Shown piece after piece: positions 1 through 64,000 of a DNA stretch of 64,000 nucleotides. The position numbers and the translations under genes were made by a program. The notes beneath the pieces are model-generated. The model searched no databases. It saw only the letters and a list, made by a program, of their open reading frames with translations, and had not been told where the DNA came from. Each line of letters starts with the position of its first letter. Positions within the stretch are counted from its first letter, which is position 1. Source of the stretch: Reichenbachiella versicolor (GTDB lineage: Bacteria > Bacteroidota > Bacteroidia > Cytophagales > Cyclobacteriaceae); the NCBI RefSeq assembly GCF_003171675.1, contig NZ_QFZQ01000008.1:124001-188000 (forward strand), written 5' to 3'.

Positions 1-1196
1 AAACCAAGGCTTTTCAGTTCCTGACCTAAAATTTTAGAACAGTCTTTTACTTCGAATTCTACAATTTCACCATCCACTCCGTGAATACTTGTGTGGTTGA
101 CGACTTCACCTTTTCTAATGTATCTGAATATAAAACTTGCAGCAATCAACTTTTTGTTGATCATAGTATCCACACCTATGTTTTGGGACAAATGGATATA
201 GTCAATATTCTCTACGAGCGAAATAGTCTTAGGCACTCCATGGTTTTTAGCTACTAGAGATGAGATCATATTAGTCTCAGAATTCCCCGTTACAGCTATG
301 AAGGCATCCATGTCGTCTATTCCTTCTTCTTTGAGCAGTTCTACATCACGCCCATCACCATTGATGATCATTACATTGTGAAATTGATCAGCCAGTTCGA
401 AGCACTTATCTCTGTCTTGCTCTATTAATTTGATATTATATTTTTTGTTGAGGAGGCTAGCCGTTTGGATACCGATTTTGCTTCCTCCAAGGATCATAAG
501 ATTTTTAATGTCCTTGCTACTTTTTCCTGCTAACGATAATACTCTATCTACGCCGTTGGGCTGACAAATAAAGTAGGCGTGATCATCTTCATGAAATCTG
601 TTGTCACCATGAGGAATAATGGTCTCTTTATCCCTCAAGATAGCAACCGTACTAAAGTTGTGATCAGGGTTGAGATACGCAGTTTCTACAAGACTCTTGT
701 CTTTCAACTCGGAATTGCCATCAATAGTGATTCCCACCAAAGACAAAATACCTTGTTCGAAGTTGAATAGATCAGTTACTGCAGATTCTTTGAGAAGTCT
801 TTTGATCTCTTTGGCTGCAAGTGACTCAGGAGATATTACTTCGTCAATACCGATTTTTTGGTGATCTAAAATGTCTTTTTTGTGAAGAAACTCTGTGTTG
901 GTGATTCGAGATATAGTTTTTTTTGCCCCCAATTGCTTACCAATCATACAAGTCGTGATATTGGTAGCCTCAGACTCTGTGACGGCAATGAGTAAGTCTG
1001 CTTTACAGACCTGAGCTTTTTCTAAAACCTTAATCGAAGTAGAGTTTCCTTTGACAGTTTGTACGTCAAGATGATTCGAGACATACTGTAATCGATCATC
1101 ACTCATATCTATGATATCGATATCATGTGCTTCGTAGGCTAGTAATTTCGCAAGGTGAAATCCTACATCTCCTGCTCCTGCTATTATTATTCTCAT
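1..1196 (-). CDS. trkA: Trk potassium uptake regulator TrkA (3' end outside window)
   Basis: Peripheral NAD(H)-binding subunit that gates Trk/Ktr-type K+ uptake channels at the inner membrane. The minus-strand reading frame runs open from an ATG at 1194-1196 to the window edge, giving about 398 residues. The start reads MRIIIAGAGDVGFHLAKLL, with the Rossmann GxGxxG loop and then acidic residues that bind the NAD ribose (IDIIDMSDD). A second nucleotide-binding half starts near residue 230 (LMILGGSKIGIQTASLL, then IEQD). This gives the RCK-N/RCK-C/RCK-N/RCK-C tandem of full-length TrkA; about 50 residues of the last RCK-C are missing. A -7 promoter match lies 28 bases upstream. The partner trkH would be expected downstream, outside the window. 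Family assignment is firm. Confidence 0.92.
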   Translation of the reverse strand, partial: MRIIIAGAGDVGFHLAKLLAYEAHDIDIIDMSDDRLQYVSNHLDVQTVKGNSTSIKVLEKAQVCKADLLIAVTESEATNITTCMIGKQLGAKKTISRITNTEFLHKKDILDHQKIGIDEVISPESLAAKEIKRLLKESAVTDLFNFEQGILSLVGITIDGNSELKDKSLVETAYLNPDHNFSTVAILRDKETIIPHGDNRFHEDDHAYFICQPNGVDRVLSLAGKSSKDIKNLMILGGSKIGIQTASLLNKKYNIKLIEQDRDKCFELADQFHNVMIINGDGRDVELLKEEGIDDMDAFIAVTGNSETNMISSLVAKNHGVPKTISLVENIDYIHLSQNIGVDTMINKKLIAASFIFRYIRKGEVVNHTSIHGVDGEIVEFEVKDCSKILGQELKSLG

Positions 1197-1223
1197 AGAA
1201 TGTGACGATGGTCAAGACCAAGG

Positions 1224-1231
1224 CAAATATA
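1224..1231 (-). promoter_or_regulatory. -7 promoter element of trkA
   Basis: On the minus strand this reads TATATTTG, an exact match to the Bacteroidota primary sigma factor -7 consensus TAnnTTTG. It would start transcription near 1217, about 20 bases before the trkA ATG. No clear -33 TTG was seen. Confidence 0.5.
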
Positions 1232-1290
1232 CAGGTGGGTTTGATATGATGAAAGCTTAACCCGTAAAGTAGGGGTTTTGCTTATATAAG

Positions 1291-1971
1291 TTACACTTTT
1301 CTCCCGCGTGTCATTTCCTTTTTTCCAGGAGGTCCTGGAAGTGATTCGGTGTCATATCCAGCTGCTCTCAGATCTCGCTTAAACTGGCCTTGCGCGCAAT
1401 AGGTGGAGAAAATACCGCCTTTAGCAGTAGAGGAATACATCTTATTGAGTACCTCTAGACTCCACATTTCTGGTTGTTTGGATGGTGCAAATGCATCGAA
1501 ATAGATTATATCGAATTGATCATTTCTTGTTTCAAAATCAAAAACATCCGTCTCTAATTTCTCCAAAACGAAGTTGTCAGTTACACTTACAGGTACATTC
1601 CAAGCGGCATCATGTAACTTTTCAAAAAGCTCTTTGTCACCTATAGGACTATTGTCCGTGTAATTGAGCTCGGAAACAATTTCTGAACCTACTGGAAACT
1701 TCTCTAGAGAACAATATTCCACTGTAAAATTAGAATCTAACACTTTTGATGCTGTCAGCCATGCATTTAAACCTGTACCAAAACCTATCTCTAAAATTTT
1801 GATTGTCTCCTGATTTGGATAGCATCTTCGATGCTCTTCAAGCGCCTTATCAATAAAAACATAAAGAGCTTCTGTAAGAGCTCCATGTGTAGAATGGTAG
1901 GTTTCATTCATATCCGGCAAAAACAGAGACGAAGAACCATCCTTGGTTTTGATGATTTCTACTTTAGGCAT
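1291..1971 (-). CDS. mnmD: tRNA 5-methylaminomethyl-2-thiouridine methyltransferase MnmD
   Basis: SAM-dependent methyltransferase that makes the last methylation of mnm5(s2)U at the wobble position of tRNAs. The 226-aa protein is the stand-alone MnmD form, without the FAD oxidoreductase half of the fused enterobacterial MnmC. Visible marks are the family start (HSTHGALTEALYVF, about 26-39), SAM motif I EIGFGTGLNAWLT (61-73), the catalytic-region motif YFDAFAPSKQPEMW (157-170) and the C-terminal GPPGKKEMTRGRK signature. The ATG overlaps the end of ispF by 8 bases, so the two are translationally coupled on the minus strand. The link to ispF is probably positional rather than functional. DUF752 family membership is clear; exact substrate is by homology. 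Confidence 0.85.
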   Translation of the reverse strand: MPKVEIIKTKDGSSSLFLPDMNETYHSTHGALTEALYVFIDKALEEHRRCYPNQETIKILEIGFGTGLNAWLTASKVLDSNFTVEYCSLEKFPVGSEIVSELNYTDNSPIGDKELFEKLHDAAWNVPVSVTDNFVLEKLETDVFDFETRNDQFDIIYFDAFAPSKQPEMWSLEVLNKMYSSTAKGGIFSTYCAQGQFKRDLRAAGYDTESLPGPPGKKEMTRGRKV

Positions 1972-2461
1972 ATTTATAGATCAATACAGTGGCATGAGCT
2001 GCCACACCTTCTTCTTTTCCAACAAACCCAAGCTTTTCAGTAGTGGTCGCTTTAATTGACAAATCGTTTTCTGCGATCTGCATTACTTCCGCCAAAACAT
2101 TTTTCATCTCTGGAATATGAGGATTGACTTTAGGTCTTTGAAGACAGATAGTACAATCAATATTGCCAATGGCAAAGTCAGCATCTCTTAATAGTTTCAG
2201 AACATCCTTCAGTAAGATTTTGCTGTCAATACCTTTAAACTTAGGATCTGTATCAGAAAAGTGATATCCAATATCTCGCATATTCGCAGCGCCAAGGAGT
2301 GCGTCACAGATCACATGAATCAGTACATCAGCATCAGAATGTCCAACGGCCCCGTGTGTATGTGGAACTTCTATTCCCCCTAACCAAAATGGCTGTCCTT
2401 CGGCTAGCTGGTGTACATCATATCCATATCCTACTCTGATATTGGGTTTTTCGAAGCTCAT
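1964..2461 (-). CDS. ispF: 2-C-methyl-D-erythritol 2,4-cyclodiphosphate synthase
   Basis: Cytoplasmic enzyme of the MEP isoprenoid pathway; it cyclises CDP-methylerythritol 2-phosphate to MEcPP and releases CMP. The 165-aa length fits the family. GYGYDVHQL (11-19) supplies the metal ligands Asp15 and His17, and GHSDADVLIH (40-49) holds the third ligand region. The C-terminal ATTTEKLGFVGKEEGVAAHATVLI segment carries the conserved ATTTEklGf..EGi motif, which contacts the cytidine. It is the first gene of a minus-strand pair with mnmD, whose start overlaps its stop region. No other MEP gene is in the window. The assignment is certain. Confidence 0.97.
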   Translation of the reverse strand: MSFEKPNIRVGYGYDVHQLAEGQPFWLGGIEVPHTHGAVGHSDADVLIHVICDALLGAANMRDIGYHFSDTDPKFKGIDSKILLKDVLKLLRDADFAIGNIDCTICLQRPKVNPHIPEMKNVLAEVMQIAENDLSIKATTTEKLGFVGKEEGVAAHATVLIYKYA

Positions 2462-2507
2462 GATTTCGCATTTTATTTAGTCGCGAAATTAGTGAAGTTT
2501 CATAACC

Positions 2508-2531
2508 CTCCAAGGTTTTCATTCCTTGGAG
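2508..2531. repeat. CCTTGGAG palindrome, copy 1
   Basis: Inverted repeat CTCCAAGG-N8-CCTTGGAG in the spacer between ispF and the TonB-dependent receptor. It has no T-tract, so it is not a classical terminator. The same core with AAAA/TTTT flanks recurs at 22122-22155, suggesting a dispersed palindromic element. Confidence 0.45.
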
Positions 2532-2621
2532 AGCTATAGATGATATGATTGATTATTTGAATTTTATTTATCGATTGCCCCGAGTATCGGCAATTAGACC
2601 AAAATGGCTAACACATTGCGA

Positions 2622-5036
2622 CTAAAAATTAATTCTCCACATAAAATCAGGGAAAAATCCAATTTGTGTTACAGTATTTATTTCGTCAGTAACTTCGTTG
2701 TATCTCTTTACAAATTCGTTTTCGCGGCCAGTTACATTTTGGAAGTCCAAGTAGAATGTTTGTGATAGTCTTCTCTTAGCACTATTCAATCGAACACCAA
2801 ATTTCACATCTAGTCTCATATAGGGTGCAATTCGTTCGCTAAACGCCAAATCTTCGAAATACATTACGTCTCCATTTGCTTCCCTTGTAGCCGCTAGATC
2901 GATAGGAGTGTATGGATTACCGCCAGATGTAGTAAACTTGGTATCGAAAGTCCAGGCATGTCTTTTATCTTTTCCAAATTTCCACTCCTTTCCAAACAAA
3001 GCATTGAATACATATTGATTGTTAAAAGCTGTATTCCGAAGTACCTCATCACTTCCCTTGTACTTAGAATCGTATAGGGAGGTGGTGGCCAGTAAGTAAT
3101 ATCCACCACTGAAAAATTTCTCTATAGTCAATTCAACTCCATAATTCCTTCCTGTTCCTTCATTCACCAAGTTTATTCTAGAGTCTAACCCAAAATCCGC
3201 ACCTTGATTGATTGCAGAGTAGCTTGATGCTGTCTTCTCTACAGGTACATCAAATAAGTGTTGATAATATGCTTCCGCTTTTAACCTCCAATCTGAACCT
3301 AGCCTCCTGTCGTAGCCAAGCACTACATGATGTGCCTTGGTAAAATCAAGACTGTTATTTGTTTCTAAATAATTTCCTTGGTCATCTAGCTCTCTGTAAA
3401 ATAATATTGGACTCTGAATAGCTTGTGCATGCAGTCCATATGCCAGACTTAATTTTTGACTAGGGACAAATTCCCAACTCATTCCAAGTCGAGGTTCAAT
3501 CGCGATTACTTCGGTTATGGTGTGGTACTGTGCGTGTATTCCGAAAGTTGTGCTTAGATCATTATTCACATTGTACTGTGCTTGCGCATAAAATTGTGGT
3601 AAGTAATAGACTTCTTTGACGTTTCGATATTCTTCCAAAAAGTCTGGTATTCCATCACCGTTGTCATCAGGAATGTTTGAATTGTTATCTCTATTCTCCC
3701 CAAAAAGCGTCACATCATATATTTCTACTAGAGTTCCAGCTCTTAGGCTCCACTGCGCATCAAATTTCTTATTGATGTAGGAGTTTATAGTATATCTCGT
3801 TTCTCTGTTTTCATCTAGAGTTGCAAAATATGTGGTGTCTCTTACTGGGTTAGTAAGACTATCGATATTTTCAAGATAGAATCTATTGTATGTAGTAGAA
3901 GCTCCTAAAGTTGTCTTCAAGTACGTGGACTTATTCAGTTTTAGCAAATGACTCATACCAACTAGTCCAAGCTCACCATTTACAAAAGCATTTTCATTAG
4001 GGTTTGCGAATAAATCATCTTCATCGATTTCATCTCCATAAAAGTCGATACTACTCTTTCCGCCTAGTCCAAATACTTCAAACTGACCAATTTTAGAATC
4101 TCCAAGATTTAATTTGAAGGCAAGATCTTGGTAAACAGGGATAGCACTTGTCCCTGTAGCAGCGACACTTGCCAATCCATATCTATATGCCATTAAGTAA
4201 GATGAATTGTTCTTTTTACTAATTGGTCCCTCAACCATTGCTTCCATTCCTGTAAAAGCGCTAAGCTGAGCCATGAACTCATGACGATCAGTGTTGCCAT
4301 TTCTAAAATTGACATCAAAAACTGCTGCATTAGCGTTTCCATATTCTGCAGGGAAAGCTCCTGTCATAAAGTCTGATGTACGAAGCATGTTAGTATTCAA
4401 GGCACTTACAGGTCCGCCAGTAGTACCAAGTGTATTGTAATGGTTCGTAGTCGCAATAGGGAGTCCATCTATCTTCCAAAGAAGACCAGCTGGTGAGTTT
4501 CCTCTCACTACTATATCATTTCTAGAGTCATTTGGAGCACTTACCCCAGCAAACGAAGATGCGATTCTGGCTACGTCATTTCTACCTCCAGAATACCTAA
4601 CTACTTCTTCGACAGAGAAAGTTCTGGCGCTAACCTTGGCTAGTTCATTAATAGGAAGATCCTTGTCTGCTCCTGAAGAAATAACTATTTCGTCTAGTTT
4701 CTCCACCGATTCCTCTAGTTTGATTTCTAGAAATACTTCTTTACCAGTTGTCACTAGTACATTTGGAAGTGTTTGGCTTTTGTAACCCAGATAACTAACG
4801 ATAAAAGTTTGCCTACCTATGGGTACGCTTTCTATTCTAAACCTACCTTTAGTATCAGTAATTGCCCCTAATGTTGATTGTGAGTTGACAAGTGATATTG
4901 TAGCTCCAATTAACTCAAATTCTGATTGAGCATCTTTAATGATTCCTTTGACTACTTGAGTTTTGGGCGCATCAGCATAGAGACTACATGCTGCCGCTAA
5001 TATTCCTATTAACAGAATAAGATGTTTAGTTTTCAT
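2622..5036 (-). CDS. TonB-dependent receptor with carboxypeptidase-regulatory-like N-domain
   Basis: Outer-membrane active transporter energised by TonB-ExbBD. The 804-aa protein has a signal peptide (1-22, MKTKHLILLIGILAAACSLY), a CarboxypepD_reg-like beta-sandwich (about 27-112, VKGIIKDAQSEFELIGATI...GRFRIESVPIG), a plug domain (about 115-240, with IVVRGNSPAGLLWKIDGLPI and the AEYGNANAAVFDV element) and a beta-barrel to the end, closing with the aromatic C-terminus MWRINF. There is no adjacent SusD, so it is not a SusCD glycan pair; the substrate cannot be read from sequence. It is divergent from the LytS/LytTR pair at 5212, which could regulate it. Family confidence is high, substrate unknown. 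Confidence 0.92.
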   Translation of the reverse strand: MKTKHLILLIGILAAACSLYADAPKTQVVKGIIKDAQSEFELIGATISLVNSQSTLGAITDTKGRFRIESVPIGRQTFIVSYLGYKSQTLPNVLVTTGKEVFLEIKLEESVEKLDEIVISSGADKDLPINELAKVSARTFSVEEVVRYSGGRNDVARIASSFAGVSAPNDSRNDIVVRGNSPAGLLWKIDGLPIATTNHYNTLGTTGGPVSALNTNMLRTSDFMTGAFPAEYGNANAAVFDVNFRNGNTDRHEFMAQLSAFTGMEAMVEGPISKKNNSSYLMAYRYGLASVAATGTSAIPVYQDLAFKLNLGDSKIGQFEVFGLGGKSSIDFYGDEIDEDDLFANPNENAFVNGELGLVGMSHLLKLNKSTYLKTTLGASTTYNRFYLENIDSLTNPVRDTTYFATLDENRETRYTINSYINKKFDAQWSLRAGTLVEIYDVTLFGENRDNNSNIPDDNGDGIPDFLEEYRNVKEVYYLPQFYAQAQYNVNNDLSTTFGIHAQYHTITEVIAIEPRLGMSWEFVPSQKLSLAYGLHAQAIQSPILFYRELDDQGNYLETNNSLDFTKAHHVVLGYDRRLGSDWRLKAEAYYQHLFDVPVEKTASSYSAINQGADFGLDSRINLVNEGTGRNYGVELTIEKFFSGGYYLLATTSLYDSKYKGSDEVLRNTAFNNQYVFNALFGKEWKFGKDKRHAWTFDTKFTTSGGNPYTPIDLAATREANGDVMYFEDLAFSERIAPYMRLDVKFGVRLNSAKRRLSQTFYLDFQNVTGRENEFVKRYNEVTDEINTVTQIGFFPDFMWRINF

Positions 5037-5211
5037 GGTTATATCATTTTGAATTCCATTCGAAAGTAGAATTCATGGTTGGCTCTAATTACATAAAGTT
5101 AACTCAAGCATAAATGCATATGATTCAACCATTCAAAAAATGAGTTGAAGCGGATTGGATCCATTGATAAAAGATAATATTGCTTCATTGATATAATTTC
5201 AGCTTGACACG

Positions 5212-6324
5212 TTGAATTTCCTGCTTCACTTAGAATTTTTCCTAATCCGTATAAAAATCAACTATCATTGTTATGTGCTAAAAATCAAAGAAATATATGT
5301 TCGTTGGATCGGTATTTTTGCCGTAGCTCTTATCATTACTGTTGTTTTTAAGACGCCAGAAGATGATGCTATTCCATTCTATATGCTTTATGGAAAAGTG
5401 CTTGTGTTTTGTGCTGTACTTTGGAATGGATCAGGTTTCATACTAGACTATTTTGAAGACCGATTTCCACTTTTAGAATCTACACCCAAAAGATTATTGA
5501 TCTCCGTTGTTTCAGTCACTCTGTGGTTGATTCTCGGAGCCAACCTTGTTAGTCTAATTTTAGGCACCTGCACTTGGGATAATATAATAGATCCTAAGTT
5601 CTTCTTTAGAAACAATAATATTAGTCTTATAGCAGGAATAATTATCTCATCATTTTATGTGGGAAATGATTTCTTCGAGAAATGGAAAGAATCTGTAAGA
5701 CAGAATGAAGAATTGAAAAACCAACAAATCCGAACTCAATTTGAAGTACTTCAAAATCAAATGAGCCCACATTTTCTTTTCAATAGCCTGAATACATTGA
5801 CGACTCTTATCGAAGAGGATCAAAAGGTAGCAGTTGACTTTACTCAGACCCTTTCAGAAGTATATCGCTATATTTTAAGAAACAAGGAGCGTGAATTAGT
5901 TAGTGTTCATGAAGAGCTAGAATTTTGCAAATCCTATGTTTACCTTCTAAAAATGAGATATCCTGAAAACTTGTTAGTAGATATAAAAGTAGATCTTGAA
6001 AGTCGTCAGAAATATGTAGCTCCTTTGACTATACAAATGCTCTTGGAAAATGCTATCAAACACAATATGATTTCCAAAATAGCGCCACTTAATATAGAGG
6101 TTTACATAGACCAAATAGGAGAAATAGTTGTTAAAAATACTCTTCAGATCAAGAAGTCTTTGGAGAAATCAACAAAAACAGGTTTAGATAACATTAGGAA
6201 AAGGTATCAGTTTTTAGGCGATAGAGAAATTAAAGTTGTTACCTCTCAGAAGTATTTTAGAGTAGCTATTCCACTTATACAAGTTCAGTCAGAAATTGAA
6301 TATCTCAAAGCTCAACAAGGATGA
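5212..6324 (+). CDS. LytS/YehU-family sensor histidine kinase
   Basis: Inner-membrane histidine kinase that phosphorylates the LytTR regulator encoded directly after it. An N-terminal part with about four membrane helices (roughly 30-160) precedes a short coiled coil (KESVRQNEELKNQQIRTQFEVLQNQ). Then comes the His_kinase box SPHFLFNSLN, where the His is the phosphorylation site, the N-box LLENAIKHN and the G-box region GLDNIRKRY of the ATPase domain. The TTG at 5212 is only one possible start. A GTG at 5275 (VLKIKEIYVRW) would give a more typical N-terminus, and no ATG lies in frame near it. The stop overlaps the next ATG by 4 bases (ATGA). The signal sensed is unknown. Confidence 0.9.
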   Translation: MNFLLHLEFFLIRIKINYHCYVLKIKEIYVRWIGIFAVALIITVVFKTPEDDAIPFYMLYGKVLVFCAVLWNGSGFILDYFEDRFPLLESTPKRLLISVVSVTLWLILGANLVSLILGTCTWDNIIDPKFFFRNNNISLIAGIIISSFYVGNDFFEKWKESVRQNEELKNQQIRTQFEVLQNQMSPHFLFNSLNTLTTLIEEDQKVAVDFTQTLSEVYRYILRNKERELVSVHEELEFCKSYVYLLKMRYPENLLVDIKVDLESRQKYVAPLTIQMLLENAIKHNMISKIAPLNIEVYIDQIGEIVVKNTLQIKKSLEKSTKTGLDNIRKRYQFLGDREIKVVTSQKYFRVAIPLIQVQSEIEYLKAQQG

Positions 6325-7079
6325 AGGTTCTAATTATAGAAGACGAAGCACCAGCGTTTAGACGACTTCAAAAATTGCTCGAAGAAATTGATTCGCAGAT
6401 TGAGATTATAGATGTTTTTGATGGTGTACAAGAAACTGTCAAGTATCTACAGTCTCATAAAGCTCCAGATTTGATTTTCATGGATATCCAATTGAGCGAT
6501 GGGATAAGTTTCGAGATTTTCGATCAAGTAGAAGTTAAAAAACCAGTTATTTTCACAACCGCATTTGACGAGTATACCTTAAGAGCTTTCAAAGTCAATA
6601 GTATAGATTACCTGCTAAAACCAATCAATCAAGAAGATCTAATTCAAAGTATAAATAAGTACAAATCTCTTCACGTTTATGATTCTCCTTCAGAATCCAA
6701 TTTGTCCAAGATTATTAAGGAGATACACCTTACCGATGTAAAGTATAAGTCGCGTTTCTTGGTTAAGATTGGAGAAAAGATGCTTTCTGTAGAAACCAAA
6801 GATATTGGGTCATTTCATGCTAAGAACGGTTTGGTCTATTTACAAACTAAACAGAACAAGTTTTATGTAATAGATCATACATTAGATGAAATTATAGAAT
6901 CCCTAGATCCAGAAAAGTTTTTTAGAGCCAATCGTCAGTTTATCATTTGTTACGACTGTGTAACGATTGTCCACAAATATGGTAAGGGAAAGCTATTGGT
7001 AGAGACAAGCCCTATTCAAGAGGAACAAATAATAGTGAGCAGTGAAAGGGCTTCAGTATTTAAAAGGTGGTTGGGTTGA
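6321..7079 (+). CDS. LytTR-family response regulator
   Basis: Cytoplasmic DNA-binding response regulator, partner of the kinase just upstream (ATGA overlap). The 252-aa protein has a receiver domain (1-120) starting MKVLIIEDEAPAF with the acidic pocket, the phospho-acceptor Asp in PDLIFMDIQLSDG (about 51) and the Lys of YLLKPIN (about 106). A LytTR DNA-binding domain follows at about 145-250 (FLVKIGEKML...FFRANRQFIICYD). Such pairs often act on nearby or divergent genes; the TonB-dependent receptor upstream and the beta-barrel protein downstream are candidates by position only. Assignment is certain, targets are inferred. Confidence 0.93.
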   Translation: MKVLIIEDEAPAFRRLQKLLEEIDSQIEIIDVFDGVQETVKYLQSHKAPDLIFMDIQLSDGISFEIFDQVEVKKPVIFTTAFDEYTLRAFKVNSIDYLLKPINQEDLIQSINKYKSLHVYDSPSESNLSKIIKEIHLTDVKYKSRFLVKIGEKMLSVETKDIGSFHAKNGLVYLQTKQNKFYVIDHTLDEIIESLDPEKFFRANRQFIICYDCVTIVHKYGKGKLLVETSPIQEEQIIVSSERASVFKRWLG

Positions 7080-7145
7080 TTTATTGAAGGTTTAATGATT
7101 AAAATCATTTTATGTTTTTTAGCATAAAAAAAAATGCCGTTAAAA

Positions 7146-7153
7146 TATTTTTG
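7146..7153 (+). promoter_or_regulatory. -7 promoter element of the beta-barrel gene
   Basis: TATTTTTG matches TAnnTTTG, 46 bases before the ATG at 7199. Weakly supported because the region is very AT-rich and no -33 TTG at the usual distance is seen. Confidence 0.4.
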
Positions 7154-7198
7154 TAATAGATTGCGGCCTTATCATATTTTAACTAAACAAAACTTTTT

Positions 7199-7729
7199 AT
7201 GAAATCATCTATTAAATTTTTAGTTGTTGCGTTAGCAATTATCACATTCACTAATGTACAGGCACAAACTGAACAAGGTTCAATTTTAGTTGGAGCATCT
7301 ACAAATCTTGGATTTAACTCTACTAAGCATAAAGATGCTGATGATGCTACTAATAACTTTGTATTAGATGCACAGGCTGGATACTTTGTTATTGATGATT
7401 TAGCTGTAGGATTAGGTCTTGGTTTCGACAACGAAAGTACTGGAGACTTTAAAGACAATACATTTGATTTTGGTCTTTTTGGTAGATACTATATTAACAG
7501 TGCAATTATAGTTGGAGCAAATTACTCTTACTTGAAGAATACAGTTGATGATGGATCTGATGAAGTAGAATCTAAAGGTAGTGCTTTTGGTCTTGAGGCA
7601 GGTTATGCAGTGTTTTTAGGTGAAAACGTAGCTGTAGAGCCAACTATTTCTTATGATATGGGATTAAGTGATGCTCTCGAAGATATCAATTCATTTGGAA
7701 TCAATGTAGGTTTTTCATTGTATTTCTAG
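7199..7729 (+). CDS. Small outer-membrane beta-barrel protein
   Basis: The 176-aa protein has a signal peptide (1-23, ending NVQAQ) followed by alternating hydrophobic/polar strands typical of an 8-stranded OmpA/OmpW-like barrel without a peptidoglycan-binding domain. It ends in GINVGFSLYF, the aromatic C-terminal signature recognised by the BAM complex. Residues 35-65 are rich in Asp and Asn, likely an extracellular loop. Its own promoter match lies upstream and a strong terminator follows at 7753, so it is a single-gene unit. Specific function cannot be assigned; it belongs to the generic outer membrane beta-barrel (porin family) group of Bacteroidota. Confidence 0.85.
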   Translation: MKSSIKFLVVALAIITFTNVQAQTEQGSILVGASTNLGFNSTKHKDADDATNNFVLDAQAGYFVIDDLAVGLGLGFDNESTGDFKDNTFDFGLFGRYYINSAIIVGANYSYLKNTVDDGSDEVESKGSAFGLEAGYAVFLGENVAVEPTISYDMGLSDALEDINSFGINVGFSLYF

Positions 7730-7752
7730 ATCTATTAGAAAATATGAATTTA

Positions 7753-7781
7753 AAGCTCAGCTATTTAGCTGGGCTTTTTTT
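7753..7781 (+). terminator. Intrinsic terminator of the beta-barrel gene
   Basis: 10-bp stem AAGCTCAGCT / AGCTGGGCTT (one G-U pair) with a 4-nt loop and a run of seven T. It ends the transcript of 7199-7729. Confidence 0.87.
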
Positions 7782-7871
7782 GTGTTCTAGTATATCATGC
7801 GACTAAAGTCACAAAATCAATCAAACTCATTGATTATTAAAAAAATAGTCAAAAAAACGAAATTTCCATTC

Positions 7872-7879
7872 TATCTTTG
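7872..7879 (+). promoter_or_regulatory. -7 promoter element of the sulfite reductase leader
   Basis: TATCTTTG is an exact TAnnTTTG match. It predicts a start near 7885, so the leader RNA up to the terminator at 8085 would be about 200 nt. No -33 TTG is visible in the A-rich stretch upstream. Confidence 0.55.
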
Positions 7880-7929
7880 AACCCCAATTTATTTTCCTGC
7901 GTTGACAGGATCACGATTGAGAATATCCA

Positions 7930-7998
7930 ATGAAAAAACACACATTAAATATTTCTATGACGGAGACTTGTCTAAGGGCATGTTGCTGGAGCGTGTGA
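7930..7998 (+). CDS. Cysteine-rich leader peptide of the sulfite reductase gene
   Basis: A 22-codon reading frame (7930-7998) ending in MTETCLRACCWSV. Three of its last nine codons are Cys (7969-7971, 7981-7983, 7984-7986), a strong bias for a residue that is normally rare. It lies between a -7 promoter match (7872) and an intrinsic terminator (8051-8085) that precedes sir. A second in-frame ATG at 7957 would give a 13-aa peptide holding all the Cys codons. The expected role is a ribosome-stalling sensor: low Cys-tRNA stalls translation and frees the 7989-8008 segment to pair with the terminator's 5' arm. Role and translation are inferred; the codons and RNA complementarity are seen directly. 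Confidence 0.7.
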   Translation: MKKHTLNISMTETCLRACCWSV

Positions 7999-8069
7999 AT
8001 GTGAGAGGAAGATTTAATGAACAAAATATTAATTAAGGAAATAAGACATTAAAAGCCTCTTCGACGCTC
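7989..8069 (+). promoter_or_regulatory. Antiterminator pairing of the sulfite reductase attenuator
   Basis: Segment 7989-7994 (GAGCGT) is complementary to 8064-8069 (ACGCTC), and 8003-8008 (GAGAGG) to 8056-8061 (CCTCTT, one G-U). Both pairings have the same order and polarity, so they form one antiterminator stem with an internal loop. That stem uses the 5' arm and loop of the terminator at 8051-8085, so the two structures exclude each other. The upstream strand overlaps the end of the leader peptide frame. Confidence 0.6.
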
Positions 8070-8085
8070 ATCGGGAGGCTTTTTT
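8051..8085 (+). terminator. Attenuator terminator upstream of sir
   Basis: Stem AAAAGCCTC (8051-8059) with GAGGCTTTT (8075-8083), a small inner CGA/TCG helix, and a T-run to 8085. It lies directly before sir (ATG 8106), with the Cys leader peptide upstream, so it looks like a conditional terminator rather than the end of a gene. Confidence 0.85.
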
Positions 8086-8105
8086 CGTTGCAAAACCAAA
8101 CAACT

Positions 8106-10232
8106 ATGCAAAGTTTCAGAACAGAACTCGAAAACCTTGAAAATCCTGTCGTACAACAGGATATCATCGATTTAGAGAAAAAGATTCGTGAATTTAAAGA
8201 TGGTAAAACAGATCCGGATAAATTCCGAAGCTTGAGATTAGCTAGAGGTGTCTATGGCCAGAGACAGCCAGGCAATCAAATGGTAAGAATTAAGATTCCA
8301 TTTGGTAAGATGTCCGTAAAGCAATTGAAAAGAATTGCTGATATATCTACTGAGTATGGTGGAGGAAACTTGCATGCTACCACACGACAAGATATCCAGA
8401 TTCATTATGTTTCTCTAGACAGAACGCCCGAATTATGGGCTAAACTTGAGCAAGAAGAGATTACATTGAGAGAAGCTTGTGGAAACACTTTAAGAAATGT
8501 TACCGCTTCACCAATAGCTGGTGTTGATCCTAATGAGCCTTTTGATGTCTCTCCCTACGCATATGAATTTTTTAAATACTTTTTAAGAAATCCGGTTTGT
8601 CAAGAGATGGGACGTAAGTTCAAAGTTTCATTCTCCTCAAACGAAAAAGATACAGGTATTTCTTTCATTCACGATATTGGATTTATTCCTAAAGTAAAAA
8701 TTGTTGATGGTAAAGAAGTCAGAGGTTTTAAAGTGATGATTGGTGGAGGACTAGGTGCTCAACCTATGCCAGCTCAGATGGCTTATGAATTTTTGGAAGA
8801 AGACCAGATGATTCCATTTTCTGAGGCACTTTTAAGAGTATTTGATAGATACGGTGAGCGTAAGAGAAGAGTAAAAGCAAGATTCAAATTCTTATTGGCT
8901 GATATCGGCTTAGAAGAAGTAATGAGATTAGTTAAAGAAGAATGGAAAGCTATTGGCTCAAAAAGTTATAAAGTAGACAGCGCTTCTAAAATCCCTTCAA
9001 TTCCACAAAATGTTGTTTTTTCAGATAAGGCTGTTACAGACCTTGATCATTATGAAAAGTGGAGAGAAACCAATGTCAAGCCTCAAAAGCAGGATGGATA
9101 TTTCTATGTACAAGTAAAACTTCCAAATGGTGATATGAGCTCAGAAAGAGCGCATAAGTTTGGCAATATAGTCTTGAAATATGCTGCTGATGATATCAGA
9201 GTGACGGTAAATCAAGGTTACCTTTTGAGATACGTGAAGGAGGATTCCTTGAAATCTCTTTACGCTGAACTAAAAGAGTTGAATTTGGCTGACCCTGGTT
9301 TTGATTCTACAGCAGATATCATTGCTTGTGCAGGTACCGATACATGTAACTTGGGTATTTCCAATTCTACTAGAGTTGCTTTAGAACTTGAGCAAGTAAT
9401 CGAAAGCGAATATCCGGAGCTCTTGAAAAATGAAGACATAAAGATAAAAATTAGTGGATGCCCTAACTCTTGTGGTCATCACGGTATAGCAGGTATCGGA
9501 TTCCATGGTTCTTCGTTGAGACATAAAGTAACTAAAAAGACTCTTCCAGCTGTACAAGTGTTATTGGGAGGTGGACTAGGTCACAATGGTGAAGGATACA
9601 TCGCAGAAAAGGTCATAAAAGTGCCAAGTAAGCGTGCTCCAGAAGTATTAAGAATTCTGTTCAAAGATTATGCTGAGAATGCTCAAGAAAATGAGAAATA
9701 CGCATTGTACTTTAGAAGACAAGGTAAGGACTATTTTTACCAGTTGTTGAAGTTCTTGGCTGATTTGGAAACTGTAAAGGATTCCGACTATATCGATTGG
9801 GGTAAAGATCAGCAATTTAAAGTCGAAACGGAAGTAGGTGAATGTGCTGGTGTAATCATTGATTTGTTCCAGACATTGATGTACGAGGCAGAAGAAAAGT
9901 TAGGATGGGCAAAGGCTGCTTTTGAAGGTGATAATATCGCTGACGCGATTTATCATGCTTATAATGTGAAGATTAATGGAGCAAAGGCACTGTTAGTAGA
10001 TAAAGGAACTACTGTAAATACTCAGGCAGGTATCATGCAAAGCTTTGACGAAGAACTTGCAGAGAATTTTACAGACGTTTTGAATGGTGATTCATATACA
10101 GAATTTGTATTGAGAATCAATCAAAGTGAACCTAGTAAGGAGTTTGCTGAAAAGTATATTTCGGAAGCAGATGCTTTCTTAAAAAAGGTAAATGAAGTAC
10201 AAGCTACAGTTACTGAGGAAGCTACTGTATAA
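8106..10232 (+). CDS. sir: Siroheme-dependent sulfite (nitrite-family) reductase with C-terminal HEPN-like domain
   Basis: Six-electron reduction of sulfite to sulfide in the cytoplasm, using siroheme coupled to a 4Fe-4S cluster. The 708-aa protein has two ferredoxin-like/4Fe-4S repeats: LHATTRQDIQIHYV and ASPIAGVDPNEPFDV in the first half, and the cluster ligands C-x5-C (CAGTDTC) and C-x3-C (GCPNSCG) in the second. The last about 130 residues (from AGVIIDLFQTLMYEAEEKL) are an all-helical HEPN-like extension seen in Bacteroidota homologues. I chose the ATG at 8106; the in-frame TTG at 8088 sits on the terminator edge. cobA and precorrin-2 dehydrogenase downstream supply the cofactor. The Cys leader argues for sulfite over nitrite as substrate. 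Confidence 0.92.
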   Translation: MQSFRTELENLENPVVQQDIIDLEKKIREFKDGKTDPDKFRSLRLARGVYGQRQPGNQMVRIKIPFGKMSVKQLKRIADISTEYGGGNLHATTRQDIQIHYVSLDRTPELWAKLEQEEITLREACGNTLRNVTASPIAGVDPNEPFDVSPYAYEFFKYFLRNPVCQEMGRKFKVSFSSNEKDTGISFIHDIGFIPKVKIVDGKEVRGFKVMIGGGLGAQPMPAQMAYEFLEEDQMIPFSEALLRVFDRYGERKRRVKARFKFLLADIGLEEVMRLVKEEWKAIGSKSYKVDSASKIPSIPQNVVFSDKAVTDLDHYEKWRETNVKPQKQDGYFYVQVKLPNGDMSSERAHKFGNIVLKYAADDIRVTVNQGYLLRYVKEDSLKSLYAELKELNLADPGFDSTADIIACAGTDTCNLGISNSTRVALELEQVIESEYPELLKNEDIKIKISGCPNSCGHHGIAGIGFHGSSLRHKVTKKTLPAVQVLLGGGLGHNGEGYIAEKVIKVPSKRAPEVLRILFKDYAENAQENEKYALYFRRQGKDYFYQLLKFLADLETVKDSDYIDWGKDQQFKVETEVGECAGVIIDLFQTLMYEAEEKLGWAKAAFEGDNIADAIYHAYNVKINGAKALLVDKGTTVNTQAGIMQSFDEELAENFTDVLNGDSYTEFVLRINQSEPSKEFAEKYISEADAFLKKVNEVQATVTEEATV

Positions 10233-10249
10233 GATAATAATTTAAATCT

Positions 10250-10319
10250 AAGGCTACCTTGAAGATTGTCATAACGAAGAATTCTTCGCAGTGACGAGAC
10301 TTTGAGGTAGCCTTTTTTT
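10250..10319 (+). terminator. Terminator with nested palindrome between sir and cobA
   Basis: Outer stem AAGGCTACCT (10250-10259) with AGGTAGCCTT (10305-10314), then a T-run to 10319. The 45-nt interior holds a perfect palindrome CGAAGAATTCTTCG (10275-10288) flanked by GTCAT/GTGAC arms, as in REP-like elements. cobA starts 4 bases after the T-run, so its expression needs read-through or a promoter I cannot see. Confidence 0.82.
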
Positions 10320-10323
10320 CTAC

Positions 10324-11079
10324 ATGGGCAAAGCAAAGTTGACATTAGTAGGGGCTGGACCTGGTGATCCAGGACTATTTACATTAAAAGGAGTAGAAGT
10401 ATTAAAGTCCGCGGATGTGGTTCTATATGATGCTCTGGCCAATGAAGAATTGTTGAATCATTGCGGACCGAATGTCAAGAAGATATTTGTTGGGAAAAGA
10501 GCCAGCATGCATGCATATCAACAAGACAAAATAAATGAAATGATCGTTGAACATGCTAAGGAAAGTGGTCATGTAGTGAGGCTAAAGGGAGGCGATCCAT
10601 ATGTGTTTGGAAGAGGTCATGAGGAACTTGAATTTGCGGAAAAACATGGTATAGAGGTAGACTTAGTACCAGGTGTAACAAGTGCTATTTCCGTTCCAGC
10701 TTTGAATCAAATCCCATTGACGAGAAGAGGAATTAATGATAGTTTTTGGGTAATGACAGCTGTTCGAACCGATCATACATTGTCTCAAGATATTGGTTTG
10801 GCAGCTCAATCACAGGCTACTAGTGTTATATTAATGGGAGTAAAAAAGCTTCCTGAGATTGTAGAAGTTTACAAATCATATGGTAAGGAAAATACACCAG
10901 CCGCAGTTATTATGAATGGGTCGAAGCCTAATCAGAAAATTGTTATAGGGAGGGTAAACAATATTAATAGTCTTGTCGTAGAGAACGAGATTGGAGCTCC
11001 ATCCATTATAGTAATCGGAGAAACAGTCGCTCTTGGAGAGGATAAGTTAAAAAAAGAAATAGAATCCCTAAACATTTGA
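10324..11079 (+). CDS. cobA: Uroporphyrinogen-III C-methyltransferase
   Basis: SAM-dependent enzyme that methylates uroporphyrinogen III at C-2 and C-7 to give precorrin-2, the first committed step to siroheme. The 251-aa protein shows the family start LVGAGPGDPGLFTLKG (about 5-20), then VVLYDALANEELL, the SAM loop VRLKGGDPYVFGRGHEE, and VPGVTSAISVPALNQIPLTRRG. It is the single-domain form, not fused to CysG. Only 3 bases separate it from the precorrin-2 dehydrogenase gene, so the two form an operon that feeds the sulfite reductase upstream. A terminator lies immediately before its start codon. Certain assignment. Confidence 0.95.
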   Translation: MGKAKLTLVGAGPGDPGLFTLKGVEVLKSADVVLYDALANEELLNHCGPNVKKIFVGKRASMHAYQQDKINEMIVEHAKESGHVVRLKGGDPYVFGRGHEELEFAEKHGIEVDLVPGVTSAISVPALNQIPLTRRGINDSFWVMTAVRTDHTLSQDIGLAAQSQATSVILMGVKKLPEIVEVYKSYGKENTPAAVIMNGSKPNQKIVIGRVNNINSLVVENEIGAPSIIVIGETVALGEDKLKKEIESLNI

Positions 11080-11082
11080 TGC

Positions 11083-11727
11083 ATGTCAAGTCCAGCTGAA
11101 TTTGGAAATAATCTAATGCCCGTATTCCTAAAACTTGAAGAGCTCGATCTCTTAATTGTGGGAGGAGGTTTTGTAGGAATGGAAAAATTATCCGCTGTAC
11201 TTACTAATAGTCCGGAGACTAGGATCAAGCTAGTAGCTAAGGAAATTAGCGATGAGATAAAAGAAAAGGCTAAAAACTATTCTAATCTTAAATTGGTAGA
11301 AAAGCCTTATGAAAAATCTGATTTAGATGGAGCTCAAGTTGCCATCTGTGGAATAGACGATCCTGAGATTAGTGGTATCGTAGCAGCTGACGCTAAGGAA
11401 AAAAGAGTTTTGGTCAATATTGCGGATAAACCAGAATTGTGTGATTTTTATCTTTCATCCGTAGTGAAGAAAGGTGATTTAAAGATCGGCATTTCTACTA
11501 ATGGGAAATCTCCAACTGTTGCTAAGAGAGTAAAAGAATTTTTAAATGATTCAATTCCTGACAGTATTGATGATATTTTAGAAAACATGACCAAAATCCG
11601 AGAACAATTGAAAGGAGATTTTGAGTATAAGGTAAATAAACTAAATGCAGTCACTTCAGTTTGGAGTGATGATAGAAATAAAAAGGATGGGTTTGTGAGT
11701 AAAATAAGGTCTATTTTCTCGAAATAA
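11083..11727 (+). CDS. Precorrin-2 dehydrogenase / sirohydrochlorin ferrochelatase (CysG N-domain, Met8-like)
   Basis: NAD+-dependent oxidation of precorrin-2 to sirohydrochlorin, and probably iron insertion to siroheme. The 214-aa protein begins with a Rossmann fold (LDLLIVGGGFVGMEKLSAVL, about 20-39, GGGxxG). The family motif ISTNGKSPTVAKRVKEFL (about 132-149) lies in the dimerisation/catalytic part. Length agrees with Met8/YlnF-type stand-alone enzymes. It follows cobA with a 3-base gap. Whether it carries the chelatase step itself cannot be settled by sequence alone; no separate sirB is seen nearby, which favours the bifunctional reading. Confidence 0.88.
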   Translation: MSSPAEFGNNLMPVFLKLEELDLLIVGGGFVGMEKLSAVLTNSPETRIKLVAKEISDEIKEKAKNYSNLKLVEKPYEKSDLDGAQVAICGIDDPEISGIVAADAKEKRVLVNIADKPELCDFYLSSVVKKGDLKIGISTNGKSPTVAKRVKEFLNDSIPDSIDDILENMTKIREQLKGDFEYKVNKLNAVTSVWSDDRNKKDGFVSKIRSIFSK

Positions 11728-11782
11728 AGGCACTCTGACCGGTCATGTTCTAGAACATTCTCTATCAAATGATTCTTCGACA

Positions 11783-11790
11783 TACATTTG
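11783..11790 (+). promoter_or_regulatory. -7 promoter element of ribH
   Basis: TACATTTG matches TAnnTTTG, predicting a start about 15-18 bases before the ribH ATG at 11813. Lies in the 85-base gap after the siroheme genes, so ribH is probably its own unit. Confidence 0.55.
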
Positions 11791-11812
11791 CGCTACAATA
11801 AAAATTATAAAA

Positions 11813-12289
11813 ATGGCATCAAGTCTTAAGAACTTAAGTGAATATAGTTCAAAGAATATTATTGACATCTCTGATAAGAACTTCGCTATAGTTGTTTCGG
11901 AATGGAATGAAGAAGTGACGGAGGCTCTGTGTGAAGGAGCTATTGAAACACTAAAACAGCATGGTGCTGCTACAGATAACATTTATAGAGTAGATGTGCC
12001 AGGTAGTTATGAGCTTAGCTTAGGGGCTCAGAAGATGGCAGAGCAGTCAGAAATAGATGCTGTCATTTGTATTGGTTGTGTTATTCAAGGAGAGACTAAA
12101 CATTTCGACTTTATTTGTAGTGCAGTTGCACATGGTTTGACAGATGTTGGGTTAAAGTATGGCAAGCCAGTAATTTTTGGTGTGTTAACTCCAAACACTC
12201 AGCAGCAGGCTTTGGACAGAGCTGGAGGAAAGCATGGAAATAAAGGTGATGAAGCAGCTATTACTGCTATTAAAATGCTGGGGATATAA
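11813..12289 (+). CDS. ribH: 6,7-dimethyl-8-ribityllumazine synthase
   Basis: Penultimate step of riboflavin synthesis: condenses 5-amino-6-ribitylaminouracil with 3,4-dihydroxybutanone 4-phosphate. The 158-aa length is typical. FAIVVSEWNEEVTEAL opens the fold with the aromatic Trp that stacks on the pyrimidine. VPGSYELSLGA and GCVIQGETKHFDFI form the active site (the His is the catalytic base), and DRAGGKHGNKGDEAA carries the conserved Arg and NKG motif. It has its own -7 promoter match and a shared terminator with the convergent nhaD. No other rib genes are in the window. Certain assignment. Confidence 0.97.
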   Translation: MASSLKNLSEYSSKNIIDISDKNFAIVVSEWNEEVTEALCEGAIETLKQHGAATDNIYRVDVPGSYELSLGAQKMAEQSEIDAVICIGCVIQGETKHFDFICSAVAHGLTDVGLKYGKPVIFGVLTPNTQQQALDRAGGKHGNKGDEAAITAIKMLGI

Positions 12290-12300
12290 TTTCTAGGAAT

Positions 12301-12347
12301 AAAGACAGAAAGGGCTCATCAGTTAATGATGAGCCCTTTCTGTCTTT
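12301..12347. terminator. Bidirectional terminator between ribH and nhaD
   Basis: Perfect 21-bp stem (12301-12321 with 12327-12347) and a 5-nt loop. A at one end and T at the other serve both convergent genes. Confidence 0.92.
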
Positions 12348-12366
12348 ATCAAGCTTGTTTAAGTAA

Positions 12367-13845
12367 TTAAAGTAAATTCCAATAAAAGAAGATCAACCAG
12401 ACAATTATAAACAAGGGTAAAAGGAATGGAATTGAAAAACGGATGATATACCCAAAGAAGGAAGGCATTTTAATACCAACCTGTTCTGCAATGGATTTTA
12501 CCATGAAGTTTGGACCATTTCCGATGTAAGTCATTGAACCAAAAAACACTGCAGCTACAGAGATCGCTTTCAAATATAATGCTGAATTGGTATATCCATT
12601 ATTTGCAAAACTAACGACTTCTGTAGCGTGATTGATACTTGCTCCCTGAGAGGCCATTGCGGCAGTTAAGAAATTAATATATGTAGGAGCATTATCCAAA
12701 AATCCAGAGAGCATTCCAGTTCCCCAATACAAAGTATTATGAGTAATCATTGCCGAACCAGCTTCGGATTGAGCGTAATTACCTACCAATTCTAAAGCAG
12801 GCATCATGGTTCCGAATATTCCAATAAAAATGAAAGCCACTTCTTTTATTGGTTCAAAATTAAATTCATTTCCTTCTATAGCTCTTTTATCTGCTAGTTT
12901 GTACGATGCAAAACCTGCCGATAGCATTATTATTTCTCTAACAAAAGAAAATTTTTGACCTTCATATATTATAGCGGGAACCCAATCAAGGACATTTGGA
13001 TCTAGAAAAACAGACCCAACGATAACTGCAAGCCAAGCAAAGTTTTTTGTCCCGGTAAGCGTTGTCTTTCCAGTAGGGACTTCCGTGTCTTCTCCAAAGC
13101 TGTAGTCCGCTTTATTATTTTTATCAATTATGAAGAAAGTTGTGGCAAGTATGATGCAGGCTAGTCCCCAAGGAACTATGTTGTTGACAAGTGTCCAGAA
13201 AAAAGGAACCCCTTTTAGGAAACCTAAGAATAATGGAGGGTCACCTATTGGGGTCAAAGCACCACCGATATTACTCACCATAAAAATGAAGAAAATTATA
13301 TGGTAGGCTTTAATGCGATTTCTATTCAATCTTATAAATGGCCTAATCAAAAGCATTGAAGCTCCAGTAGTACCGATAATATTTGCTGCCACTGCTCCAA
13401 TAAGTAGAATGGTTACATTGGTGGTAGGTTTAGCTTCTTTGTCAACATTAATCATAATGCCTCCAGAAGCGATGTATAGTCCACTCAGTAATGCAATAAA
13501 TTGTACATATTCGGCTAATGCATGGACTGGACTGTGGTGATTGTGTAAGACAAACAAATAGTATGAAACGACTATAGCTGCAAGGATACAAGCTATGATC
13601 GGATAACTTTTGTGCCAGAAATGTTCATAGAATAGAGGTCCAGTTGCTATCATCAATAGCAATAGAACGAATGGAACTACGGTCCACGCTGGGGCATGAT
13701 GATCGCTAGCGTGGCCTCCATCTTCTGAACTCACGATGGAATCTACTACACAAAAGGTTTCATTTGGGAGGTTGGCTTCTGTATTTGATGCTAGACCACT
13801 TAGGCCTATTAGCATTAATACTGTAAAAACAAGAAGCTTATGCAT
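12367..13845 (-). CDS. nhaD: Na+/H+ antiporter NhaD
   Basis: Inner-membrane sodium/proton antiporter of the ion transporter superfamily (NhaD/ArsB fold), used for pH and Na+ homeostasis in marine bacteria. The 492-aa protein starts with a cleavable-looking signal (MHKLLVFTVLMLIGLSGLAS) and a His-rich linker (GGHASDHHAP), then about 11-12 membrane helices. NIGGALTPIGDPPLFLGFLKG (about 190-210) and MTYIGNGPNFMVKSIAEQ near the C-terminus are the paired re-entrant motifs of the family. It is a single-gene unit with a bidirectional terminator. An 8-bp inverted repeat (13846-13853 / 13875-13882) abuts the start codon. NhaD rather than another transporter is well supported by these motifs. Confidence 0.92.
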   Translation of the reverse strand: MHKLLVFTVLMLIGLSGLASNTEANLPNETFCVVDSIVSSEDGGHASDHHAPAWTVVPFVLLLLMIATGPLFYEHFWHKSYPIIACILAAIVVSYYLFVLHNHHSPVHALAEYVQFIALLSGLYIASGGIMINVDKEAKPTTNVTILLIGAVAANIIGTTGASMLLIRPFIRLNRNRIKAYHIIFFIFMVSNIGGALTPIGDPPLFLGFLKGVPFFWTLVNNIVPWGLACIILATTFFIIDKNNKADYSFGEDTEVPTGKTTLTGTKNFAWLAVIVGSVFLDPNVLDWVPAIIYEGQKFSFVREIIMLSAGFASYKLADKRAIEGNEFNFEPIKEVAFIFIGIFGTMMPALELVGNYAQSEAGSAMITHNTLYWGTGMLSGFLDNAPTYINFLTAAMASQGASINHATEVVSFANNGYTNSALYLKAISVAAVFFGSMTYIGNGPNFMVKSIAEQVGIKMPSFFGYIIRFSIPFLLPLFIIVWLIFFYWNLL

Positions 13846-14181
13846 ATGGGTACTTCGGCTATAAAATTTAATGTGTACCCATCCTACTCTACATAACTTA
13901 AATGTAAAGTAAGTAAATGGGTGAATAAATTAGCTGCTGTAGTAGTTGTGGCGCTAAAGATATACCAGAATAATAAATTCAAAGGTATTCGAAATTAAAT
14001 ATTGGTAAACCAAGCATCTATTTAATAAAAAAAAGCATTCTTCTAGTGTTTGTAGTTTTTCTTGTCATACTTGTTGACTTTAGACTTGAAAAATCTTCAA
14101 ATTTTTGAATCTAGTATAAAAGCATACATCTTTGCTGCCCTGTAAACTAGCGGTAAAGTACGCTTTTTCGAAAAAATAGGA
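13846..14181. other. Divergent intergenic region with hairpin at the nhaD start
   Basis: 336 bases between divergent genes. An inverted repeat ATGGGTAC (13846-13853) / GTACCCAT (13875-13882) touches the nhaD ATG and could fold in the nhaD mRNA just before the start codon. Upstream of 14182 only near-matches to the -7 consensus are seen (CATCTTTG at 14129-14136). No further gene is supported. Confidence 0.5.
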
Positions 14182-15441
14182 ATGAAATTAATCAGATTGA
14201 CTGGGATAGCTACTATTATCCTAAGTAGCTTCAGTGGGCTGGCGCAAAACACCTCTTCCCCATATACAGCGATAGGAATTGGAGAAATTCACGAAAGAAC
14301 AACCTCACATCAAGCAGGTATGGGAGATGTAGGTATTGGTATGCCTCAGCCGTTGAGTATCAATACACTCAACCCTGCTAACTTAGTTCTTCATTCATTT
14401 AGCATTTTCGAGCTGGCCATTCAGGCTGAGTCTCGAAATTTGTCAAGTGCTCAAGGAAGTTCTTCTACTGGCTCTTCTGGATACAAATACTTGAGTTTTG
14501 CATTTCCAATTATACCATACAAGTGGACTACGAGCTTGTCAATGAACCCTTACAGTAGTGTAAACTATAACCTTACGACTTCTGCTCCTGTAGAAGGTTC
14601 TGAAGACGAAGCAGATATTTCACTGGTTGGTTCTGGAGGGTTGTCAGAGTTCAGGTTTTCTAATGGTTTTAAATTGACTGAAGAGTTATCTATTGGTTTA
14701 AGAACATCTTTTCTATTTGGGTTTACCGAGCATACCAATGATTATTTTTTGAAAGGCGATGGTTTCAGTCAAATTAGAAATGTCTATACGGAAACAACCA
14801 ATTACAAGGGGTTTGACTACGGAGTAGGGGTTTCTTACCGTAAGACCTTTGAAAACAAGAAACTTTTATTTTTAGGAGCTACATATGATTTGGCAAATGA
14901 TCTTAGTGGGTCAAGAGATGTAGTTTTTTCTTCTGGTACATTTGGTGATATTTCAGATCCATTTGCTGATAGGTCTATAGATGATCATTTTTCACTTCCA
15001 TCTAAAATTGGAATTGGGTTAGGTCTCATTAAAGAAAATCATTACTCGTTAGGGGTGGATGTAACTTGGTCTGATTGGGATCAAAACCCAGACTTAAGTA
15101 GCAATCAAAACTCAGAATATAAAGATTCATTTACTGCGGGAGTTGGATTCGAGTATGTTCCTGAATATGATGATGTTGACAACTATTTAGCTAGAGTAAG
15201 ATACAGGATTGGATTCAAGTATGAGCAGCTACCATATTTGTTTAATGGAAAGCAGATAAATGATTTTGGCATCAATTTTGGCTGGTCTTTACCTGTAAGG
15301 GGAGTGTCCTCTTTGAATATGGCTTTCAAATATGGAGGTAGAGGGACCACTAAAAATGATTTGGTGCGTGAGAACTATTTTAAGTTTACTTTAGGCGCAA
15401 CGTTGAATGATAGATGGTTTGTGAGAAGAAAATATAATTAA
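14182..15441 (+). CDS. Outer-membrane beta-barrel protein, first gene of the LPS/envelope block
   Basis: The 419-aa protein has a signal peptide (1-21, ending SGLAQ). Next is the motif SSPYTAIGIGEIHERTTSHQAGMGDVGIG, typical of FadL-like/porin-superfamily proteins that Bacteroidota keep next to TPR-lptC clusters. Alternating amphipathic strands follow, ending in the aromatic-rich FKFTLGATLNDRWFVRRKYN. In relatives this gene usually follows coaX (pantothenate kinase), which is absent just upstream here. The downstream order (TPR protein, lptC, CNNM, PpiD) suggests a role in the outer membrane or its lipids, but substrate and exact function are not known. Signal and barrel character are seen; the rest is context. 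Confidence 0.8.
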   Translation: MKLIRLTGIATIILSSFSGLAQNTSSPYTAIGIGEIHERTTSHQAGMGDVGIGMPQPLSINTLNPANLVLHSFSIFELAIQAESRNLSSAQGSSSTGSSGYKYLSFAFPIIPYKWTTSLSMNPYSSVNYNLTTSAPVEGSEDEADISLVGSGGLSEFRFSNGFKLTEELSIGLRTSFLFGFTEHTNDYFLKGDGFSQIRNVYTETTNYKGFDYGVGVSYRKTFENKKLLFLGATYDLANDLSGSRDVVFSSGTFGDISDPFADRSIDDHFSLPSKIGIGLGLIKENHYSLGVDVTWSDWDQNPDLSSNQNSEYKDSFTAGVGFEYVPEYDDVDNYLARVRYRIGFKYEQLPYLFNGKQINDFGINFGWSLPVRGVSSLNMAFKYGGRGTTKNDLVRENYFKFTLGATLNDRWFVRRKYN

Positions 15442-15526
15442 TGTTAGAACCGCTTTTATTTGAGAATTAAGGTCTATAGTTATAATTTTCGACCTGATTT
15501 TCACTAGCGGGAAAAATTAAAAGAAA

Positions 15527-16840
15527 ATGAAAAAACAAATTCTATTCATATTGGTCTTCATGGCAGGCGTCACAGTGATGGCACAGCCAGGGTGGAAGTG
15601 GCCCGAAGACGTAGAAACAGCTAAAGAAAAAAATGCTCTATACTCAGACGCAGTGAAGAGTAAAGACTGGGCTACTGCTCAGCCAGCACACCAATGGTTA
15701 TTGGACAATTGTCCTGACTTGAATAAGTCTATATATGTAAACGGTGTTAAAATTTATGATGCACTTCAGGCAGCGGAGAAGGATCCTGTCAAAAAAGTAG
15801 AGCTTCAAGAAAAATGCATGCAGTTATTTGATGACCGTATAAAGTATTTTGGTGATGAAGCCAATGTACTTGATAGAAAAGCATCAAAGGCTTATAAGTA
15901 TTTTAAGCAGGATAAAACCAAACTTCAGGATTTATTATCACTTTATCAGAAAGTGTATGAAATGAAAGGCGAAAAAGTAGCTGATGGTAATTTATTAGGT
16001 TACATGGACGTCATTAGAAGATGTAAAGGTTATAAAATTGGAGATTTGACTGATGAGAGTATCATAGACAGATACAGTACTATTTCAGATATTTTCGACG
16101 CTAAGTTGGCAGACCCTAATAAATCTCAAAGAAGTAAGGATTACTTGGTAAAGGCTCAAGCTTCAGTAGATCAATTGTTCTCTGCTTTAGTTGAGGTAGA
16201 TTGTGAGTTCATCGAGAGCAAATTTGCTCCTAAGATGAGAGAAACTAAAAATGTCAAATTAGCTAAGAAGATTTTTAAATTAATGCTGAATGCTAAATGT
16301 ACTGATAGTCCTACATTCATTGAAGCTGGAGAAATCGTTTTTGCTCAAGAACCAGATGCCGGTATGGCTAAAGTGATAGCTATCAAGTACGGAGCTAGCA
16401 AAGATTACGCTAAAGCGACTGAGTGGTATGATAAGGCACTTGGTTTGACTGATGACAATTTGACTAAAGCAGAAATTCATTTAGCAAAAGCTAAAACTTA
16501 CAGGAATCAAGGCTATAAGTCTAAGGCTAGAAGTTCAGCCAAGCAAGCATTGTCAAATGATCCATCGATGAAGAACGCATATGTTTTTATTGGAGATTTG
16601 TATTATGCCAGTTATGATGATTGTAAGAAAGGAGAAAGTAGAGTAGATGATAGATTGGTATTTATAGCTGCTTATGGTCAATATGCTAAAGCGGGCAATT
16701 CAGCACTTATGAAAAAAGCTAAGGCTCAGTTCCCTTCAATAGGTGAAATTTTTGAATTAGGTTTAGAAGAAGGGCAGTCAATGACAGTAGGTTGTTGGAT
16801 CAATGAGACTGTTAAATTACAGAAAAGGCCAGCTGAATAA
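15527..16840 (+). CDS. Secreted TPR-repeat protein
   Basis: The 437-aa protein has a signal peptide (1-19, MKKQILFILVFMAGVTVMA) and then helical repeats. Recognisable TPR-like units lie at about 285-360 (YAKATEWYDKALGLTDDNLTKAEIHLAKAKTYRNQGYKSKARSSAKQAL), with the usual A/G/Y/P pattern. Earlier parts are more degenerate helix pairs. A conserved short Cys-containing C-terminus (MTVGCWINETVKLQKR) is typical of this Bacteroidota family. It sits between an outer-membrane barrel gene and lptC; a hairpin at 16860-16889 follows. Likely a periplasmic scaffold for envelope assembly; the partner is unknown. Confidence 0.83.
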   Translation: MKKQILFILVFMAGVTVMAQPGWKWPEDVETAKEKNALYSDAVKSKDWATAQPAHQWLLDNCPDLNKSIYVNGVKIYDALQAAEKDPVKKVELQEKCMQLFDDRIKYFGDEANVLDRKASKAYKYFKQDKTKLQDLLSLYQKVYEMKGEKVADGNLLGYMDVIRRCKGYKIGDLTDESIIDRYSTISDIFDAKLADPNKSQRSKDYLVKAQASVDQLFSALVEVDCEFIESKFAPKMRETKNVKLAKKIFKLMLNAKCTDSPTFIEAGEIVFAQEPDAGMAKVIAIKYGASKDYAKATEWYDKALGLTDDNLTKAEIHLAKAKTYRNQGYKSKARSSAKQALSNDPSMKNAYVFIGDLYYASYDDCKKGESRVDDRLVFIAAYGQYAKAGNSALMKKAKAQFPSIGEIFELGLEEGQSMTVGCWINETVKLQKRPAE

Positions 16841-16859
16841 GAACTGTTAAAAAATAATT

Positions 16860-16889
16860 AAAAGCACCTTCTATTACGGAGGTGCTTTT
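16860..16889 (+). terminator. Hairpin between the TPR gene and lptC
   Basis: 10-bp stem AAAAGCACCT / AGGTGCTTTT with a 10-nt loop and a short T-run. It overlaps the upstream alternative start GTG at 16882 and lies 16 bases before the preferred lptC start, so it may attenuate rather than end transcription. Confidence 0.65.
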
Positions 16890-16905
16890 CTATTTAGGCA
16901 CTTTG

Positions 16906-17556
16906 GTGAAAAAACATTTTATCATATTATTTATTGTCACATTGGCATTTTCATGTCAGCACAAAAGTGAGGTGCTTGAACATGAGAAATATGAAGGTCC
17001 ATCAGTAGCTATGAAAAACATCAACGTTTTAGTTACAGATTCTACTTTAGTCAAGCTAAGGCTGGTTGCGGCTATTCAAAATGAACTGAATAATGGAGAC
17101 AGAGAGTTTCCTGAAGGAATATATTTAGAGTTTTTCACGAAAGATGGTAGAATTAGCTCTACTCTCAAAGCTAGAACAGGCTACTACTTTAAGAAGGAAG
17201 ATTATTATAAAGCAGAAGGAAATGTCATAATGAACAGCGTAGAGGCTGGTGATAATCTTACTACAGAAATACTCTATTGGGTACCAAAGGATGAGCGCAT
17301 TCATAGTGATCAATTTGTTACTATTACAACAGGTGATGAAGTTTTGACAGGTGAAGGTTTAGAAGCAGATCAGAGTTTTACAGAATATACCATCTTGAAG
17401 CCTTCAGGTACAATGACATTGGTAAAAGGGAAGAAAACCGTCACAGAAGAGAAAAAAGATACGGTGATTGTTGACGATGATTTTGATTCGGATCTGGTGT
17501 TTGAAGAAGATACCATTTTTTATGAAGAAAGCGAAATTCAGCTAGAAGAACAATGA
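16906..17556 (+). CDS. lptC: LPS export protein LptC (lipoprotein form)
   Basis: Bitopic or lipid-anchored component that passes lipopolysaccharide from LptB2FG to LptA in the periplasm. The GTG at 16906 (VKKHFIILFIVTLAFSCQ) gives a lipoprotein signal with lipobox LAFSC. The extension starting at 16882 would lie inside a terminator-like stem, so I prefer the shorter start (216 aa). The body is the OstA-like beta-jellyroll: YLEFFTKDGRISSTLKARTGYY and YKAEGNVIMNSVEAGDNLTTEILYWVPKDERIHSD, then VTITTGDEVLTGEGLEADQSFTEYTI. The acidic tail (about 190-216) is unusual. The next gene overlaps by 4 bases. Family is clear; Bacteroidota members are divergent. Confidence 0.88.
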   Translation: MKKHFIILFIVTLAFSCQHKSEVLEHEKYEGPSVAMKNINVLVTDSTLVKLRLVAAIQNELNNGDREFPEGIYLEFFTKDGRISSTLKARTGYYFKKEDYYKAEGNVIMNSVEAGDNLTTEILYWVPKDERIHSDQFVTITTGDEVLTGEGLEADQSFTEYTILKPSGTMTLVKGKKTVTEEKKDTVIVDDDFDSDLVFEEDTIFYEESEIQLEEQ

Positions 17557-17714
17557 AAGCACTACTCGACGTAATCATTCTGACCTTATCAGCTGGCTTC
17601 TTCCTAATCGGCATACATCAGACCATGTCCTTTGGCTTTGGGGCTGCCTATTGGATTTTCATGTTAAGTATATCTCTTATACTTTTATATAAACTTCGCA
17701 AGGACAAGCGGTAG
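17553..17714 (+). CDS. 53-aa two-helix membrane protein
   Basis: A small gene starting in the stop of lptC (ATGA) and ending 9 bases before the CNNM gene. The 53-aa product has two hydrophobic helices (about 4-21 VIILTLSAGFFLIGI and 33-46 YWIFMLSISLILLY), separated by a short polar turn, and a basic tail KLRKDKR, which predicts N- and C-termini in the cytoplasm. Tight packing on both sides supports a real gene translated with lptC. Small proteins of this shape occur at this position in Cytophagales relatives (recollection, not checked). Function unknown. Confidence 0.75.
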   Translation: MKALLDVIILTLSAGFFLIGIHQTMSFGFGAAYWIFMLSISLILLYKLRKDKR

Positions 17715-17723
17715 CGTCACATT

Positions 17724-19007
17724 ATGGATATGATCATCCTTTTCGGTATTGTAATATGCATCCTTTTTTCGGCATTGTTTTCGGGAATAGAAATAGCCTT
17801 TATATCCACAAATAAGCTTCATATAGAGCTTCAAGGAAAGCAAGGAGGACTTTCTAGTAGGATTCTAGCAAAGTTTTCAAATCAACCGTCTAAGTTTATA
17901 GCCACTACGCTGATTGGAAATAATCTCACGCTAGTGGTTTACGGTATGTTGATGGCAATCTTGCTAGAGCCTTGGTTACAACAATGGATTAACAATGATT
18001 TGTTGGTTCTATTAGGACAAACAATTATTTCGACGATCATTGTTTTGTTTACTGCAGAATACATCCCGAAAAGTTTATTTTTGACTAATCCGTATGGTTT
18101 TTTAATGGCACTGGCCATACCGTTTTTGATTATTTATTATGTCCTCAGCCCTGTAGTCATAGTAATAGCTGCCTCCAGTAAATTTCTTATCAAGAATATT
18201 TTAAGACTAGAGTATTCGGAGGACAGACCGGTTTTTGGATTAACTGATCTTAACCATTATATCAAGAATATTGTTGTCGATGATAGTAGTCAAGAATCAG
18301 ATTCTCAAGATGCTGATATCGATGCTAAGTATTTCAACAATGCTTTAGATTTTAAAACCATAAAAGTCCGAGAATGCATGATTCCACGGACGGAAATTGT
18401 TGCTGTTGATGTCAATGATTCTATTGATGAACTGAAACAGCAATTTATAGATAGTGGTCATTCGAAAATTTTAGTTTATGACGAGTCTGTAGATGATATT
18501 ATTGGATATTGTCATTCTCTGGCCATGTTTAAGAAGCCAGATGATATTAAATCAATTTTAACGAAAATCATCATTGTTCCACAAACGGCGTCTGCTAGTG
18601 AGCTACTAGTACAGCTTATTTCTGAGCGTAAAAGTTTGGCATTGGTTGTCGATGAATATGGTGGAACTTCAGGTATTGTAAGTTTAGAAGATATTATAGA
18701 AGAGATATTTGGTGAGATAAAAGATGAACACGATGATGACGATTTGATTGAGGAAGAGATCACAGAGACAGAATTTATGCTTAGTGCTCGCCAAGAAATA
18801 GATTATCTTAATGAAACATATGAATGGGGGTTACCAGAAGGTGAATATGATACAATTGGTGGTTTGATTCTAACCTTTAACGAAAACTTGCCTGAACAAG
18901 GACAAACTATTGAAATACCTGGCTTTTCTTTTGAAATCATCTTGATGGAAGATACTCGTATTGAAAAAGTTAAGCTTACAATTGAACCAGTAGAAAATAC
19001 TCTGTAA
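17724..19007 (+). CDS. CNNM/CorC-family transporter with CBS domains (TlyC-like, old name hemolysin)
   Basis: Inner-membrane protein of the CNNM/CorC group, linked in other bacteria to Mg2+ (Co2+) export. The 427-aa protein has a DUF21 membrane domain (1-170) with the conserved opening FSGIEIAFIS and TAEYIPKSLF. Two CBS domains follow (about 205-325: VRECMIPRTEIVAVDV ... LALVVDEYGGTSGIVSLEDIIEEIFGEI), then the CorC_HlyC domain (about 345-425, EYDTIGGLIL...QTIEIPGFSFEI). It is cotranscribed with lptC and the small membrane protein (9-base gap). Haemolysis is a historic name with no support here. Family certain, transported ion inferred. Confidence 0.92.
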   Translation: MDMIILFGIVICILFSALFSGIEIAFISTNKLHIELQGKQGGLSSRILAKFSNQPSKFIATTLIGNNLTLVVYGMLMAILLEPWLQQWINNDLLVLLGQTIISTIIVLFTAEYIPKSLFLTNPYGFLMALAIPFLIIYYVLSPVVIVIAASSKFLIKNILRLEYSEDRPVFGLTDLNHYIKNIVVDDSSQESDSQDADIDAKYFNNALDFKTIKVRECMIPRTEIVAVDVNDSIDELKQQFIDSGHSKILVYDESVDDIIGYCHSLAMFKKPDDIKSILTKIIIVPQTASASELLVQLISERKSLALVVDEYGGTSGIVSLEDIIEEIFGEIKDEHDDDDLIEEEITETEFMLSARQEIDYLNETYEWGLPEGEYDTIGGLILTFNENLPEQGQTIEIPGFSFEIILMEDTRIEKVKLTIEPVENTL

Positions 19008-19165
19008 ACCAATTGAGGGATCATTTACTATTCTTTTGATATTACATCGAGACTTTCTTATTTTGCGCTTCCTTTGGCTTTGGTCATTTCTTAGTTTGAC
19101 AAATTCAGAAGGAACAGTTGATAGTTGTTGGTTACTTCTATTAACTTTTTCAAATAACTAAAACT

Positions 19166-19181
19166 CCCCGACTGGTCGGGG
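19166..19181 (+). repeat. Small GC-rich hairpin before the PpiD-like gene
   Basis: CCCCGACTGGTCGGGG, a 7-bp perfect inverted repeat in an AT-rich leader, 16 bases before the start at 19197. No T-run follows, so it is a leader hairpin or operator rather than a terminator. Confidence 0.5.
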
Positions 19182-19196
19182 TACAACAACATAAAC

Positions 19197-21311
19197 ATGG
19201 CATTAATAAATACGCTGCGAGAAAAAGGCAGCAAGGTATTGGTTGGAATGATAGGCGTTTCTATTCTTGCCTTCATCGTGGGTGACTTTTTCAATTCGGG
19301 ATCAGCTCTTTTTGGTAAGGGGGATAATGTAGGAGAAATTGCAGGTGAGAAGGTTTCGTACAAAGACTTTATTGCGAAACAAGAAGAGATGACTTACAAC
19401 TTTGTCCAAAATAACAGAGGGCAAAGTCCTACTGCAGCTCAGCAGGTTTTTATCAGAAACCAAACTTGGGAAGCTTTGATTGGAGAGCTTGCCTTTGATC
19501 AGCAGTTTTCTTCGATTGGGTTAGAGGTTACTCCTGAGGAAGTAATAGATATGGTTCAGGGAGATAACATAAGTCCTCAGATCAGACAAGCATTTACTAA
19601 TCCTGAAACAGGAGAATTTTCCATAGATAATGTAATCACTTTCTTAAGTAATTTGAGTAATCAGCCTCCTGCACAGCAAGCGAGCTGGTACAATTTTGAA
19701 CAGTCTCTTGCACCTACTAGACTTAGAGAGAAGTATAACAACATGCTTGTGAAATCTACTTTTGCGTCTATAGAAGAAGCTAAAGAGCTTTATAAAAATA
19801 CTACCGCGACTGCTGAGGTGAACTATATTTATGTTCCTTATTATAGTGTTCCTGATAGTTCGGTAACGGTTACAGATGCAGAGTTAAAATCTTACTTGTC
19901 TGATAATAGGGAAGAATACGAGAAAGAAGAGACAAAAGAAATTAAATATGTATCGTTTGATGTGATTGCTTCATCAGCTGATACGGCGATGGTAAAGGAA
20001 GAGATTGTACAGCTTAAAGCCGAGTTGGCTGTTTCAACTACGGATTCACTTTTTGCTACAGTAAATTCAGAAGGAACTGACCCATTCAAGAATTATACAC
20101 TTGAAAACCTTCCCGAGGCAGTTCAAGTCGATGGAAATATCCTAGCAGTAGGAGAAGTGACAGACCCTGTGATTGAAAGTGGCTTTTACACAATTTATAA
20201 AGTCGTATCCGTTGAAGAGTCTGAAGATTATTCGGCAAAAGCAAGTCATATTTTGTTTAAATGGGATGATGAAACTTCTACCGCTAAAGCAGCTGCGAAA
20301 AAAGAGGCTAGAGATATTTTAAGACAAATTAAGAATGGTGCTGACTTTGCCGAAATGGCTAGAGTGCATGGCACAGATGGTACGGCTTCTAGAGGTGGAG
20401 ATTTAGGTTGGTTTGCTCAAGGCAAACAAATGGTGAAAGAATTTGATGATGCAGTATTTGCCAGATCGTCTGAAGGGTTGCTTCCAGACGTAGTTGAAAC
20501 TCAATTTGGTTACCATATAATTGACGTAACTGCTGCTAAGACTAACCAGAGTTATGATATTGCCAAAGTAAGCCTCGAGATTTTCATTAGTGATGAAACT
20601 AGAAACGAAGTTTATCGTCAAGCAGAAACTTTCGCTATGGGAGCTAAGTCTTTGGAAGATCTTGAAACTAGTGCAAAAGAACAAGGATTGACAGTTTCAA
20701 CGGCGTCTAATATTGGTAAAAATGATAGAAGGTTAAACTCTATATCAGAAGGTAGAAATATTGTTTTTTGGGCATACAACAAGGCTAATGTAGGTGATGT
20801 ATCTGATGTATTTGAGATAGATAATACTTATGTGATAGCTGCGGTAGCAGATGAGCAGGAAAAAGGCGTAGCAAATCTCGAGAGTGTTAGATTCGAAATA
20901 GAGAAGAAGGTAAAAGATCAGAAGAAAGCTGATATTATTATTGAGAAATTAAAGGCTGTAGATGGTGCTCTAGCACAAATGGCAATTGACTATGAAGGAA
21001 ATAATGCCAAGTATTATAGTATGCCTAGTCTTAAATTGACAAGTAACTCCCTTCAAAGTGTAGGATTAGCACCAGAAGCAGTAGGAACTATATTCTCTAT
21101 GGAATCAGGAGAGAGAACTCAGCCATTTGCTATTAGTAACGGTGTGATTTTGATTGAATTGGTTAGTAAGTTAGAAGGACCAGAGATTTCTGATTATGTT
21201 CCTTATCAGAACCAAATCACACAGAAAATTCAGCCAAGAACCAACGCAAAAGTTGATAATGCCGTTAAAGAACTTGCAGATATTGAAGATAATAGATACA
21301 AGTTCTTCTAG
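19197..21311 (+). CDS. PpiD-like peptidyl-prolyl isomerase, membrane-anchored periplasmic foldase
   Basis: Periplasmic chaperone/isomerase of the SurA-PpiD family. The 704-aa protein has one N-terminal membrane anchor (about 12-32, VLVGMIGVSILAFIVGDFF) and a SurA_N-like chaperone region to about 250. The parvulin domain at about 346-445 (ASHILFKWDD ... GTDGTASRGGDLGWFAQGKQM ... VVETQFGYHIIDV) holds the usual catalytic environment. A second helical and degenerate parvulin-like half follows to the C-terminus (ISDYVPYQNQITQKIQ...). Domain order and anchor match PpiD. It completes the envelope block after lptC and the CNNM gene, fitting a role in folding exported outer-membrane proteins. A small GC-rich hairpin lies in the leader. 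Confidence 0.9.
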   Translation: MALINTLREKGSKVLVGMIGVSILAFIVGDFFNSGSALFGKGDNVGEIAGEKVSYKDFIAKQEEMTYNFVQNNRGQSPTAAQQVFIRNQTWEALIGELAFDQQFSSIGLEVTPEEVIDMVQGDNISPQIRQAFTNPETGEFSIDNVITFLSNLSNQPPAQQASWYNFEQSLAPTRLREKYNNMLVKSTFASIEEAKELYKNTTATAEVNYIYVPYYSVPDSSVTVTDAELKSYLSDNREEYEKEETKEIKYVSFDVIASSADTAMVKEEIVQLKAELAVSTTDSLFATVNSEGTDPFKNYTLENLPEAVQVDGNILAVGEVTDPVIESGFYTIYKVVSVEESEDYSAKASHILFKWDDETSTAKAAAKKEARDILRQIKNGADFAEMARVHGTDGTASRGGDLGWFAQGKQMVKEFDDAVFARSSEGLLPDVVETQFGYHIIDVTAAKTNQSYDIAKVSLEIFISDETRNEVYRQAETFAMGAKSLEDLETSAKEQGLTVSTASNIGKNDRRLNSISEGRNIVFWAYNKANVGDVSDVFEIDNTYVIAAVADEQEKGVANLESVRFEIEKKVKDQKKADIIIEKLKAVDGALAQMAIDYEGNNAKYYSMPSLKLTSNSLQSVGLAPEAVGTIFSMESGERTQPFAISNGVILIELVSKLEGPEISDYVPYQNQITQKIQPRTNAKVDNAVKELADIEDNRYKFF

Positions 21312-21334
21312 AATTTAGAACAAAAAACTTATTT

Positions 21335-21370
21335 AAGTCCTGATCGGTATCTATCGATCAGGACTTTTTT
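21335..21370 (+). terminator. Terminator of the PpiD-like gene
   Basis: 12-bp stem AAGTCCTGATCG / CGATCAGGACTT with an 8-nt loop and a T-run to 21370. It stands only 5 bases before the ATG of the next gene, so that gene's expression depends on read-through or another promoter. Confidence 0.88.
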
Positions 21371-21375
21371 CTTAT

Positions 21376-21633
21376 ATGGAAGATTTTAAAGCATTTAAAG
21401 AGAAGTTAGAGAAAGTACACAATTTCCCTACTTTATACATGTTCAAGTTTATTGTACCTAAGGATAAGGTAGCTGAGGTAGAGTTGCTTTTTCCCAAAAA
21501 TGAGATTGTTACTAAGCCGTCATCTTCAGGAAAATACATTAGTATGACTATTAAGAGTATGATGGAATCAGCGGATCATATTATAGAAGTATATACTGAG
21601 GCTAAGAAAATTAAAGGCATCATATCGTTGTAA
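21376..21633 (+). CDS. DUF493 family protein (YbeD-like)
   Basis: An 85-aa cytoplasmic protein of the DUF493/YbeD fold (ferredoxin-like, ACT-like regulatory domain). Visible features are the FPTLYMFKFIVPKD start strand and the family-typical region KPSSSGKYISMTIKSMMESADHIIEVYTEAKKIKGIISL, where YTEAKKIKGIISL matches the C-terminal helix-strand pattern. In other bacteria YbeD is next to lipoate genes, but not here. The start is 5 bases after a terminator T-run. Function is unknown. Confidence 0.83.
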   Translation: MEDFKAFKEKLEKVHNFPTLYMFKFIVPKDKVAEVELLFPKNEIVTKPSSSGKYISMTIKSMMESADHIIEVYTEAKKIKGIISL

Positions 21634-21658
21634 TTGCACGATCACTATATTTGATATT

Positions 21659-22105
21659 GTGAGAGGCTCTTATATCCAATTTATCGCTTTATTAACGCTT
21701 ACTCTTCTTTGCTGGGGTAGGTTCGATGCTATTGCTCAATCTAGAAAAAGTAATAGACCTAAAACAAATAAAACAACTAATGAAGTCAAAGACTGGCAAG
21801 GAGAAAACGAAGATCGCAAGAATAAGAAATACTTGCATCTAAGCCCAGATTACAAGTACATTTATAAAAAAAAGGGTAGCAAGCTTTTAATAGGTAATCC
21901 ATGTGCTGTAAGCGTCACACATAAATATGGCTTCGTATACCAGCTTCATCATAGAAAGGAGTCATTGGGTAGAGAATTGAGTCGTATTACACACAATTTT
22001 GGCGTCCAATTTGGTCTAATTTTTACTAAGAGTCCATTCTGGAAAACTAAAGTGAAAAGAGAATTTAAGAATTGCGCTAGAGTTAGTGGAGACTATCGGG
22101 GATGA
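21659..22105 (+). CDS. Secreted basic protein of unknown function
   Basis: The 148-aa product, starting with GTG, has a signal peptide (1-26, GSYIQFIALLTLTLLCWG...AIAQ). The mature part is strongly basic: a Lys/Asn/Arg linker (SRKSNRPKTNKTTNEVKDWQ), then LHLSPDYKYIYKKKGSKLLIGNPCAVSVTHKYGFVYQLH and two Cys residues that could form a disulfide. It follows the DUF493 gene by 25 bases, an arrangement I believe is common in Cytophagales. I do not recognise a named family or a function. The palindromic terminator at 22122 separates it from purB. Confidence 0.7.
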   Translation: MRGSYIQFIALLTLTLLCWGRFDAIAQSRKSNRPKTNKTTNEVKDWQGENEDRKNKKYLHLSPDYKYIYKKKGSKLLIGNPCAVSVTHKYGFVYQLHHRKESLGRELSRITHNFGVQFGLIFTKSPFWKTKVKREFKNCARVSGDYRG

Positions 22106-22121
22106 TAGTTTAAAAGGGTTA

Positions 22122-22155
22122 CCTTGGAGGTTTTGTATTTAGAAAACCTCCAAGG
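22122..22155. terminator. Bidirectional terminator, CCTTGGAGG palindrome copy 2
   Basis: 13-bp stem CCTTGGAGGTTTT / AAAACCTCCAAGG with an 8-nt loop, between convergent genes (21659 plus strand, purB minus strand). It shares its core with the element at 2508-2531. Confidence 0.75.
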
Positions 22156-22162
22156 CCAATTA

Positions 22163-23518
22163 TTATTTTAAAGGGTTAATTCCTGTATAATTAAAAGGAG
22201 TTATCTTTTTCAAATCGACTTTTAATTCATCACTAACATTTAAAGAATCAATGAACTCAGCAAGTGATAACTGGGTAATTTCTTGATTACCTCTGGTCAG
22301 TGCTTTCAGTGCTTCGTAAGGTTCCGGATATGCTTCTCTTCTTAAAATTGTTTGTATCGCCTCAGAAACTACTGCCCAATTTTGATCTAGGTCGTATTCT
22401 ATAGCCTGTTGATTAAGTTCGAGTTTTGACATTCCTTTTTCTAAGGACTTTAACGCTATATATAAATGGCCAACAGGAACTCCGATGTTCCTAAGTACAG
22501 TTGAATCTGTAAGGTCTCTTTGAAGTCTAGATATAGGAAGTTTAGAAGCGAGGTGTTCGAATATAGCATTCCCTATACCTAGGTTACCTTCAGCATTTTC
22601 AAAGTCAATTGGATTTACCTTGTGTGGCATAGCAGACGATCCTACTTCACCTTTGATCACTTTTTGTTTGAAGTATCCCATAGAGATATACTGCCATACA
22701 TCTCTACTGAAGTCAATTAGAATAGTGCTAATTCGCTTCAAATTGTCAAATAAAGCTGCCATGTCATCATAGTGCTCAATTTGAGTAGTTGGATAACTTC
22801 TTCTCAACCCAAGAATATTGTCTACAAAGTTATTGGCAAATTTATTCCAATCTATTTCAGGATATGCTATATGATGAGCATTCATGTTTCCTGTAGCACC
22901 ACCAAACTTCGCTCCATATCTGATACTATCTAGCATATTGAGTTGTTGGTTTAACCTTTCTTGAAAGACAAGTATTTCCTTACCAAGATTAGTAGGAGAA
23001 GCAGGTTGGCCATGAGTTTTAGCCAACATAGATACGTCCTTCCATGTTTCAGACATTTCAAGTAAAGTAGCTGCTATATTATTTAGCATAGGAATTACTT
23101 CATTGTCCATGGCGTGCTTCAGCTGCAATGGAATAGCAGTGTTATTTATATCCTGAGAGGTCAAGCCAAAGTGGATGAATTCTTTGAACTGCTCTAGCCC
23201 TAATTCATCAAATCTTTTTTTAATAAAGTACTCTACTGCTTTTACATCGTGATTGGTAGTTTTTTCTATTTCCTTGATCTCAGTAGCATCAGCTTCACTA
23301 AACTCAACAACAATTTGTCTAAGTTTTCCAAATACACTGCTATCTACCTTTTCGAGTTGAGGAAGGGGGTGCTGACATAAAGCAATAAAATATTCAATTT
23401 CTACATGAACTCTATATTTGATCAGCCCATATTCAGAGAAATATTCTGCCATGCTAGCAGTATGTCTTCTATATCTACCATCGACCGGTGAAATAGCTGT
23501 CAGTGTATTTAAATGCAT
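22163..23518 (-). CDS. purB: Adenylosuccinate lyase
   Basis: Fumarase-superfamily enzyme acting twice in purine synthesis: SAICAR to AICAR, and adenylosuccinate to AMP. The preferred ATG at 23516-23518 (MHLNTLTAISPVDGRYRR) gives 451 aa and matches the E. coli-type start SPVDGRY; an upstream TTG adds seven residues without family support. Other marks: TNHDVKAVEYF, the active-site segment HFGLTSQDINNTAI, KTHGQPASPTNLGKE, and the signature loop GSSAMPHKVNPIDFENAEGN holding the catalytic Ser. It is the long PurB form rather than the Bacillus type. No operon partners; a bidirectional terminator separates it from the secreted-protein gene. Certain. Confidence 0.97.
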   Translation of the reverse strand: MHLNTLTAISPVDGRYRRHTASMAEYFSEYGLIKYRVHVEIEYFIALCQHPLPQLEKVDSSVFGKLRQIVVEFSEADATEIKEIEKTTNHDVKAVEYFIKKRFDELGLEQFKEFIHFGLTSQDINNTAIPLQLKHAMDNEVIPMLNNIAATLLEMSETWKDVSMLAKTHGQPASPTNLGKEILVFQERLNQQLNMLDSIRYGAKFGGATGNMNAHHIAYPEIDWNKFANNFVDNILGLRRSYPTTQIEHYDDMAALFDNLKRISTILIDFSRDVWQYISMGYFKQKVIKGEVGSSAMPHKVNPIDFENAEGNLGIGNAIFEHLASKLPISRLQRDLTDSTVLRNIGVPVGHLYIALKSLEKGMSKLELNQQAIEYDLDQNWAVVSEAIQTILRREAYPEPYEALKALTRGNQEITQLSLAEFIDSLNVSDELKVDLKKITPFNYTGINPLK

Positions 23519-23845
23519 TATACTGTGGTTTAGTCCCAAAAAATTTGGGGTTATAAATTGAACTGTAAAACTAGGTAAAGTGAAGCAGCCAAAGTAATGT
23601 TTATATGATAGTTAAGGCTTTTATAAAAGTCAATTTCCATTGTTTAGATAATGGTTGGTACAAATCAACTTTACTGTAATATCTAAATTCATTCGGTGAT
23701 CTATTGGCGCTTGTATATGAATTGTTAACACTAAAGCAATTGCGCTTATGCCCATCTTCACATAAAAACTAAAATAGGAGTGGACTTTTGAATTCGCTCC
23801 TATTTTAATTCATCTTTATAAAGGTTTGATAGAAATTATTTATTT
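23519..23845. other. Intergenic region upstream of purB and downstream of gdhA
   Basis: 327 bases. It holds the gdhA terminator (23771-23806) and a small palindrome CCCAAA-AAA-TTTGGG (23535-23549) just upstream of purB. No exact TAnnTTTG promoter was found on the purB strand and no gene is supported. Confidence 0.4.
23771..23806 (-). terminator. Terminator of gdhA
   Basis: 10-bp stem AAAATAGGAG / CTCCTATTTT with a T-rich 3' side when read on the minus strand, 40 bases past the gdhA stop. Confidence 0.75.
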
Positions 23846-25216
23846 CTAAACAGCTCCATAGGAAATCATAGCATCTGCTACTTTTACAAAACCAGCGATA
23901 TTAGCGCCTTTAACATAATTGATAGAGCCATCAGGTTCTGTCCCATATGCTACACATTTATTATGAATGTTGGACATGATGTTTTTAAGTTTTTCGTCTA
24001 CTTCTTCGCGTGTCCAAGAGAGTCGGAGTGAGTTTTGACTTTGCTCAAGACCAGATACGGCTACACCACCTGCATTAGAGGCCTTGGCTGGTCCATAAAG
24101 AACACCTGCTGACTGGAATGCATGAGCTGCATCTAATTCTGTAGGCATATTAGCTCCTTCCGCTACAGCCATGACTCCATTTTCAATCAGAGTTTTAGCT
24201 TCACTCAAATTCAGTTCGTTTTGTGTTGCACATGGAAACGCCAAATCGCATGCTACACTCCACGGCCTTTTACCTGAATGGTATTCACAGCCATATTTTT
24301 CTGCATATTCAGAGATTCTGCCCCTTCTGACAATTTTTAGATCTTTAATCCATTCTAGCTTTTCTTCATCAATACCGTCTTTATCATATATGTATCCACC
24401 AGAATCTGACAAAGTGACTACTTTCGCCCCAAGTTCGATCAGTTTTTCAGCCGCATAAATAGCGACATTTCCTGACCCTGAAATAACTGCTCGTTTGCCA
24501 TTAAAGTCTTCTCCAATCATTTCTAGCATATGTTTGGTGAAGTATATACAACCATATCCAGTAGCTTCTGTTCGAATCAAACTACCTCCAAATTCCAATC
24601 CTTTACCTGTAAGAACACCAGTAAATTTGTTAGCCAGTCTTTTGTACTGTCCAAACATATAGCTAATCTCTCGAGCACCTACTCCTATATCTCCGGCTGG
24701 GATATCTGTATCTTCACCAACATGTCTATGCAGTTCTATCATAAGTGAATGACAAAATCTCATCACTTCACGATCACTTTTGCCTTTTGGATTAAAATTG
24801 GAACCACCTTTGGCTCCTCCCATTGGCAATGTGGTTAAACTGTTTTTGAAAGTTTGTTCGAATCCAAGGAATTTTAAGATACTCAAAGTCACTGAAGGGT
24901 GAAATCTCATTCCACCTTTATATGGACCGATAGAATTATTGAATTGTACTCTCCATGCTCTATTGGCTCTTAGATTTCCCTGATCATCTTCCCAGGTTAC
25001 TCTAAAAATTACGACCCTATCTGGTTCGGTCATTCTTTCTAGGATCTGAGATTCTCTATACTTTTTGTTATCTAATATATATGGCATGAGAGACTCCGCT
25101 ACTTCTTGGACTGCTTGATGAAATTCAGGCTCACCTGGATTTCTTTTGATAAGTCCATTCATGAACTGCTTAGTCTCTTCTGTAGCTAGTGAGCTAGGTG
25201 TAATAATGTTTGACAT
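23846..25216 (-). CDS. gdhA: Glutamate dehydrogenase (NADP-type)
   Basis: Reversible amination of 2-oxoglutarate with ammonia to glutamate. The 456-aa protein fits the hexameric small (S50) class. FRVTWEDDQGNLRANRAWRVQFN and GPYKGGMRFHPSVTLSILKFLGFEQTFKNSLT hold the substrate-binding lysines. LPMGGAKGGSNFNPKGKSD carries the catalytic Lys region, and PAGDIGVGAREISYMFGQYKR the catalytic Asp. VISGSGNVAIYAAEKLIELGAKV is the dinucleotide-binding loop GSGNVA. NADP preference is by family resemblance (E. coli-like) rather than a proven residue. Single-gene unit with its own terminator on the minus strand. Certain for the enzyme, likely for the cofactor. Confidence 0.96.
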   Translation of the reverse strand: MSNIITPSSLATEETKQFMNGLIKRNPGEPEFHQAVQEVAESLMPYILDNKKYRESQILERMTEPDRVVIFRVTWEDDQGNLRANRAWRVQFNNSIGPYKGGMRFHPSVTLSILKFLGFEQTFKNSLTTLPMGGAKGGSNFNPKGKSDREVMRFCHSLMIELHRHVGEDTDIPAGDIGVGAREISYMFGQYKRLANKFTGVLTGKGLEFGGSLIRTEATGYGCIYFTKHMLEMIGEDFNGKRAVISGSGNVAIYAAEKLIELGAKVVTLSDSGGYIYDKDGIDEEKLEWIKDLKIVRRGRISEYAEKYGCEYHSGKRPWSVACDLAFPCATQNELNLSEAKTLIENGVMAVAEGANMPTELDAAHAFQSAGVLYGPAKASNAGGVAVSGLEQSQNSLRLSWTREEVDEKLKNIMSNIHNKCVAYGTEPDGSINYVKGANIAGFVKVADAMISYGAV

Positions 25217-25298
25217 TGATGTCGGGTTTTGTTTTGTATTTTATACGTGTTTTTTAACGTAATCTCAAAAGGTCGTTTCTTTCTGAACCATCAAAAAC

Positions 25299-25580
25299 TT
25301 ATTTGACGATTTCAACCCCTTTCCAGAATGCGACATACCCTTCGATTTTTTTAGCAAGCTCTGATGCAGAAGGATAATACCACGCTGCGTCTTCGTTTTT
25401 TTGTCCGTTTACATTGAGAGTATAGTAACTAGCGACTCCTTTCCAAGGGCAAGTGGTGTGTGTTTTACTTTCGTTAAAGTATTCAGATTTTATACTATCT
25501 GAAGGAAAATAGTGATTATTTTCTATGATTACAGTATCATCACTCTCAGCGATTACCTGTCCGTTCCAAATTGCTTTCAT
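25299..25580 (-). CDS. DUF427 domain protein
   Basis: A 93-aa single-domain protein of the DUF427 family. It shows the family core: MKAIWNGQVIAESDDTVIIENNHYFP, then SKTHTTCPWKGVASYYTLNVNG, with the conserved TxCPWKGxAxY motif, and AAWYYPSASELAKKIEGYVAFWKGVEI. Known members are small beta-barrel proteins of unknown biochemical role. It lies 82 bases upstream of gdhA on the same strand but has no obvious shared regulation. Family certain, function unknown. Confidence 0.9.
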   Translation of the reverse strand: MKAIWNGQVIAESDDTVIIENNHYFPSDSIKSEYFNESKTHTTCPWKGVASYYTLNVNGQKNEDAAWYYPSASELAKKIEGYVAFWKGVEIVK

Positions 25581-25722
25581 GTCTTAACAAATGTTTTTTT
25601 CATAAACTGAAATAGGGGAACTAGGGTTCCAAAGTGTCTTGTATTTAAATGAATTGATATAGGTCTTCAACCTTCAAATAGAAACATACCAACATTAAAT
25701 TGCATTAAAAAGATATTTTTCT

Positions 25723-25753
25723 TTGGATTGTCAATAGGCATTTTATAATTTTA
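25723..25753 (+). promoter_or_regulatory. Possible promoter of the ECF sigma operon
   Basis: TTG at 25723-25725, 20-base spacer, then TAATTTTA at 25746-25753, one mismatch from TAnnTTTG. Spacing fits the Bacteroidota -33/-7 layout. It lies about 97 bases before the sigma gene. Confidence 0.4.
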
Positions 25754-25849
25754 CTCTCCCCACAATCTTATTCACCGAATAATTCTGAACCTGATTAACC
25801 ATATGTACAATATGGAAAAAAACTCTGCGTTAACTAAACAGGTGTTACA

Positions 25850-26449
25850 ATGAATAAAATAGGTGTCAGCGATAGTGAACTAGTATCACTTTACAAAAAC
25901 GGAAATGAAATGGCTTTTGAAGAGTTAGTAACTCGACATAAAGCCAGGGTTTTCACTACAATTTATTTGATCGTCAAGGACAAATATGTAGCTGAGGATT
26001 TGCTGCAAGATGCTTTTATTAAAGTAGTAAATACCATTAAATCTGGAAAGTACAATGAGGAAGGTAAATTTTTGCCTTGGGTACTTAGAATCGCACATAA
26101 TCTGGCGATAGATAGTTTTAGGAAGAACAAACGATACCCTACTATCGTACTTGAAGATGGTAGTCGCGTTTTTGACACTATGGAATTTGCAGAAGGGTCA
26201 ATGGAATCTGTGCAAATCAAAGAAGATACTAATCAGCTATTGAAGCGACTGGTGCAAGAATTACCAGATTCGCAACGTGAAGTGCTTATAATGAGACATT
26301 ATATGCAAATGAGTTTTCAGGATATCGCAGAGTCCACAAACGTAAGTATAAACACTGCTCTTGGGCGAATGCGCTATGCTTTAATTAATTTGCGCAAAAA
26401 GATGGACAAACTAAACATCGCCTATGACAACACTGTTTACCGAACTTGA
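25850..26449 (+). CDS. ECF RNA polymerase sigma factor
   Basis: A 199-aa group-4 sigma factor. Region 2 (about 20-90) reads FEELVTRHKARVFTTIYLIVKDKYVAEDLLQDAFIKV...LPWVLRIAHNLAIDSFRKNKR, covering the core-binding and -10 recognition segments. Region 4 (about 135-185) reads LPDSQREVLIMRHYMQMSFQDIAESTNVSINTALGRMRYALINLRK, a helix-turn-helix for -35 recognition. Its stop lies inside the start of the next gene (26-base overlap), pointing to a translationally coupled partner. No membrane anti-sigma gene is adjacent. The regulon is not visible from this window. Confidence 0.93.
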   Translation: MNKIGVSDSELVSLYKNGNEMAFEELVTRHKARVFTTIYLIVKDKYVAEDLLQDAFIKVVNTIKSGKYNEEGKFLPWVLRIAHNLAIDSFRKNKRYPTIVLEDGSRVFDTMEFAEGSMESVQIKEDTNQLLKRLVQELPDSQREVLIMRHYMQMSFQDIAESTNVSINTALGRMRYALINLRKKMDKLNIAYDNTVYRT

Positions 26450-26660
26450 TTTGATGCGCTATATCTATGGTGAATCTTCTGAAACTGAAAAAAGTGAAAT
26501 CCAAAATGCTGCTATGTTAGATGCGGATTTACAAGAGGAAATCTTCAATCTAGAATTTGCTAAGAGACTCTTAGATAGACTCTCTTTTGACACAGCAGAT
26601 TTATCGATGGAGAAAACATTTAATTATTCTTCGAGTTTTAACACTCAAAGTGCACATTAA
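26424..26660 (+). CDS. Small acidic partner protein of the ECF sigma factor
   Basis: A 78-aa soluble protein whose ATG lies inside the sigma gene (26-base overlap). A later ATG at 26454 (MRYIYGESSETEKSEI) would remove the overlap. The LMRYIYGE start, a DADLQEEIFNLEFAKRLLDRL helix and a Ser/Thr-rich end resemble small proteins that follow this sigma class in Cytophagales. It lacks the HxxxCxxC zinc motif and any membrane helix, so a classical anti-sigma role is not supported by sequence; a modulator role is inferred from coupling. A 22-bp terminator follows at 26667. Confidence 0.75.
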   Translation: MTTLFTELDLMRYIYGESSETEKSEIQNAAMLDADLQEEIFNLEFAKRLLDRLSFDTADLSMEKTFNYSSSFNTQSAH

Positions 26661-26666
26661 TAATGT

Positions 26667-26720
26667 ATAGATAAACAAATGAGCCTGATTCGATAGAGTC
26701 AGGCTCATTTGTTTATCTAT
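26667..26720. terminator. Strong hairpin terminator after the sigma pair
   Basis: Perfect 22-bp stem (26667-26688 with 26699-26720) and a 10-nt loop, directly after the stop at 26660. One of the longest perfect stems in the window. Confidence 0.82.
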
Positions 26721-26818
26721 AATATGGCTACGCTGGTCATTAAAAAAATCTCATCCATCGTAAACATTTTTATTCGTTTTATAGTCCTATTATATTAGTA
26801 CTAACCACGAATTGGAGA

Positions 26819-27193
26819 ATGGATAGTAAGAGTTCGATATTGTATGTAGATGATGAAGAGATTAATAGATACATCTTTGAGATGTTGTTACAATCTACTT
26901 TTAATGTTTACAAAGCGGATTCTGGACAGGGTGCTTTAGAAATTCTCTCAGAAAATCCAGAAATAAAATTGGTGATTACAGACTGGAGCATGCCTAAAAT
27001 GGATGGCTTATCTTTTGCTCGTAAAGCCAAGTCACTTTTTAAGGATAAAAAAATCATGATGCTATCCGCATACATGAAAAATAGAGAAATTGATGATGCA
27101 ATAGCCAATGGCGTCTTAAAGGCTTATTTTTCAAAACCTCTTGATCGTGAAAGTTTTCTTACTAAAACCAAAGAGTTGGGTTTATTAAATTAA
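26819..27193 (+). CDS. Single-domain response regulator (first of a tandem pair)
   Basis: A 124-aa CheY-like receiver with no output domain. ILYVDDEEINRYIFEMLL gives the acidic pair, and LVITDWSMPKMDGL holds the phospho-acceptor Asp (about 57). IMMLSAYM provides the Ser in the Thr/Ser switch place, and YFSKPLDRE the conserved Lys. It is clearly paralogous to the next gene (YVDDEE, DW.MP...DGL, F..LDR/FDR). No kinase is adjacent, so it probably acts by protein-protein contact, as a phosphorelay or diguanylate-system input. Specific partner unknown. Confidence 0.9.
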   Translation: MDSKSSILYVDDEEINRYIFEMLLQSTFNVYKADSGQGALEILSENPEIKLVITDWSMPKMDGLSFARKAKSLFKDKKIMMLSAYMKNREIDDAIANGVLKAYFSKPLDRESFLTKTKELGLLN

Positions 27194-27236
27194 GGGTAAA
27201 CGGTCTTTTCCTGTTATTAGCCAATTGAAATAAATA

Positions 27237-27266
27237 TTGTGCTATCATTTTTCCTTTTTAAATTTG
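27237..27266 (+). promoter_or_regulatory. Full -33/-7 promoter of the second response regulator
   Basis: TTG at 27237-27239, 19-base spacer, TAAATTTG at 27259-27266: both boxes of the Bacteroidota primary promoter at the right distance. It predicts a start near 27273, 23 bases before the ATG. Confidence 0.65.
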
Positions 27267-27295
27267 GTAGTGTCTCTAACAGAAATTGTTGATCT

Positions 27296-27661
27296 ATGAA
27301 AAAACCGATACTTTATGTAGATGATGAAGAAATGAATTTAGAGCTATTTGATATGCTTCTTAATCATAACTTCAAGGTTTTCAAAGCCAATTCTGTAGAT
27401 CAGGCACTTGAACTACTAGATGTGCATGATGACATCGAGGTAATATTTACCGACTGGAGAATGCCTAACCGGGACGGTTTAGAACTTGCCCGAGAAGCTA
27501 GTGAAAAATTCGATAAGCATATTATTATGATATCTGCCTTCATGAGAAATAGTGAAATAGACAGGGCTATAGAAGAAGGGTATTTAAGCGGTTATTTGCC
27601 AAAACCATTTGATCGTCAAAGAATAATAACAGAGGTCGATAAACTCACACAACTTCATTAA
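27296..27661 (+). CDS. Single-domain response regulator (second of a tandem pair)
   Basis: A 121-aa stand-alone receiver. ILYVDDEEMNLELFDMLL, VIFTDWRMPNRDGLELAR (phospho-acceptor Asp about 53), MISAFMRNSEIDRAIEEGYLSG and YLPKPFDRQRI are the receiver motifs. Side by side with 26819-27193 it shares the YVDDEE start, the TDW.MP acceptor loop and an A.EEG-like helix, so the pair arose by tandem duplication. It has its own full promoter, so the copies are not one operon and may respond to different conditions. No output domain or kinase is visible. Confidence 0.9.
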   Translation: MKKPILYVDDEEMNLELFDMLLNHNFKVFKANSVDQALELLDVHDDIEVIFTDWRMPNRDGLELAREASEKFDKHIIMISAFMRNSEIDRAIEEGYLSGYLPKPFDRQRIITEVDKLTQLH

Positions 27662-27684
27662 TCTGGTTTATTGATAAATGAGGT

Positions 27685-27699
27685 TACATTTGTCAAATG
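27685..27699 (+). promoter_or_regulatory. -7 promoter and palindrome overlapping the next start codon
   Basis: TACATTTG (27685-27692) matches TAnnTTTG. The 13-base palindrome CATTTG-T-CAAATG spans 27687-27699 and includes the ATG at 27697. With the start codon only 4 bases past the -7 box the mRNA would be leaderless, and the palindrome could be an operator. Confidence 0.5.
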
Positions 27700-28479
27700 A
27701 TATTTAGAAAATCACTACTTTTTTTTCTTTTCTTTTCTGCTGCATTATCTGCACACTCGAAAGACAAAAATAATTGGGTCATAAATCTTAAAGGAGATAC
27801 TATCCGCGCAAGGATGTATATAGATATGAGAGATAAGTATGATCATGATCGTATCAGGGTCAAAGCCGATTCTGGAAAGTTTACGATGATGCCTTGGCAA
27901 ATAAAACGTGCCCATCTTAATGGTTTTGATTACATACCTATAAAGTTGAATCAGAAACAACAGTTTGGTGAAGTTGTAAGTGAAGGCTTCTTGAGCCTTT
28001 ATCATGTAAGAGGTACCGATGGAGAAACATCTACACAATTTATTCAAAAGGTATTGGTAAAAAGAACAGGAGAGCAACTAATGGTTTCTTTGCTTACTTT
28101 CAAAAGGGTTACAAAGAAGTTTCTAGAAGATTGCGTGGTTAATTCAAAAGTTGAAGAAGCGGGAAACTACAAGATCAAAAACATACAAGAAATAGTGAAT
28201 GAATATAATTCATGTATGGATAATCGTACTGTAGCGTTGTTCACAAAGGAGGATGTTGATAAAGACATAGCAGATTTTAAAGTTTTAATTCAAAGAATTC
28301 GAGAAAGTCAAATTGCGGATAAGGAAGATCTTGTTGAAATGATTAATGATGTGCAAGGGAAAGTCAACATTGGAAAGAATGTACCAACATATCTTATTAA
28401 CTCAATACATTCTATTTTGAATCAAGATGATAAATTGAGTCAAGAATTCAATAAACTTCTAGAAAAGTATAATCGATGA
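27697..28479 (+). CDS. Secreted protein of unknown function, paralogue A
   Basis: A 260-aa protein with a signal peptide (1-21, MIFRKSLLFFLFFSAALSAHS). The mature domain starts with a pattern shared with the next gene: NWVINLKGDTIRARMYIDMRDKYDHDRIRVK, then KFLEDCVVNSK and IKNIQEIVNEYNSCMD. The last two hold Cys residues in a helical region, and the C-terminal half is mostly helical. I do not recognise a named family. The gene overlaps the next by 4 bases (ATGA) and appears to be transcribed as a leaderless mRNA. The two single-domain response regulators upstream are neighbours of unclear relevance. Confidence 0.75.
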   Translation: MIFRKSLLFFLFFSAALSAHSKDKNNWVINLKGDTIRARMYIDMRDKYDHDRIRVKADSGKFTMMPWQIKRAHLNGFDYIPIKLNQKQQFGEVVSEGFLSLYHVRGTDGETSTQFIQKVLVKRTGEQLMVSLLTFKRVTKKFLEDCVVNSKVEEAGNYKIKNIQEIVNEYNSCMDNRTVALFTKEDVDKDIADFKVLIQRIRESQIADKEDLVEMINDVQGKVNIGKNVPTYLINSIHSILNQDDKLSQEFNKLLEKYNR

Positions 28480-29243
28480 GAGTAACCCTTTTTGTACTTC
28501 TTTTTGCGCTTTCATTTTCGATACATGCCAAGGATTATGTTTTGACCAAAGAGGGCAAGACTCTTGAAGGGAAAGTTTATTTTGATTTAAAAGGTCGATA
28601 TGGCCAAGACAAAGTTGCTGTAAAGAACGACGAAGGTTTGACCAAGTTAGCGGCATATGATGTTGAAAAGGTCGAATTGGACGGAGAGGAATATGTTACA
28701 GTAAAAATTAAGAAACATCATTATTATGCTAAAGTAATAGAGAAAGGAGTTTTGAACTATTACTTGATGGTCGATCCAAATAAAACAAAGCGCCTTGATT
28801 TTGACACTAAGACATTGTTTAAAGAAGGCTGGAAACCGTTAGAGATTTCTGCTCAAGGATTTAAGTCGAAATTAAAGGCAATGGTTGCAGAATGCAGTGA
28901 TGTTTTAGCTAAAGTGAGTGCTAAAGGGTTTTCAAAAAATAACTTAGCCCAGATAGTCGTTCAGTACAATGACTGTGTGATGGATATCCAAGCTAAACAG
29001 CTCATTGATGCTGAGAGCCTAAATAAGTTAAATCAACAAGATGCTTTGACATTTCAAGCATTAGTAGCCGAAGTAGCAGATAGTGACTTAGAAAATAAGT
29101 CAGAAGTCAACGAAATGCTAAGGGATGTTATTAAAAGGTTAGATAATAAGGAAGAGGTCCCAGGCTATCTTAAAAACGCACTTTTAAATAGTTTCAAAGG
29201 GCATGAAGATTGGAAAGAGATGTTTATTAAACTGATTAATTAA
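28476..29243 (+). CDS. Secreted protein of unknown function, paralogue B
   Basis: A 255-aa protein with a signal peptide (1-18, MRVTLFVLLFALSFSIHA). It mirrors paralogue A: DYVLTKEGKTLEGKVYFDLKGRYGQDKVAVK, LKAMVAECSDVLA and LAQIVVQYNDCVMD align with the corresponding segments, including the Cys positions, and the helical C-terminal half follows. Overlap with the preceding ATGA shows a translationally coupled duplicate pair. Its stop overlaps the stop of the convergent methyltransferase gene by 8 bases. Function is unknown; export to the periplasm is inferred from the signal peptide. Confidence 0.75.
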   Translation: MRVTLFVLLFALSFSIHAKDYVLTKEGKTLEGKVYFDLKGRYGQDKVAVKNDEGLTKLAAYDVEKVELDGEEYVTVKIKKHHYYAKVIEKGVLNYYLMVDPNKTKRLDFDTKTLFKEGWKPLEISAQGFKSKLKAMVAECSDVLAKVSAKGFSKNNLAQIVVQYNDCVMDIQAKQLIDAESLNKLNQQDALTFQALVAEVADSDLENKSEVNEMLRDVIKRLDNKEEVPGYLKNALLNSFKGHEDWKEMFIKLIN

Positions 29244-30417
29244 TTTTCTCGCAAAGTATTCCAGTGTTGGTTCCGTCCATTAAGGTCGTAGCAAAAATGT
29301 ACAACTGACCACCTTCTTTTAAACCTGTTTTTTTCCGAATATTAGAGACATCTTGTGGATAGTTTCTAACAGTTAAGTTGGCTTTCATTGATGGTATTTC
29401 AGCTTTTAACTTTTTTTTATTTAAAGCAATTTGTTTGAGTATTTTAAAGGAACGCCCAGGGAAATTAGGAATTATTTCGGGGCTAGAATACAGATGAGAG
29501 TTTCGATGAAGTTTAGTTAATCCAAGCTTATTTGAAATACTATTGAATCCACCAGCTTTCATGATTGAAGCGTTAGGTTCATAGAGATAGTTAGACGGCA
29601 TAGAGAATGATGGAACTTCTTCCTCTTCTTTTTTGGAAAATAGGAATAATTGAGTGCCGCCATTTTTTAGTAGATTGATTGTATGAAAAGTAACAGGGCG
29701 CGGTTCTTTTGTAATTATGAAAAGAAGTTCTTTGCATTCATTGTCAACTGAAACAGTGTGTATTTCATTTACTGAGTTTAGTTGATTCATAGCCTGTTCT
29801 ATATCTAGCATAGGAGAAAGCTTCACTATTAATTTAGCATTCCGTTTCTCAATTTCTGGTAAGATCTTAGTTAAATCAGGCTGGCAGTCAGAAAGAGCAA
29901 AGACTTTTTTATTGTTTTCATCCCTTCTGGCTGGATCTATATAATAGACTTTCGCGGCTGTTTTTTCGTTTTTGAGATAGTTTTCAGCGCTATTATGTAT
30001 ACAAGTTATCTCTGCGTTAAGAGCTTTATAATTGGATAAGGCTAGTTGAGATAATTCTGGATTTTTCTCAACATGAATAGTTTTTTTGACTCTTTGAGAA
30101 AAGAAATAGGTGTCAATACCAAACCCTCCAGATAAATCGGTGAGTGAGTCCCTTTCTTCAACCAGTTGAGCTTTGTATCGAGCAGTAGCTTCGGATGAAC
30201 ATTGCTCCATTGAGACACCATGAGGAAATATGACATCTGGAATTTTATAGAGTGAAGGTAACTTGGTTATTGCCTTTTGACGAGATTTTATTTGTGCGGC
30301 AATAAGTTGGATTGGAAGGCTAGGGAATTTAGATGCTGATAAAACTAAAGAGACAGGATCTTCTTTCTCATGTTTTTTGATGAAAGATTGAATATCCTGC
30401 CGCCTTAATTCTTGCAC
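29236..30417 (-). CDS. THUMP-like/PG_1098-type RNA methyltransferase
   Basis: A 393-aa SAM-dependent methyltransferase of a Bacteroidota family with a ferredoxin-like (PG_1098) N-part and a C-terminal THUMP-like domain. The catalytic core shows DLSGGFGIDTYFFSQRVKKTIHVEKN (about 93-118, SAM motif I) and KVYYIDPARRDENNKKVFAL (about 155-174, the DPARR motif of the active site). The C-terminus (IVKLSPMLDIEQAM..., later KKTGLKEGGQLYIFAT) fits the THUMP-like unit. Translation starts at a GTG. It lies 9 bases after asd on the minus strand and overlaps the convergent paralogue B by 8 bases. Target RNA or protein is not known. Confidence 0.82.
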   Translation of the reverse strand: MQELRRQDIQSFIKKHEKEDPVSLVLSASKFPSLPIQLIAAQIKSRQKAITKLPSLYKIPDVIFPHGVSMEQCSSEATARYKAQLVEERDSLTDLSGGFGIDTYFFSQRVKKTIHVEKNPELSQLALSNYKALNAEITCIHNSAENYLKNEKTAAKVYYIDPARRDENNKKVFALSDCQPDLTKILPEIEKRNAKLIVKLSPMLDIEQAMNQLNSVNEIHTVSVDNECKELLFIITKEPRPVTFHTINLLKNGGTQLFLFSKKEEEEVPSFSMPSNYLYEPNASIMKAGGFNSISNKLGLTKLHRNSHLYSSPEIIPNFPGRSFKILKQIALNKKKLKAEIPSMKANLTVRNYPQDVSNIRKKTGLKEGGQLYIFATTLMDGTNTGILCEKIN

Positions 30418-30426
30418 TGTGAGTGA

Positions 30427-31419
30427 TTAGAATACGAGATTTTTCTCACTGATAAACTCTGCAATTTGAACTGCGTTTGTAGCTGCCCCTTTTCTTAAGT
30501 TATCTGCTACAATCCAAAGGTTCAATGCGTTTTCTCTAGATTCATCATTTCTGAATCTACCAACAAATACTTCATCCTTTTTGTGAGCTGTCAGAGGCAT
30601 TGGATATATATTATTAGCCACATCGTCTTGGATGATAAGTCCTGGTACTTTAGAAAGAATTTCCTTCACCTCTTTCATATCATATGGATTATCAAACTCA
30701 ATGTTAACAGCTTCTGAGTGACCTCCCATGGTAGGTATTCTTACAGCGGTAGCGGTCACTTTTACGTTTTCGTCTCCAAGTATCTTGACCGTTTCATTTG
30801 TCATCTTCATTTCTTCCTTTGTGTATCCATTATCTTGGAATACATCAATATGAGGAAGTACGTTCATGTCTATTTTATGTGGGTAGATCATTTCAGGAGT
30901 CTTACCTGCTCTTTCTGCCATCATTTGATCAACAGCTCCTTTACCTGACCCAGTGACTGACTGGTATGTAGAGACTACAACTCTATTAATACCATATTTT
31001 TTATGAAGAGGTCCTAGGACCAGTACCATTTGTATAGTAGAACAGTTGGGGTTTGCAATTATTCTATCATCCATCATAATCGTTTCCCCATTAATTTCAG
31101 GGACGATCAATTTCTTAGATGGATCCATTCTCCATGCTGAAGAGTTATCAATCACGATGGTTCCAGCTTTTGCAAATTGAGGTGCCCATTCAAGAGAGGT
31201 ACTTCCTCCTGCTGAGAAAATGGCAACGTCTGGCTTAGCAGCGACTGCATCTTCTAGCCCAATGACCGTATAGGTCTTGCCGTTGTACTCAACTTCTTTG
31301 CCTACAGATCTGGCTGAAGCAACCAACAACAATTCATCGTACTGAAAGTTTCTTTCTTGGAGCACTTCTAGGATTTCGTTTCCTACAAGTCCAGTAGCTC
31401 CGACAACTGCTAATTTCAA
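30427..31419 (-). CDS. asd: Aspartate-semialdehyde dehydrogenase
   Basis: Makes aspartate semialdehyde from aspartyl phosphate, the branch point to lysine, methionine and threonine. The 330-aa length is normal. AVVGATGLVGNEILEVL is the NADP-binding GxTGxVG loop. NPNCSTIQMVL (about 127-137) has the catalytic Cys, and VVSTYQSVTGSGKGAVDQM follows. The active-site His/Arg region is TAVRIPTMGGHSEAVNIEF. The promoter-like TACTTTTG lies 33 bases upstream. It forms a minus-strand pair with the methyltransferase (9-base gap). Certain assignment. Confidence 0.96.
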   Translation of the reverse strand: MKLAVVGATGLVGNEILEVLQERNFQYDELLLVASARSVGKEVEYNGKTYTVIGLEDAVAAKPDVAIFSAGGSTSLEWAPQFAKAGTIVIDNSSAWRMDPSKKLIVPEINGETIMMDDRIIANPNCSTIQMVLVLGPLHKKYGINRVVVSTYQSVTGSGKGAVDQMMAERAGKTPEMIYPHKIDMNVLPHIDVFQDNGYTKEEMKMTNETVKILGDENVKVTATAVRIPTMGGHSEAVNIEFDNPYDMKEVKEILSKVPGLIIQDDVANNIYPMPLTAHKKDEVFVGRFRNDESRENALNLWIVADNLRKGAATNAVQIAEFISEKNLVF

Positions 31420-31451
31420 TTTCTTTTCTATTTATGTTAATAAATGGATTG

Positions 31452-31459
31452 CAAAAGTA
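31452..31459 (-). promoter_or_regulatory. -7 promoter element of asd
   Basis: On the minus strand TACTTTTG matches TAnnTTTG, with an expected start near 31445, about 25 bases before the asd ATG. Confidence 0.55.
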
Positions 31460-31631
31460 GCACTTTCATAGAGATATCATTAGCTAGCTGATAAGAGTCA
31501 TTAATTATAAGTTCTATATTGAACGAAATGTTAAGATATTAACTTAATATTGAAAAGCTGAAGTTATTCTAACGAATAGTATTCTTAAAACAGCTTCTGA
31601 TGTACCTAACTTGCCTTTAAACTTTAAGTCT

Positions 31632-32555
31632 ATGTTTAATTATCTAACCAAGTGGATGCGTAGCCGATTTGGCTTTACGAAACATGAAATTCAAGGGATG
31701 TTTGTTTTAATTCCTTTGATGACTATTATTCTTTTTATCCCAAAAGGGTATAAGATGCTTTTGAAGTATTATTACCCGCATGATTTTTTGGAAGAGAAAG
31801 CTGCTTTGGAGGCTTGGAAGAAAGAAATTATTCTTACTCCTATTCAAGAACCGGAGGTTGTTTTACCCAAAATATCGCCTCAATACTTCAATCCGAATAC
31901 TATTAGTAAAAGCGAATTCATAAAACTTGGTTTCAAAGAATATGTAGCAGATCGATTAATCAAATACCGTCGGAGTGGTGGTGTGTTTAAGAAAAAGAAA
32001 GATTTGATGAAGATTTATGGGATTAATAAAAGCTTAGTGAAGTCATATTTTAAATACATTATTATCCCAGATTCTAAGAAAACAGAACTAAGACTTGAAT
32101 ACAACAAAACTAATGTCGAAAACACATCTAATTCATTTTTAAAAGAAGATGCTGTAGTAATAAACCTGAATACAGCGGATACCACGGAATTACAATCTAT
32201 TGTAGGTGTAGGAAAGTATTGGTCCTCAAGAATCGTGAAGTATAGAGAAGCCCTAGGTGGATTTGTGGACAAAAGTCAGATCAAAGAGATGTATGGAATT
32301 AAACCCGATTTGGCTGATAGAATTATAGATCAAATATCTCTGCAAGAGATAGAGATTAAAAAAGTTGATTTGAATACAGATTCAGTTAAAGTTTTAGCAA
32401 GACATCCATACATATCCTACAAGGATGCTAATAGCATATTGAGATACAAGAAACAACATGGAGAATATCAATCAGTGGATCAGATTAAGAATATCATATC
32501 TATATCTGATTCTGTATTTTCTAAAATATCACCTTATCTAGAAGTTAGAAAATGA
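31632..32555 (+). CDS. Helix-hairpin-helix protein (ComEA-like repeats)
   Basis: A membrane-anchored protein with about four helix-hairpin-helix units. The ATG at 31632 (MFNYLTKWMRSRFGF) is preferred over an in-frame TTG at 31611, giving 307 aa. A hydrophobic segment GMFVLIPLMTIILFIP (about 20-35) precedes a periplasmic or cytoplasmic tail. HhH-like repeats appear at about 88-130 (SKSEFIKLGFKEYVADRLIKYRRSGGVFKKKKDLMKIYGI), 180-225 (INLNTADTTELQSIVGVGKYWSSRIVKYREALGGFVDKSQIKEMYGI) and 245-300 (VDLNTDSVKVLARHPYISYKDANSILRYKKQHGEYQSVDQIKNI). DNA binding is inferred; competence role is not proven. Confidence 0.85.
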   Translation: MFNYLTKWMRSRFGFTKHEIQGMFVLIPLMTIILFIPKGYKMLLKYYYPHDFLEEKAALEAWKKEIILTPIQEPEVVLPKISPQYFNPNTISKSEFIKLGFKEYVADRLIKYRRSGGVFKKKKDLMKIYGINKSLVKSYFKYIIIPDSKKTELRLEYNKTNVENTSNSFLKEDAVVINLNTADTTELQSIVGVGKYWSSRIVKYREALGGFVDKSQIKEMYGIKPDLADRIIDQISLQEIEIKKVDLNTDSVKVLARHPYISYKDANSILRYKKQHGEYQSVDQIKNIISISDSVFSKISPYLEVRK

Positions 32556-32618
32556 AGTTCACTTAGTGAATAGATAATAGTATAAATATCTCAATGATTC
32601 AATGTATTTTAGACGAGT

Positions 32619-35600
32619 ATGGAGGAAATACTCAAGTCATATTTACGTCGCCTTACAAATCTCTCTGGGAATAATCGTTCGTTGCTTTTGCTCAAATTGA
32701 CTACTGAGCAATTCATGGATGTACATGATTTCGATTATGCATTGAAAGAACCATCATTTAAGATTCTAGAGAAAATCATTGCTCGGAAGACTAATATTCC
32801 ATTGTGTACTATTCAAGATAGTAGAGATGGAGATAGTAATAAACTTTCTAAGCGACTTAAAAAACTTACTAGAATTGATAATCTAGTGTATGAAGAGCGT
32901 GGAGCTAGGGATCTTTATCTTGGTTGGCCTATCGTTAAGGGAAAGTTTTCGGATGGGACTATTGTAAGATGCCCATTAATGTTTTTTCCTGTTTCTATTA
33001 CATCGGATCACAAGAACTGGTTAGTTCATGTTCGTAAGGATGTAAATATTACAATGAATAAATCATTCTTACTGGCATATGCTTATTTCAACGGATTGAC
33101 TCCGAATGAGACGTTGTTAGAAAGAGTGTTTGATGATTTTGATCGAGAAAGTACAGGGTTTAAAACGGATCTCTATGAACTACTTAAGAAAGAAAATTTA
33201 GAGGTTAATTTCAATCAAGATAATTTTCAGGACGTTCTTAAGTCCTTCGATTCGGTCAAAAAATTAGAGCTTGAGAACTTTGAGAAAGAAGGAGAATTAA
33301 AGTTATTTCCACAAGCCATTATTGGGATATTTCCTCAAGCAGGGTCTTATCTCGTTCCAGATTATATGACCATGCTGGAAAGACCTCCAGAAAATGTAGA
33401 GTCGTTTTTCAAGGAAAGGAATTTAGATACTACAGATGATCTAGATACATCCTACTATCGTTTTCTTAAAAAAGTTAAAGAGGATCAAACTTATGCCCCT
33501 TTTAAACTAGACGCATATCAGGAGAATGCACTGAAAGCTATAAAAAAAGGGAATTCGGCAGTAGTACAAGGTCCTCCAGGTACTGGGAAATCACAATTGA
33601 TATGTAATCTAATAGCAGATTATATAGCTAGAGGAAAGAATGTTCTTCTTGTTAGCCAAAAACGTGCTGCTTTAGATGTCGTTTTTGAACGATTAGAAGA
33701 GAAGCAACTCGGAGAGTTTTTAGGGTTATTACACGATTTTAAAAATGATCGTAAACCGATTTATCAACAGATAGAAAAGCAGATTAGTCATCTAGAGGAC
33801 TATAGGTCTATGAATAATTCTTTAGATGCTATTCAGATTGAAAGAAATTTCTTGAAAACGAGTAGGCTGATAGATCAGCTAGAGGAGGAATTAGAAGAAT
33901 TCAAGGCAGCTCTATTTGATACAACCGAATGTGGACATTCTATTAAGGAGCTTTATTTGACATCTAGTCCTCATCGTCAGAGCATTCCGCTCAATCAAGA
34001 ATATAGATTTTTTAAAGTGGGTGACATATCTGCTTTTAAACGCAAATTGAAATACTATAGTATATATGCTGAACAATTTGAAAATGAAAACCATCCCTGG
34101 TTTAGGAGGTTATCCTTTGCTTCTTATGGTGTAAAAGAGAGGCAGGTTTTGTCTGATTATATCAATGAAATAGAACCATACATTAATGTACTGGAAATAG
34201 TAACAAAGAAAGCTGTAGGGAAGAAAATTCTATTTGGTGATGTAGCGGAGATAATCCGTAAGAAGTCCGATATCGTGCATTTAGCCTCGTTACTAAAAGA
34301 TAAGCAAGCCTTCAGAGGCCTTGTGAAACTACTGAAATCTGAGCCTAATCGAGTAGAAAAGAAAGAAATTGCCGAAATAGAAAAGACAACCTTACAATTT
34401 TTTGATGGCGAAGGGCCCGAATTGTCACTGGAATCTCAAGAGCTAGGTAGGTTTCAGGAAGTATTAGAAAGAGGTTTAGCAGCTAAGGGCAACTTGCTCA
34501 AATGGTTCTGGTGGAAGTTTTTTTCAAAAGACAAAATTTTCATTACACGAGTATTGGTTGCCAATAAATTGAAGAATAGTCGCGAAGCATTCAATATTCT
34601 GGTTGAAAAAGTTGATAATAGATTGAACCTTGAACACAATTTGACGGGTTTAATCAAACTTAAAGGCCTGCTTGAACTTCCATCTAAATTCAGAAAGATT
34701 GATATACAGAATTGGTTTTTCTATCAGAAGCAGGCTATTGAAGCTAGAGATCTGCTTAGAAATATAAGACAACTCAATGACTATATTTCAGCTGAAAATT
34801 TGGATGGTGTAGAGTATGTGAAGAAGCTTGAAAGTCTTTTAGTGGCTCTAGAACCAATTGAAGAAAAGCTTTCACATTGGGAAAAATACTTTTCTATTGC
34901 ACATCTACGTCAGATTTTTGGTAAACATGTGGATATGAAGAAGCTAGACAAGTCTCTTCATTTGGATTTCGACTCTCTTTGTGAATATGACAAGCTAAAA
35001 GAAGAACTTTCACATGAAGAAAAAAGGGTCATTGAAAAAATTCAAGAGGAGCTCCCTAGTGCAAATGCAGATCAATGGGTAAAACTTTTTGATAACTCTT
35101 TAAAACTTGCTTGGATTGACCACATAGAGATTAAATATCCGGTTTTACGTACAGTCAGCTCACAAAAATTTGAGCAGATGCAACTAGACTTACAAAATGC
35201 AGTTTCTGAAAAGTTCCGACTTAGCAATGAAATTTTACTCATTAAGTCTCGAGAAAGAGTATATAAGAATGTAGAGTATAACCGTCTCAATAATATGGTG
35301 ACCTATCGAGATGTATATCATCAGGTTACTAAAAAACGTCGTATTTGGCCTGTTAGAAAATTGATTGCCAATTATCCAAGGGAGATTTTTGATTTAATAC
35401 CTTGTTGGTTAGCTTCTCCAGAGTCTGCTTCTGCTATTTTTCCGATGGAGAAAGTTTTCGATCTAGTGATTTTTGATGAGGCTTCACAATGCTTTGTAGA
35501 GAAAGGAATACCTGCCATGTACAGAGGTAAACAAGTCGTAGTTGCAGGAGATTCTAAACAGTTAAAACCTAATGACCTGTACCAAGTAAGGTGGGAAGAG

Positions 35601-36650
35601 GAAAACCAAGAAGAGATTCCTGAATTGGACTTTGATTCTTTATTGAATCTTGCTGGCAAGCATCTTATGCAAGTTCAGCTCAATGGGCACTATCGAAGTA
35701 AGAATCTAGATTTGATTCGATTCTCTAATGAACATTTTTATGATAATCGATTGGATATGTTGCCGGATTGTAATGATCTTAATCAAGGTGACAGAGCAAT
35801 CGAGTACATCAAGGTAGAAGGGGTCTGGCACAAGAACAAAAATAAAGTTGAAGCAGACAGAATTGTTGAGTTGGTTAAGCAGCTGTTGGAATTAAAACCC
35901 AATCTAGAAATTGGTATAGTTACATTTAATGTCCAACAGCAACTACATATTATTGGTCGACTAGAAGAATATTCAGTTGAAAAAAATATTATTCTTCCAG
36001 ACAATTTAATTGTTAAAAATATTGAGAATATTCAGGGTGATGAGAAAGACGTAATTATTTTCTCTACTGTTTACGCACCTGATTCTTCTGGCCGCATGAT
36101 CATGAATTTTGGCAGTCTCAATACGGAAGGAGGTGAAAACCGACTCAATGTGGCTATTACTAGGGCAAGGGAAAAGATTTATTTAGTCACGAGTATTTTT
36201 CCTCAGCAATTAAACGTAGAACAAGCTAAGTATGCTGGCCCTAGATTATTAAAAAAGTATCTTGAATTTGCTTTTAAAGTATTTGAAGGTAATACAAGGC
36301 ACGATCGTCAGACAAAATTCGAACATTCCAAAAATTGGTATTTATCTGCGAAGATTAAGGATATTGAATTTAATGAATTTCAACATGTTGATATAGACTC
36401 CACTATGCCATATATGGACTTAGCTATTCAACATAAAGACAACTATATAGGAGGCTTATTAACTGATGATGAGCTGTATCATGGAGCTATTAGTGTAAAG
36501 GCATCGCATGTTTACAAGCACTATATTTTGAAGTTTAAAAACTGGAATTATCTCAGCTTATTCAGTCGTCAATATTGGTCGAACCCTGATCACTTGAGAG
36601 ATCAAATCAAAAGATTGATAGGTAGAAACATTAAAGAAGAAGATCAATAA
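32619..36650 (+). CDS. Giant SF1 (UPF1/DNA2-like) helicase with degenerate C-terminal nuclease domain
   Basis: A 1343-aa superfamily-1 helicase. The N-terminal about 300 residues resemble the DUF4011-type lead region. Walker A is AVVQGPPGTGKSQ (about 314-326). A long helical insertion (about 390-900) follows, then Walker B/DEAS LVIFDEASQCF (about 948-958), GDSKQLKP, and motifs V-VI (IQGDEKDVIIFSTV ... ENRLNVAITRAREKIYLVTS, about 1145-1190). The last about 80 residues match the shape of the MTES_1575 restriction-endonuclease-like domain (MDLAIQ, GGLLTDDELYHG, NWNYLSLFSRQYWSNP) but lack the catalytic Glu and Arg. The 3' end is part of a 32-bp palindrome. Substrate and role (repair, RNA or defence) are unknown. 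Confidence 0.85.
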   Translation: MEEILKSYLRRLTNLSGNNRSLLLLKLTTEQFMDVHDFDYALKEPSFKILEKIIARKTNIPLCTIQDSRDGDSNKLSKRLKKLTRIDNLVYEERGARDLYLGWPIVKGKFSDGTIVRCPLMFFPVSITSDHKNWLVHVRKDVNITMNKSFLLAYAYFNGLTPNETLLERVFDDFDRESTGFKTDLYELLKKENLEVNFNQDNFQDVLKSFDSVKKLELENFEKEGELKLFPQAIIGIFPQAGSYLVPDYMTMLERPPENVESFFKERNLDTTDDLDTSYYRFLKKVKEDQTYAPFKLDAYQENALKAIKKGNSAVVQGPPGTGKSQLICNLIADYIARGKNVLLVSQKRAALDVVFERLEEKQLGEFLGLLHDFKNDRKPIYQQIEKQISHLEDYRSMNNSLDAIQIERNFLKTSRLIDQLEEELEEFKAALFDTTECGHSIKELYLTSSPHRQSIPLNQEYRFFKVGDISAFKRKLKYYSIYAEQFENENHPWFRRLSFASYGVKERQVLSDYINEIEPYINVLEIVTKKAVGKKILFGDVAEIIRKKSDIVHLASLLKDKQAFRGLVKLLKSEPNRVEKKEIAEIEKTTLQFFDGEGPELSLESQELGRFQEVLERGLAAKGNLLKWFWWKFFSKDKIFITRVLVANKLKNSREAFNILVEKVDNRLNLEHNLTGLIKLKGLLELPSKFRKIDIQNWFFYQKQAIEARDLLRNIRQLNDYISAENLDGVEYVKKLESLLVALEPIEEKLSHWEKYFSIAHLRQIFGKHVDMKKLDKSLHLDFDSLCEYDKLKEELSHEEKRVIEKIQEELPSANADQWVKLFDNSLKLAWIDHIEIKYPVLRTVSSQKFEQMQLDLQNAVSEKFRLSNEILLIKSRERVYKNVEYNRLNNMVTYRDVYHQVTKKRRIWPVRKLIANYPREIFDLIPCWLASPESASAIFPMEKVFDLVIFDEASQCFVEKGIPAMYRGKQVVVAGDSKQLKPNDLYQVRWEEENQEEIPELDFDSLLNLAGKHLMQVQLNGHYRSKNLDLIRFSNEHFYDNRLDMLPDCNDLNQGDRAIEYIKVEGVWHKNKNKVEADRIVELVKQLLELKPNLEIGIVTFNVQQQLHIIGRLEEYSVEKNIILPDNLIVKNIENIQGDEKDVIIFSTVYAPDSSGRMIMNFGSLNTEGGENRLNVAITRAREKIYLVTSIFPQQLNVEQAKYAGPRLLKKYLEFAFKVFEGNTRHDRQTKFEHSKNWYLSAKIKDIEFNEFQHVDIDSTMPYMDLAIQHKDNYIGGLLTDDELYHGAISVKASHVYKHYILKFKNWNYLSLFSRQYWSNPDHLRDQIKRLIGRNIKEEDQ

Positions 36651-36666
36651 TTATTGATCTTCTTCT
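36635..36666. repeat. 32-bp perfect palindrome formed by two convergent 3' ends
   Basis: 16-bp arms meet at 36650/36651, exactly at the touching stop codons of the helicase and gldH. Both proteins therefore end in the same residues, EEDQ. It may act as a bidirectional terminator hairpin, but no T-run follows. Confidence 0.8.
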
Positions 36667-37142
36667 GGAGATTTTACGACTTTCAGACCAAAGGCCATAA
36701 TTCCTGGAAGTTCTTCCATTCTCATGAATTGTTTGATTTTAAAAGAATGTTTTCCGGGCATTTCAAACTGATATCCTTTTAAAATTGGAATCTCTCTATC
36801 AAAAAGGTCTCCTACACCGTCCCCAAGAGGTTCGCCGGATTTTTTATCAAAAAGCATCAAATTTTGAAGCTCTTCTGATGCAATTGACTGAGTTGAATCT
36901 ACAAGATAATGAGTTACAAACACATTATAATAAGGGTATTGTACGGCATATCGTACATTGTATGATATGTCGTATTTAATAGATGCATCCTCTATTTCGA
37001 AGTCAAATGATGCTAATGAATCAACATTCCATATACCTGCTGGAATATCTTGGTAGCCATCATATATCACATCATTTTTACAAGACGTCAATACGCTAAC
37101 TAATGTAATTAGTGCTAATGAGTATGTAAGTAGTTTCTTCAT
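36651..37142 (-). CDS. gldH: Gliding motility lipoprotein GldH
   Basis: Lipoprotein of the Bacteroidota gliding/type 9 secretion set, placed by its lipobox in the periplasm or outer membrane. The 163-aa protein starts MKKLLTYSLALITLVSVLTSCK, a lipoprotein signal with Cys about 21. The GldH fold follows: SFDFEIEDASIKYDISYNVRYAVQYPYYNVFVTHYL, LMLFDKKSGEPLGDGVGDLFDREIPILKGYQF and PGKHSFKIKQFMRMEELPGIMAFGLKVVK. An upstream in-frame extension runs into ricT and lacks any signal, so I chose the ATG at 37140-37142. It follows ricT by 4 bases, the usual Bacteroidota order. In Flavobacterium johnsoniae it is needed for gliding. Confidence 0.92.
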   Translation of the reverse strand: MKKLLTYSLALITLVSVLTSCKNDVIYDGYQDIPAGIWNVDSLASFDFEIEDASIKYDISYNVRYAVQYPYYNVFVTHYLVDSTQSIASEELQNLMLFDKKSGEPLGDGVGDLFDREIPILKGYQFEMPGKHSFKIKQFMRMEELPGIMAFGLKVVKSPEEDQ

Positions 37143-37146
37143 TTGA

Positions 37147-38484
37147 TTATTTCTTAGGTTTAGTATTCCTATTTCGATTTCGTCTATTTCCTTGATTTTT
37201 AGATCTGTGGTTTTGATTCTTAGGTTGATTGTTTTCTGGGTTCTTGTTTTGTTCTCCTTTAGCTTTTGACTTGTTGTTTTTAGGTTTTGTATTCTCCTTT
37301 TGCTGATTAGAGTTATTATTTTGTTTCGAGACAAGGTTATTATTTGTTTTGGATCTATTTCTCCGTCTAGCCTTGTTGTTGGGTTTATTTTTCTTTCGAT
37401 ATTTTTTATCAATACGATCAAGATCATTATTCAATGATAAGAAATCTGCATTGGAAGATTCGATTTCCACCAGCTCTTCTTTAAGAGATTCTGGCTTTTG
37501 ACCCCGAGCATTCAATTTTTGAATTTCAACTACTCGATCAGTATCTACAGATATCCATGCGTTTTCGTTTTTATATCCGAACCACATGATTTTTCTAAAG
37601 ATATCGGTCTTTTGTAATCTGGCCTCACCTTTCTCTGTCAAAAGTGGTTTGTCAACTTTTGGAATGTCTCCAAGAGCATCCATATAAGTTTCCAATTCAT
37701 AATTTAGACAGCATTTAAGACGTCCACATTGACCAGATAGTTTGCTAGGGTTAAGAGAAAGGTTTTGATATCTAGCGGCTGATGTGGAGACACTTTTGAA
37801 TTCAGATAACCATGTAGAACAGCAAAGTTCTCGACCACAGGACCCGATTCCACCCAGTCTACTTGCTTCCTGACGAAGACTGATTTGACGCATTTCCACA
37901 CGTATTCTAAACTCTCCAGCCAATTGTTTGATTAATTCTCGAAAGTCTACTCTTTCGTCAGCTGAATAGTAAAATGTAGCTTTAGAATTATCAGCCTGAA
38001 ACTCAATATCAGTTAACTTCATTTGAAGCTTGAGTTTATCTATAATTTCTCTGGTTCGGAATAGAGTTGTATTTTCTCGATTCTTTGCGGTTTCAAATTT
38101 CTCAAGGTCTTTTTGCGTTGCAACACGATAGATACTTCGAATATCATCATTATTCTTAACCTTTTTCTTTTGCATTTGAAGCCTTACTAACTCTCCTTGT
38201 AAAGAAATATAGCCAATGTGATGACCATTAGGTACGTCTATCACTACAGGGTCTCCAGGATAAAGCTCTAAATCGTTAGTATTTCTATAGAAATCCTTCC
38301 TTCCATTTTTAAATCTAACTTCTAATACGTCAAACGTATCCTCTCGTGGCATATCCATGTTGGATAACCAATCGAATACATTCTTTTTGTTGCAGCCTCC
38401 ACTATCGCATCCGCCATTTCTATTGCAACCCAGTACGTTACCTTCTGCAGCTGTCAGTGTGCTACAAGAACTACATCCTGACAT
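37147..38484 (-). CDS. ricT: RicT (PSP1/YaaT family) iron-sulfur regulatory subunit
   Basis: A 445-aa member of the PSP1/YaaT/RicT family. In Bacillus RicT forms an Fe-S complex with RicA and RicF affecting RNase Y and phosphorelays; in Bacteroidota the partners are unknown. N-terminal Cys cluster MSGCSSCSTL...GCNRNGGCDSGGCNKK, PSP1 domain (about 45-200) and the C-terminal Cys motifs GIGSCGRELCCSTWL and SGQCGRLKCCLNYEL are visible. An unusual Asn/Lys/Arg-rich low-complexity tail (about 355-445) could bind nucleic acid. It is transcribed ahead of gldH with a 4-base gap, a conserved pairing. Function in this organism is inferred only. Confidence 0.9.
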   Translation of the reverse strand: MSGCSSCSTLTAAEGNVLGCNRNGGCDSGGCNKKNVFDWLSNMDMPREDTFDVLEVRFKNGRKDFYRNTNDLELYPGDPVVIDVPNGHHIGYISLQGELVRLQMQKKKVKNNDDIRSIYRVATQKDLEKFETAKNRENTTLFRTREIIDKLKLQMKLTDIEFQADNSKATFYYSADERVDFRELIKQLAGEFRIRVEMRQISLRQEASRLGGIGSCGRELCCSTWLSEFKSVSTSAARYQNLSLNPSKLSGQCGRLKCCLNYELETYMDALGDIPKVDKPLLTEKGEARLQKTDIFRKIMWFGYKNENAWISVDTDRVVEIQKLNARGQKPESLKEELVEIESSNADFLSLNNDLDRIDKKYRKKNKPNNKARRRNRSKTNNNLVSKQNNNSNQQKENTKPKNNKSKAKGEQNKNPENNQPKNQNHRSKNQGNRRNRNRNTKPKK

Positions 38485-38648
38485 ATGTCTATCATCTAAG
38501 TGAGTTACAAATGACTAATGTCACTTTTAATCACAGGTTTATCAATAATCAATCAATTCAAAAACTTGATTCTCTAAATATAAGTAAGAATTAAATTCTT
38601 ATCGTACTTGACCAAGAGACTCATTTCATTATTAGAAGGGTGGGATTC

Positions 38649-39932
38649 TCACCCTTTCCAATTAAGAAGGTCTTGCCCTATATCTTTACGCATTGTCATA
38701 CCATCCCAAGAAATTTTTGACAAATTATCATAGGATAGATTAAGAGCAGATTGGATTGAATCGCCAATTCCTGTTGATGCGAGCACACGACCTCCGTTAG
38801 TTACTATTTCTTCACCTGATACTTTTGTTCCAGCATGAAAAACAATTCCTTTCTTTTCTTGACCGAGACCAGTCATTGAATTTCCTTTTTTATAAGAACC
38901 AGGGTATCCACCTGAAACTGCCACCACAGTAGTAGCAGTTTCATCGCTAAACTCTATGGTTTCATTAGCAAGCTCTTTTTTAGCTGCTGCTATAAGATGT
39001 TGAGTTAAATCAGATTTGATTCTTGGCAATACTACTTCAGTTTCCGGATCTCCCATTCTGACATTGTATTCTACCACTGAAGGCTCTCCATTGTTGTTCA
39101 TCAGCCCGATGAAAATAAAGCCAACGTAATCAATTCCTTCTTTGTTTAATCCATTTACTGTTGGAATTACCACCTTTTCTTCAACCCGTTTCATGAATTC
39201 GGCATCAGCAAAAGGGACTGGTGATACAGCACCCATTCCGCCTGTATTAGGGCCAGTATCTCCCTCACCGATTCTTTTATAATCTTTAGCTTCTGGAAGG
39301 ATTAAATAATCTTTTCCGTCAGTTAAAACAAAAACGGATAGTTCAATACCATGTAGATACTCCTCTATTACTACTTTGTTACTAGCATCTCCGAATTTGC
39401 CTCCTAGCATTTCTTCAAGAGTATCTTTTGCTTCATTTAGGTCTTCGGTAATAATTACACCTTTGCCAGCTGCAAGTCCATCAGCTTTTAATACGAAAGG
39501 TCCTTCTAAAGTTTCTAGATATTCTTTTCCATCATTAATATTTAATGAGGTAATAGTTTTAGAACCCGCAGTTGGCACACCATGACGGTTCATGAACTCT
39601 TTCGAATAATCTTTACTTCCTTCTAGTTGTGCTCCATCGGCGCTAGGACCGACTACTAGAACTTCAGCTAAGTTTGGTTTACTGTCTATGTAGTTTCTAA
39701 TTCCTTTAACTAAGGGTTCTTCGGGTCCAACTACAACCATTCCAATATTTTGGTCGATAATAGCTCTTTCTATTTCTTCGAAATCATTAACTCCGATTTC
39801 AAGATTCGTAGCCACACTATTAGTACCGGCATTTCCTGGTGCAACAAATAGATCATCACACAAATCACTTTGTTTTATTTTCCAAGCCAGTGCATGTTCT
39901 CTTCCGCCTGATCCAATTATTAGAATATTCAT
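38649..39932 (-). CDS. purD: Phosphoribosylamine-glycine ligase
   Basis: Second step of purine synthesis: joins 5-phosphoribosylamine and glycine using ATP (GAR synthetase). The 427-aa protein begins MNILIIGSGGREHALAWKI, the PurD start, and shows SKDYSKEFMNRHGVPTAGS, the ATP-grasp segment GPFVLKADGLAAGKGVII, GDTGPNTGGMGAVSPVP and NVRMGDPETEVVLPRI with the metal-binding residues. A terminator-like hairpin overlaps its stop region (38636-38656). It has its own -7 promoter match. purB is elsewhere, so purine genes are scattered in this genome. Certain assignment. Confidence 0.97.
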   Translation of the reverse strand: MNILIIGSGGREHALAWKIKQSDLCDDLFVAPGNAGTNSVATNLEIGVNDFEEIERAIIDQNIGMVVVGPEEPLVKGIRNYIDSKPNLAEVLVVGPSADGAQLEGSKDYSKEFMNRHGVPTAGSKTITSLNINDGKEYLETLEGPFVLKADGLAAGKGVIITEDLNEAKDTLEEMLGGKFGDASNKVVIEEYLHGIELSVFVLTDGKDYLILPEAKDYKRIGEGDTGPNTGGMGAVSPVPFADAEFMKRVEEKVVIPTVNGLNKEGIDYVGFIFIGLMNNNGEPSVVEYNVRMGDPETEVVLPRIKSDLTQHLIAAAKKELANETIEFSDETATTVVAVSGGYPGSYKKGNSMTGLGQEKKGIVFHAGTKVSGEEIVTNGGRVLASTGIGDSIQSALNLSYDNLSKISWDGMTMRKDIGQDLLNWKG

Positions 39933-40009
39933 GAATTTTTGATTGTTTCCTGATTTATCAGGAGTATTTAAAAACTAATAGCACCGATCCACGATACCAT
40001 ATGGAGCCG

Positions 40010-40017
40010 CAAAAGTA
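40010..40017 (-). promoter_or_regulatory. -7 promoter element of purD
   Basis: Minus strand TACTTTTG, an exact TAnnTTTG match, about 78 bases before the purD ATG. Confidence 0.5.
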
Positions 40018-40043
40018 ATTGATCTATCTAGTATCAGCTAACT

Positions 40044-42230
40044 CTAATTTGCGTATTCAGACATGAATTTGATTCGCATAAGTCTTACTTCCTCTTCAGT
40101 GTATCCATCAACTTCTAGTTCGTCCATAGCTTCATCGATATCATCGGTCTCAGCTGTTAAGAAATAGTCCATGATATCATCTTGTCGATCTTCATCGATA
40201 AAAGAGTCAATATAGTAATCAAGATTTAATTTGGTTCCAGAGTAAATAATGTGCTCAATTTCTTCTAAAACCTGGTCAAATGAGATGGCTTTAAGATCAG
40301 CTATTTCCTCCAAATCCATTTTAGCATCAATCTTTTGAATCAAGAAAATCTTGATTTTTGACTTGTTAACAGCAGATTTGATAACCACGTTTGATGCTGT
40401 TTCCAGTTCGTTTTCCTCTACGTACTTCGTTATCAGATCAATAAAAGGTTTTCCGAACTTAGAAACCTTACCCATTCCTACACCATTAATCTGAGCAAGA
40501 TCATCCTTAGTAGTAGGGTATGCTGTGGCCATTTCTTCAAGAGAAGGATCCTGAAATATAACGTATGGAGGTAAATTCTTTTGCTTTGCTACCTTTTTAC
40601 GAAGGTCTTTCAGCATGTTGAAAAGTTCCTTGTCGTAAGCCTTATTTTGAGATAAATGACCCGCATCTTCTAAGTTTTCGACATTGTAGTCATGATCTTT
40701 AGAAAGCATTACTTCAAAAGGAGACTTTAAGAAATCATGTCCTTTTTTGGTTACTTTCAATACGCCAATATTGACTATGTCTTTTTCTAAAAACTCATTC
40801 AAAAGAGTTTGGCGTACTACAGATCTCCAAAAAACTTCAGATTCATCATTTCCCGTACCAAATACATCTAATTTGCTGTGGTCATAACTCTTCACATATT
40901 GGCTCTCAATACCTCTGACTACATCAACTATGTGTTTTATGCCAAACCTTTCCTCAGTTTTGATGGCCGTGTCTATTACTTTTTGGATAAATGATTGACC
41001 TTCAAATATTTCTTTAGGATGTGCACAATTATCACACATTCCACTGTCTTTGCACTTACTATCATCGTATTCTTCACCAAAATAGTGAAGAAGTTGTTTA
41101 CGTCTGCAGACTGATGACTCTGCATACGAAGACATCTCTTCCAATAAATGCTTCGCATTTTCACGTTCTGTTACTGGTTTGTCTTTATTGAATTTTTCAA
41201 GCTTAATAATGTCATCAAGGGTGTAAAACATTACACATTTTCCTTCAAGACCATCTCTACCAGCTCTACCAGTTTCTTGGTAATACCCTTCTAAAGATTT
41301 GGGAGTATCATAGTGAATCACGAATCGGACGTCAGGCTTATCAATCCCCATTCCAAAAGCAATTGTGGCTACAATCACATCGACATCTTCACTTAGGAAG
41401 TCATCTTGGTTTTTCATTCTAGTAGCACTTTCAAGACCTGCATGGTAGGGTGCCGCATTGACTCCGTTGACTTTCAGAAATTCTGCAATTTCTTCTACTT
41501 TTTTTCTACTCAAGCAGTAGATAACCCCTGATTGCCCTTTAAAATCGTTGATGATTTTAATCAGTTGCTTGTTAACATCTACTTTAGGCCTGATCTCATA
41601 AAAAAGATTCGTTCGGTTGAAAGAAGACTTAAAAACATCAGCTTCCTCCATATTTAGATTCTTTTGGATATCCATCTGAACCTTTGGAGTGGCTGTAGCC
41701 GTCAGCGCAATTATTGGAATATTTCCTAATTGTTCCATGATGCTCTTAATCCGTCGGTATTCTGGACGGAAGTCATGACCCCATTCAGAAATACAATGCG
41801 CTTCGTCAATGGCTGCAAAAGAAATTTTTGCCTCACTTAAGAAAGCAATATTATCTTCTTTTGTTAGGGACTCTGGTGCCACATACAAAAGTTTCACTTC
41901 TTCTGATAAAACTCCGTCTTTGACTCTCTTTGAATCAGTTTTATTTAAAGTAGAATTTAGAAACTCTGCTCTGATTCCGAAAGCGTTTAGCTGATCAACT
42001 TGATTTTTCATCAATGCTATCAATGGAGAAATAACGATGGCCGTTCCTTCACACATGACAGCTGGTAGCTGATAACAAAGTGACTTTCCTGCTCCCGTAG
42101 GCATCAGGACGAAAGTGTTTTTTCCTTTAAGGATGTTGTTGATGATTTGCTCTTGGTTGCCTCTGAAGCTGCTAAAACCAAACGTCTTCTTCAGTTGCTC
42201 CTGTAATCCCACATCTTGAGTAATTATCAT
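40044..42230 (-). CDS. recQ: ATP-dependent DNA helicase RecQ
   Basis: 3'-5' SF2 DNA helicase for recombination and fork repair. The 728-aa protein (start ATG 42228-42230, MIITQDVGLQEQLKKTFGF) shows Walker A LMPTGAGKSLCYQLP (about 42-56), DEAH box AIDEAHCISEWGHDFRPEYR, motif VI YYQETGRAGRDG, and the zinc-binding RQC Cys cluster CRRKQLLHYFGEEYDDSKCKDSGMCDNC. An HRDC-like unit follows (LRKKVAKQKNLPPYVIFQDPSLEEMA) and an acidic tail. A further 12-residue N-terminal extension is possible but starts beyond the promoter. The -7 element at 42237-42244 places transcription start at or next to this ATG. Certain assignment. Confidence 0.95.
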   Translation of the reverse strand: MIITQDVGLQEQLKKTFGFSSFRGNQEQIINNILKGKNTFVLMPTGAGKSLCYQLPAVMCEGTAIVISPLIALMKNQVDQLNAFGIRAEFLNSTLNKTDSKRVKDGVLSEEVKLLYVAPESLTKEDNIAFLSEAKISFAAIDEAHCISEWGHDFRPEYRRIKSIMEQLGNIPIIALTATATPKVQMDIQKNLNMEEADVFKSSFNRTNLFYEIRPKVDVNKQLIKIINDFKGQSGVIYCLSRKKVEEIAEFLKVNGVNAAPYHAGLESATRMKNQDDFLSEDVDVIVATIAFGMGIDKPDVRFVIHYDTPKSLEGYYQETGRAGRDGLEGKCVMFYTLDDIIKLEKFNKDKPVTERENAKHLLEEMSSYAESSVCRRKQLLHYFGEEYDDSKCKDSGMCDNCAHPKEIFEGQSFIQKVIDTAIKTEERFGIKHIVDVVRGIESQYVKSYDHSKLDVFGTGNDESEVFWRSVVRQTLLNEFLEKDIVNIGVLKVTKKGHDFLKSPFEVMLSKDHDYNVENLEDAGHLSQNKAYDKELFNMLKDLRKKVAKQKNLPPYVIFQDPSLEEMATAYPTTKDDLAQINGVGMGKVSKFGKPFIDLITKYVEENELETASNVVIKSAVNKSKIKIFLIQKIDAKMDLEEIADLKAISFDQVLEEIEHIIYSGTKLNLDYYIDSFIDEDRQDDIMDYFLTAETDDIDEAMDELEVDGYTEEEVRLMRIKFMSEYAN

Positions 42231-42236
42231 TTGTCT

Positions 42237-42244
42237 CAAAATTA
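42237..42244 (-). promoter_or_regulatory. -7 promoter element of recQ (leaderless)
   Basis: Minus strand TAATTTTG matches TAnnTTTG; the ATG lies 7 bases after the box, which predicts a leaderless or nearly leaderless recQ mRNA. Confidence 0.55.
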
Positions 42245-42397
42245 AACGGATACATAAATTAACCATTTTATGCTGATTTTCAATCGCTAAACGGCAATTA
42301 ATGCACCGAACTGCTGCAATAATTTTTTTCTATGACGCTCAAGGCATCAGTTTATTGTAATAATTACGTTACTAATATTTCAAACCAATATTCTTCG

Positions 42398-42405
42398 TAG
42401 TTTTG
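42398..42405 (+). promoter_or_regulatory. -7 promoter element of manC
   Basis: TAGTTTTG matches TAnnTTTG, with the ATG 21 bases after the box. Confidence 0.5.
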
Positions 42406-42425
42406 AAGCCAAATTAACTAATTAA

Positions 42426-43499
42426 ATGAGCTCACAAGTATACGTAGTAATAATGGCTGGCGGTGTCGGAAGTAGGTTTTGGCCGTACAGTCGAAACTCT
42501 CGACCGAAGCAATTTATAGACATCCTAGGTACTGGAAAGTCTTTACTTCAGATGACCTACGAGAGGTTTCTAAATACTTCCAACAAAGATAATATATTGG
42601 TGGTTACTAACCAGATATATGCTGATCTCGTTAAGGAACAACTTCCAGAAGTTTCAGAAGATCACATATTATGTGAGCCAGATCGTAGAAATACGGCTCC
42701 ATGTATTGCTTATGCTGCATATAAAATCAAGTCTAAAGACCCCAATGCAGTAATGGTAGTCACTCCGGCAGATCATGCTGTCTTTCAAACCGAAAAATTC
42801 ACAGAAATCATAGCAAAAGGAATTAAAGCTTCCGATGCTACTGAAAGTTTAGTGACAATAGGAATTACGCCAAATCGTCCAGAAACAGGATATGGATATA
42901 TTCAATATGAGGAAGGTAATGAGGACGTATCGAAAGTAAAAAACTTCACAGAGAAACCTAATCTCGAAAAAGCAAAACAGTTCTTGGAAAGTGGAGACTT
43001 TGTCTGGAATGCGGGGATTTTTATATGGTCGATTGATACTATTACTAAGTCTTTTGGAAAATACCTTCCTGATGTAGCTGAGGCTTTCGAAAAGGCAAAT
43101 GATTTGTATTATACTGATAAAGAGGAAGGTTATATTAATCCCGCATATAGTGAAATGGAAGGGATATCAATTGACTACGGTATACTTGAGAAATCTCCTA
43201 ATGTCTATGTGGTTCCTGCTGATTTTGACTGGTCCGATTTAGGTTCATGGAGTTCACTTCATGAAATGAGAGATAAAGATGATAATGATAATGTAGTGGA
43301 TGGTGAAGCTATTATTATGGATGCCAAGAATAATATCATCAAAAGTGAAACAGATAGGTTGTTGGTATTAGATGACTTGGACGGTTACTTGGTAGGTGAC
43401 TTCGAAGATGTCTTAATTGTTTGTAAAAAAGATAATGAGGCTAAGTTCAGAGAATATGTAGCTGCGGCAAAAGAAAAAACTGGAAGCAAACACCAATAG
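42426..43499 (+). CDS. manC: Mannose-1-phosphate guanylyltransferase
   Basis: Makes GDP-mannose from mannose-1-phosphate and GTP for polysaccharide and lipopolysaccharide sugars. The 357-aa protein carries the nucleotide-loop VIMAGGVGSRFWPYSRNSRPKQF (about 8-30), EPDRRNTAPCIAYAAYKI, VVTPADHAVF, TGYGYIQY, VKNFTEKPNLEKA and WNAGIFIWS. It lacks the C-terminal isomerase half of bifunctional PMI-GMP enzymes, so it is the short form. It has its own promoter-like element and a shared convergent terminator with rlmB. Assignment is firm. Confidence 0.95.
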   Translation: MSSQVYVVIMAGGVGSRFWPYSRNSRPKQFIDILGTGKSLLQMTYERFLNTSNKDNILVVTNQIYADLVKEQLPEVSEDHILCEPDRRNTAPCIAYAAYKIKSKDPNAVMVVTPADHAVFQTEKFTEIIAKGIKASDATESLVTIGITPNRPETGYGYIQYEEGNEDVSKVKNFTEKPNLEKAKQFLESGDFVWNAGIFIWSIDTITKSFGKYLPDVAEAFEKANDLYYTDKEEGYINPAYSEMEGISIDYGILEKSPNVYVVPADFDWSDLGSWSSLHEMRDKDDNDNVVDGEAIIMDAKNNIIKSETDRLLVLDDLDGYLVGDFEDVLIVCKKDNEAKFREYVAAAKEKTGSKHQ

Positions 43500-43509
43500 A
43501 ATTTGATTC

Positions 43510-43547
43510 AACTTTACGAAAGTAAATAATCAAACTTTCGTAAAGTT
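43510..43547. terminator. Bidirectional terminator between manC and rlmB
   Basis: 14-bp stem AACTTTACGAAAGT / ACTTTCGTAAAGTT with a 10-nt loop, between the convergent stops. Confidence 0.82.
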
Positions 43548-43554
43548 TAAAATA

Positions 43555-44343
43555 TCAGTATCCCCTCTGTCTTACACATTCATATAAAACAATTCCTGCT
43601 GCTACAGAGACATTGAGAGAATCAATTTCACCCCCTATTGGAATTCCTAGTTTGAAATCTGCGATTTCAAGAAGCTCTTCTGAAATTCCATCTTCCTCAG
43701 ATCCCATGATAATACACGTAGGAATATCGAATTCAGCTTTGTAGATAACATCGTCACCTTTTTCAGTACAAGCTATGATTTGGAAGCCACTATCCTTTAG
43801 ATATTTTGCCGATTCTACGAGTTCGTATTCTTTACAGATAGAAAGGTAATTTAAGGCTCCAGCAGATGTTTTTACAGCGTCACTATTGATAGCTGCTCCA
43901 CCTTTTGCAGGGATTACAATTCCGTTTACTCCAGCACATTCAGCAGTACGACAAATAGCTCCAAAGTTTCTAACATCAGTTAATCGATCTAGGATCATCA
44001 CTAGTGGGGGAGTTCCATCTTCATAACTATTCGCTACTATATTACTAAGTTTTACGAAATCAATGGGTGATGTAAAAGCAACTACTCCTTGATGATTTTT
44101 TCTAGTGAATCGGTTAAGCTTTTCAATGGGTACTTTTGACACAGGTACCATTACACCTCTTAAAAGCTGAAGTAATTCCTTTGTTAGGTCATTGTTGAGA
44201 TCTTTTTGCAAAAAAACCTTGTCAATAGCTTTTCCAGATTTAATTGTTTCGATTACTGCTCGAGTTCCAAAAACCATATTATCTGGTGCTTGAAAGGTAT
44301 CTCTATTGCCAAAACTTTTTTTTACGTATCTCCTTTTCTCCAT
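43555..44343 (-). CDS. rlmB: 23S rRNA (guanosine-2'-O)-methyltransferase RlmB
   Basis: SPOUT methyltransferase of the TrmH family that methylates a guanosine of 23S rRNA (G2251 in E. coli). The 262-aa protein has the substrate-binding N-domain (VFGTRAVIETIKSGKAIDKVFLQKD) and the SPOUT knot motifs ILDRLTDVRNFGAICRTAECAGVNGIVI, IIMGSEEDGISEELLEIADFKLGIPIGG and SLNVSVAAGIVLYECVRQR. The N-terminal basic stretch may be extra. It begins 22 bases inside the GWxTD gene end, so the two are overlapped and probably co-translated. Modified nucleotide assignment is by family. Confidence 0.9.
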   Translation of the reverse strand: MEKRRYVKKSFGNRDTFQAPDNMVFGTRAVIETIKSGKAIDKVFLQKDLNNDLTKELLQLLRGVMVPVSKVPIEKLNRFTRKNHQGVVAFTSPIDFVKLSNIVANSYEDGTPPLVMILDRLTDVRNFGAICRTAECAGVNGIVIPAKGGAAINSDAVKTSAGALNYLSICKEYELVESAKYLKDSGFQIIACTEKGDDVIYKAEFDIPTCIIMGSEEDGISEELLEIADFKLGIPIGGEIDSLNVSVAAGIVLYECVRQRGY

Positions 44344-45506
44344 TTATCTAACTGACCGTACCAAACATTTGAATACTTCTTATTGCGTTCCAAAACATAA
44401 GTGAATCCTGTGATTTCATTTGGAACTTTTGCAAAGCTAAACGTTAATCGACCATTGTATGTATCGTACGTCCATATTTCAGAACCCTCTTGCTTATGTA
44501 CATCGTCAGGTATACCATAAATTGTAAAAATCATACCTCTATCTGTTTTCCAACCAGCTTTGTAATCTGAGAATAATTCCGTCGCTCGGTTTACCCTTGC
44601 ATAATAGTTTCGAAGTGTTCTGGCAGCAAGTTTATTTGATGGAATCATAGCAAGCCAAAAATTGTCAAAAGCTAATTGTTTGTTTCTGGCTTTTTCTAGT
44701 TTTTCAAACTCCTGTTGTGTGGAGATATACTTTAATGGACCAATTAATTCAGAATGCTCTTTGCTTTTTGGAAAATAAGAGCGTTGACTGTAAAAAGATG
44801 CACCTGCTTTGTCACTATTTTCACTTTGGAAATAGAACGAATAGTTTTTGTCTAATACTTTATAATGATATGAAGCTTTATCTTTTCTACTGGCTTCAAA
44901 CCTTTGCTCTTCTAATTTTTGCTCTGAAAAAGGAGGAGTTGCTGTTTTGAATTTATCTTCAAAAAGTTGTCCGATATATTCGTTTCCTCTTCCAATACTT
45001 TCAAAAACTAGAGAATCTTCTTGTTTTATGATGCCAACTGGTGATGCAGGATTTTTAATGATGAATGCAGGGTAAGAATATCCCACTGCGTCCCCGATAG
45101 GAATATCAATTACGTATGGCTGAGTAAGAAATTTAAAAAATACAACTAAATACTGATCGTCAGCTACTGAAGGTTTTAATGTAATGTCATAAGTTACGAT
45201 GTTGCCATTTCCTGATTTGTAGTTGGTAAGCATCTCCACCGGAGAGCCCTTTTTGGTTGTGAATTTTTTTTGAGAAGTAATTTCGAAATTCTTTATGTCA
45301 TCATTTGCACCCACTTTTCTTAATTCCATATTGATATGAAGTCTATACGTGCCTTCTCTTTCTGCTACTTGGTATTTGAAATTGACGTTAGTGTCTTTGT
45401 ATAGGTAGCTATAATCCACTTTAGACAGATCTAAGCTACTTGCACAAAAGCTTGCAAGCAGAAAGAAAAAGCCTAATACTGGTCGAAAAATCAGTGTTGT
45501 TGACAT
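44322..45506 (-). CDS. GWxTD domain lipoprotein-like secreted protein
   Basis: A 394-aa protein with a signal segment (MSTTLIFRPVLGFFFLLASFCASS, possible lipobox near SFCAS). The C-terminal GWxTD domain of Bacteroidota/Chlorobi is clear: SDYKAGWKTDRGMIFTIYGIPDDVHKQEGSEIWTYDTYNGRLTFSF (about 312-357), with the GW.TDRG motif and the conserved YG.P. The N-terminal part is a beta-rich Bacteroidota-specific region. It overlaps rlmB by 22 bases and is divergent from the methyltransferase at 45568. The biochemical role of GWxTD domains is not known. Confidence 0.88.
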   Translation of the reverse strand: MSTTLIFRPVLGFFFLLASFCASSLDLSKVDYSYLYKDTNVNFKYQVAEREGTYRLHINMELRKVGANDDIKNFEITSQKKFTTKKGSPVEMLTNYKSGNGNIVTYDITLKPSVADDQYLVVFFKFLTQPYVIDIPIGDAVGYSYPAFIIKNPASPVGIIKQEDSLVFESIGRGNEYIGQLFEDKFKTATPPFSEQKLEEQRFEASRKDKASYHYKVLDKNYSFYFQSENSDKAGASFYSQRSYFPKSKEHSELIGPLKYISTQQEFEKLEKARNKQLAFDNFWLAMIPSNKLAARTLRNYYARVNRATELFSDYKAGWKTDRGMIFTIYGIPDDVHKQEGSEIWTYDTYNGRLTFSFAKVPNEITGFTYVLERNKKYSNVWYGQLDKWRKGDT

Positions 45507-45553
45507 GAAAACGAATATAGACGATTTTTAGAGTGCAAAGGTGGATAATATTC

Positions 45554-45561
45554 TATTTTTG
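45554..45561 (+). promoter_or_regulatory. -7 promoter element of the methyltransferase gene (leaderless)
   Basis: TATTTTTG matches TAnnTTTG; the next ATG at 45568 lies 7 bases after the box. This decides the start: upstream in-frame GTG 45541 would lie before the promoter. Confidence 0.55.
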
Positions 45562-45567
45562 CCGCAT

Positions 45568-46341
45568 ATGTCTATCTACACTACAGAAATCGCATCTGAC
45601 GAAATCGCATCAGATAATGTAATACACCAGAGGTTATTGAGTGCGTATTATGAAGCACAAGCATTTGTTAAAGGCAAGGTTTTAGAACCCGGTTGTGGAG
45701 AAGGAAGAGGAATTGCTTTATTAGCTCCTCAAGCAGAGAGCTACACAGCTTTGGACAAAATACAATCGGCAATTGATAGTCTGAAAGAGAGATTTCCAGA
45801 GGTTGACTTTAGACAGACTACTTTTCCACCGTTTTCTGAACTGGAAGACGATAGCTTCGATACGGTTATCAGTTTTCAGGTGATCGAACATATAAAAGAG
45901 GATAAGCTTTTTCTTCAGGAAATTCTAAGAGTTTTAAAGCCAGGAGGACAAGCAATTATTACTACGCCTAATATTAAACAGACACTGAGTCGAAATCCTT
46001 GGCATATCAGAGAGTACACTGGTAAGGAATTAAAAATGCTAGCTTCTGAGATATTTAGTAAAGTGGAAATGAAGGGCATTGCGGGAAATGAAAAAGTTAT
46101 GACCTATCACGAGCAAAATCGGGAATCTGTTAGAAAAATTACGCGTTTTGATATATTCAACCTTCAATATAGACTTCCTAATAGTGTTTTGAGGATTCCT
46201 TATGATGTTTTGAATAGGCTGAATAGAAATAAACTACAGAAACAGGCAGAAGGTCTCGTGGCAGAGATTAAACGAGAAGATTTTTTCTTAAACGAGGAAA
46301 GTGATCAGAATTTAGATTTGTTCTGCATCATGACTAAATAA
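45568..46341 (+). CDS. Class I SAM-dependent methyltransferase
   Basis: A 257-aa methyltransferase of the Methyltransf_11/UbiE-like group. The start at 45568 (MSIYTTEIASDEI) is supported by the promoter 7 bases upstream. Motif I is VLEPGCGEGRGIALLAPQ (about 38-55), the acidic nucleoside-binding Asp is in YTALDK, and motif II/III is SFDTVISFQVIEHIKEDKLFLQEILRVLKPGGQAIITTPN (about 96-135). A C-terminal half with several basic residues follows. Substrate is not apparent. It is transcribed alone; a 12-bp hairpin at 46345 ends it before the tRNA gene. Confidence 0.85.
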   Translation: MSIYTTEIASDEIASDNVIHQRLLSAYYEAQAFVKGKVLEPGCGEGRGIALLAPQAESYTALDKIQSAIDSLKERFPEVDFRQTTFPPFSELEDDSFDTVISFQVIEHIKEDKLFLQEILRVLKPGGQAIITTPNIKQTLSRNPWHIREYTGKELKMLASEIFSKVEMKGIAGNEKVMTYHEQNRESVRKITRFDIFNLQYRLPNSVLRIPYDVLNRLNRNKLQKQAEGLVAEIKREDFFLNEESDQNLDLFCIMTK

Positions 46342-46344
46342 ATT

Positions 46345-46372
46345 ACTTACTGCTAATGCGTTAGCAGTAAGT
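46345..46372 (+). terminator. Hairpin after the methyltransferase gene
   Basis: 12-bp stem ACTTACTGCTAA / TTAGCAGTAAGT with a TGCG tetraloop, 3 bases after the stop. No T-run, so it is a weak or Rho-like end. Confidence 0.6.
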
Positions 46373-46467
46373 GCTGTTGTAGATAATATTTTTCATATAT
46401 CTATTCAGGTTTATTCTTAGATTGTGTGTCTATTAATTTTAATTATTTTTGGCCTCCCAATTCTTAT

Positions 46468-46542
46468 GGGACGTTAGCTCAGTTGGTTTAGAGCGCTGCC
46501 TTGACAGGGCAGAGGTCACTGGTTCGAATCCAGTACGCCCCA
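46468..46542 (+). tRNA. tRNA-Val (GAC)
   Basis: A 75-nt cloverleaf. Acceptor strand GGGACGT, D-arm GCTCAGTTGGTTTAGAGC, anticodon arm TGCCTTGACAGGGCA with anticodon GAC (Val), T-arm ACTGGTTCGAATCCAGT, discriminator A; CCA is not encoded. The acceptor has an A-C mismatch at pair 4-69 (ACGCCCC where ACGTCCC would pair fully). Confidence 0.95.
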
Positions 46543-46555
46543 CTCCTTTCTAATT

Positions 46556-47005
46556 ATGATTAATAAAAAAGACCTTTTAGAGGAATGTCTATCTATTATA
46601 GATTCTAAAATAGATGTGACACAAAAAGCAATTGATCAAGCGCAACAGTCTGCTAACAATGAAACTAAGTCCAGTGCTGGTGACAAGTATGAAACTGGTC
46701 GTGCCATGTCTCAAAATGAAAGAGACATGAATGCTAAACATTTGTCAGAATTATTAGGAATGAAGAAGACTCTGATAGGAATTGATTCAGAAACAAAGTC
46801 GGATTCGATTGAGCTTGGCGCAATAGTTTTTGCTAATTCAATGACCTACTTTATTTCTACATCTCTAGGTAAGGTGATTATTGGAAATACTACAGTATTT
46901 GCCATTTCTGCAATCTCACCAATTGCCCAAGCGATGCTGGGTAAGAAAGAAGGAGAAAGTTTTGATTGGCAGGGCAAGTCATTTGAAATTCAAAAAGTGG
47001 CTTAA
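46556..47005 (+). CDS. GreA/GreB-like C-terminal-domain protein
   Basis: A 149-aa cytoplasmic protein with a helical N-part (IIDSKIDVTQKAIDQAQQSANNETKSSAGDKYETGRAMSQNERDMNAKHLSELL) and a C-terminal FKBP-like half (about 80-148, IELGAIVFANSMTYFISTSLGKVIIGNTTVFAISAISPIAQAMLGKKEGESFDWQGKSFEIQKV). The ISPIAQAMLGKKEGE segment matches the GreA pattern spacL.Gk..GD. The long GreA coiled-coil finger is short, so it is not a canonical cleavage factor. Such proteins are often mis-named 3-oxoacyl-ACP synthase in Bacteroidota. It lies 13 bases after tRNA-Val; role unknown. Confidence 0.8.
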   Translation: MINKKDLLEECLSIIDSKIDVTQKAIDQAQQSANNETKSSAGDKYETGRAMSQNERDMNAKHLSELLGMKKTLIGIDSETKSDSIELGAIVFANSMTYFISTSLGKVIIGNTTVFAISAISPIAQAMLGKKEGESFDWQGKSFEIQKVA

Positions 47006-47037
47006 ATAAAAAAAACCGCCATATAAATATGACGGTT
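47006..47037 (-). terminator. Terminator of the RskA-like lipoprotein gene
   Basis: Read on the minus strand: a 10-bp stem (47014-47023 with 47028-47037, one mismatch) followed by a run of T. It lies 36 bases past the stop at 47074. Confidence 0.75.
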
Positions 47038-47073
47038 CTCTTATAAATCAAAGTTTTACAGATTTCCTGTCTA

Positions 47074-47964
47074 TTATCTAGTTACAGTTCCAGAAGGGAA
47101 ACTTGCGTTAGTATTGTTACCCATTGTCAATACAGTTCCTGCAGCTGCATCTTCAGGAATAGAATGAAGTAATGGTTTCAAAGCAAATGGAGCAGCGCTA
47201 TTGTCTGGAGAAGGCTCGATAGAGATAACTGCCGCTCCTCCTCTGATATCAGTAGGGAATGTCAAAGTCGAAGGTGCGTCAGTTAAGAAATCTTCACCTG
47301 GGAATGCTGGACCTCCATCACTATGAGGAGAAGCATCATCAGCTTCGTCTACTGCTGTGAAAGTACCAGTACTTACAGGAACACCATCTATAACTACCCA
47401 TCCTTCATACTTCCATCCAGCAGCAAGTTCTGGTAAATCTAAACCAGCAACCATCGGCATACTCTCATTATTTAAGAACCAAATTCCGCTATAAGTAGCA
47501 CCCATAAGATCAGCACTAGCAGTAGGTGCAGCTACGATATACTCTCCAGTAGAAGCAGTAAAGTCTCCCTCACTTACAGTACCTGTAGAAACAGTTGCTG
47601 AGTTTCCGCTGAATTCACCGATTAAAAGCTTAGTATCTGCTGGAGCAGGATCACTATCTGGAGAAGGCTCTATTGAAAGAACGAAATTAGTAGCAGCAGC
47701 CAATTGATCAGCATCTACTTCAAAAGAAGTAGCAGATAATTTACCATCGGCATCAACAGTAAAGGTACCAGTAGTAACAGGTGAACCATCTACGATAATC
47801 CAGCCTTCGTATGCATAACCACTACCAAGATCTTCTAGACCAGAAAGATTCAAAGTCAAAGAAGAAGGTTTTGATGAATCGTTTTCATCATCGTCACAGC
47901 TTGTCAAAGATCCTGCAACTAGCACAACTAGTGATAGAAGGATAAGTTTGTTCAATGTTTTCAT
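47074..47964 (-). CDS. Lipoprotein with two RskA-like repeats
   Basis: A 296-aa exported lipoprotein: signal with lipobox LVAGSLTSCDDDEN (Cys about 23), then a Ser/Asp linker. Two copies of one unit follow. Unit 1 is YAYEGWIIVDGSPVTTGTFTVD...VLSIEPSPDSDPAP (about 50-110). Unit 2 is WKYEGWVVIDGVPVSTGTFTAVDEADD...VISIEPSPDNSAAP (about 183-265). The YEGWxxxDGxPVxTGTF pattern resembles the C-terminal domain of anti-sigma-K factors (RskA), here outside the cell and without a membrane helix. Strongly acidic and Thr/Ser-rich. It is divergent from an OmpR-type two-component pair. Function unknown. Confidence 0.82.
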   Translation of the reverse strand: MKTLNKLILLSLVVLVAGSLTSCDDDENDSSKPSSLTLNLSGLEDLGSGYAYEGWIIVDGSPVTTGTFTVDADGKLSATSFEVDADQLAAATNFVLSIEPSPDSDPAPADTKLLIGEFSGNSATVSTGTVSEGDFTASTGEYIVAAPTASADLMGATYSGIWFLNNESMPMVAGLDLPELAAGWKYEGWVVIDGVPVSTGTFTAVDEADDASPHSDGGPAFPGEDFLTDAPSTLTFPTDIRGGAAVISIEPSPDNSAAPFALKPLLHSIPEDAAAGTVLTMGNNTNASFPSGTVTR

Positions 47965-48300
47965 GTGTTTATGTTTTTAGTTTGATAGTCACATGAAACT
48001 TTATGTTCTTAAATAATCATCTTGTTGCGAGTATAAATGATCATTCAAGAATGTCAGTTCCATGAGATAAACTGTTTTTGTTTATTCAAATCAACGCATG
48101 AAATGTTACCAAATAATCACAGCCAAATAACGATTCTGTACGTTATCATAACAGCTTAATCGGCTAAAAAGCAGGATAATAGCAAGAATTTGCTCTGAAT
48201 CGCAGTTTGTATACCAAATCGATCACAAAGCCTTGATGAGATTGTGATAGTTCTGTGATATCTTTTTGCTTCTTTCGAATATTCTTTAGACTCAGACAAC
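47965..48300. other. Divergent regulatory region upstream of the two-component pair
   Basis: 336 bases between divergent genes. It carries a direct repeat TGTGATA-N4-TGTGATA at 48243-48260 and an inverted copy GATCACA nearby at 48221-48227. No exact TAnnTTTG promoter was found for either gene and no RNA gene or ORF of note. Confidence 0.5.
48243..48260 (+). promoter_or_regulatory. TGTGATA direct repeat (possible OmpR/PhoB-type box)
   Basis: Two exact 7-base repeats separated by 4 bases (48243-48249 and 48254-48260), the 7-4-7 layout bound by OmpR/PhoB regulators. It ends 40 bases before the ATG of an OmpR-family regulator gene, suggesting autoregulation. Confidence 0.45.
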
Positions 48301-49017
48301 ATGAATACCAAAAAAGTCCTCATTGTAGAAGATGATCCAGAGATCGTCAATTTGCTGAAAATTCACCTTTCGGATCTACAGTGTGAAATCGTAGCAGAGA
48401 TGGATGGGCAGAAAGGCTTAGATAGATTTTCTACCTTCGACCCTGACCTAATTATACTAGATATAACCCTTCCCAGTATGGACGGAATAGAAATCTGTAG
48501 AAGAGTCAGGTCTACAAGTAATGTTCCTATTATTATGCTGACGGCGAAAAGTGAGGAGATCGACCGAGTGTTAGGTCTAGAGATAGGGGCAGACGATTAC
48601 ATCACGAAGCCATTTAGTGTTCGCGAATTTATAGCTAGAGTCAAAGCTGTTTTCAGACGTACAAAGATGGATGTGGAGTCTGCTGAAAGTCAAAATGAAG
48701 TTGTTCTCAATTTTGAAAACCTATCCATTGATATTGAAAAGCGAAAGGTTCTGTTGAATGGAAATAAAATTGAGCTATCACCAAAAGAATTCGAATTATT
48801 GACCTTAATGGCCTCTAAACCCGGTCGAAGTTATACCCGATCAGAATTGTTAAAACTAATTTGGGGTTATGACTTTGAAGGATATGAGCATACTGTCAAT
48901 GCACATATTAATAGACTAAGAGCTAAAATAGAACCTGATATGGCATCCCCGACCTATATCATGACGACATGGGGAATTGGTTATAAGTTCAACGAAGACG
49001 TAATACTACATGCCTAA
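48301..49017 (+). CDS. OmpR/PhoB-family response regulator
   Basis: A 238-aa two-domain regulator. The receiver (1-120) has KKVLIVEDDPEIVNLL, the phospho-acceptor Asp in DLIILDITLPSMDGIE (about 53) and TKPFSVREF with the conserved Lys. The winged-helix DNA-binding domain (about 140-235) shows ELSPKEFELLTLMASKPGRSYTRSELLKLIWGYDFEG...TVNAHINRLRAKIEPD...IMTTWGIGYKF. The stop region overlaps the kinase gene start by 8 bases. A 7-4-7 direct repeat precedes the gene, fitting autoregulation by this protein. Signal unknown; PhoB, ResD or RprY-like roles cannot be told apart. Confidence 0.93.
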   Translation: MNTKKVLIVEDDPEIVNLLKIHLSDLQCEIVAEMDGQKGLDRFSTFDPDLIILDITLPSMDGIEICRRVRSTSNVPIIMLTAKSEEIDRVLGLEIGADDYITKPFSVREFIARVKAVFRRTKMDVESAESQNEVVLNFENLSIDIEKRKVLLNGNKIELSPKEFELLTLMASKPGRSYTRSELLKLIWGYDFEGYEHTVNAHINRLRAKIEPDMASPTYIMTTWGIGYKFNEDVILHA

Positions 49018-50506
49018 GACTAGATCCGTATCCATTCAACTAATACAAAAATTAGTTCTGACTTTTTTCCTTGTAGTGTTGCTCATGGGGGCAGCCTACA
49101 TATTCACCACAGTATTCTTCATGAATAGATATGTGGCAGAGACTTCTCAAAAGCTCAATGCACATTTGGCAGACCATCTGATTACTGAAAAGTTTAAAAA
49201 TGAAGCCCCCTTCTTAGAAGATGGTAGTGTAAACAAAGCCCTTTTTGGAGGCTTGATGCATGATATGATGGCTGTCAACCCAAGTATCGAAGTCTATTTG
49301 CTAGATGATGAAGGTTTGATACTGTATTCAGTAGTACTAGATGAGGATGATGCGAAGAATCCAATGAGCAGAGTAGACTTAGCACCAGTCGAAGACTTCA
49401 TGAAATGCGGTGGTCAGCATTTAATACTCGGAGACGATCCTAGAAACCAAAATGAAAAGAAAATATTCTCAGCTGCCCCATACAAAGTAGGTGACAAAAC
49501 AGGCTTTATATACATCGTATTAGCCGGTCAGGCATTGACAGATGTCAATAATAAGCTCCTATCAAGTTTGACTTTTCAATTGGGAATAGGAGCAGGACTT
49601 TTGACCATGATATTCTCGGGACTGGGTGGATTCCTAGCCATTTGGTTCTTGACCAAAAACTTAAGAGTAATCATTGATAAGGTACAGCGTTTCAGAGAAG
49701 GTGACATCAAAGTAAGAGTTACCGAATCAGATAACTCGGACCTATCCGTATTGGCTACTACATTCAATGACATGGCTGATACTATTGAACGAAATATCGA
49801 TGAGATAAAATCAGTCGATTTGCTCCGAAGAGAGCTAATCGCAAACGTCAGCCATGATCTAAGAACTCCACTAGCAGTACTTCGAGGCTATATTGAAACG
49901 CTTCAGATAAAAGGTGATTCCTTATCTAAGGAAGATCAAGAAAAATATCTCAATATCATTCATACCAGTAGTGAACAGTTGTCGACTTTGGTAAGCCAGT
50001 TATTTGAATATTCTAAACTCGAAGCCAAACAAGTTGAACCCGTTAAAGAACCATTTTCGATATTGGATTTGGTATATGACCTAAATGCCAAGTACCAAGT
50101 CATAGCCAACGAAAAGAACATAACATTGGAAGTGGGACAGCATGAGACCGTTCCACTTGTGTTTGCAGATATTAGTCTAGTAGAAAGAGCCATTCAAAAT
50201 TTGATGGACAACGCCATGAAATTCACTCCTGAAAATGGAGTAATCAAAGTGGTGGTGGATTCTACAAAAGATAGTGTCGTAGTTAATATAAAGGATTCAG
50301 GCCCAGGAATACCTGAAGAGGAACAAGCTCAAATTTTTGAAAGGTATAGACAAGCCAAAGGCGAAAAAGCTACTAAATCAGGAGTCGGATTAGGTCTGGC
50401 GATCGTTAAAAAAATCATGGAGCTACATGACTCTACTATACGAGTGATGAGTAAGCCCAATGAGGGAAGTACCTTTTACTTTAGTTTACCTAGCTATCAG
50501 GCTTGA
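49010..50506 (+). CDS. HAMP-domain sensor histidine kinase
   Basis: A 498-aa membrane kinase, partner of the regulator above (8-base overlap). A first membrane helix (about 10-35, LVLTFFLVVLLMGAAYIFTTVFFM), a periplasmic sensor (about 36-180), and a second helix (about 188-215, FQLGIGAGLLTMIFSGLGGFLAIWFL) come before HAMP (about 216-265). The HisKA box is IANVSHDLRTPLAVLRGYIET (phospho-His about 285). HATPase boxes are NLMDNAMKFTPE (N), DSGPGIPEEEQAQIFERYRQ (G1) and GVGLGLAIVKKIM (G2). A 10-bp hairpin straddles the stop codon (50490-50513). The signal is unknown. Confidence 0.93.
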   Translation: MPKTRSVSIQLIQKLVLTFFLVVLLMGAAYIFTTVFFMNRYVAETSQKLNAHLADHLITEKFKNEAPFLEDGSVNKALFGGLMHDMMAVNPSIEVYLLDDEGLILYSVVLDEDDAKNPMSRVDLAPVEDFMKCGGQHLILGDDPRNQNEKKIFSAAPYKVGDKTGFIYIVLAGQALTDVNNKLLSSLTFQLGIGAGLLTMIFSGLGGFLAIWFLTKNLRVIIDKVQRFREGDIKVRVTESDNSDLSVLATTFNDMADTIERNIDEIKSVDLLRRELIANVSHDLRTPLAVLRGYIETLQIKGDSLSKEDQEKYLNIIHTSSEQLSTLVSQLFEYSKLEAKQVEPVKEPFSILDLVYDLNAKYQVIANEKNITLEVGQHETVPLVFADISLVERAIQNLMDNAMKFTPENGVIKVVVDSTKDSVVVNIKDSGPGIPEEEQAQIFERYRQAKGEKATKSGVGLGLAIVKKIMELHDSTIRVMSKPNEGSTFYFSLPSYQA

Positions 50507-50513
50507 TAGCTAG
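50490..50513 (+). terminator. Hairpin straddling the kinase stop codon
   Basis: 10-bp stem CTAGCTATCA / TGATAGCTAG with a 4-nt loop; the stop codon TGA (50504-50506) lies in the 3' arm. No T-run. Comparable to the hairpin overlapping the purD stop. Confidence 0.5.
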
Positions 50514-50908
50514 TATAGGCAATAAGTGAGCCCAAGGTTTTACTATTGAGAAGGGAAAAAGTATTTGCTGACTCAATTCAGGTTTAAGAATATCCCTGTA
50601 AAGACAGCTAAGAACAAAATGTTGTTAAAAAAACAGTCAACTTTATTCTGGATGGCTAATTCCCATTAAATATTTAAAGAGTACGTGAAAATTTTCGTTC
50701 AGTCCCTTCAGTCATTGACTCAGAACCGTTCAGAAATGATTCAGAACCATACCAAAATCAATTAGTACCACAAGAAAATCATTGGTAACCGCTATAAAAT
50801 GACTGGTAACCACAAGATTTTTATTCAGTACCATCAAAAATTCATTCAGAACCACAAAAAAATCGTTGAGGACCAGTCAAAAATCACTCAGAACCGCTTG
50901 TCTATGAC
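50507..50908. other. Intergenic region holding the 21-nt repeat array
   Basis: 402 bases between the kinase and ypdA 3' ends. About 180 bases are unremarkable AT-rich DNA; from 50687 onward the DNA is a tandem array of degenerate 21-nt units that runs into ypdA's last codons. No gene or promoter is supported. Confidence 0.6.
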
Positions 50909-50917
50909 TCAGGACAG
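50687..50917. repeat. Array of about eleven degenerate 21-nt tandem repeats
   Basis: Eleven consecutive 21-base units in register, from 50687 to 50917, with consensus near CAAAAAAATCATTCAGAACCA. Conserved parts are the A-tract at positions 3-8, ATc/gAtT at 8-13 and the end CAGaACC[A/G]. Examples are 50729-50749, 50834-50854 and 50876-50896. The last unit contains the stop codon of ypdA (50909-50911). Units differ at up to half their positions, so it is an old array. A 21-base period equals two helical turns, so the A-tracts are phased. Confidence 0.85.
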
Positions 50918-51877
50918 GTTCTTTATTGAATTAGCTATGATTTCTGCGTGTACACGGGAGTTTTCTATGAACCATTTATTGGTCTGAAGACCGCCACAAA
51001 CTACACCAGCCAAATAGATACCTGAAACATTAGTTTCCATAGTTTCGGGGTCGTGACGTGGAGTTTTCATCTCATCTGTACCTATTTCGATACCCAATGA
51101 CTCAAGGAATTCGAAGCTGGGCTGGTAGCCCGTCATTGCCAGGACAAAGTCATTTTCAATTTCCATATTTCCCTCAGGAGTATTGACTGACACACTATGT
51201 TCTTTGATTTCAGTAATGGTAGAATTAAAGTAAGCCTTGATAGAACCTTCTTTGATTCGATTATCGATATCTGGTCTTACCCAATACTTAACTCGATCAT
51301 TGATCTCAGATTCGCGAATAACCATAGTTACCTCAGCACCTTTTCTGTATGTCTCCAATGCAGCATCCACAGAAGAATTAGCCGCTCCTATCACTATTAT
51401 TTTTTGACCAAAGTACGGATGAGGCTCATCATAGTAATGTTTTACTTTCGTTAGGCTTTCTCCAGGTACGTTTAACAAGAAAGGTAAATCGTAAAAGCCA
51501 GTTGCAATCACTAGATTCTTGGCTTCATAATGAGCCTTACTACTTACTATTTTGAAGTTGGTTTCTTTATCTACAGAAACTATTTCTTCGTAGAGCCCGA
51601 TATTTAGCTCCCAATTCATAGCTACTCTTCTATAGTATTCAAGAGCCTCACTTCTGGTAGGCTTCGGATTATGTGATACGAAAGGTACTCCCCCAATCTC
51701 AAGTTTTTCAGAAGTAGAGAAAAACGTCATGTTTTTAGGATAGTTGTAAAGAGAATTTACCAAACACCCTTTATCTATTATTATATATGATAAACCCTTC
51801 TTTTTAGCTTCGATTCCACATGCTAAGCCAATAGGGCCAGCACCGATAATTACTACATCATAAGATTGCTTCTGCAT
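50909..51877 (-). CDS. ypdA: YpdA-family FAD-dependent disulfide reductase
   Basis: A 322-aa thioredoxin-reductase-like flavoprotein of the YpdA (Bdr) family, which reduces bacillithiol disulfide in Firmicutes. FAD-binding loop VVIIGAGPIGLACGIEAKKKG (about 8-28), the YpdA-typical TFFSTSEKLEIGGVPFVSHNPKPTR, NADPH loop IIVIGAANSSVDAALETYRKG (about 165-185), and the family end GIYLAGVVCGGLQTNKWFIENSRVHA are visible. The CxxC of thioredoxin reductase is absent, as expected. It follows the 5-formyl-THF cyclo-ligase by 9 bases on the minus strand. Its stop codon is embedded in the 21-nt repeat array. Substrate in this organism is inferred. Confidence 0.9.
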   Translation of the reverse strand: MQKQSYDVVIIGAGPIGLACGIEAKKKGLSYIIIDKGCLVNSLYNYPKNMTFFSTSEKLEIGGVPFVSHNPKPTRSEALEYYRRVAMNWELNIGLYEEIVSVDKETNFKIVSSKAHYEAKNLVIATGFYDLPFLLNVPGESLTKVKHYYDEPHPYFGQKIIVIGAANSSVDAALETYRKGAEVTMVIRESEINDRVKYWVRPDIDNRIKEGSIKAYFNSTITEIKEHSVSVNTPEGNMEIENDFVLAMTGYQPSFEFLESLGIEIGTDEMKTPRHDPETMETNVSGIYLAGVVCGGLQTNKWFIENSRVHAEIIANSIKNLS

Positions 51878-51886
51878 GAGGCTAAG

Positions 51887-52465
51887 TTATGATCCGAATT
51901 CATAAATGCCATAAGGAGTGATACAAACATCGAGCGGTATGTCATGATCTTCTACATAAGGGATTTTATCTAAGGGAAGAGCCATACTTACCCCTACTTT
52001 CAGACAAGATGGTTTACATTGATTTAAAAATTTATCATAATATCCCTTGCCATAGCCGATTCGATGACCATTTCGATCAAAAACGACAAGAGGAACAAGA
52101 ACAATATCTATCTCTTCACATGCACAGACCTGGCCAGTTGTCGGTTCTAAGATCCCCCACTTATTTTCTTCCAACTGATCTTTTGATTCAAAATAATAAT
52201 GAGTCATATCATTAGTCTCAAGAGAACTTTGCGAAAGCACAATTTGAAAATCAAGAGCTTTCAAATATTTAATGAAAATGCGAGTATCTATTTCTTTTTG
52301 CTTCTCAATAGGTAGAAAGCAGTGAACGTTTTTTATGTTCGAATGACGTTCCAGCCAAGTACTGAAATGATAGAAAATTTCAGCATTTCGTCTTTCAAAC
52401 TCAGTTTTTGAGATAGTTTTTCTTTTTCGAAGAAATACGGACTTTAGTTTTTGTTTATCTACCAT
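51887..52465 (-). CDS. 5-formyltetrahydrofolate cyclo-ligase
   Basis: ATP-dependent recycling of 5-formyl-THF to 5,10-methenyl-THF. The start at 52463-52465 (MVDKQKLKSVFLRKRKTIS) matches the family's opening helix and gives 192 aa; an upstream ATG adds 17 residues without family support. FLPIEKQKEIDTR is the substrate/nucleotide region and GHRIGYGKGYYDKFL (about 130-144) the phosphate-loop signature of this fold. The last part, KVGVSMALPLDKIPYVEDHDIPLDVCITP, is also typical. It is upstream of ypdA and divergent from the sigma factor at 52590. Well supported. Confidence 0.9.
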   Translation of the reverse strand: MVDKQKLKSVFLRKRKTISKTEFERRNAEIFYHFSTWLERHSNIKNVHCFLPIEKQKEIDTRIFIKYLKALDFQIVLSQSSLETNDMTHYYFESKDQLEENKWGILEPTTGQVCACEEIDIVLVPLVVFDRNGHRIGYGKGYYDKFLNQCKPSCLKVGVSMALPLDKIPYVEDHDIPLDVCITPYGIYEFGS

Positions 52466-52589
52466 ATGAGGAGGTTGTACTAATAGGTAAAGATCAGTTA
52501 TCAATTCTTTTTTCAAAAAAATCTATCTTAAATGTGACTATCTACGAAGCCGTACATTCTAGAAGTAAATCAATAGCAAAGGTCTGAAT

Positions 52590-53150
52590 ATGGCTGATCA
52601 AAACTTATCGAAAGAAATAGAGGAAATAGAAGCTGCGAAGAAAGACCTTAAGCACTTCGAACCTCTGTATAATCGTTATTTCGATCAGATATTCAATTTC
52701 ATCTATCGAAAGACAGATGATGAAGATCTTACTGCAGATTTGACTTCAAAGGTGTTTTTTAATGCTATGAAGTCATTAAAGACATATGAATTCAGAGGGT
52801 TTGGTTTTGGAACTTGGTTGTACAAAATTGCGAATAATGAAGTGTACGGTCATTTTCGAAATCAAAAGAAAGCTTACTTAAGTCTAGAGTCAGACAAGGT
52901 CAATAGTCTTATGACATGTGCTGACTTAGAGGATGGAGAGGAAAAAATGAAATTACTAAGTAAAATGATTTCCTCCCTCAAGGACAAAGAAGTTAGGCTT
53001 CTTGAGCTCAAATATTTTGAGAACAAGACCTTCGAAGAGATTGCTTTTATCATGGAAATGAATGAAAGCACTGTGAAAATGAGATTGTACAGATCATTGA
53101 ATAAATTGAAGGAGAAGTTTGCAGAGTACTATAATAGATCGAAACAATGA
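52590..53150 (+). CDS. ECF RNA polymerase sigma factor (second in window)
   Basis: A 186-aa group-4 sigma factor. Region 2: FEPLYNRYFDQIFNFIYRKTDDEDLTADLTSKVFFNAMKSL...FGFGTWLYKIANNEVYGHFRNQKK (about 22-92). Region 4: ISSLKDKEVRLLELKYFENKTFEEIAFIMEMNESTVKMRLYRSLNKLKEKF (about 128-178). Region 2 has the compact DxxDLTADxxxxVF form. The stop overlaps the next gene by 4 bases (ATGA), which encodes a small membrane protein, the place where an anti-sigma factor is normally found. tonB follows. Regulon unknown. Confidence 0.93.
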   Translation: MADQNLSKEIEEIEAAKKDLKHFEPLYNRYFDQIFNFIYRKTDDEDLTADLTSKVFFNAMKSLKTYEFRGFGFGTWLYKIANNEVYGHFRNQKKAYLSLESDKVNSLMTCADLEDGEEKMKLLSKMISSLKDKEVRLLELKYFENKTFEEIAFIMEMNESTVKMRLYRSLNKLKEKFAEYYNRSKQ

Positions 53151-53401
53151 CCAAGTATAAGATCAAGTTGAGAAGGGATTCGTTGACGCATGGACAGATT
53201 CAGCGTCACAAGAACTTTGATAGTTTGTACTCAGCTACCAATGAGGACAAACCAAAGTTCCCAATTCTCAGATTGCTAGCAATCTTGTTAGGAATCGGAT
53301 TGGTCATTGCTATGATCATCATGGGTATCTCCCGCATCAGTGACAACAAAAAAGAAATAGAACGTCAAAAGTCCGAAACAGTATTTGAAGAAGACTTTTA
53401 G
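53147..53401 (+). CDS. Small single-pass membrane protein, likely sigma-factor partner
   Basis: An 84-aa protein with a basic N-terminal tail (KIKLRRDSLTHGQIQRHKNF), one membrane helix (about 40-62, LRLLAILLGIGLVIAMIIMGI) and a charged C-terminus. It overlaps the sigma gene by 4 bases. The cytoplasmic tail facing the sigma factor would suit an anti-sigma function, but there is no zinc-binding HxxxCxxC motif and the periplasmic part is only about 20 residues, so sensing would be minimal. Role is inferred from coupling. Downstream 231 bases lead to tonB. Confidence 0.8.
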   Translation: MTKYKIKLRRDSLTHGQIQRHKNFDSLYSATNEDKPKFPILRLLAILLGIGLVIAMIIMGISRISDNKKEIERQKSETVFEEDF

Positions 53402-53586
53402 GAGCGCATTTTGGTTAACTACTGAAATAAGCGAAGCAGATTGAGCAATCGGCTCAATAGAAATAAAAAAATAGACTATACCCGGGACAGTCTTAATTAA
53501 AAGCCCATTGGGACAGTGCGTGTTAATCGAAAAGATACCTCTAAATGGAGTTTCGTTTAATCGTCTCATAGGCTCTATGTAATTCA

Positions 53587-53609
53587 ATTCAGTAGATAGT
53601 CTACTGAAT
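53587..53609. repeat. 10-bp inverted repeat before tonB
   Basis: ATTCAGTAGA-TAG-TCTACTGAAT, 24 bases before the tonB ATG. Could be an operator or a 5' UTR hairpin; no promoter match is seen nearby. Confidence 0.45.
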
Positions 53610-53632
53610 CTTAACTATCAATTTTTAAAATC

Positions 53633-54289
53633 ATGGAATTAAGAAAAAATCCAGATATCGATCTGGATAACAAGAGAGGTATGTTCTTTAGTCTAGGTCT
53701 GGTAATAGCACTAAGCTTAGTTGTGACGGCATTTAATTGGAAATCCGAAGTGCCAAAGCTTCAAGTTTGGGAAGCTGAGGAAATCGAAGACGAACCTTAT
53801 ATGGTAGCTGTGAATACAGTGCATGAACCTAAAAGAAGGCCTCCTGAACCTAAGCGTGAGATCAAAAAGGAAATTGTTAACCCTACTATTAAAGAAGGTG
53901 AAGAGATAACGGAAGCCGCTGAGGAGATTAAATTAGACTGGGAAGATGATGAGCCTGTAATTGAAGATAATGATTTGATTGGCTATGAAGAGCCAGAGGA
54001 AGTTGAAGGAACAATTCTAATTACTGCAGAGAAAAACCCTATTCCAATTGGTGGATTTTCTTCATTCTACAATCATATATCTAAAAAGCTGAGATACCCT
54101 CGATTGGCAAAACGAATGGGGGTAGAAGGTAGAGTCTTTGTCCAGTTTGTGGTGGATAGAGATGGTTCACTCACAGATATAGAAATCATCAAAGGAATAG
54201 GAGGAGGCTGCGATGAGGAGGCAGTAAGAGTGGTTAGAAATTCTCCAGACTGGAACCCTGAAAACAAAGAGGACGACCAGTCAAAGTAA
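53633..54289 (+). CDS. tonB: TonB energy transducer with frameshifted C-terminus
   Basis: Periplasm-spanning protein that couples the proton motive force to TonB-dependent receptors. The 218-aa reading has a membrane anchor (about 18-36, MFFSLGLVIALSLVVTAFNW), a Pro/Lys/Glu linker (HEPKRRPPEPKREIKKE) and the TonB C-terminal domain (about 135-205, FSSFYNHISKKLRYPRLAKRMGVEGRVFVQFVVDRDGSLTDIEIIKGIGGGCDEEAVRVVRNSPDWNP). After NP the frame reads ENKEDDQSK-stop. In the -1 frame the DNA reads KQRGRPVKVRMVVPITFQLN to a stop at 54322-54324, the canonical end of Bacteroidota TonB. One base deleted near 54260 explains it. Mutation or sequencing error cannot be told apart. Confidence 0.88.
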   Translation: MELRKNPDIDLDNKRGMFFSLGLVIALSLVVTAFNWKSEVPKLQVWEAEEIEDEPYMVAVNTVHEPKRRPPEPKREIKKEIVNPTIKEGEEITEAAEEIKLDWEDDEPVIEDNDLIGYEEPEEVEGTILITAEKNPIPIGGFSSFYNHISKKLRYPRLAKRMGVEGRVFVQFVVDRDGSLTDIEIIKGIGGGCDEEAVRVVRNSPDWNPENKEDDQSK

Positions 54290-54326
54290 GAATGGTCGTC
54301 CCAATAACTTTTCAGTTGAACTAGTG

Positions 54327-55529
54327 TCAGCGTATGCTAAATGTCCTAACTGTGTTTACTAGAAAGTCGGCAATGTTGTTAGCAACAACATTGTCGGCAC
54401 TTCTACCCACAATGTATACTACGAATAGAAAGTAAATACCTAATAAAACAAAAGCCTTTTTCTTACCAATGTATTGAGAAGAGGTGAAGATAATAACAGC
54501 TACGATAGTTAAGATCAATAATAAAAGTCTTAGTTCACTACTTTGATCCACTATTTCAGGAGCCATTTCTATTGGACCATATAGTGCACTAAAGATGAAT
54601 AGAGGGAAACCAAGTGCGAAACATACATCAAATATGTTACTACCAAGTGCATTAGAAATAGCATCATCGTACTGTCCTCTCTGAGCATCTTTAATAGAAA
54701 TCACAGTATCAGGGAAACTTGATGCAGCAGATGCCAAGATCAACGCTACAAACATTAATGGAATATCTAGGCCGTTATAAGTTCCGAGGTAAGGAACTGT
54801 ATATTCAGCTGCCCCTATCCATTCACATGCTACCACCAATAAATAACAAACAGCTGCTATTGATAGCGTAGAGAAAACCAATAAAGGCCAAGCTTTAGGC
54901 CCATTAATTTCCCCTCGAATAAAAATATTTTCTAGGTCAAAAGAAATAAGACTTTTAAAGAACGATGGCTGTGGCTCATCATCTTCTTCATCCTCATCCT
55001 CTTCCTGTTCAACTTCTTCTTCACCATTATCAGCTTTTTTCTTATTGAAGTTCATAGAGATGAACATGTAGCTGATGTACACTACATATACGCACATTAA
55101 AATAAGGCCGTGGTACCATTCCAAAGAAGAGCCGCTTATCAATATTAAGAATATCAATTCTGTAAGTATCAGAGCAATTCCATCTCTAAGCATTACCTTC
55201 TTAGAAACTTTAATTCTTTTGGCTAAACCGATTCCAATTACTGCGATAACAGATACAGCAGGAATTACCATACTGTTAAAAATGGCACTGCCCGCAGTGG
55301 TTCCGATTCCACCCGAGAAACCTTCTCCTTTATCGCTTAAAATGAATAAGAAAAATATTGAAGTGAAGACTTCAGGCATAGAACTAGCGATTGCGTTGAT
55401 AGAAGCCCCTCGAACACCTTCAGAGAGGTTGCGGCCTATATATTCTGACGCGGCCATGAATCCATCTCCAGCTCTCCATATCACTACACAGCTAATGGAT
55501 ATTAAAATTAGAGGTATAAGTATGCCCAT
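54327..55529 (-). CDS. Sodium/calcium exchanger family protein
   Basis: A 400-aa inner-membrane antiporter of the CaCA superfamily. Alpha-1 repeat: SINAIASSMPEVFTSIFFLFILSDKGEG and GIGTTAGSAIFNSMVIPAVSV (about 40-95). Alpha-2 repeat: VALILASAASSFPDTVISIKDAQRGQYDDAISNALGSNIFDVCFALGFP (about 260-310). These carry the (G)S-N/D motifs that bind Ca2+/Na+. An acidic cytoplasmic loop (about 160-190, EEEVEQEEDEDEEDDE) separates the halves. The stop at 54327 is 2 bases after the restored tonB end, so the genes are convergent without overlap. Ion choice (Ca2+ vs other) is by family only. Confidence 0.87.
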   Translation of the reverse strand: MGILIPLILISISCVVIWRAGDGFMAASEYIGRNLSEGVRGASINAIASSMPEVFTSIFFLFILSDKGEGFSGGIGTTAGSAIFNSMVIPAVSVIAVIGIGLAKRIKVSKKVMLRDGIALILTELIFLILISGSSLEWYHGLILMCVYVVYISYMFISMNFNKKKADNGEEEVEQEEDEDEEDDEPQPSFFKSLISFDLENIFIRGEINGPKAWPLLVFSTLSIAAVCYLLVVACEWIGAAEYTVPYLGTYNGLDIPLMFVALILASAASSFPDTVISIKDAQRGQYDDAISNALGSNIFDVCFALGFPLFIFSALYGPIEMAPEIVDQSSELRLLLLILTIVAVIIFTSSQYIGKKKAFVLLGIYFLFVVYIVGRSADNVVANNIADFLVNTVRTFSIR

Positions 55530-55942
55530 ATTGATTTGGTTTCAGCCAAAAATGCAGTGATTTAGTCTACTATCAATTCCTAGCCTTTGAGTTCTAATTT
55601 AGTGTTTATGCTGATTTGGCGTCTAAATTAAGAGTTTTTTCCCATTTACAGCTAATGTCACAAATATATTGATTTAAGCCTATTAGTAGCGAAGGAGCAA
55701 CTTTTACTAACAGGCTTTTCGATGAATAGATAGATTCGTATCTATAAGTGCCTTTTATTGACCGTTGAAATAGCAGTATACAGTTTCACTTATATAAAAG
55801 AGAGTAATGTCATTTGTCAATTAGATAGTGTCATTCCGCTTATATATTATAATAAGAACCTTTATCTTAGTCACTCAATCCCGCTTACCTAGATTTTAAA
55901 TTATATTTATTTAGAACTACAGAATTTTAAAGAAACAAGAAT
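55530..55942. other. Divergent intergenic region of the exchanger and TerB-like genes
   Basis: 413 bases. An exact minus-strand promoter -7 match lies at 55661-55668. Two similar AT-rich stretches (CACTTATATAAAA near 55787, CGCTTATATATTATAA near 55838) and TCATT/GTCATT words around 55808-55836 recur, but nothing I can name. No gene supported. Confidence 0.4.
55661..55668 (-). promoter_or_regulatory. -7 promoter element of the exchanger gene
   Basis: Minus strand TATATTTG, an exact TAnnTTTG match, about 130 bases before the ATG at 55529. Confidence 0.4.
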
Positions 55943-56338
55943 ATGAATATCAAGCCTCATTTAAGTATGCTGATCGGTCTTGCTAAAGTAGATAATGATT
56001 ATGCGGAAGATGAAAGAGACATGATTTTAATGGTTGGGAAAGCTAATGGACTAAGTGAAGCTGAGATCGAGGAGTTACTTGAAAAGCCAGAGCCATTGCC
56101 AAGTGTAACACAAATGTCGGATGATGAAAAATTCGAATATTTATTTAATGTAGTACAGCTAATGAAGGTTGATAAGGAAATCTTCCTAAGTGAAGTAAGA
56201 TATTGTGAAGATGTGGCTGTGAAATTGGGATATAAGAAGTCTGTAATAGCCGAATTATCAGCAAAAATCTATTCTGACCCATCTATTACATCGGACAGAG
56301 AATTATTAAAGAAGAAAGTATTGAAGTATCAAGCGTGA
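55943..56338 (+). CDS. TerB-like (tellurite-resistance-fold) protein
   Basis: A 131-aa helical cytoplasmic protein with the TerB-like pattern: LSMLIGLAKVDNDYAEDERDMILMVGKANGLSEAEIEELL (about 8-48) and MSDDEKFEYLFNVVQLMKVDKEIFLSEVRYCEDVAVKLGYKKSVI (about 57-102). Each half has an acidic D-x-E/D segment (KVDNDYAEDE; KVDKEIFLSE) that is a potential metal-binding site. Such proteins are common in Bacteroidota as single genes; resistance to tellurite is not implied. Followed by a terminator at 56362. Function unknown. Confidence 0.8.
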   Translation: MNIKPHLSMLIGLAKVDNDYAEDERDMILMVGKANGLSEAEIEELLEKPEPLPSVTQMSDDEKFEYLFNVVQLMKVDKEIFLSEVRYCEDVAVKLGYKKSVIAELSAKIYSDPSITSDRELLKKKVLKYQA

Positions 56339-56361
56339 TACGGATCATGAAAAATTGTTTT

Positions 56362-56384
56362 AGGGGCCGTTAGCCCCTTTTTTT
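56362..56384 (+). terminator. Terminator after the TerB-like gene
   Basis: 6-bp GC-rich stem AGGGGC / GCCCCT with a 5-nt loop and a run of seven T. Confidence 0.85.
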
Positions 56385-56412
56385 ATGTCCATTTATCATT
56401 CAATAAAAATCT

Positions 56413-56420
56413 TACCTTTG
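56413..56420 (+). promoter_or_regulatory. -7 promoter element of the RND exporter gene
   Basis: TACCTTTG matches TAnnTTTG, with an expected start about 10 bases before the ATG at 56438. Confidence 0.55.
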
Positions 56421-56437
56421 CAGATCATTTTTTAGCA

Positions 56438-58849
56438 ATGTGGTATAAACTCTCCCTCTATATATTAAAGTATAGACTTTTCCTCATCCTAGCTGTGTTT
56501 GCTGCGACGGGGTTTATGGCTTATCAAAGCCAGTTCGTCAAGTGGTCATTTGTGCTGGCTAATGTAGTGCCCGATAGTGATCCAGATATGATTAACTTCC
56601 AAGAGTTCAAACAAGAATTCGGTGAAGATGGTAATATTATGGTCATTGGAGTCAATGATAGTTCTCTGCTAGAATTAGACAATTTTAGAAAGCTGAACTA
56701 CATGACCAATGCTTTAGAAGGTATTAGTGGTGTAAACGATGTATTGAGTTTCACCAACCTCAAGAAGATTGTCAAAAATACAGAGTCTAAGCGCTTTGAA
56801 CTTGAGCCAATATTTGCTCAGATGCCAAAAACTCAAGAAGAGTTAGATAGCATGATGAATTTCGTGTCCAGTATAAAATTTTATGATGGACAATTAATGA
56901 ATTCTGAAAATGGAGCCAGTATGTTACTAGTTACCATAGAGCAATCATTGATGAACTCTAAAAAAAGAGACGTTGTAGTAGAAGACATTCTCAATACTGC
57001 ATACGCCTTTGAAGAAGCGACGGGAATAGATCTTAGATATGCAGGTTTACCATATATAAGATATACCAACACACATAAGCTTAAGCAAGAACTTATTATG
57101 TTCTTGGGTCTATCGGTATTAGTAACTGGTTTTATTCTTTTCTTATTTTTTCGATCGGTCAAGGCTGTAGTAGTGCCTCTTTTCATAATAGGAATTATAG
57201 TGGTTTGGGTGATGGGTACTTTGTCCCTGCTTAGTTTTAAGATCACACTATTGACAGGGTTGATCCCTCCTATTATTGTAGTCATAGGTATTCCCAATGC
57301 TGTATACATGCTCAATAAGTATCATCAAGAGTTTCACGCTCATGGTGATCAGATGAAAGCCCTTGAAAAAATTATTCGTAAGATCGGGATCGTAACGTTC
57401 ATTACTAATTTTACCACAGCTGTTGGCTTTTTGGTATTGGCATTTACGGATATAGTTGTACTAAAAGAATTTGGCATTGTTGCGGGTATTAATATCATGG
57501 TGACTTTTGTGGTTAGCTTGATTATGATCCCTGCTGTGTTTTCCTATATAAAAGCACCTTCTTCTAGGCACCTAAAGCATTTAAAGTTTAAACCATTAGA
57601 TAAAGTACTGACAAGCCTAGATCTATTAGTCCACAGGCATAAGTATTATGTGTTTAATGTCACAGCAATAATTATTGCAGTGTGCATTTTTGGGATTTCA
57701 AAGATCGAAGCCGTATCATTTATGGTAGATGATCTACCTGAAGAAAGTTCAGAAAAACAAGATTTACTTTTTTTTGAAGACAACTTCAGTGGAGTAATGC
57801 CCCTTGAGGTTATTGTAGATACTGGGGTAAAGAAAGGCGTTCAAAACATCAAAAATTTAAGAAAAATTGATGAATTCGAGTCTTTCATGGACTCTCTAGA
57901 TCACATATCAAAGCCTATATCCGTTGTTGGGTTTATAAAAGCTAGTCGACAGGCTTTCTATAAAGATAAGCCGAGTTATTACAGTCTTCCGAACAATAGA
58001 GATAAGAATTTTATTTTTAGATATTTAAAGCAAGAGTCTGACGAAGATAATTTGGCAAAAGCGTTCGTAGACTCTACTGGACAAAAGTTGAGAGTATCTT
58101 TAAAAATGGCAGATATTGGTTCACTTAAAATGGATCATTTAATAACTGAAGTGATCAAGCCTAAGATCGAAGAAGTATTTGCAGGTACTAAAATGGATGT
58201 TTCTCTTACGGGGACTACCTTATTATTTATCAAGGGGAATAAGTTTTTGATTGACAACTTGATAACCAGTATGGTTATTGCTTTTGTGATTATCGCTTTT
58301 ATAATGGGCGTATTATTCAAAAACTTCAAGATGATAGTTATATGTCTAATACCGAATATTATTCCATTGATGATCACTGGAGGAATGATGGGGTTAACAG
58401 GCATACCTCTAAAACCAAGTACAGCTCTTATTTTTAGCATCGCTTTTGGGATTTCTGTAGATGATTCAATTCATTTCTTGGCTAAGTATAGGCAAGAACT
58501 CTTTGCCAATAACTTCTTTGTACCGGTAGCGGTATCGAGAAGTATCAGAGAAACAGGTGCAAGTATGATTTATACTTCGATCATTCTGTTCTTTGGTTTT
58601 GTAATTTTTGCAGCATCTGATTTTGGAGGTACAGTAGCACTTGGTGCCTTAACCAGTACTACTCTTTTGATGGCTATGCTGACTAACCTTACGGTTTTGC
58701 CGTCGTTGCTATTACGGTTTGATAGTGGAAAGCGAAATGTCAATAGCCATCCGTTAATTGAGAGGTTTCCAGAATTCTATCATGAAGAGGAAGACGAAGA
58801 GATAGATCTAGATCAGATCAAGGTGGCGGAAAAAGCGCCGATAAACTAA
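56438..58849 (+). CDS. RND-superfamily (MMPL/Patched-like) exporter
   Basis: An 803-aa polytopic inner-membrane protein with two similar halves of about six helices each, separated by periplasmic loops. Helix 1 is about 10-28 (LFLILAVFAATGFMAYQ). The first set includes LSVLVTGFILFLFFRSVKAVVVPLFIIGIIVVWVMGTLSLL and ITLLTGLIPPIIVVIGIPNAVYMLNKYHQE. The second set is ITSMVIAFVIIAFIMGVLFKNFKMIVICLIPNIIPLMITGG and SIAFGISVDDSIHFLAKYRQEL, whose Asp pair probably carries the proton path. An acidic cytoplasmic tail ends it. It is the lipid/hopanoid exporter-like type rather than the three-part AcrB type; cargo is unknown. Confidence 0.87.
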   Translation: MWYKLSLYILKYRLFLILAVFAATGFMAYQSQFVKWSFVLANVVPDSDPDMINFQEFKQEFGEDGNIMVIGVNDSSLLELDNFRKLNYMTNALEGISGVNDVLSFTNLKKIVKNTESKRFELEPIFAQMPKTQEELDSMMNFVSSIKFYDGQLMNSENGASMLLVTIEQSLMNSKKRDVVVEDILNTAYAFEEATGIDLRYAGLPYIRYTNTHKLKQELIMFLGLSVLVTGFILFLFFRSVKAVVVPLFIIGIIVVWVMGTLSLLSFKITLLTGLIPPIIVVIGIPNAVYMLNKYHQEFHAHGDQMKALEKIIRKIGIVTFITNFTTAVGFLVLAFTDIVVLKEFGIVAGINIMVTFVVSLIMIPAVFSYIKAPSSRHLKHLKFKPLDKVLTSLDLLVHRHKYYVFNVTAIIIAVCIFGISKIEAVSFMVDDLPEESSEKQDLLFFEDNFSGVMPLEVIVDTGVKKGVQNIKNLRKIDEFESFMDSLDHISKPISVVGFIKASRQAFYKDKPSYYSLPNNRDKNFIFRYLKQESDEDNLAKAFVDSTGQKLRVSLKMADIGSLKMDHLITEVIKPKIEEVFAGTKMDVSLTGTTLLFIKGNKFLIDNLITSMVIAFVIIAFIMGVLFKNFKMIVICLIPNIIPLMITGGMMGLTGIPLKPSTALIFSIAFGISVDDSIHFLAKYRQELFANNFFVPVAVSRSIRETGASMIYTSIILFFGFVIFAASDFGGTVALGALTSTTLLMAMLTNLTVLPSLLLRFDSGKRNVNSHPLIERFPEFYHEEEDEEIDLDQIKVAEKAPIN

Positions 58850-58889
58850 ATTTTGAATAGTATTTAAGTAAGTAAATTCCGATAAGGCA

Positions 58890-61800
58890 TTGAAATACAA
58901 AGAATATAAAGGCATCAATTACGCTGAGGTAGCGGATGAAGTGCTAGAGTTTTGGAAGAAAAATGACATTTTTAATAAGTCTGTAGACCAGAAAGAGGGT
59001 GCAGAGACTTTTATGTTTTTCGAAGGTCCTCCTTCGGCGAATGGTGTTCCAGGTATTCATCATGTGATGGGACGAGCGATTAAGGACATTTTTTGTAGAT
59101 ACAAAACTCAAAAAGGATTTCAAGTTAAAAGAAAGGCAGGTTGGGACACACACGGCCTTCCAGTGGAGCTTGGGGTAGAAAAAGAGCTTGGAATTACTAA
59201 AGAAGATATTGGTAAGAAAATCAGTGTAGAAGATTATAATGACGCTTGTAGAAAAGCTGTCATGAAGTATACTGACATATGGAACGACCTTACTGAAAAG
59301 ATGGGTTACTGGGTGGATATGAAAGATCCATATATCACCTACAAGCCTAAATACATGGAAAGTGTATGGTGGTTGTTAAAGCAGATTTTTGACAAAGGCC
59401 TTATATACAAAGGATATTCTATACAACCTTATTCTCCAAAAGCAGGTACTGGTCTAAGCTCAAATGAAGTCAATCAACCAGGGGCATATCAAGATGTAAC
59501 AGATACTACAGTTATTGGTCAGTTTAAAGCCATTCCAGAGACTGTTCCCTCTAGTTTGAATATATCCGAGGATCTGTATCTATTAGCATGGACAACCACA
59601 CCTTGGACTTTGCCAAGTAATACAGCTCTAACAGTTGGGCCTAAGATCGACTATGTAGTCGTGAAGACTTTTAATCAATATACATTCGAACCAATTCAGG
59701 TTGTTTTGGCTAAGTCTTTAGTTGCGAAACAATTTGCGGGTAAGAAATTCAATCAGGTAGAAGGTGTTGCAGAACTAGATAGCTATTCAAAAGGGGATAA
59801 ACAGATCCCGTATTATATAGCCACTGAATGTAAAGGTGCTGACTTAATCGGAATCAGATATGAGCAATTACTTCCCTTTGCATTGCCATATGAAAATTCT
59901 GAAAATGCATTTCGAGTAATCGGAGGTGATTTCGTAACCACTGAAGACGGCACTGGAATTGTGCATACGGCACCTACTTTTGGAGCAGATGATGCGATGG
60001 CTGCCAAGCAGGCAAAGCCAGAGATTCCTCCGATGTTAGTCAAAGACGAAGATGATAATCTAGTTCCATTGGTAGACTTGCAAGGTCGTTTTAGACCAGA
60101 GGTAGGTGAATTTGCTGGAATGTATGTCAAGAATGAATATTACAATGAAGGCGAAGCCCCAGACAAATCAGTAGATGTACAGATAGCTATTCGTCTAAAA
60201 GAAGAAAATAAAGCATTTAAAGTTGAAAAATATGTGCACAGTTACCCACATTGCTGGAGAACTGATAAGCCTATTTTGTACTACCCTTTAGATTCTTGGT
60301 TCATAAAAGTGACTGATAAGAATGATAGAATGTACGATTTAAATACAACTATCAATTGGAAACCAGAATCTACAGGTACAGGTCGTTTTGGAAATTGGCT
60401 TCAAAATGCTAATGATTGGAACCTATCTCGATCTCGTTATTGGGGTATTCCATTGCCAATTTGGAAGTCAGAAGATGGCAAAGAATTAAAAATGATTGGT
60501 TCTTTGGCAGAACTAAAAGAAGAAATTCAAAAGTCTATTGCTGCAGGTTTCATGGATAGTGATATCTATTCGGACTTTGTAGTGGGGGACATGTCAGAAG
60601 AAAATTATGATAAAGTAGATCTGCATAAAAACATTGTAGATCAGATCACATTGGTATCAGAAACTGGCAAGCCAATGAGACGAGAATCAGACTTAATTGA
60701 TGTTTGGTTTGATTCTGGATCAATGCCATATGCTCAATGGCACTATCCTTTTGAAAATAAAGAAGCAGTTGATGACGGACTGAAAACAGCTGATTTCATA
60801 GCAGAAGGTGTAGATCAGACAAGAGGTTGGTTCTACACATTACACGCGATCGCCACTATGGTGTTTGATGGTGTTGCCTATAAAAATGTAGTTTCTAATG
60901 GACTCGTCTTAGACAAGAACGGACAGAAAATGTCCAAAAGGCTAGGTAATGCGGTTGATCCATTTACGACTCTTTCTAAATATGGTCCTGATGCTACACG
61001 TTGGTATATGATCTCTAATGCCAATCCTTGGGACAATTTGAAGTTTGATTTAGAAGGAGTTGCAGAGGTTCAGAGAAGGTTTTTTGGAACATTCTTCAAT
61101 ACTTATAATTTCTTTGCTCTTTATGCCAATTTGGATGGTTTTGACTTCAAGGAGCAGGCAATTCCAATCGAGAAAAGAACAGAGAGTGATCGATGGATCA
61201 TCAGTAAGCTTAATAGCTTGACAAAAAAGGTTGATGACGCTTTCAATGATTATGAACCTACTAAAGCGGCTAGGCTAATTCAAGATTTTGTAATTGACGA
61301 TTTGAGCAATTGGTACGTTCGTCTGAATAGAAAACGTTTTTGGAAAGGTGAGTATAATGAAGATAAAAAGTCGGCTTATCAATCACTTTACACCTGTTTA
61401 CTGACAGTTGCTAAACTAGGAGCTCCGATAGCGCCTTTCTTTTTGGATAAAGTTTATGGGCATCTAAATGAAGTTTCAGGGCAAGAAGAACATGATTCTG
61501 TCCATTTATCTAAGTTTCCAGAGGCTGATGAATCACTAATTGATGAAGAATTAGAGGCAAGAATGGAAATGGCTCAAAAGGTTTCTTCATTGGTTCATTC
61601 ATTGAGAAAGAAAGAGAAACTTAAAGTAAGACAGCCGCTTTCTAAAATCATGATTCCAGTGATGAATGAGAATACAGTTGATCGAGTAAAGGCTGTAGAA
61701 GAACTTATTCTGACGGAGGTGAATATTAAGGCTGTAGAATTAATCGATGATACTTCTGGGGTTCTAGTTAAATCTATCAAACCAAACTTTAAAAAGCTTG

Positions 61801-62291
61801 GTAAGCAATATGGACCTAGAATGAAAGATATTTCTAAGGCCATTGCAGGGTTTTCTGCTGATGACATTTCTCAGATAGAGAAAGAAAATAAGTACGCTCT
61901 TGATTTAGGAGATACTATTATTGAGTTAACTCTAGAAGACGTTTTAATCGCTTCAGAGGATATTCCTGGATGGTTGGTAGCCAGTGAAGGAGGATTGACC
62001 GTAGCTCTAGATATTAATATAACTGATGACCTCAAGAAGGAAGGTATCGCTAGAGATATTGTTAATAGAGTGCAGAACTTAAGAAAAGATAATGGTCTTG
62101 AAGTACAAGACCGAATCAAAATTCAGATCTCAAGCGAAGATTCTATAGTGACGGAATCAGTCAAGCAATTTGAAGAGTATTTGTGTATAGAAACACAAGC
62201 AAACAATCTGTTGGTAGTAGATAACTTAGCAGATGGTGAAGAATTGGATATCGACGATCTGAAAATTCAGGTCAAAATCGAAGTGAACTAA
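58890..62291 (+). CDS. ileS: Isoleucyl-tRNA synthetase
   Basis: Class I aminoacyl-tRNA synthetase for Ile. The 1133-aa protein starts at TTG 58890 (MKYKEYKGINYAEVADEVL), matching the start of relatives, and no ATG lies in frame nearby. Motifs: PPSANGVPGIHHVMGRAIKD (HIGH-like region, about 49-68), the GWDTHGLPVEL binding segment, the editing domain with TTWTLPSNTAL and DGTGIVHTAPTFGADDA, and KMSKS-like QKMSKRLGNAVDPF (about 692-705). The C-terminus is the Bacteroidota-type long tail. The final stop overlaps lspA's ATG by one base (TAATG). Certain assignment; start codon choice is nearly certain. Confidence 0.96.
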   Translation: MKYKEYKGINYAEVADEVLEFWKKNDIFNKSVDQKEGAETFMFFEGPPSANGVPGIHHVMGRAIKDIFCRYKTQKGFQVKRKAGWDTHGLPVELGVEKELGITKEDIGKKISVEDYNDACRKAVMKYTDIWNDLTEKMGYWVDMKDPYITYKPKYMESVWWLLKQIFDKGLIYKGYSIQPYSPKAGTGLSSNEVNQPGAYQDVTDTTVIGQFKAIPETVPSSLNISEDLYLLAWTTTPWTLPSNTALTVGPKIDYVVVKTFNQYTFEPIQVVLAKSLVAKQFAGKKFNQVEGVAELDSYSKGDKQIPYYIATECKGADLIGIRYEQLLPFALPYENSENAFRVIGGDFVTTEDGTGIVHTAPTFGADDAMAAKQAKPEIPPMLVKDEDDNLVPLVDLQGRFRPEVGEFAGMYVKNEYYNEGEAPDKSVDVQIAIRLKEENKAFKVEKYVHSYPHCWRTDKPILYYPLDSWFIKVTDKNDRMYDLNTTINWKPESTGTGRFGNWLQNANDWNLSRSRYWGIPLPIWKSEDGKELKMIGSLAELKEEIQKSIAAGFMDSDIYSDFVVGDMSEENYDKVDLHKNIVDQITLVSETGKPMRRESDLIDVWFDSGSMPYAQWHYPFENKEAVDDGLKTADFIAEGVDQTRGWFYTLHAIATMVFDGVAYKNVVSNGLVLDKNGQKMSKRLGNAVDPFTTLSKYGPDATRWYMISNANPWDNLKFDLEGVAEVQRRFFGTFFNTYNFFALYANLDGFDFKEQAIPIEKRTESDRWIISKLNSLTKKVDDAFNDYEPTKAARLIQDFVIDDLSNWYVRLNRKRFWKGEYNEDKKSAYQSLYTCLLTVAKLGAPIAPFFLDKVYGHLNEVSGQEEHDSVHLSKFPEADESLIDEELEARMEMAQKVSSLVHSLRKKEKLKVRQPLSKIMIPVMNENTVDRVKAVEELILTEVNIKAVELIDDTSGVLVKSIKPNFKKLGKQYGPRMKDISKAIAGFSADDISQIEKENKYALDLGDTIIELTLEDVLIASEDIPGWLVASEGGLTVALDINITDDLKKEGIARDIVNRVQNLRKDNGLEVQDRIKIQISSEDSIVTESVKQFEEYLCIETQANNLLVVDNLADGEELDIDDLKIQVKIEVN

Positions 62292-62893
62292 TGAATAACA
62301 AGATCATTAAATATTTCGGAATCGCTATTGGAGTGATCATATTGGACCAAGTAGTAAAGATGCTGGTTCATTACAATATGGATATGGGTGTAAGTGGACA
62401 GATAAAAATCCTTGGAGAATTTTTCAAGCTTCATTACTTGACCAATCCAGGGATGGCTTTTGGAATGAAGTTTGGATCACAGTACGGCAAGTTATTCCTA
62501 ACTCTTTTTAGACTAGTCGCGATGGTAGGTATTAGCTATTACTTATTGAATATGATCAAAAGAGGAGCACATCCTGGATTATTGGTATGTATCGCTATGA
62601 TTCTTGGCGGGGCTATTGGAAACGTAGTGGACTCTACCTTCTATGGCATTTGGCTGGACAATGCTCCTTATGACGCGCCTACTCCATGGTTCAATGGTCA
62701 GGTTGTAGATATGTTCTATTTTGATATTTGGGAAGGCAGACTTCCAGATTGGATTCCTGGGATGGGAGGACGATACATGTCTTTATGGCCGGTCTTTAAT
62801 GTGGCAGATGCTTCTATTTTTTGCGGTGTATTCGCGATCTTGATATTTCAAAAGAAGTTCTTTGTAGAAGAAGTAGCGGAAACTACTTCTTAA
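62291..62893 (+). CDS. lspA: Lipoprotein signal peptidase (signal peptidase II)
   Basis: Inner-membrane aspartyl protease that removes signal peptides from prolipoproteins such as LptC and GldH in this window. The 200-aa protein has four helices; VIILDQVVKMLVHYN carries the start motif, LTNPGMAFGMKFG the NPGMAFG element. Catalytic Asp residues lie in GGAIGNVVDSTFYGIWLD and PVFNVADASIFCG. The insertion WFNGQVVDMFYFDIWEGRLPDWIPGMGGRYMSLWP is typical of Bacteroidota LspA. It follows ileS with a one-base overlap; relatives often have a DksA/TraR-type gene between the two, absent here. A 17-bp terminator follows. Confidence 0.95.
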   Translation: MNNKIIKYFGIAIGVIILDQVVKMLVHYNMDMGVSGQIKILGEFFKLHYLTNPGMAFGMKFGSQYGKLFLTLFRLVAMVGISYYLLNMIKRGAHPGLLVCIAMILGGAIGNVVDSTFYGIWLDNAPYDAPTPWFNGQVVDMFYFDIWEGRLPDWIPGMGGRYMSLWPVFNVADASIFCGVFAILIFQKKFFVEEVAETTS

Positions 62894-62917
62894 TTAGTCA
62901 AAAACATTTAGATCTTG

Positions 62918-62961
62918 AAATAGAAAAGCTTCCTCAAAATTTTAAGGAAGCTTTTCTATTT
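62918..62961. terminator. Terminator after lspA
   Basis: 17-bp perfect stem (62918-62934 with 62945-62961), 10-nt loop, T-rich 3' side. Confidence 0.9.
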
Positions 62962-63084
62962 TATAGAGATAAGTTAGGCTGCTAATTCATTCTGTAAGAG
63001 AATGTTTAAACAAGGGTAATCGCACTAGCAACTACGTAATTCTTGTAACCGTTTATACGGTTTTTAATTGAAAAACTATTAACA

Positions 63085-63092
63085 TACATTTG
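63085..63092 (+). promoter_or_regulatory. -7 promoter element of sucA
   Basis: TACATTTG matches TAnnTTTG, 27 bases before the ATG at 63120. Confidence 0.5.
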
Positions 63093-63119
63093 TCTTCGCA
63101 TTACTAAAAGAGAGTATAG

Positions 63120-64000
63120 ATGGACAAATTTAGTTATATCGCCAATGCTGACGTGAGTGCCATTGATGATATGTACCAATCCTACAAAGAAGATCCACAA
63201 TCCGTAGATATTACTTGGCAGAGATTTTTCGAAGGTTATGAGTTCTCACTAGCCAAGTATGGAGAAAATGGAGAAGGAGACACTGTGGCATCATCTAGTG
63301 CCCCTGTTTCTAGTAAGGAAATAGCGGTTAGCAAATTGATTCACGCTTTTAGATCCAGAGGCCACCTTAGATCAACCACAAATCCTGTAAGAAAAAGAAA
63401 AGATAGAAAGGCCCTACTTGAGCTTGAAGATTTTGGACTAAGTAAATCTGACCTTGATACTGAGTTCGAAGGAGGAAAAGAGTTAGGACTTGGAAGAACT
63501 ACGCTCAAAAGAATTGTTGATTTCCTTACAGATTGCTATGAAGGAAATATAGGATTTGAGTATATGTACATTCGACATCCAGATAGATTGGAATGGTTCA
63601 AACAAAAAATTGAAAAGGACGCTCTGAACTTCAATCCTCCAATCGCAGAAAAGAAGCAAATCCTATCTAAACTAAATGAGGCTGTAGTATTCGAAAACTT
63701 TCTTCATACTAAATATCTCGGTCAAAAAAGATTCTCATTAGAAGGAGGTGAGACTACTATTCCTGCACTGGATGCATTGATTAATAAGTCAGCAGAACTA
63801 GGGGTGGAAGAAGTTGTGATTGGCATGGCTCATAGAGGCCGTTTAAATGTCTTGGTAAATATCATGGGTAAGACTTATGATCAAGTCTTCAACGAATTTG
63901 AAGGAGTTGTAACTCCAGAGATGACGATGGGAGACGGTGATGTTAAGTACCACATGGGATTCTCATCTGAAGTAGTGACTCCAGAAGGAAATAAAGTAAA
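63120..64000 (+). CDS. sucA: 2-oxoglutarate dehydrogenase E1 component (5' part; runs off the window)
   Basis: Thiamine-diphosphate E1 of the 2-oxoglutarate dehydrogenase complex in the TCA cycle. The 293 codons present begin MDKFSYIANADVSAIDDMY, with the N-terminal E1 motif DITWQRFFEGYEFS (about 31-44) and AFRSRGHLRSTTNPV. The catalytic-core start LGQKRFSLEGGETTIPALDALI and GMAHRGRLNVLVNIMGKTYDQVFNEFEG (about 236-263) follow. The rest (about 640 residues), including most of the ThDP site, lies outside. A -7 promoter match precedes it and the lspA terminator separates it from the previous gene. sucB is expected downstream. Certain. Confidence 0.95.
   Translation, partial: MDKFSYIANADVSAIDDMYQSYKEDPQSVDITWQRFFEGYEFSLAKYGENGEGDTVASSSAPVSSKEIAVSKLIHAFRSRGHLRSTTNPVRKRKDRKALLELEDFGLSKSDLDTEFEGGKELGLGRTTLKRIVDFLTDCYEGNIGFEYMYIRHPDRLEWFKQKIEKDALNFNPPIAEKKQILSKLNEAVVFENFLHTKYLGQKRFSLEGGETTIPALDALINKSAELGVEEVVIGMAHRGRLNVLVNIMGKTYDQVFNEFEGVVTPEMTMGDGDVKYHMGFSSEVVTPEGNKV

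Follow-up and report, generated by a model that had tools for sequence, protein, structure and literature searches.

Why would a short open reading frame (ORF) with clustered Cys codons and an intrinsic terminator lie in front of a sulfite reductase gene? This question is raised by a locus in a 64,000-nucleotide stretch of Reichenbachiella versicolor DNA (contig NZ_QFZQ01000008.1, positions 124,001 to 188,000; hereafter, the window). The preliminary description of this DNA had proposed Cys-dependent attenuation upstream of the gene (sir), and comparison among genomes (i.e., recurrence of the arrangement and a partner-swap test of its RNA pairings) supports that proposal. The leader is very likely a Cys-sensing, ribosome-mediated transcription attenuator of the sulfite reductase and siroheme genes, and through it the cell probably confines cysteine synthesis to times of shortage.

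Leader architecture and the putatively regulated genes

All of the leader parts originally noted between positions 7872 and 8105 are present, and sequence and folding bore out the promoter element, the three-Cys ORF, and the terminator. The features of the region are as follows.

About 7752 to 7777, forward strand: terminator of the upstream outer-membrane-type gene (AAAGCTCAGC..GCTGGGCTTTTTTT; terminator scan)
7872 to 7879, forward strand: Bacteroidota-type -7 promoter element TATCTTTG (sequence match)
7930 to 7998, forward strand: leader peptide ORF, MKKHTLNISMTETCLRACCWSV, 22 codons plus TGA (reading frame)
7969 to 7986, forward strand: putative regulatory Cys codons 14, 18, and 19 (TGT at 7969, TGT at 7981, and TGC at 7984)
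7989 to 7998 and 8004 to 8008, forward strand: antiterminator 5' strands with partner 8056 to 8069 (folding)
8013 to 8019, forward strand: further antiterminator 5' strand, UUUAAUG, with partner 8047 to 8053 (folding)
8047 to 8069, forward strand: antiterminator 3' strand, which shares bases with the 5' arm and loop of the terminator (folding)
8051 to 8085, forward strand: intrinsic terminator, with a hairpin at 8051 to 8083 and a T6 run at 8080 to 8085 (folding)
8106 to 10232, forward strand: sir, ferredoxin-type sulfite reductase (start ATG at 8106; Pfam NIR_SIR and NIR_SIR_ferr)
10324 to 11079, forward strand: uroporphyrinogen-III C-methyltransferase, for the siroheme of Sir (TIGR01469, 269.9 bits; cut-off, 185)
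11083 to 11727, forward strand: siroheme synthase N-terminal-type (precorrin-2 dehydrogenase) protein (TIGR01470, 108.7 bits; cut-off, 62.3)

The consensus of the Bacteroidota -7 element is TAnnTTTG. The match in the window stands 50 nt upstream of the leader ORF, and no clear -33 element was seen there by eye. The sequence TATCTTTGAACCC (or TATATTTGAACCC in L005) was found at the matching place in 7 of 7 same-genus genomes. The start ATG falls within invariant columns of the genus alignment, four rows of which are cut off before the -7 element. In all seven, the TTTG element and the start are present, as are four or more Cys codons in a run and the terminator, and the leader peptides include MKINTLYISKMIGCCQPCCCCTDCSTSGDIY and MNKTTLNNISIMNICWMCCCCMLSYSGRYTFNELLKDRS; the window, with 3 Cys in 6 codons, has fewer Cys codons than its congeners.

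The terminator hairpin has a predicted free energy of -15.3 kcal/mol (z, -3.36), and none of 200 shuffled sequences folded as well. Because the upstream gene has its own terminator, this second one would act on transcripts from the 7872 region, and the idea that the leader hairpin serves the upstream gene was rejected. The terminator ends 20 nt before the sir start, which is not obviously masked. A known Rfam element was also set aside as the identity of the leader, since no family reached its gathering cut-off, either at the leader of the window or at 19 leader loci scanned.

The genes downstream of the leaders fit the amino acid that would be sensed, as judged by family models (i.e., sir and the siroheme genes here, and a second operon described below); we take all of them to have roles in Cys synthesis. 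The uroporphyrinogen-III C-methyltransferase gene likely shares an operon with sir, given their spacing. All of the listed NCBIfam models score below their cut-offs for Sir. The best of these are NirA type and far below the cut-off, and a nitrite reductase was rejected as the identity of the protein. Against it also stands the gene order at 20 sir loci that lack the leader, where by eye the sir homologs follow cysH-cysD-cysN in 14 cases and a cysH-like gene in 4; the three genes were checked with models at one locus (L218), where cysH fell below its cut-off.

Reading of the Cys clusters as codons

Runs of TGY are not rare in this genome (TGYTGYTGY, 462 matches, versus 182 for the backward pattern). 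We examined the reading frame of clusters located near a terminator and picked without a start-codon rule (nine loci were dropped, leaving 101 of 110). An in-frame ATG without an intervening stop was found for 39 of 41 clusters, while the other two frames gave 3 and 9 of 41. On the basis of this excess, the Cys clusters behave as codons and not as an RNA repeat, and the same test argues against their being an RNA-binding motif. Across 45 leaders both Cys codons occur, TGT 165 times and TGC 67 times.

Recurrence upstream of sir across Bacteroidota

The Sir search matched 35 of 59 relatives (the window genome included) and 59 of 395 genomes sampled over the phylum, and two further loci came from named matches. 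Removal of overlaps left 94 upstream regions, of which 93 were distinct. L031, from Reichenbachiella agariperforans DSM 26134 (Cytophagales, Bacteroidota; Sir, 78% identity), was dropped because its upstream sequence is the same over 420 nt as that of L004 (genome G007), which belongs to the window's own genus. We searched the last 350 nt of each region for an ORF of at most 60 amino acids with at least 3 Cys in 9 codons and a terminator 15 to 110 nt downstream. The cut-offs (terminator score, gap, ORF length, and Cys density) were set by hand after a first view of the upstream regions, and the exact counts depend on them.

The combination was found in 33 of the 93 distinct sir upstream regions, that of the window among them. 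Shuffling the whole set 20 times with dinucleotides preserved gave no such case, and neither did any of the 93 reverse complements. The 33 loci belong to eight families (f1, f5, f22, f26, f44, f45, f60, and f63) and one Flavobacteriales metagenome-assembled genome; Cys runs are thus conserved well beyond the seven same-genus genomes, as the earlier proposal had required. Outside the Cys codons, the peptides diverge (e.g., MTETCLRACCWSV, MNICWMCCCCMLSYSG, and MMACFCCCRNCISREHL). In five more f22 loci, a terminator accompanies a short ORF that is poorer in Cys codons, with either two adjacent (L034, L035, and L038), two apart (L033), or one by eye (L040). The f22 leader ORFs (L033 to L040) start about 5 to 15 nt past a shared TATATATTTG-like element (TTTG), so that their transcripts may be nearly leaderless. 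At L030, the attenuator sits between sir and a homoserine-sulfhydrylase-type gene, the best model for which scores slightly under its cut-off.

The remaining 60 of 93 sir upstream regions, including all 28 loci of family f25, lack the combination under this rule. We also considered that leaders might stand farther upstream, at the start of longer operons; no Cys ORF with a terminator was found within 6 kb upstream of the 20 leaderless loci mentioned above (12 from f25). About 650 nt upstream of sir at one leaderless locus (L229), a neighboring gene resembles by eye an Rrf2/CymR-type regulator (MLSKKTKYALKAMIVLARNHG), which is a candidate for alternative control of sir.

A probable second target operon

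Pattern searches over the 59 relatives gave matches in 46 and 40 genomes. They were noisy, with hits in a number of genomes for the reversed pattern that served as control, and we followed up only the matches with Cys runs. These led to leaders before an operon encoding a PLP-dependent cysteine-synthase-type protein, a JAB-domain peptidase, a ThiS-type carrier, and a ThiF-type protein (PALP, Prok-JAB, ThiS, and ThiF domains by family models), which we take to correspond to the CysM-Mec-CysO-MoeB/Z set named after mycobacteria. The CysM protein matched 49 places, 30 of which were given as loci and examined; 16 of the 30 are cysM orthologs (at least 52% identity), and 14 are cysK-like (at most 44%). 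A leader precedes 14 of the 16 orthologs versus 0 of the 14 cysK-like paralogs. The two orthologs without one are L197 and the locus in the window's own genome (L189). All seven other genomes of the genus have the cysM leader, and the window genome may have lost Cys control at this operon. Thus, the device described before sir stands, while its restriction to sir was too narrow.

Another pattern search yielded 17 matches, 8 of them at sir or cysM leaders, and 0 in controls. A candidate target in G052, the one examined among the other nine, and two more (L232 to L234) were rejected, as they look like ordinary coding sequence.

Two exclusive pairings

When the RNA from 7984 to 8072 of the window was folded, strands within 7989 to 8008 paired with 8056 to 8069, and 8013 to 8019 paired with 8047 to 8053 (-17.8 kcal/mol). 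The first of these pairings had been predicted in the preliminary description; the second helix was missing from it. In isolation, this antiterminator fold was matched by 7 of 200 shuffles.

For each locus, we took the best duplex that the sequence following the last Cys codon can form with the terminator 5' arm plus loop, and we then exchanged partners among loci. Of the 55 leader-terminator pairs, 45 were kept after removal of eight near-identical congener rows and of one second terminator each at L191 and L192. The mean duplex energy was -13.6 kcal/mol with the locus's own arm and -9.7 kcal/mol with permuted arms, and none of 5,000 permutations reached the observed value. The terminator arms vary by lineage (GCCTCTCC, GCCTTTCC, GCCTCTGCGG, CCCCGG, and CCCTTCG), and the strand that follows the Cys codons varies in step. 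The two exclusive stems are therefore conserved in kind, with each antiterminator strand tracking its own terminator arm across diverged sequences. At the level of single pairs, 24 of 45 beat 95% of their shuffles and 21 did not, and the own arm was best or tied in 13 of 45. For the window, the own arm ranked best of the 45 arms, and 1.5% of shuffles were as good. Covariation within the genus alignment was set aside, since one row had its terminator arm shifted by MAFFT, and the partner-swap test was used instead.

The position of the strand relative to the Cys codons also fits the proposed role. In 31 of 45 pairs, the antiterminator strand begins 5 to 18 nt past the last Cys codon, which is about where a ribosome held at that codon would end. 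In 49 of 55 pairs, what remains exposed after the stop codon folds more weakly than -8 kcal/mol; the exceptions are L182 to L185 and, at L191 and L192, the second terminators. In L182 to L185, the stop codon directly follows the Cys run and leaves the antiterminator uncovered. In these four cysM leader ORFs, the stop codon shares bases with an ATG (TAATG) immediately 5' of the antiterminator strand, and re-initiation there could cover the strand left free by a terminating ribosome.

Proposed mechanism and alternatives

We infer promoter use, translation, stalling, termination, and a response to cysteine as follows. Transcription would start just after position 7879, and a ribosome would translate the 22-codon leader, as the reading-frame evidence suggests. 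When Cys-tRNA is short, the ribosome would stall at codon 14, 18, or 19, leaving the RNA from 7989 to 8019 wholly or partly free to pair with 8047 to 8069 before the terminator 3' arm is made; with this antiterminator formed, RNA polymerase would read into sir and the siroheme genes. When Cys-tRNA is ample, the ribosome would reach the stop codon at 7996, its leading edge (12 to 14 nt past the first A-site base) would come near 8008 and cover the main antiterminator strand, and the hairpin at 8051 to 8083 would form and stop transcription.

Folding of the window leader in steps is consistent with this scheme. Before the 3' arm is made, the predicted fold has -17.8 kcal/mol with a stall at codon 14, -11.4 kcal/mol at codon 18, and -10.6 kcal/mol (a variant fold) at codon 19, and -2.6 kcal/mol remains with a ribosome at the stop codon. 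The spacing is thus such that a stalled ribosome would free the antiterminator and one at the stop codon would cover its main strand. In the complete leader, the terminator is the minimum-energy state even with a stall at codon 14; since it wins at equilibrium, antitermination has to depend on kinetics. A window leader that carries no ribosome also forms the antiterminator ahead of the 3' arm, and a protector (1:2) hairpin is not evident in this one fold, so that an untranslated leader is predicted to read through. In this respect, the window leader would differ from the classical ones; in the trp leader, the lack of translation leads to termination via the protector hairpin.

It is improbable that the leader acts mainly on translation or mRNA stability, with the hairpin serving as a processing or 3'-end element. 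Canestrari 2020 reportedly describes mycobacterial poly-Cys small ORF (sORF) attenuators, leaderless by the title. A 2026 paper calls that mechanism translation attenuation (PMC13236596), which lends this alternative some weight, as do the stop codons of L182 to L185 that leave the antiterminator free and the Cys-ending ORFs of some genus cysC leaders, for which the scan gave no intrinsic terminator. Against these points, a hairpin and T-run lie between the Cys ORF and the gene at 47 loci (33 sir and 14 cysM), the hairpin being itself part of the search rule; the antiterminator pairing is matched to it; and the window terminator ends short of a sir start that is not obviously masked.

A functional small protein (e.g., a metal- or thiol-binding peptide), whose terminator merely ends its own transcript, is less probable still. 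Cys runs do resemble metal ligands, and the frame test supports a genuine ORF, as this explanation would have it; the peptides differ widely outside the Cys codons, however, and they keep a fixed place before two Cys-pathway targets, with an antiterminator strand that fits the terminator arm. Least probable of all is a chance coincidence of short ORF, terminator, and partial complement, which the modest Cys cluster of the window, the frequent TGY runs, and the 7 of 200 shuffles might have suggested and which is already refuted for the group of loci by recurrence at 33 of 93 sir and 14 of 16 cysM loci versus none in shuffles.

Relation to known attenuators

The classical ribosome-mediated transcription attenuators are the trp, his, leu, and ilv leaders, and textbook attenuation by an intrinsic terminator covers Trp, His, Leu, Ile/Val, Thr, and Phe; to our knowledge, it does not include Cys biosynthesis. 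The leaders described here share with the trp, his, leu, and ilv leaders a clustered-codon ORF, an intrinsic terminator before a biosynthetic gene, an overlapping antiterminator, and a spacing that would let a stalled ribosome leave the antiterminator free. They differ in that they would sense Cys, that they would control sulfite reduction or CysM-CysO-type synthesis, and that units in series occur. Judged from its sequence, the leader would extend the classical mechanism to another amino acid, pathway, and phylum.

In actinobacterial cys operons, leaders with Cys codons were predicted, which in Mycobacterium lack a conserved terminator hairpin (PMC1262725). For mycobacteria, Shell et al. put forward cysteine-directed attenuation as the first case of its kind (PMC4633059), and mycobacterial poly-Cys sORFs before sulfur or cysteine genes were proposed to sense Cys (PMC9094748). 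Those sORFs and the present leaders have in common a short ORF with a Cys run before such genes; unlike the former, every leader counted here comes with an intrinsic terminator, and as a group the present leaders show matched antiterminators. Because a terminator is present in the window, we do not file its leader with the mycobacterial attenuators. In Rhodobacterales, the uORFC-8-2 motif before cysS, the gene for cysteinyl-tRNA synthetase, is a predicted upstream ORF with two tandem Cys codons and an intrinsic terminator, at which stalling is predicted to give read-through (PMC8632094). The combination of Cys ORF and intrinsic terminator is shared; by its description, this alphaproteobacterial case is set apart from ours, which concern biosynthetic genes of Bacteroidota, mostly longer Cys runs, and units in series.

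Within the phylum, leader-peptide attenuation was noted for amino-acid operons of Flavobacterium psychrophilum (PMC9723704), and leader-like sORFs were reported for Bacteroides thetaiotaomicron (PMC7366714); both resemble our case as instances of inferred leader-peptide attenuation, and the excerpted main text of these accounts does not name cysteine or sulfite genes. Term searches in PMC2965389, PMC11109978, PMC6429828, and PMC10219788 turned up no mention of Bacteroidota Cys leaders. In the open-licence literature (articles without supplements), no Cys attenuator upstream of sulfite reductase or CysM-CysO genes of Bacteroidota came to light. The suggestion that a Cys version may be undescribed needs narrowing, as Cys versions had been proposed in Actinobacteria and predicted in Rhodobacterales.

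About 200 nt of sequence thus predict a signal (charged Cys-tRNA), a direction of response, and two target operons. Through its regulation, and not only through homology, the sulfur-carrier route (CysM-CysO-Mec) would be linked in these bacteria to Cys starvation, and the congener set provides natural variants, including units in series, for testing.

Units in series and further Cys-ending ORFs

Two leader-terminator units stand in series before sir at L015 (L015/L180) and before cysM at L193 and L195. Two other loci (L028 and L112) have two Cys ORFs, and L191 and L192 have two terminators. A broader reading, which we offer tentatively as possible but short of probable, is that Cys synthesis (i.e., sulfite reduction and the CysM-CysO route) in much of Bacteroidota forms a Cys-tRNA attenuation regulon and is not governed by a CysB/CymR-like regulator, that two attenuators in series sharpen the switch at some loci, and that the antiterminator is the default state, so that a lack of translation would mean read-through.

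A third Cys-ending short ORF was observed before a cysC-cysD cluster in four of the eight genus genomes (L061, MNEKCLYKYHESTTCCCLYA, with similar ORFs in L062, L063, and L066). It was not seen in L067 and L068, and its place falls outside the locus in L064 and L065. The scan found no T-run terminator at these ORFs, and by eye inverted repeats seem to bracket them; they possibly represent another mode of Cys sensing.
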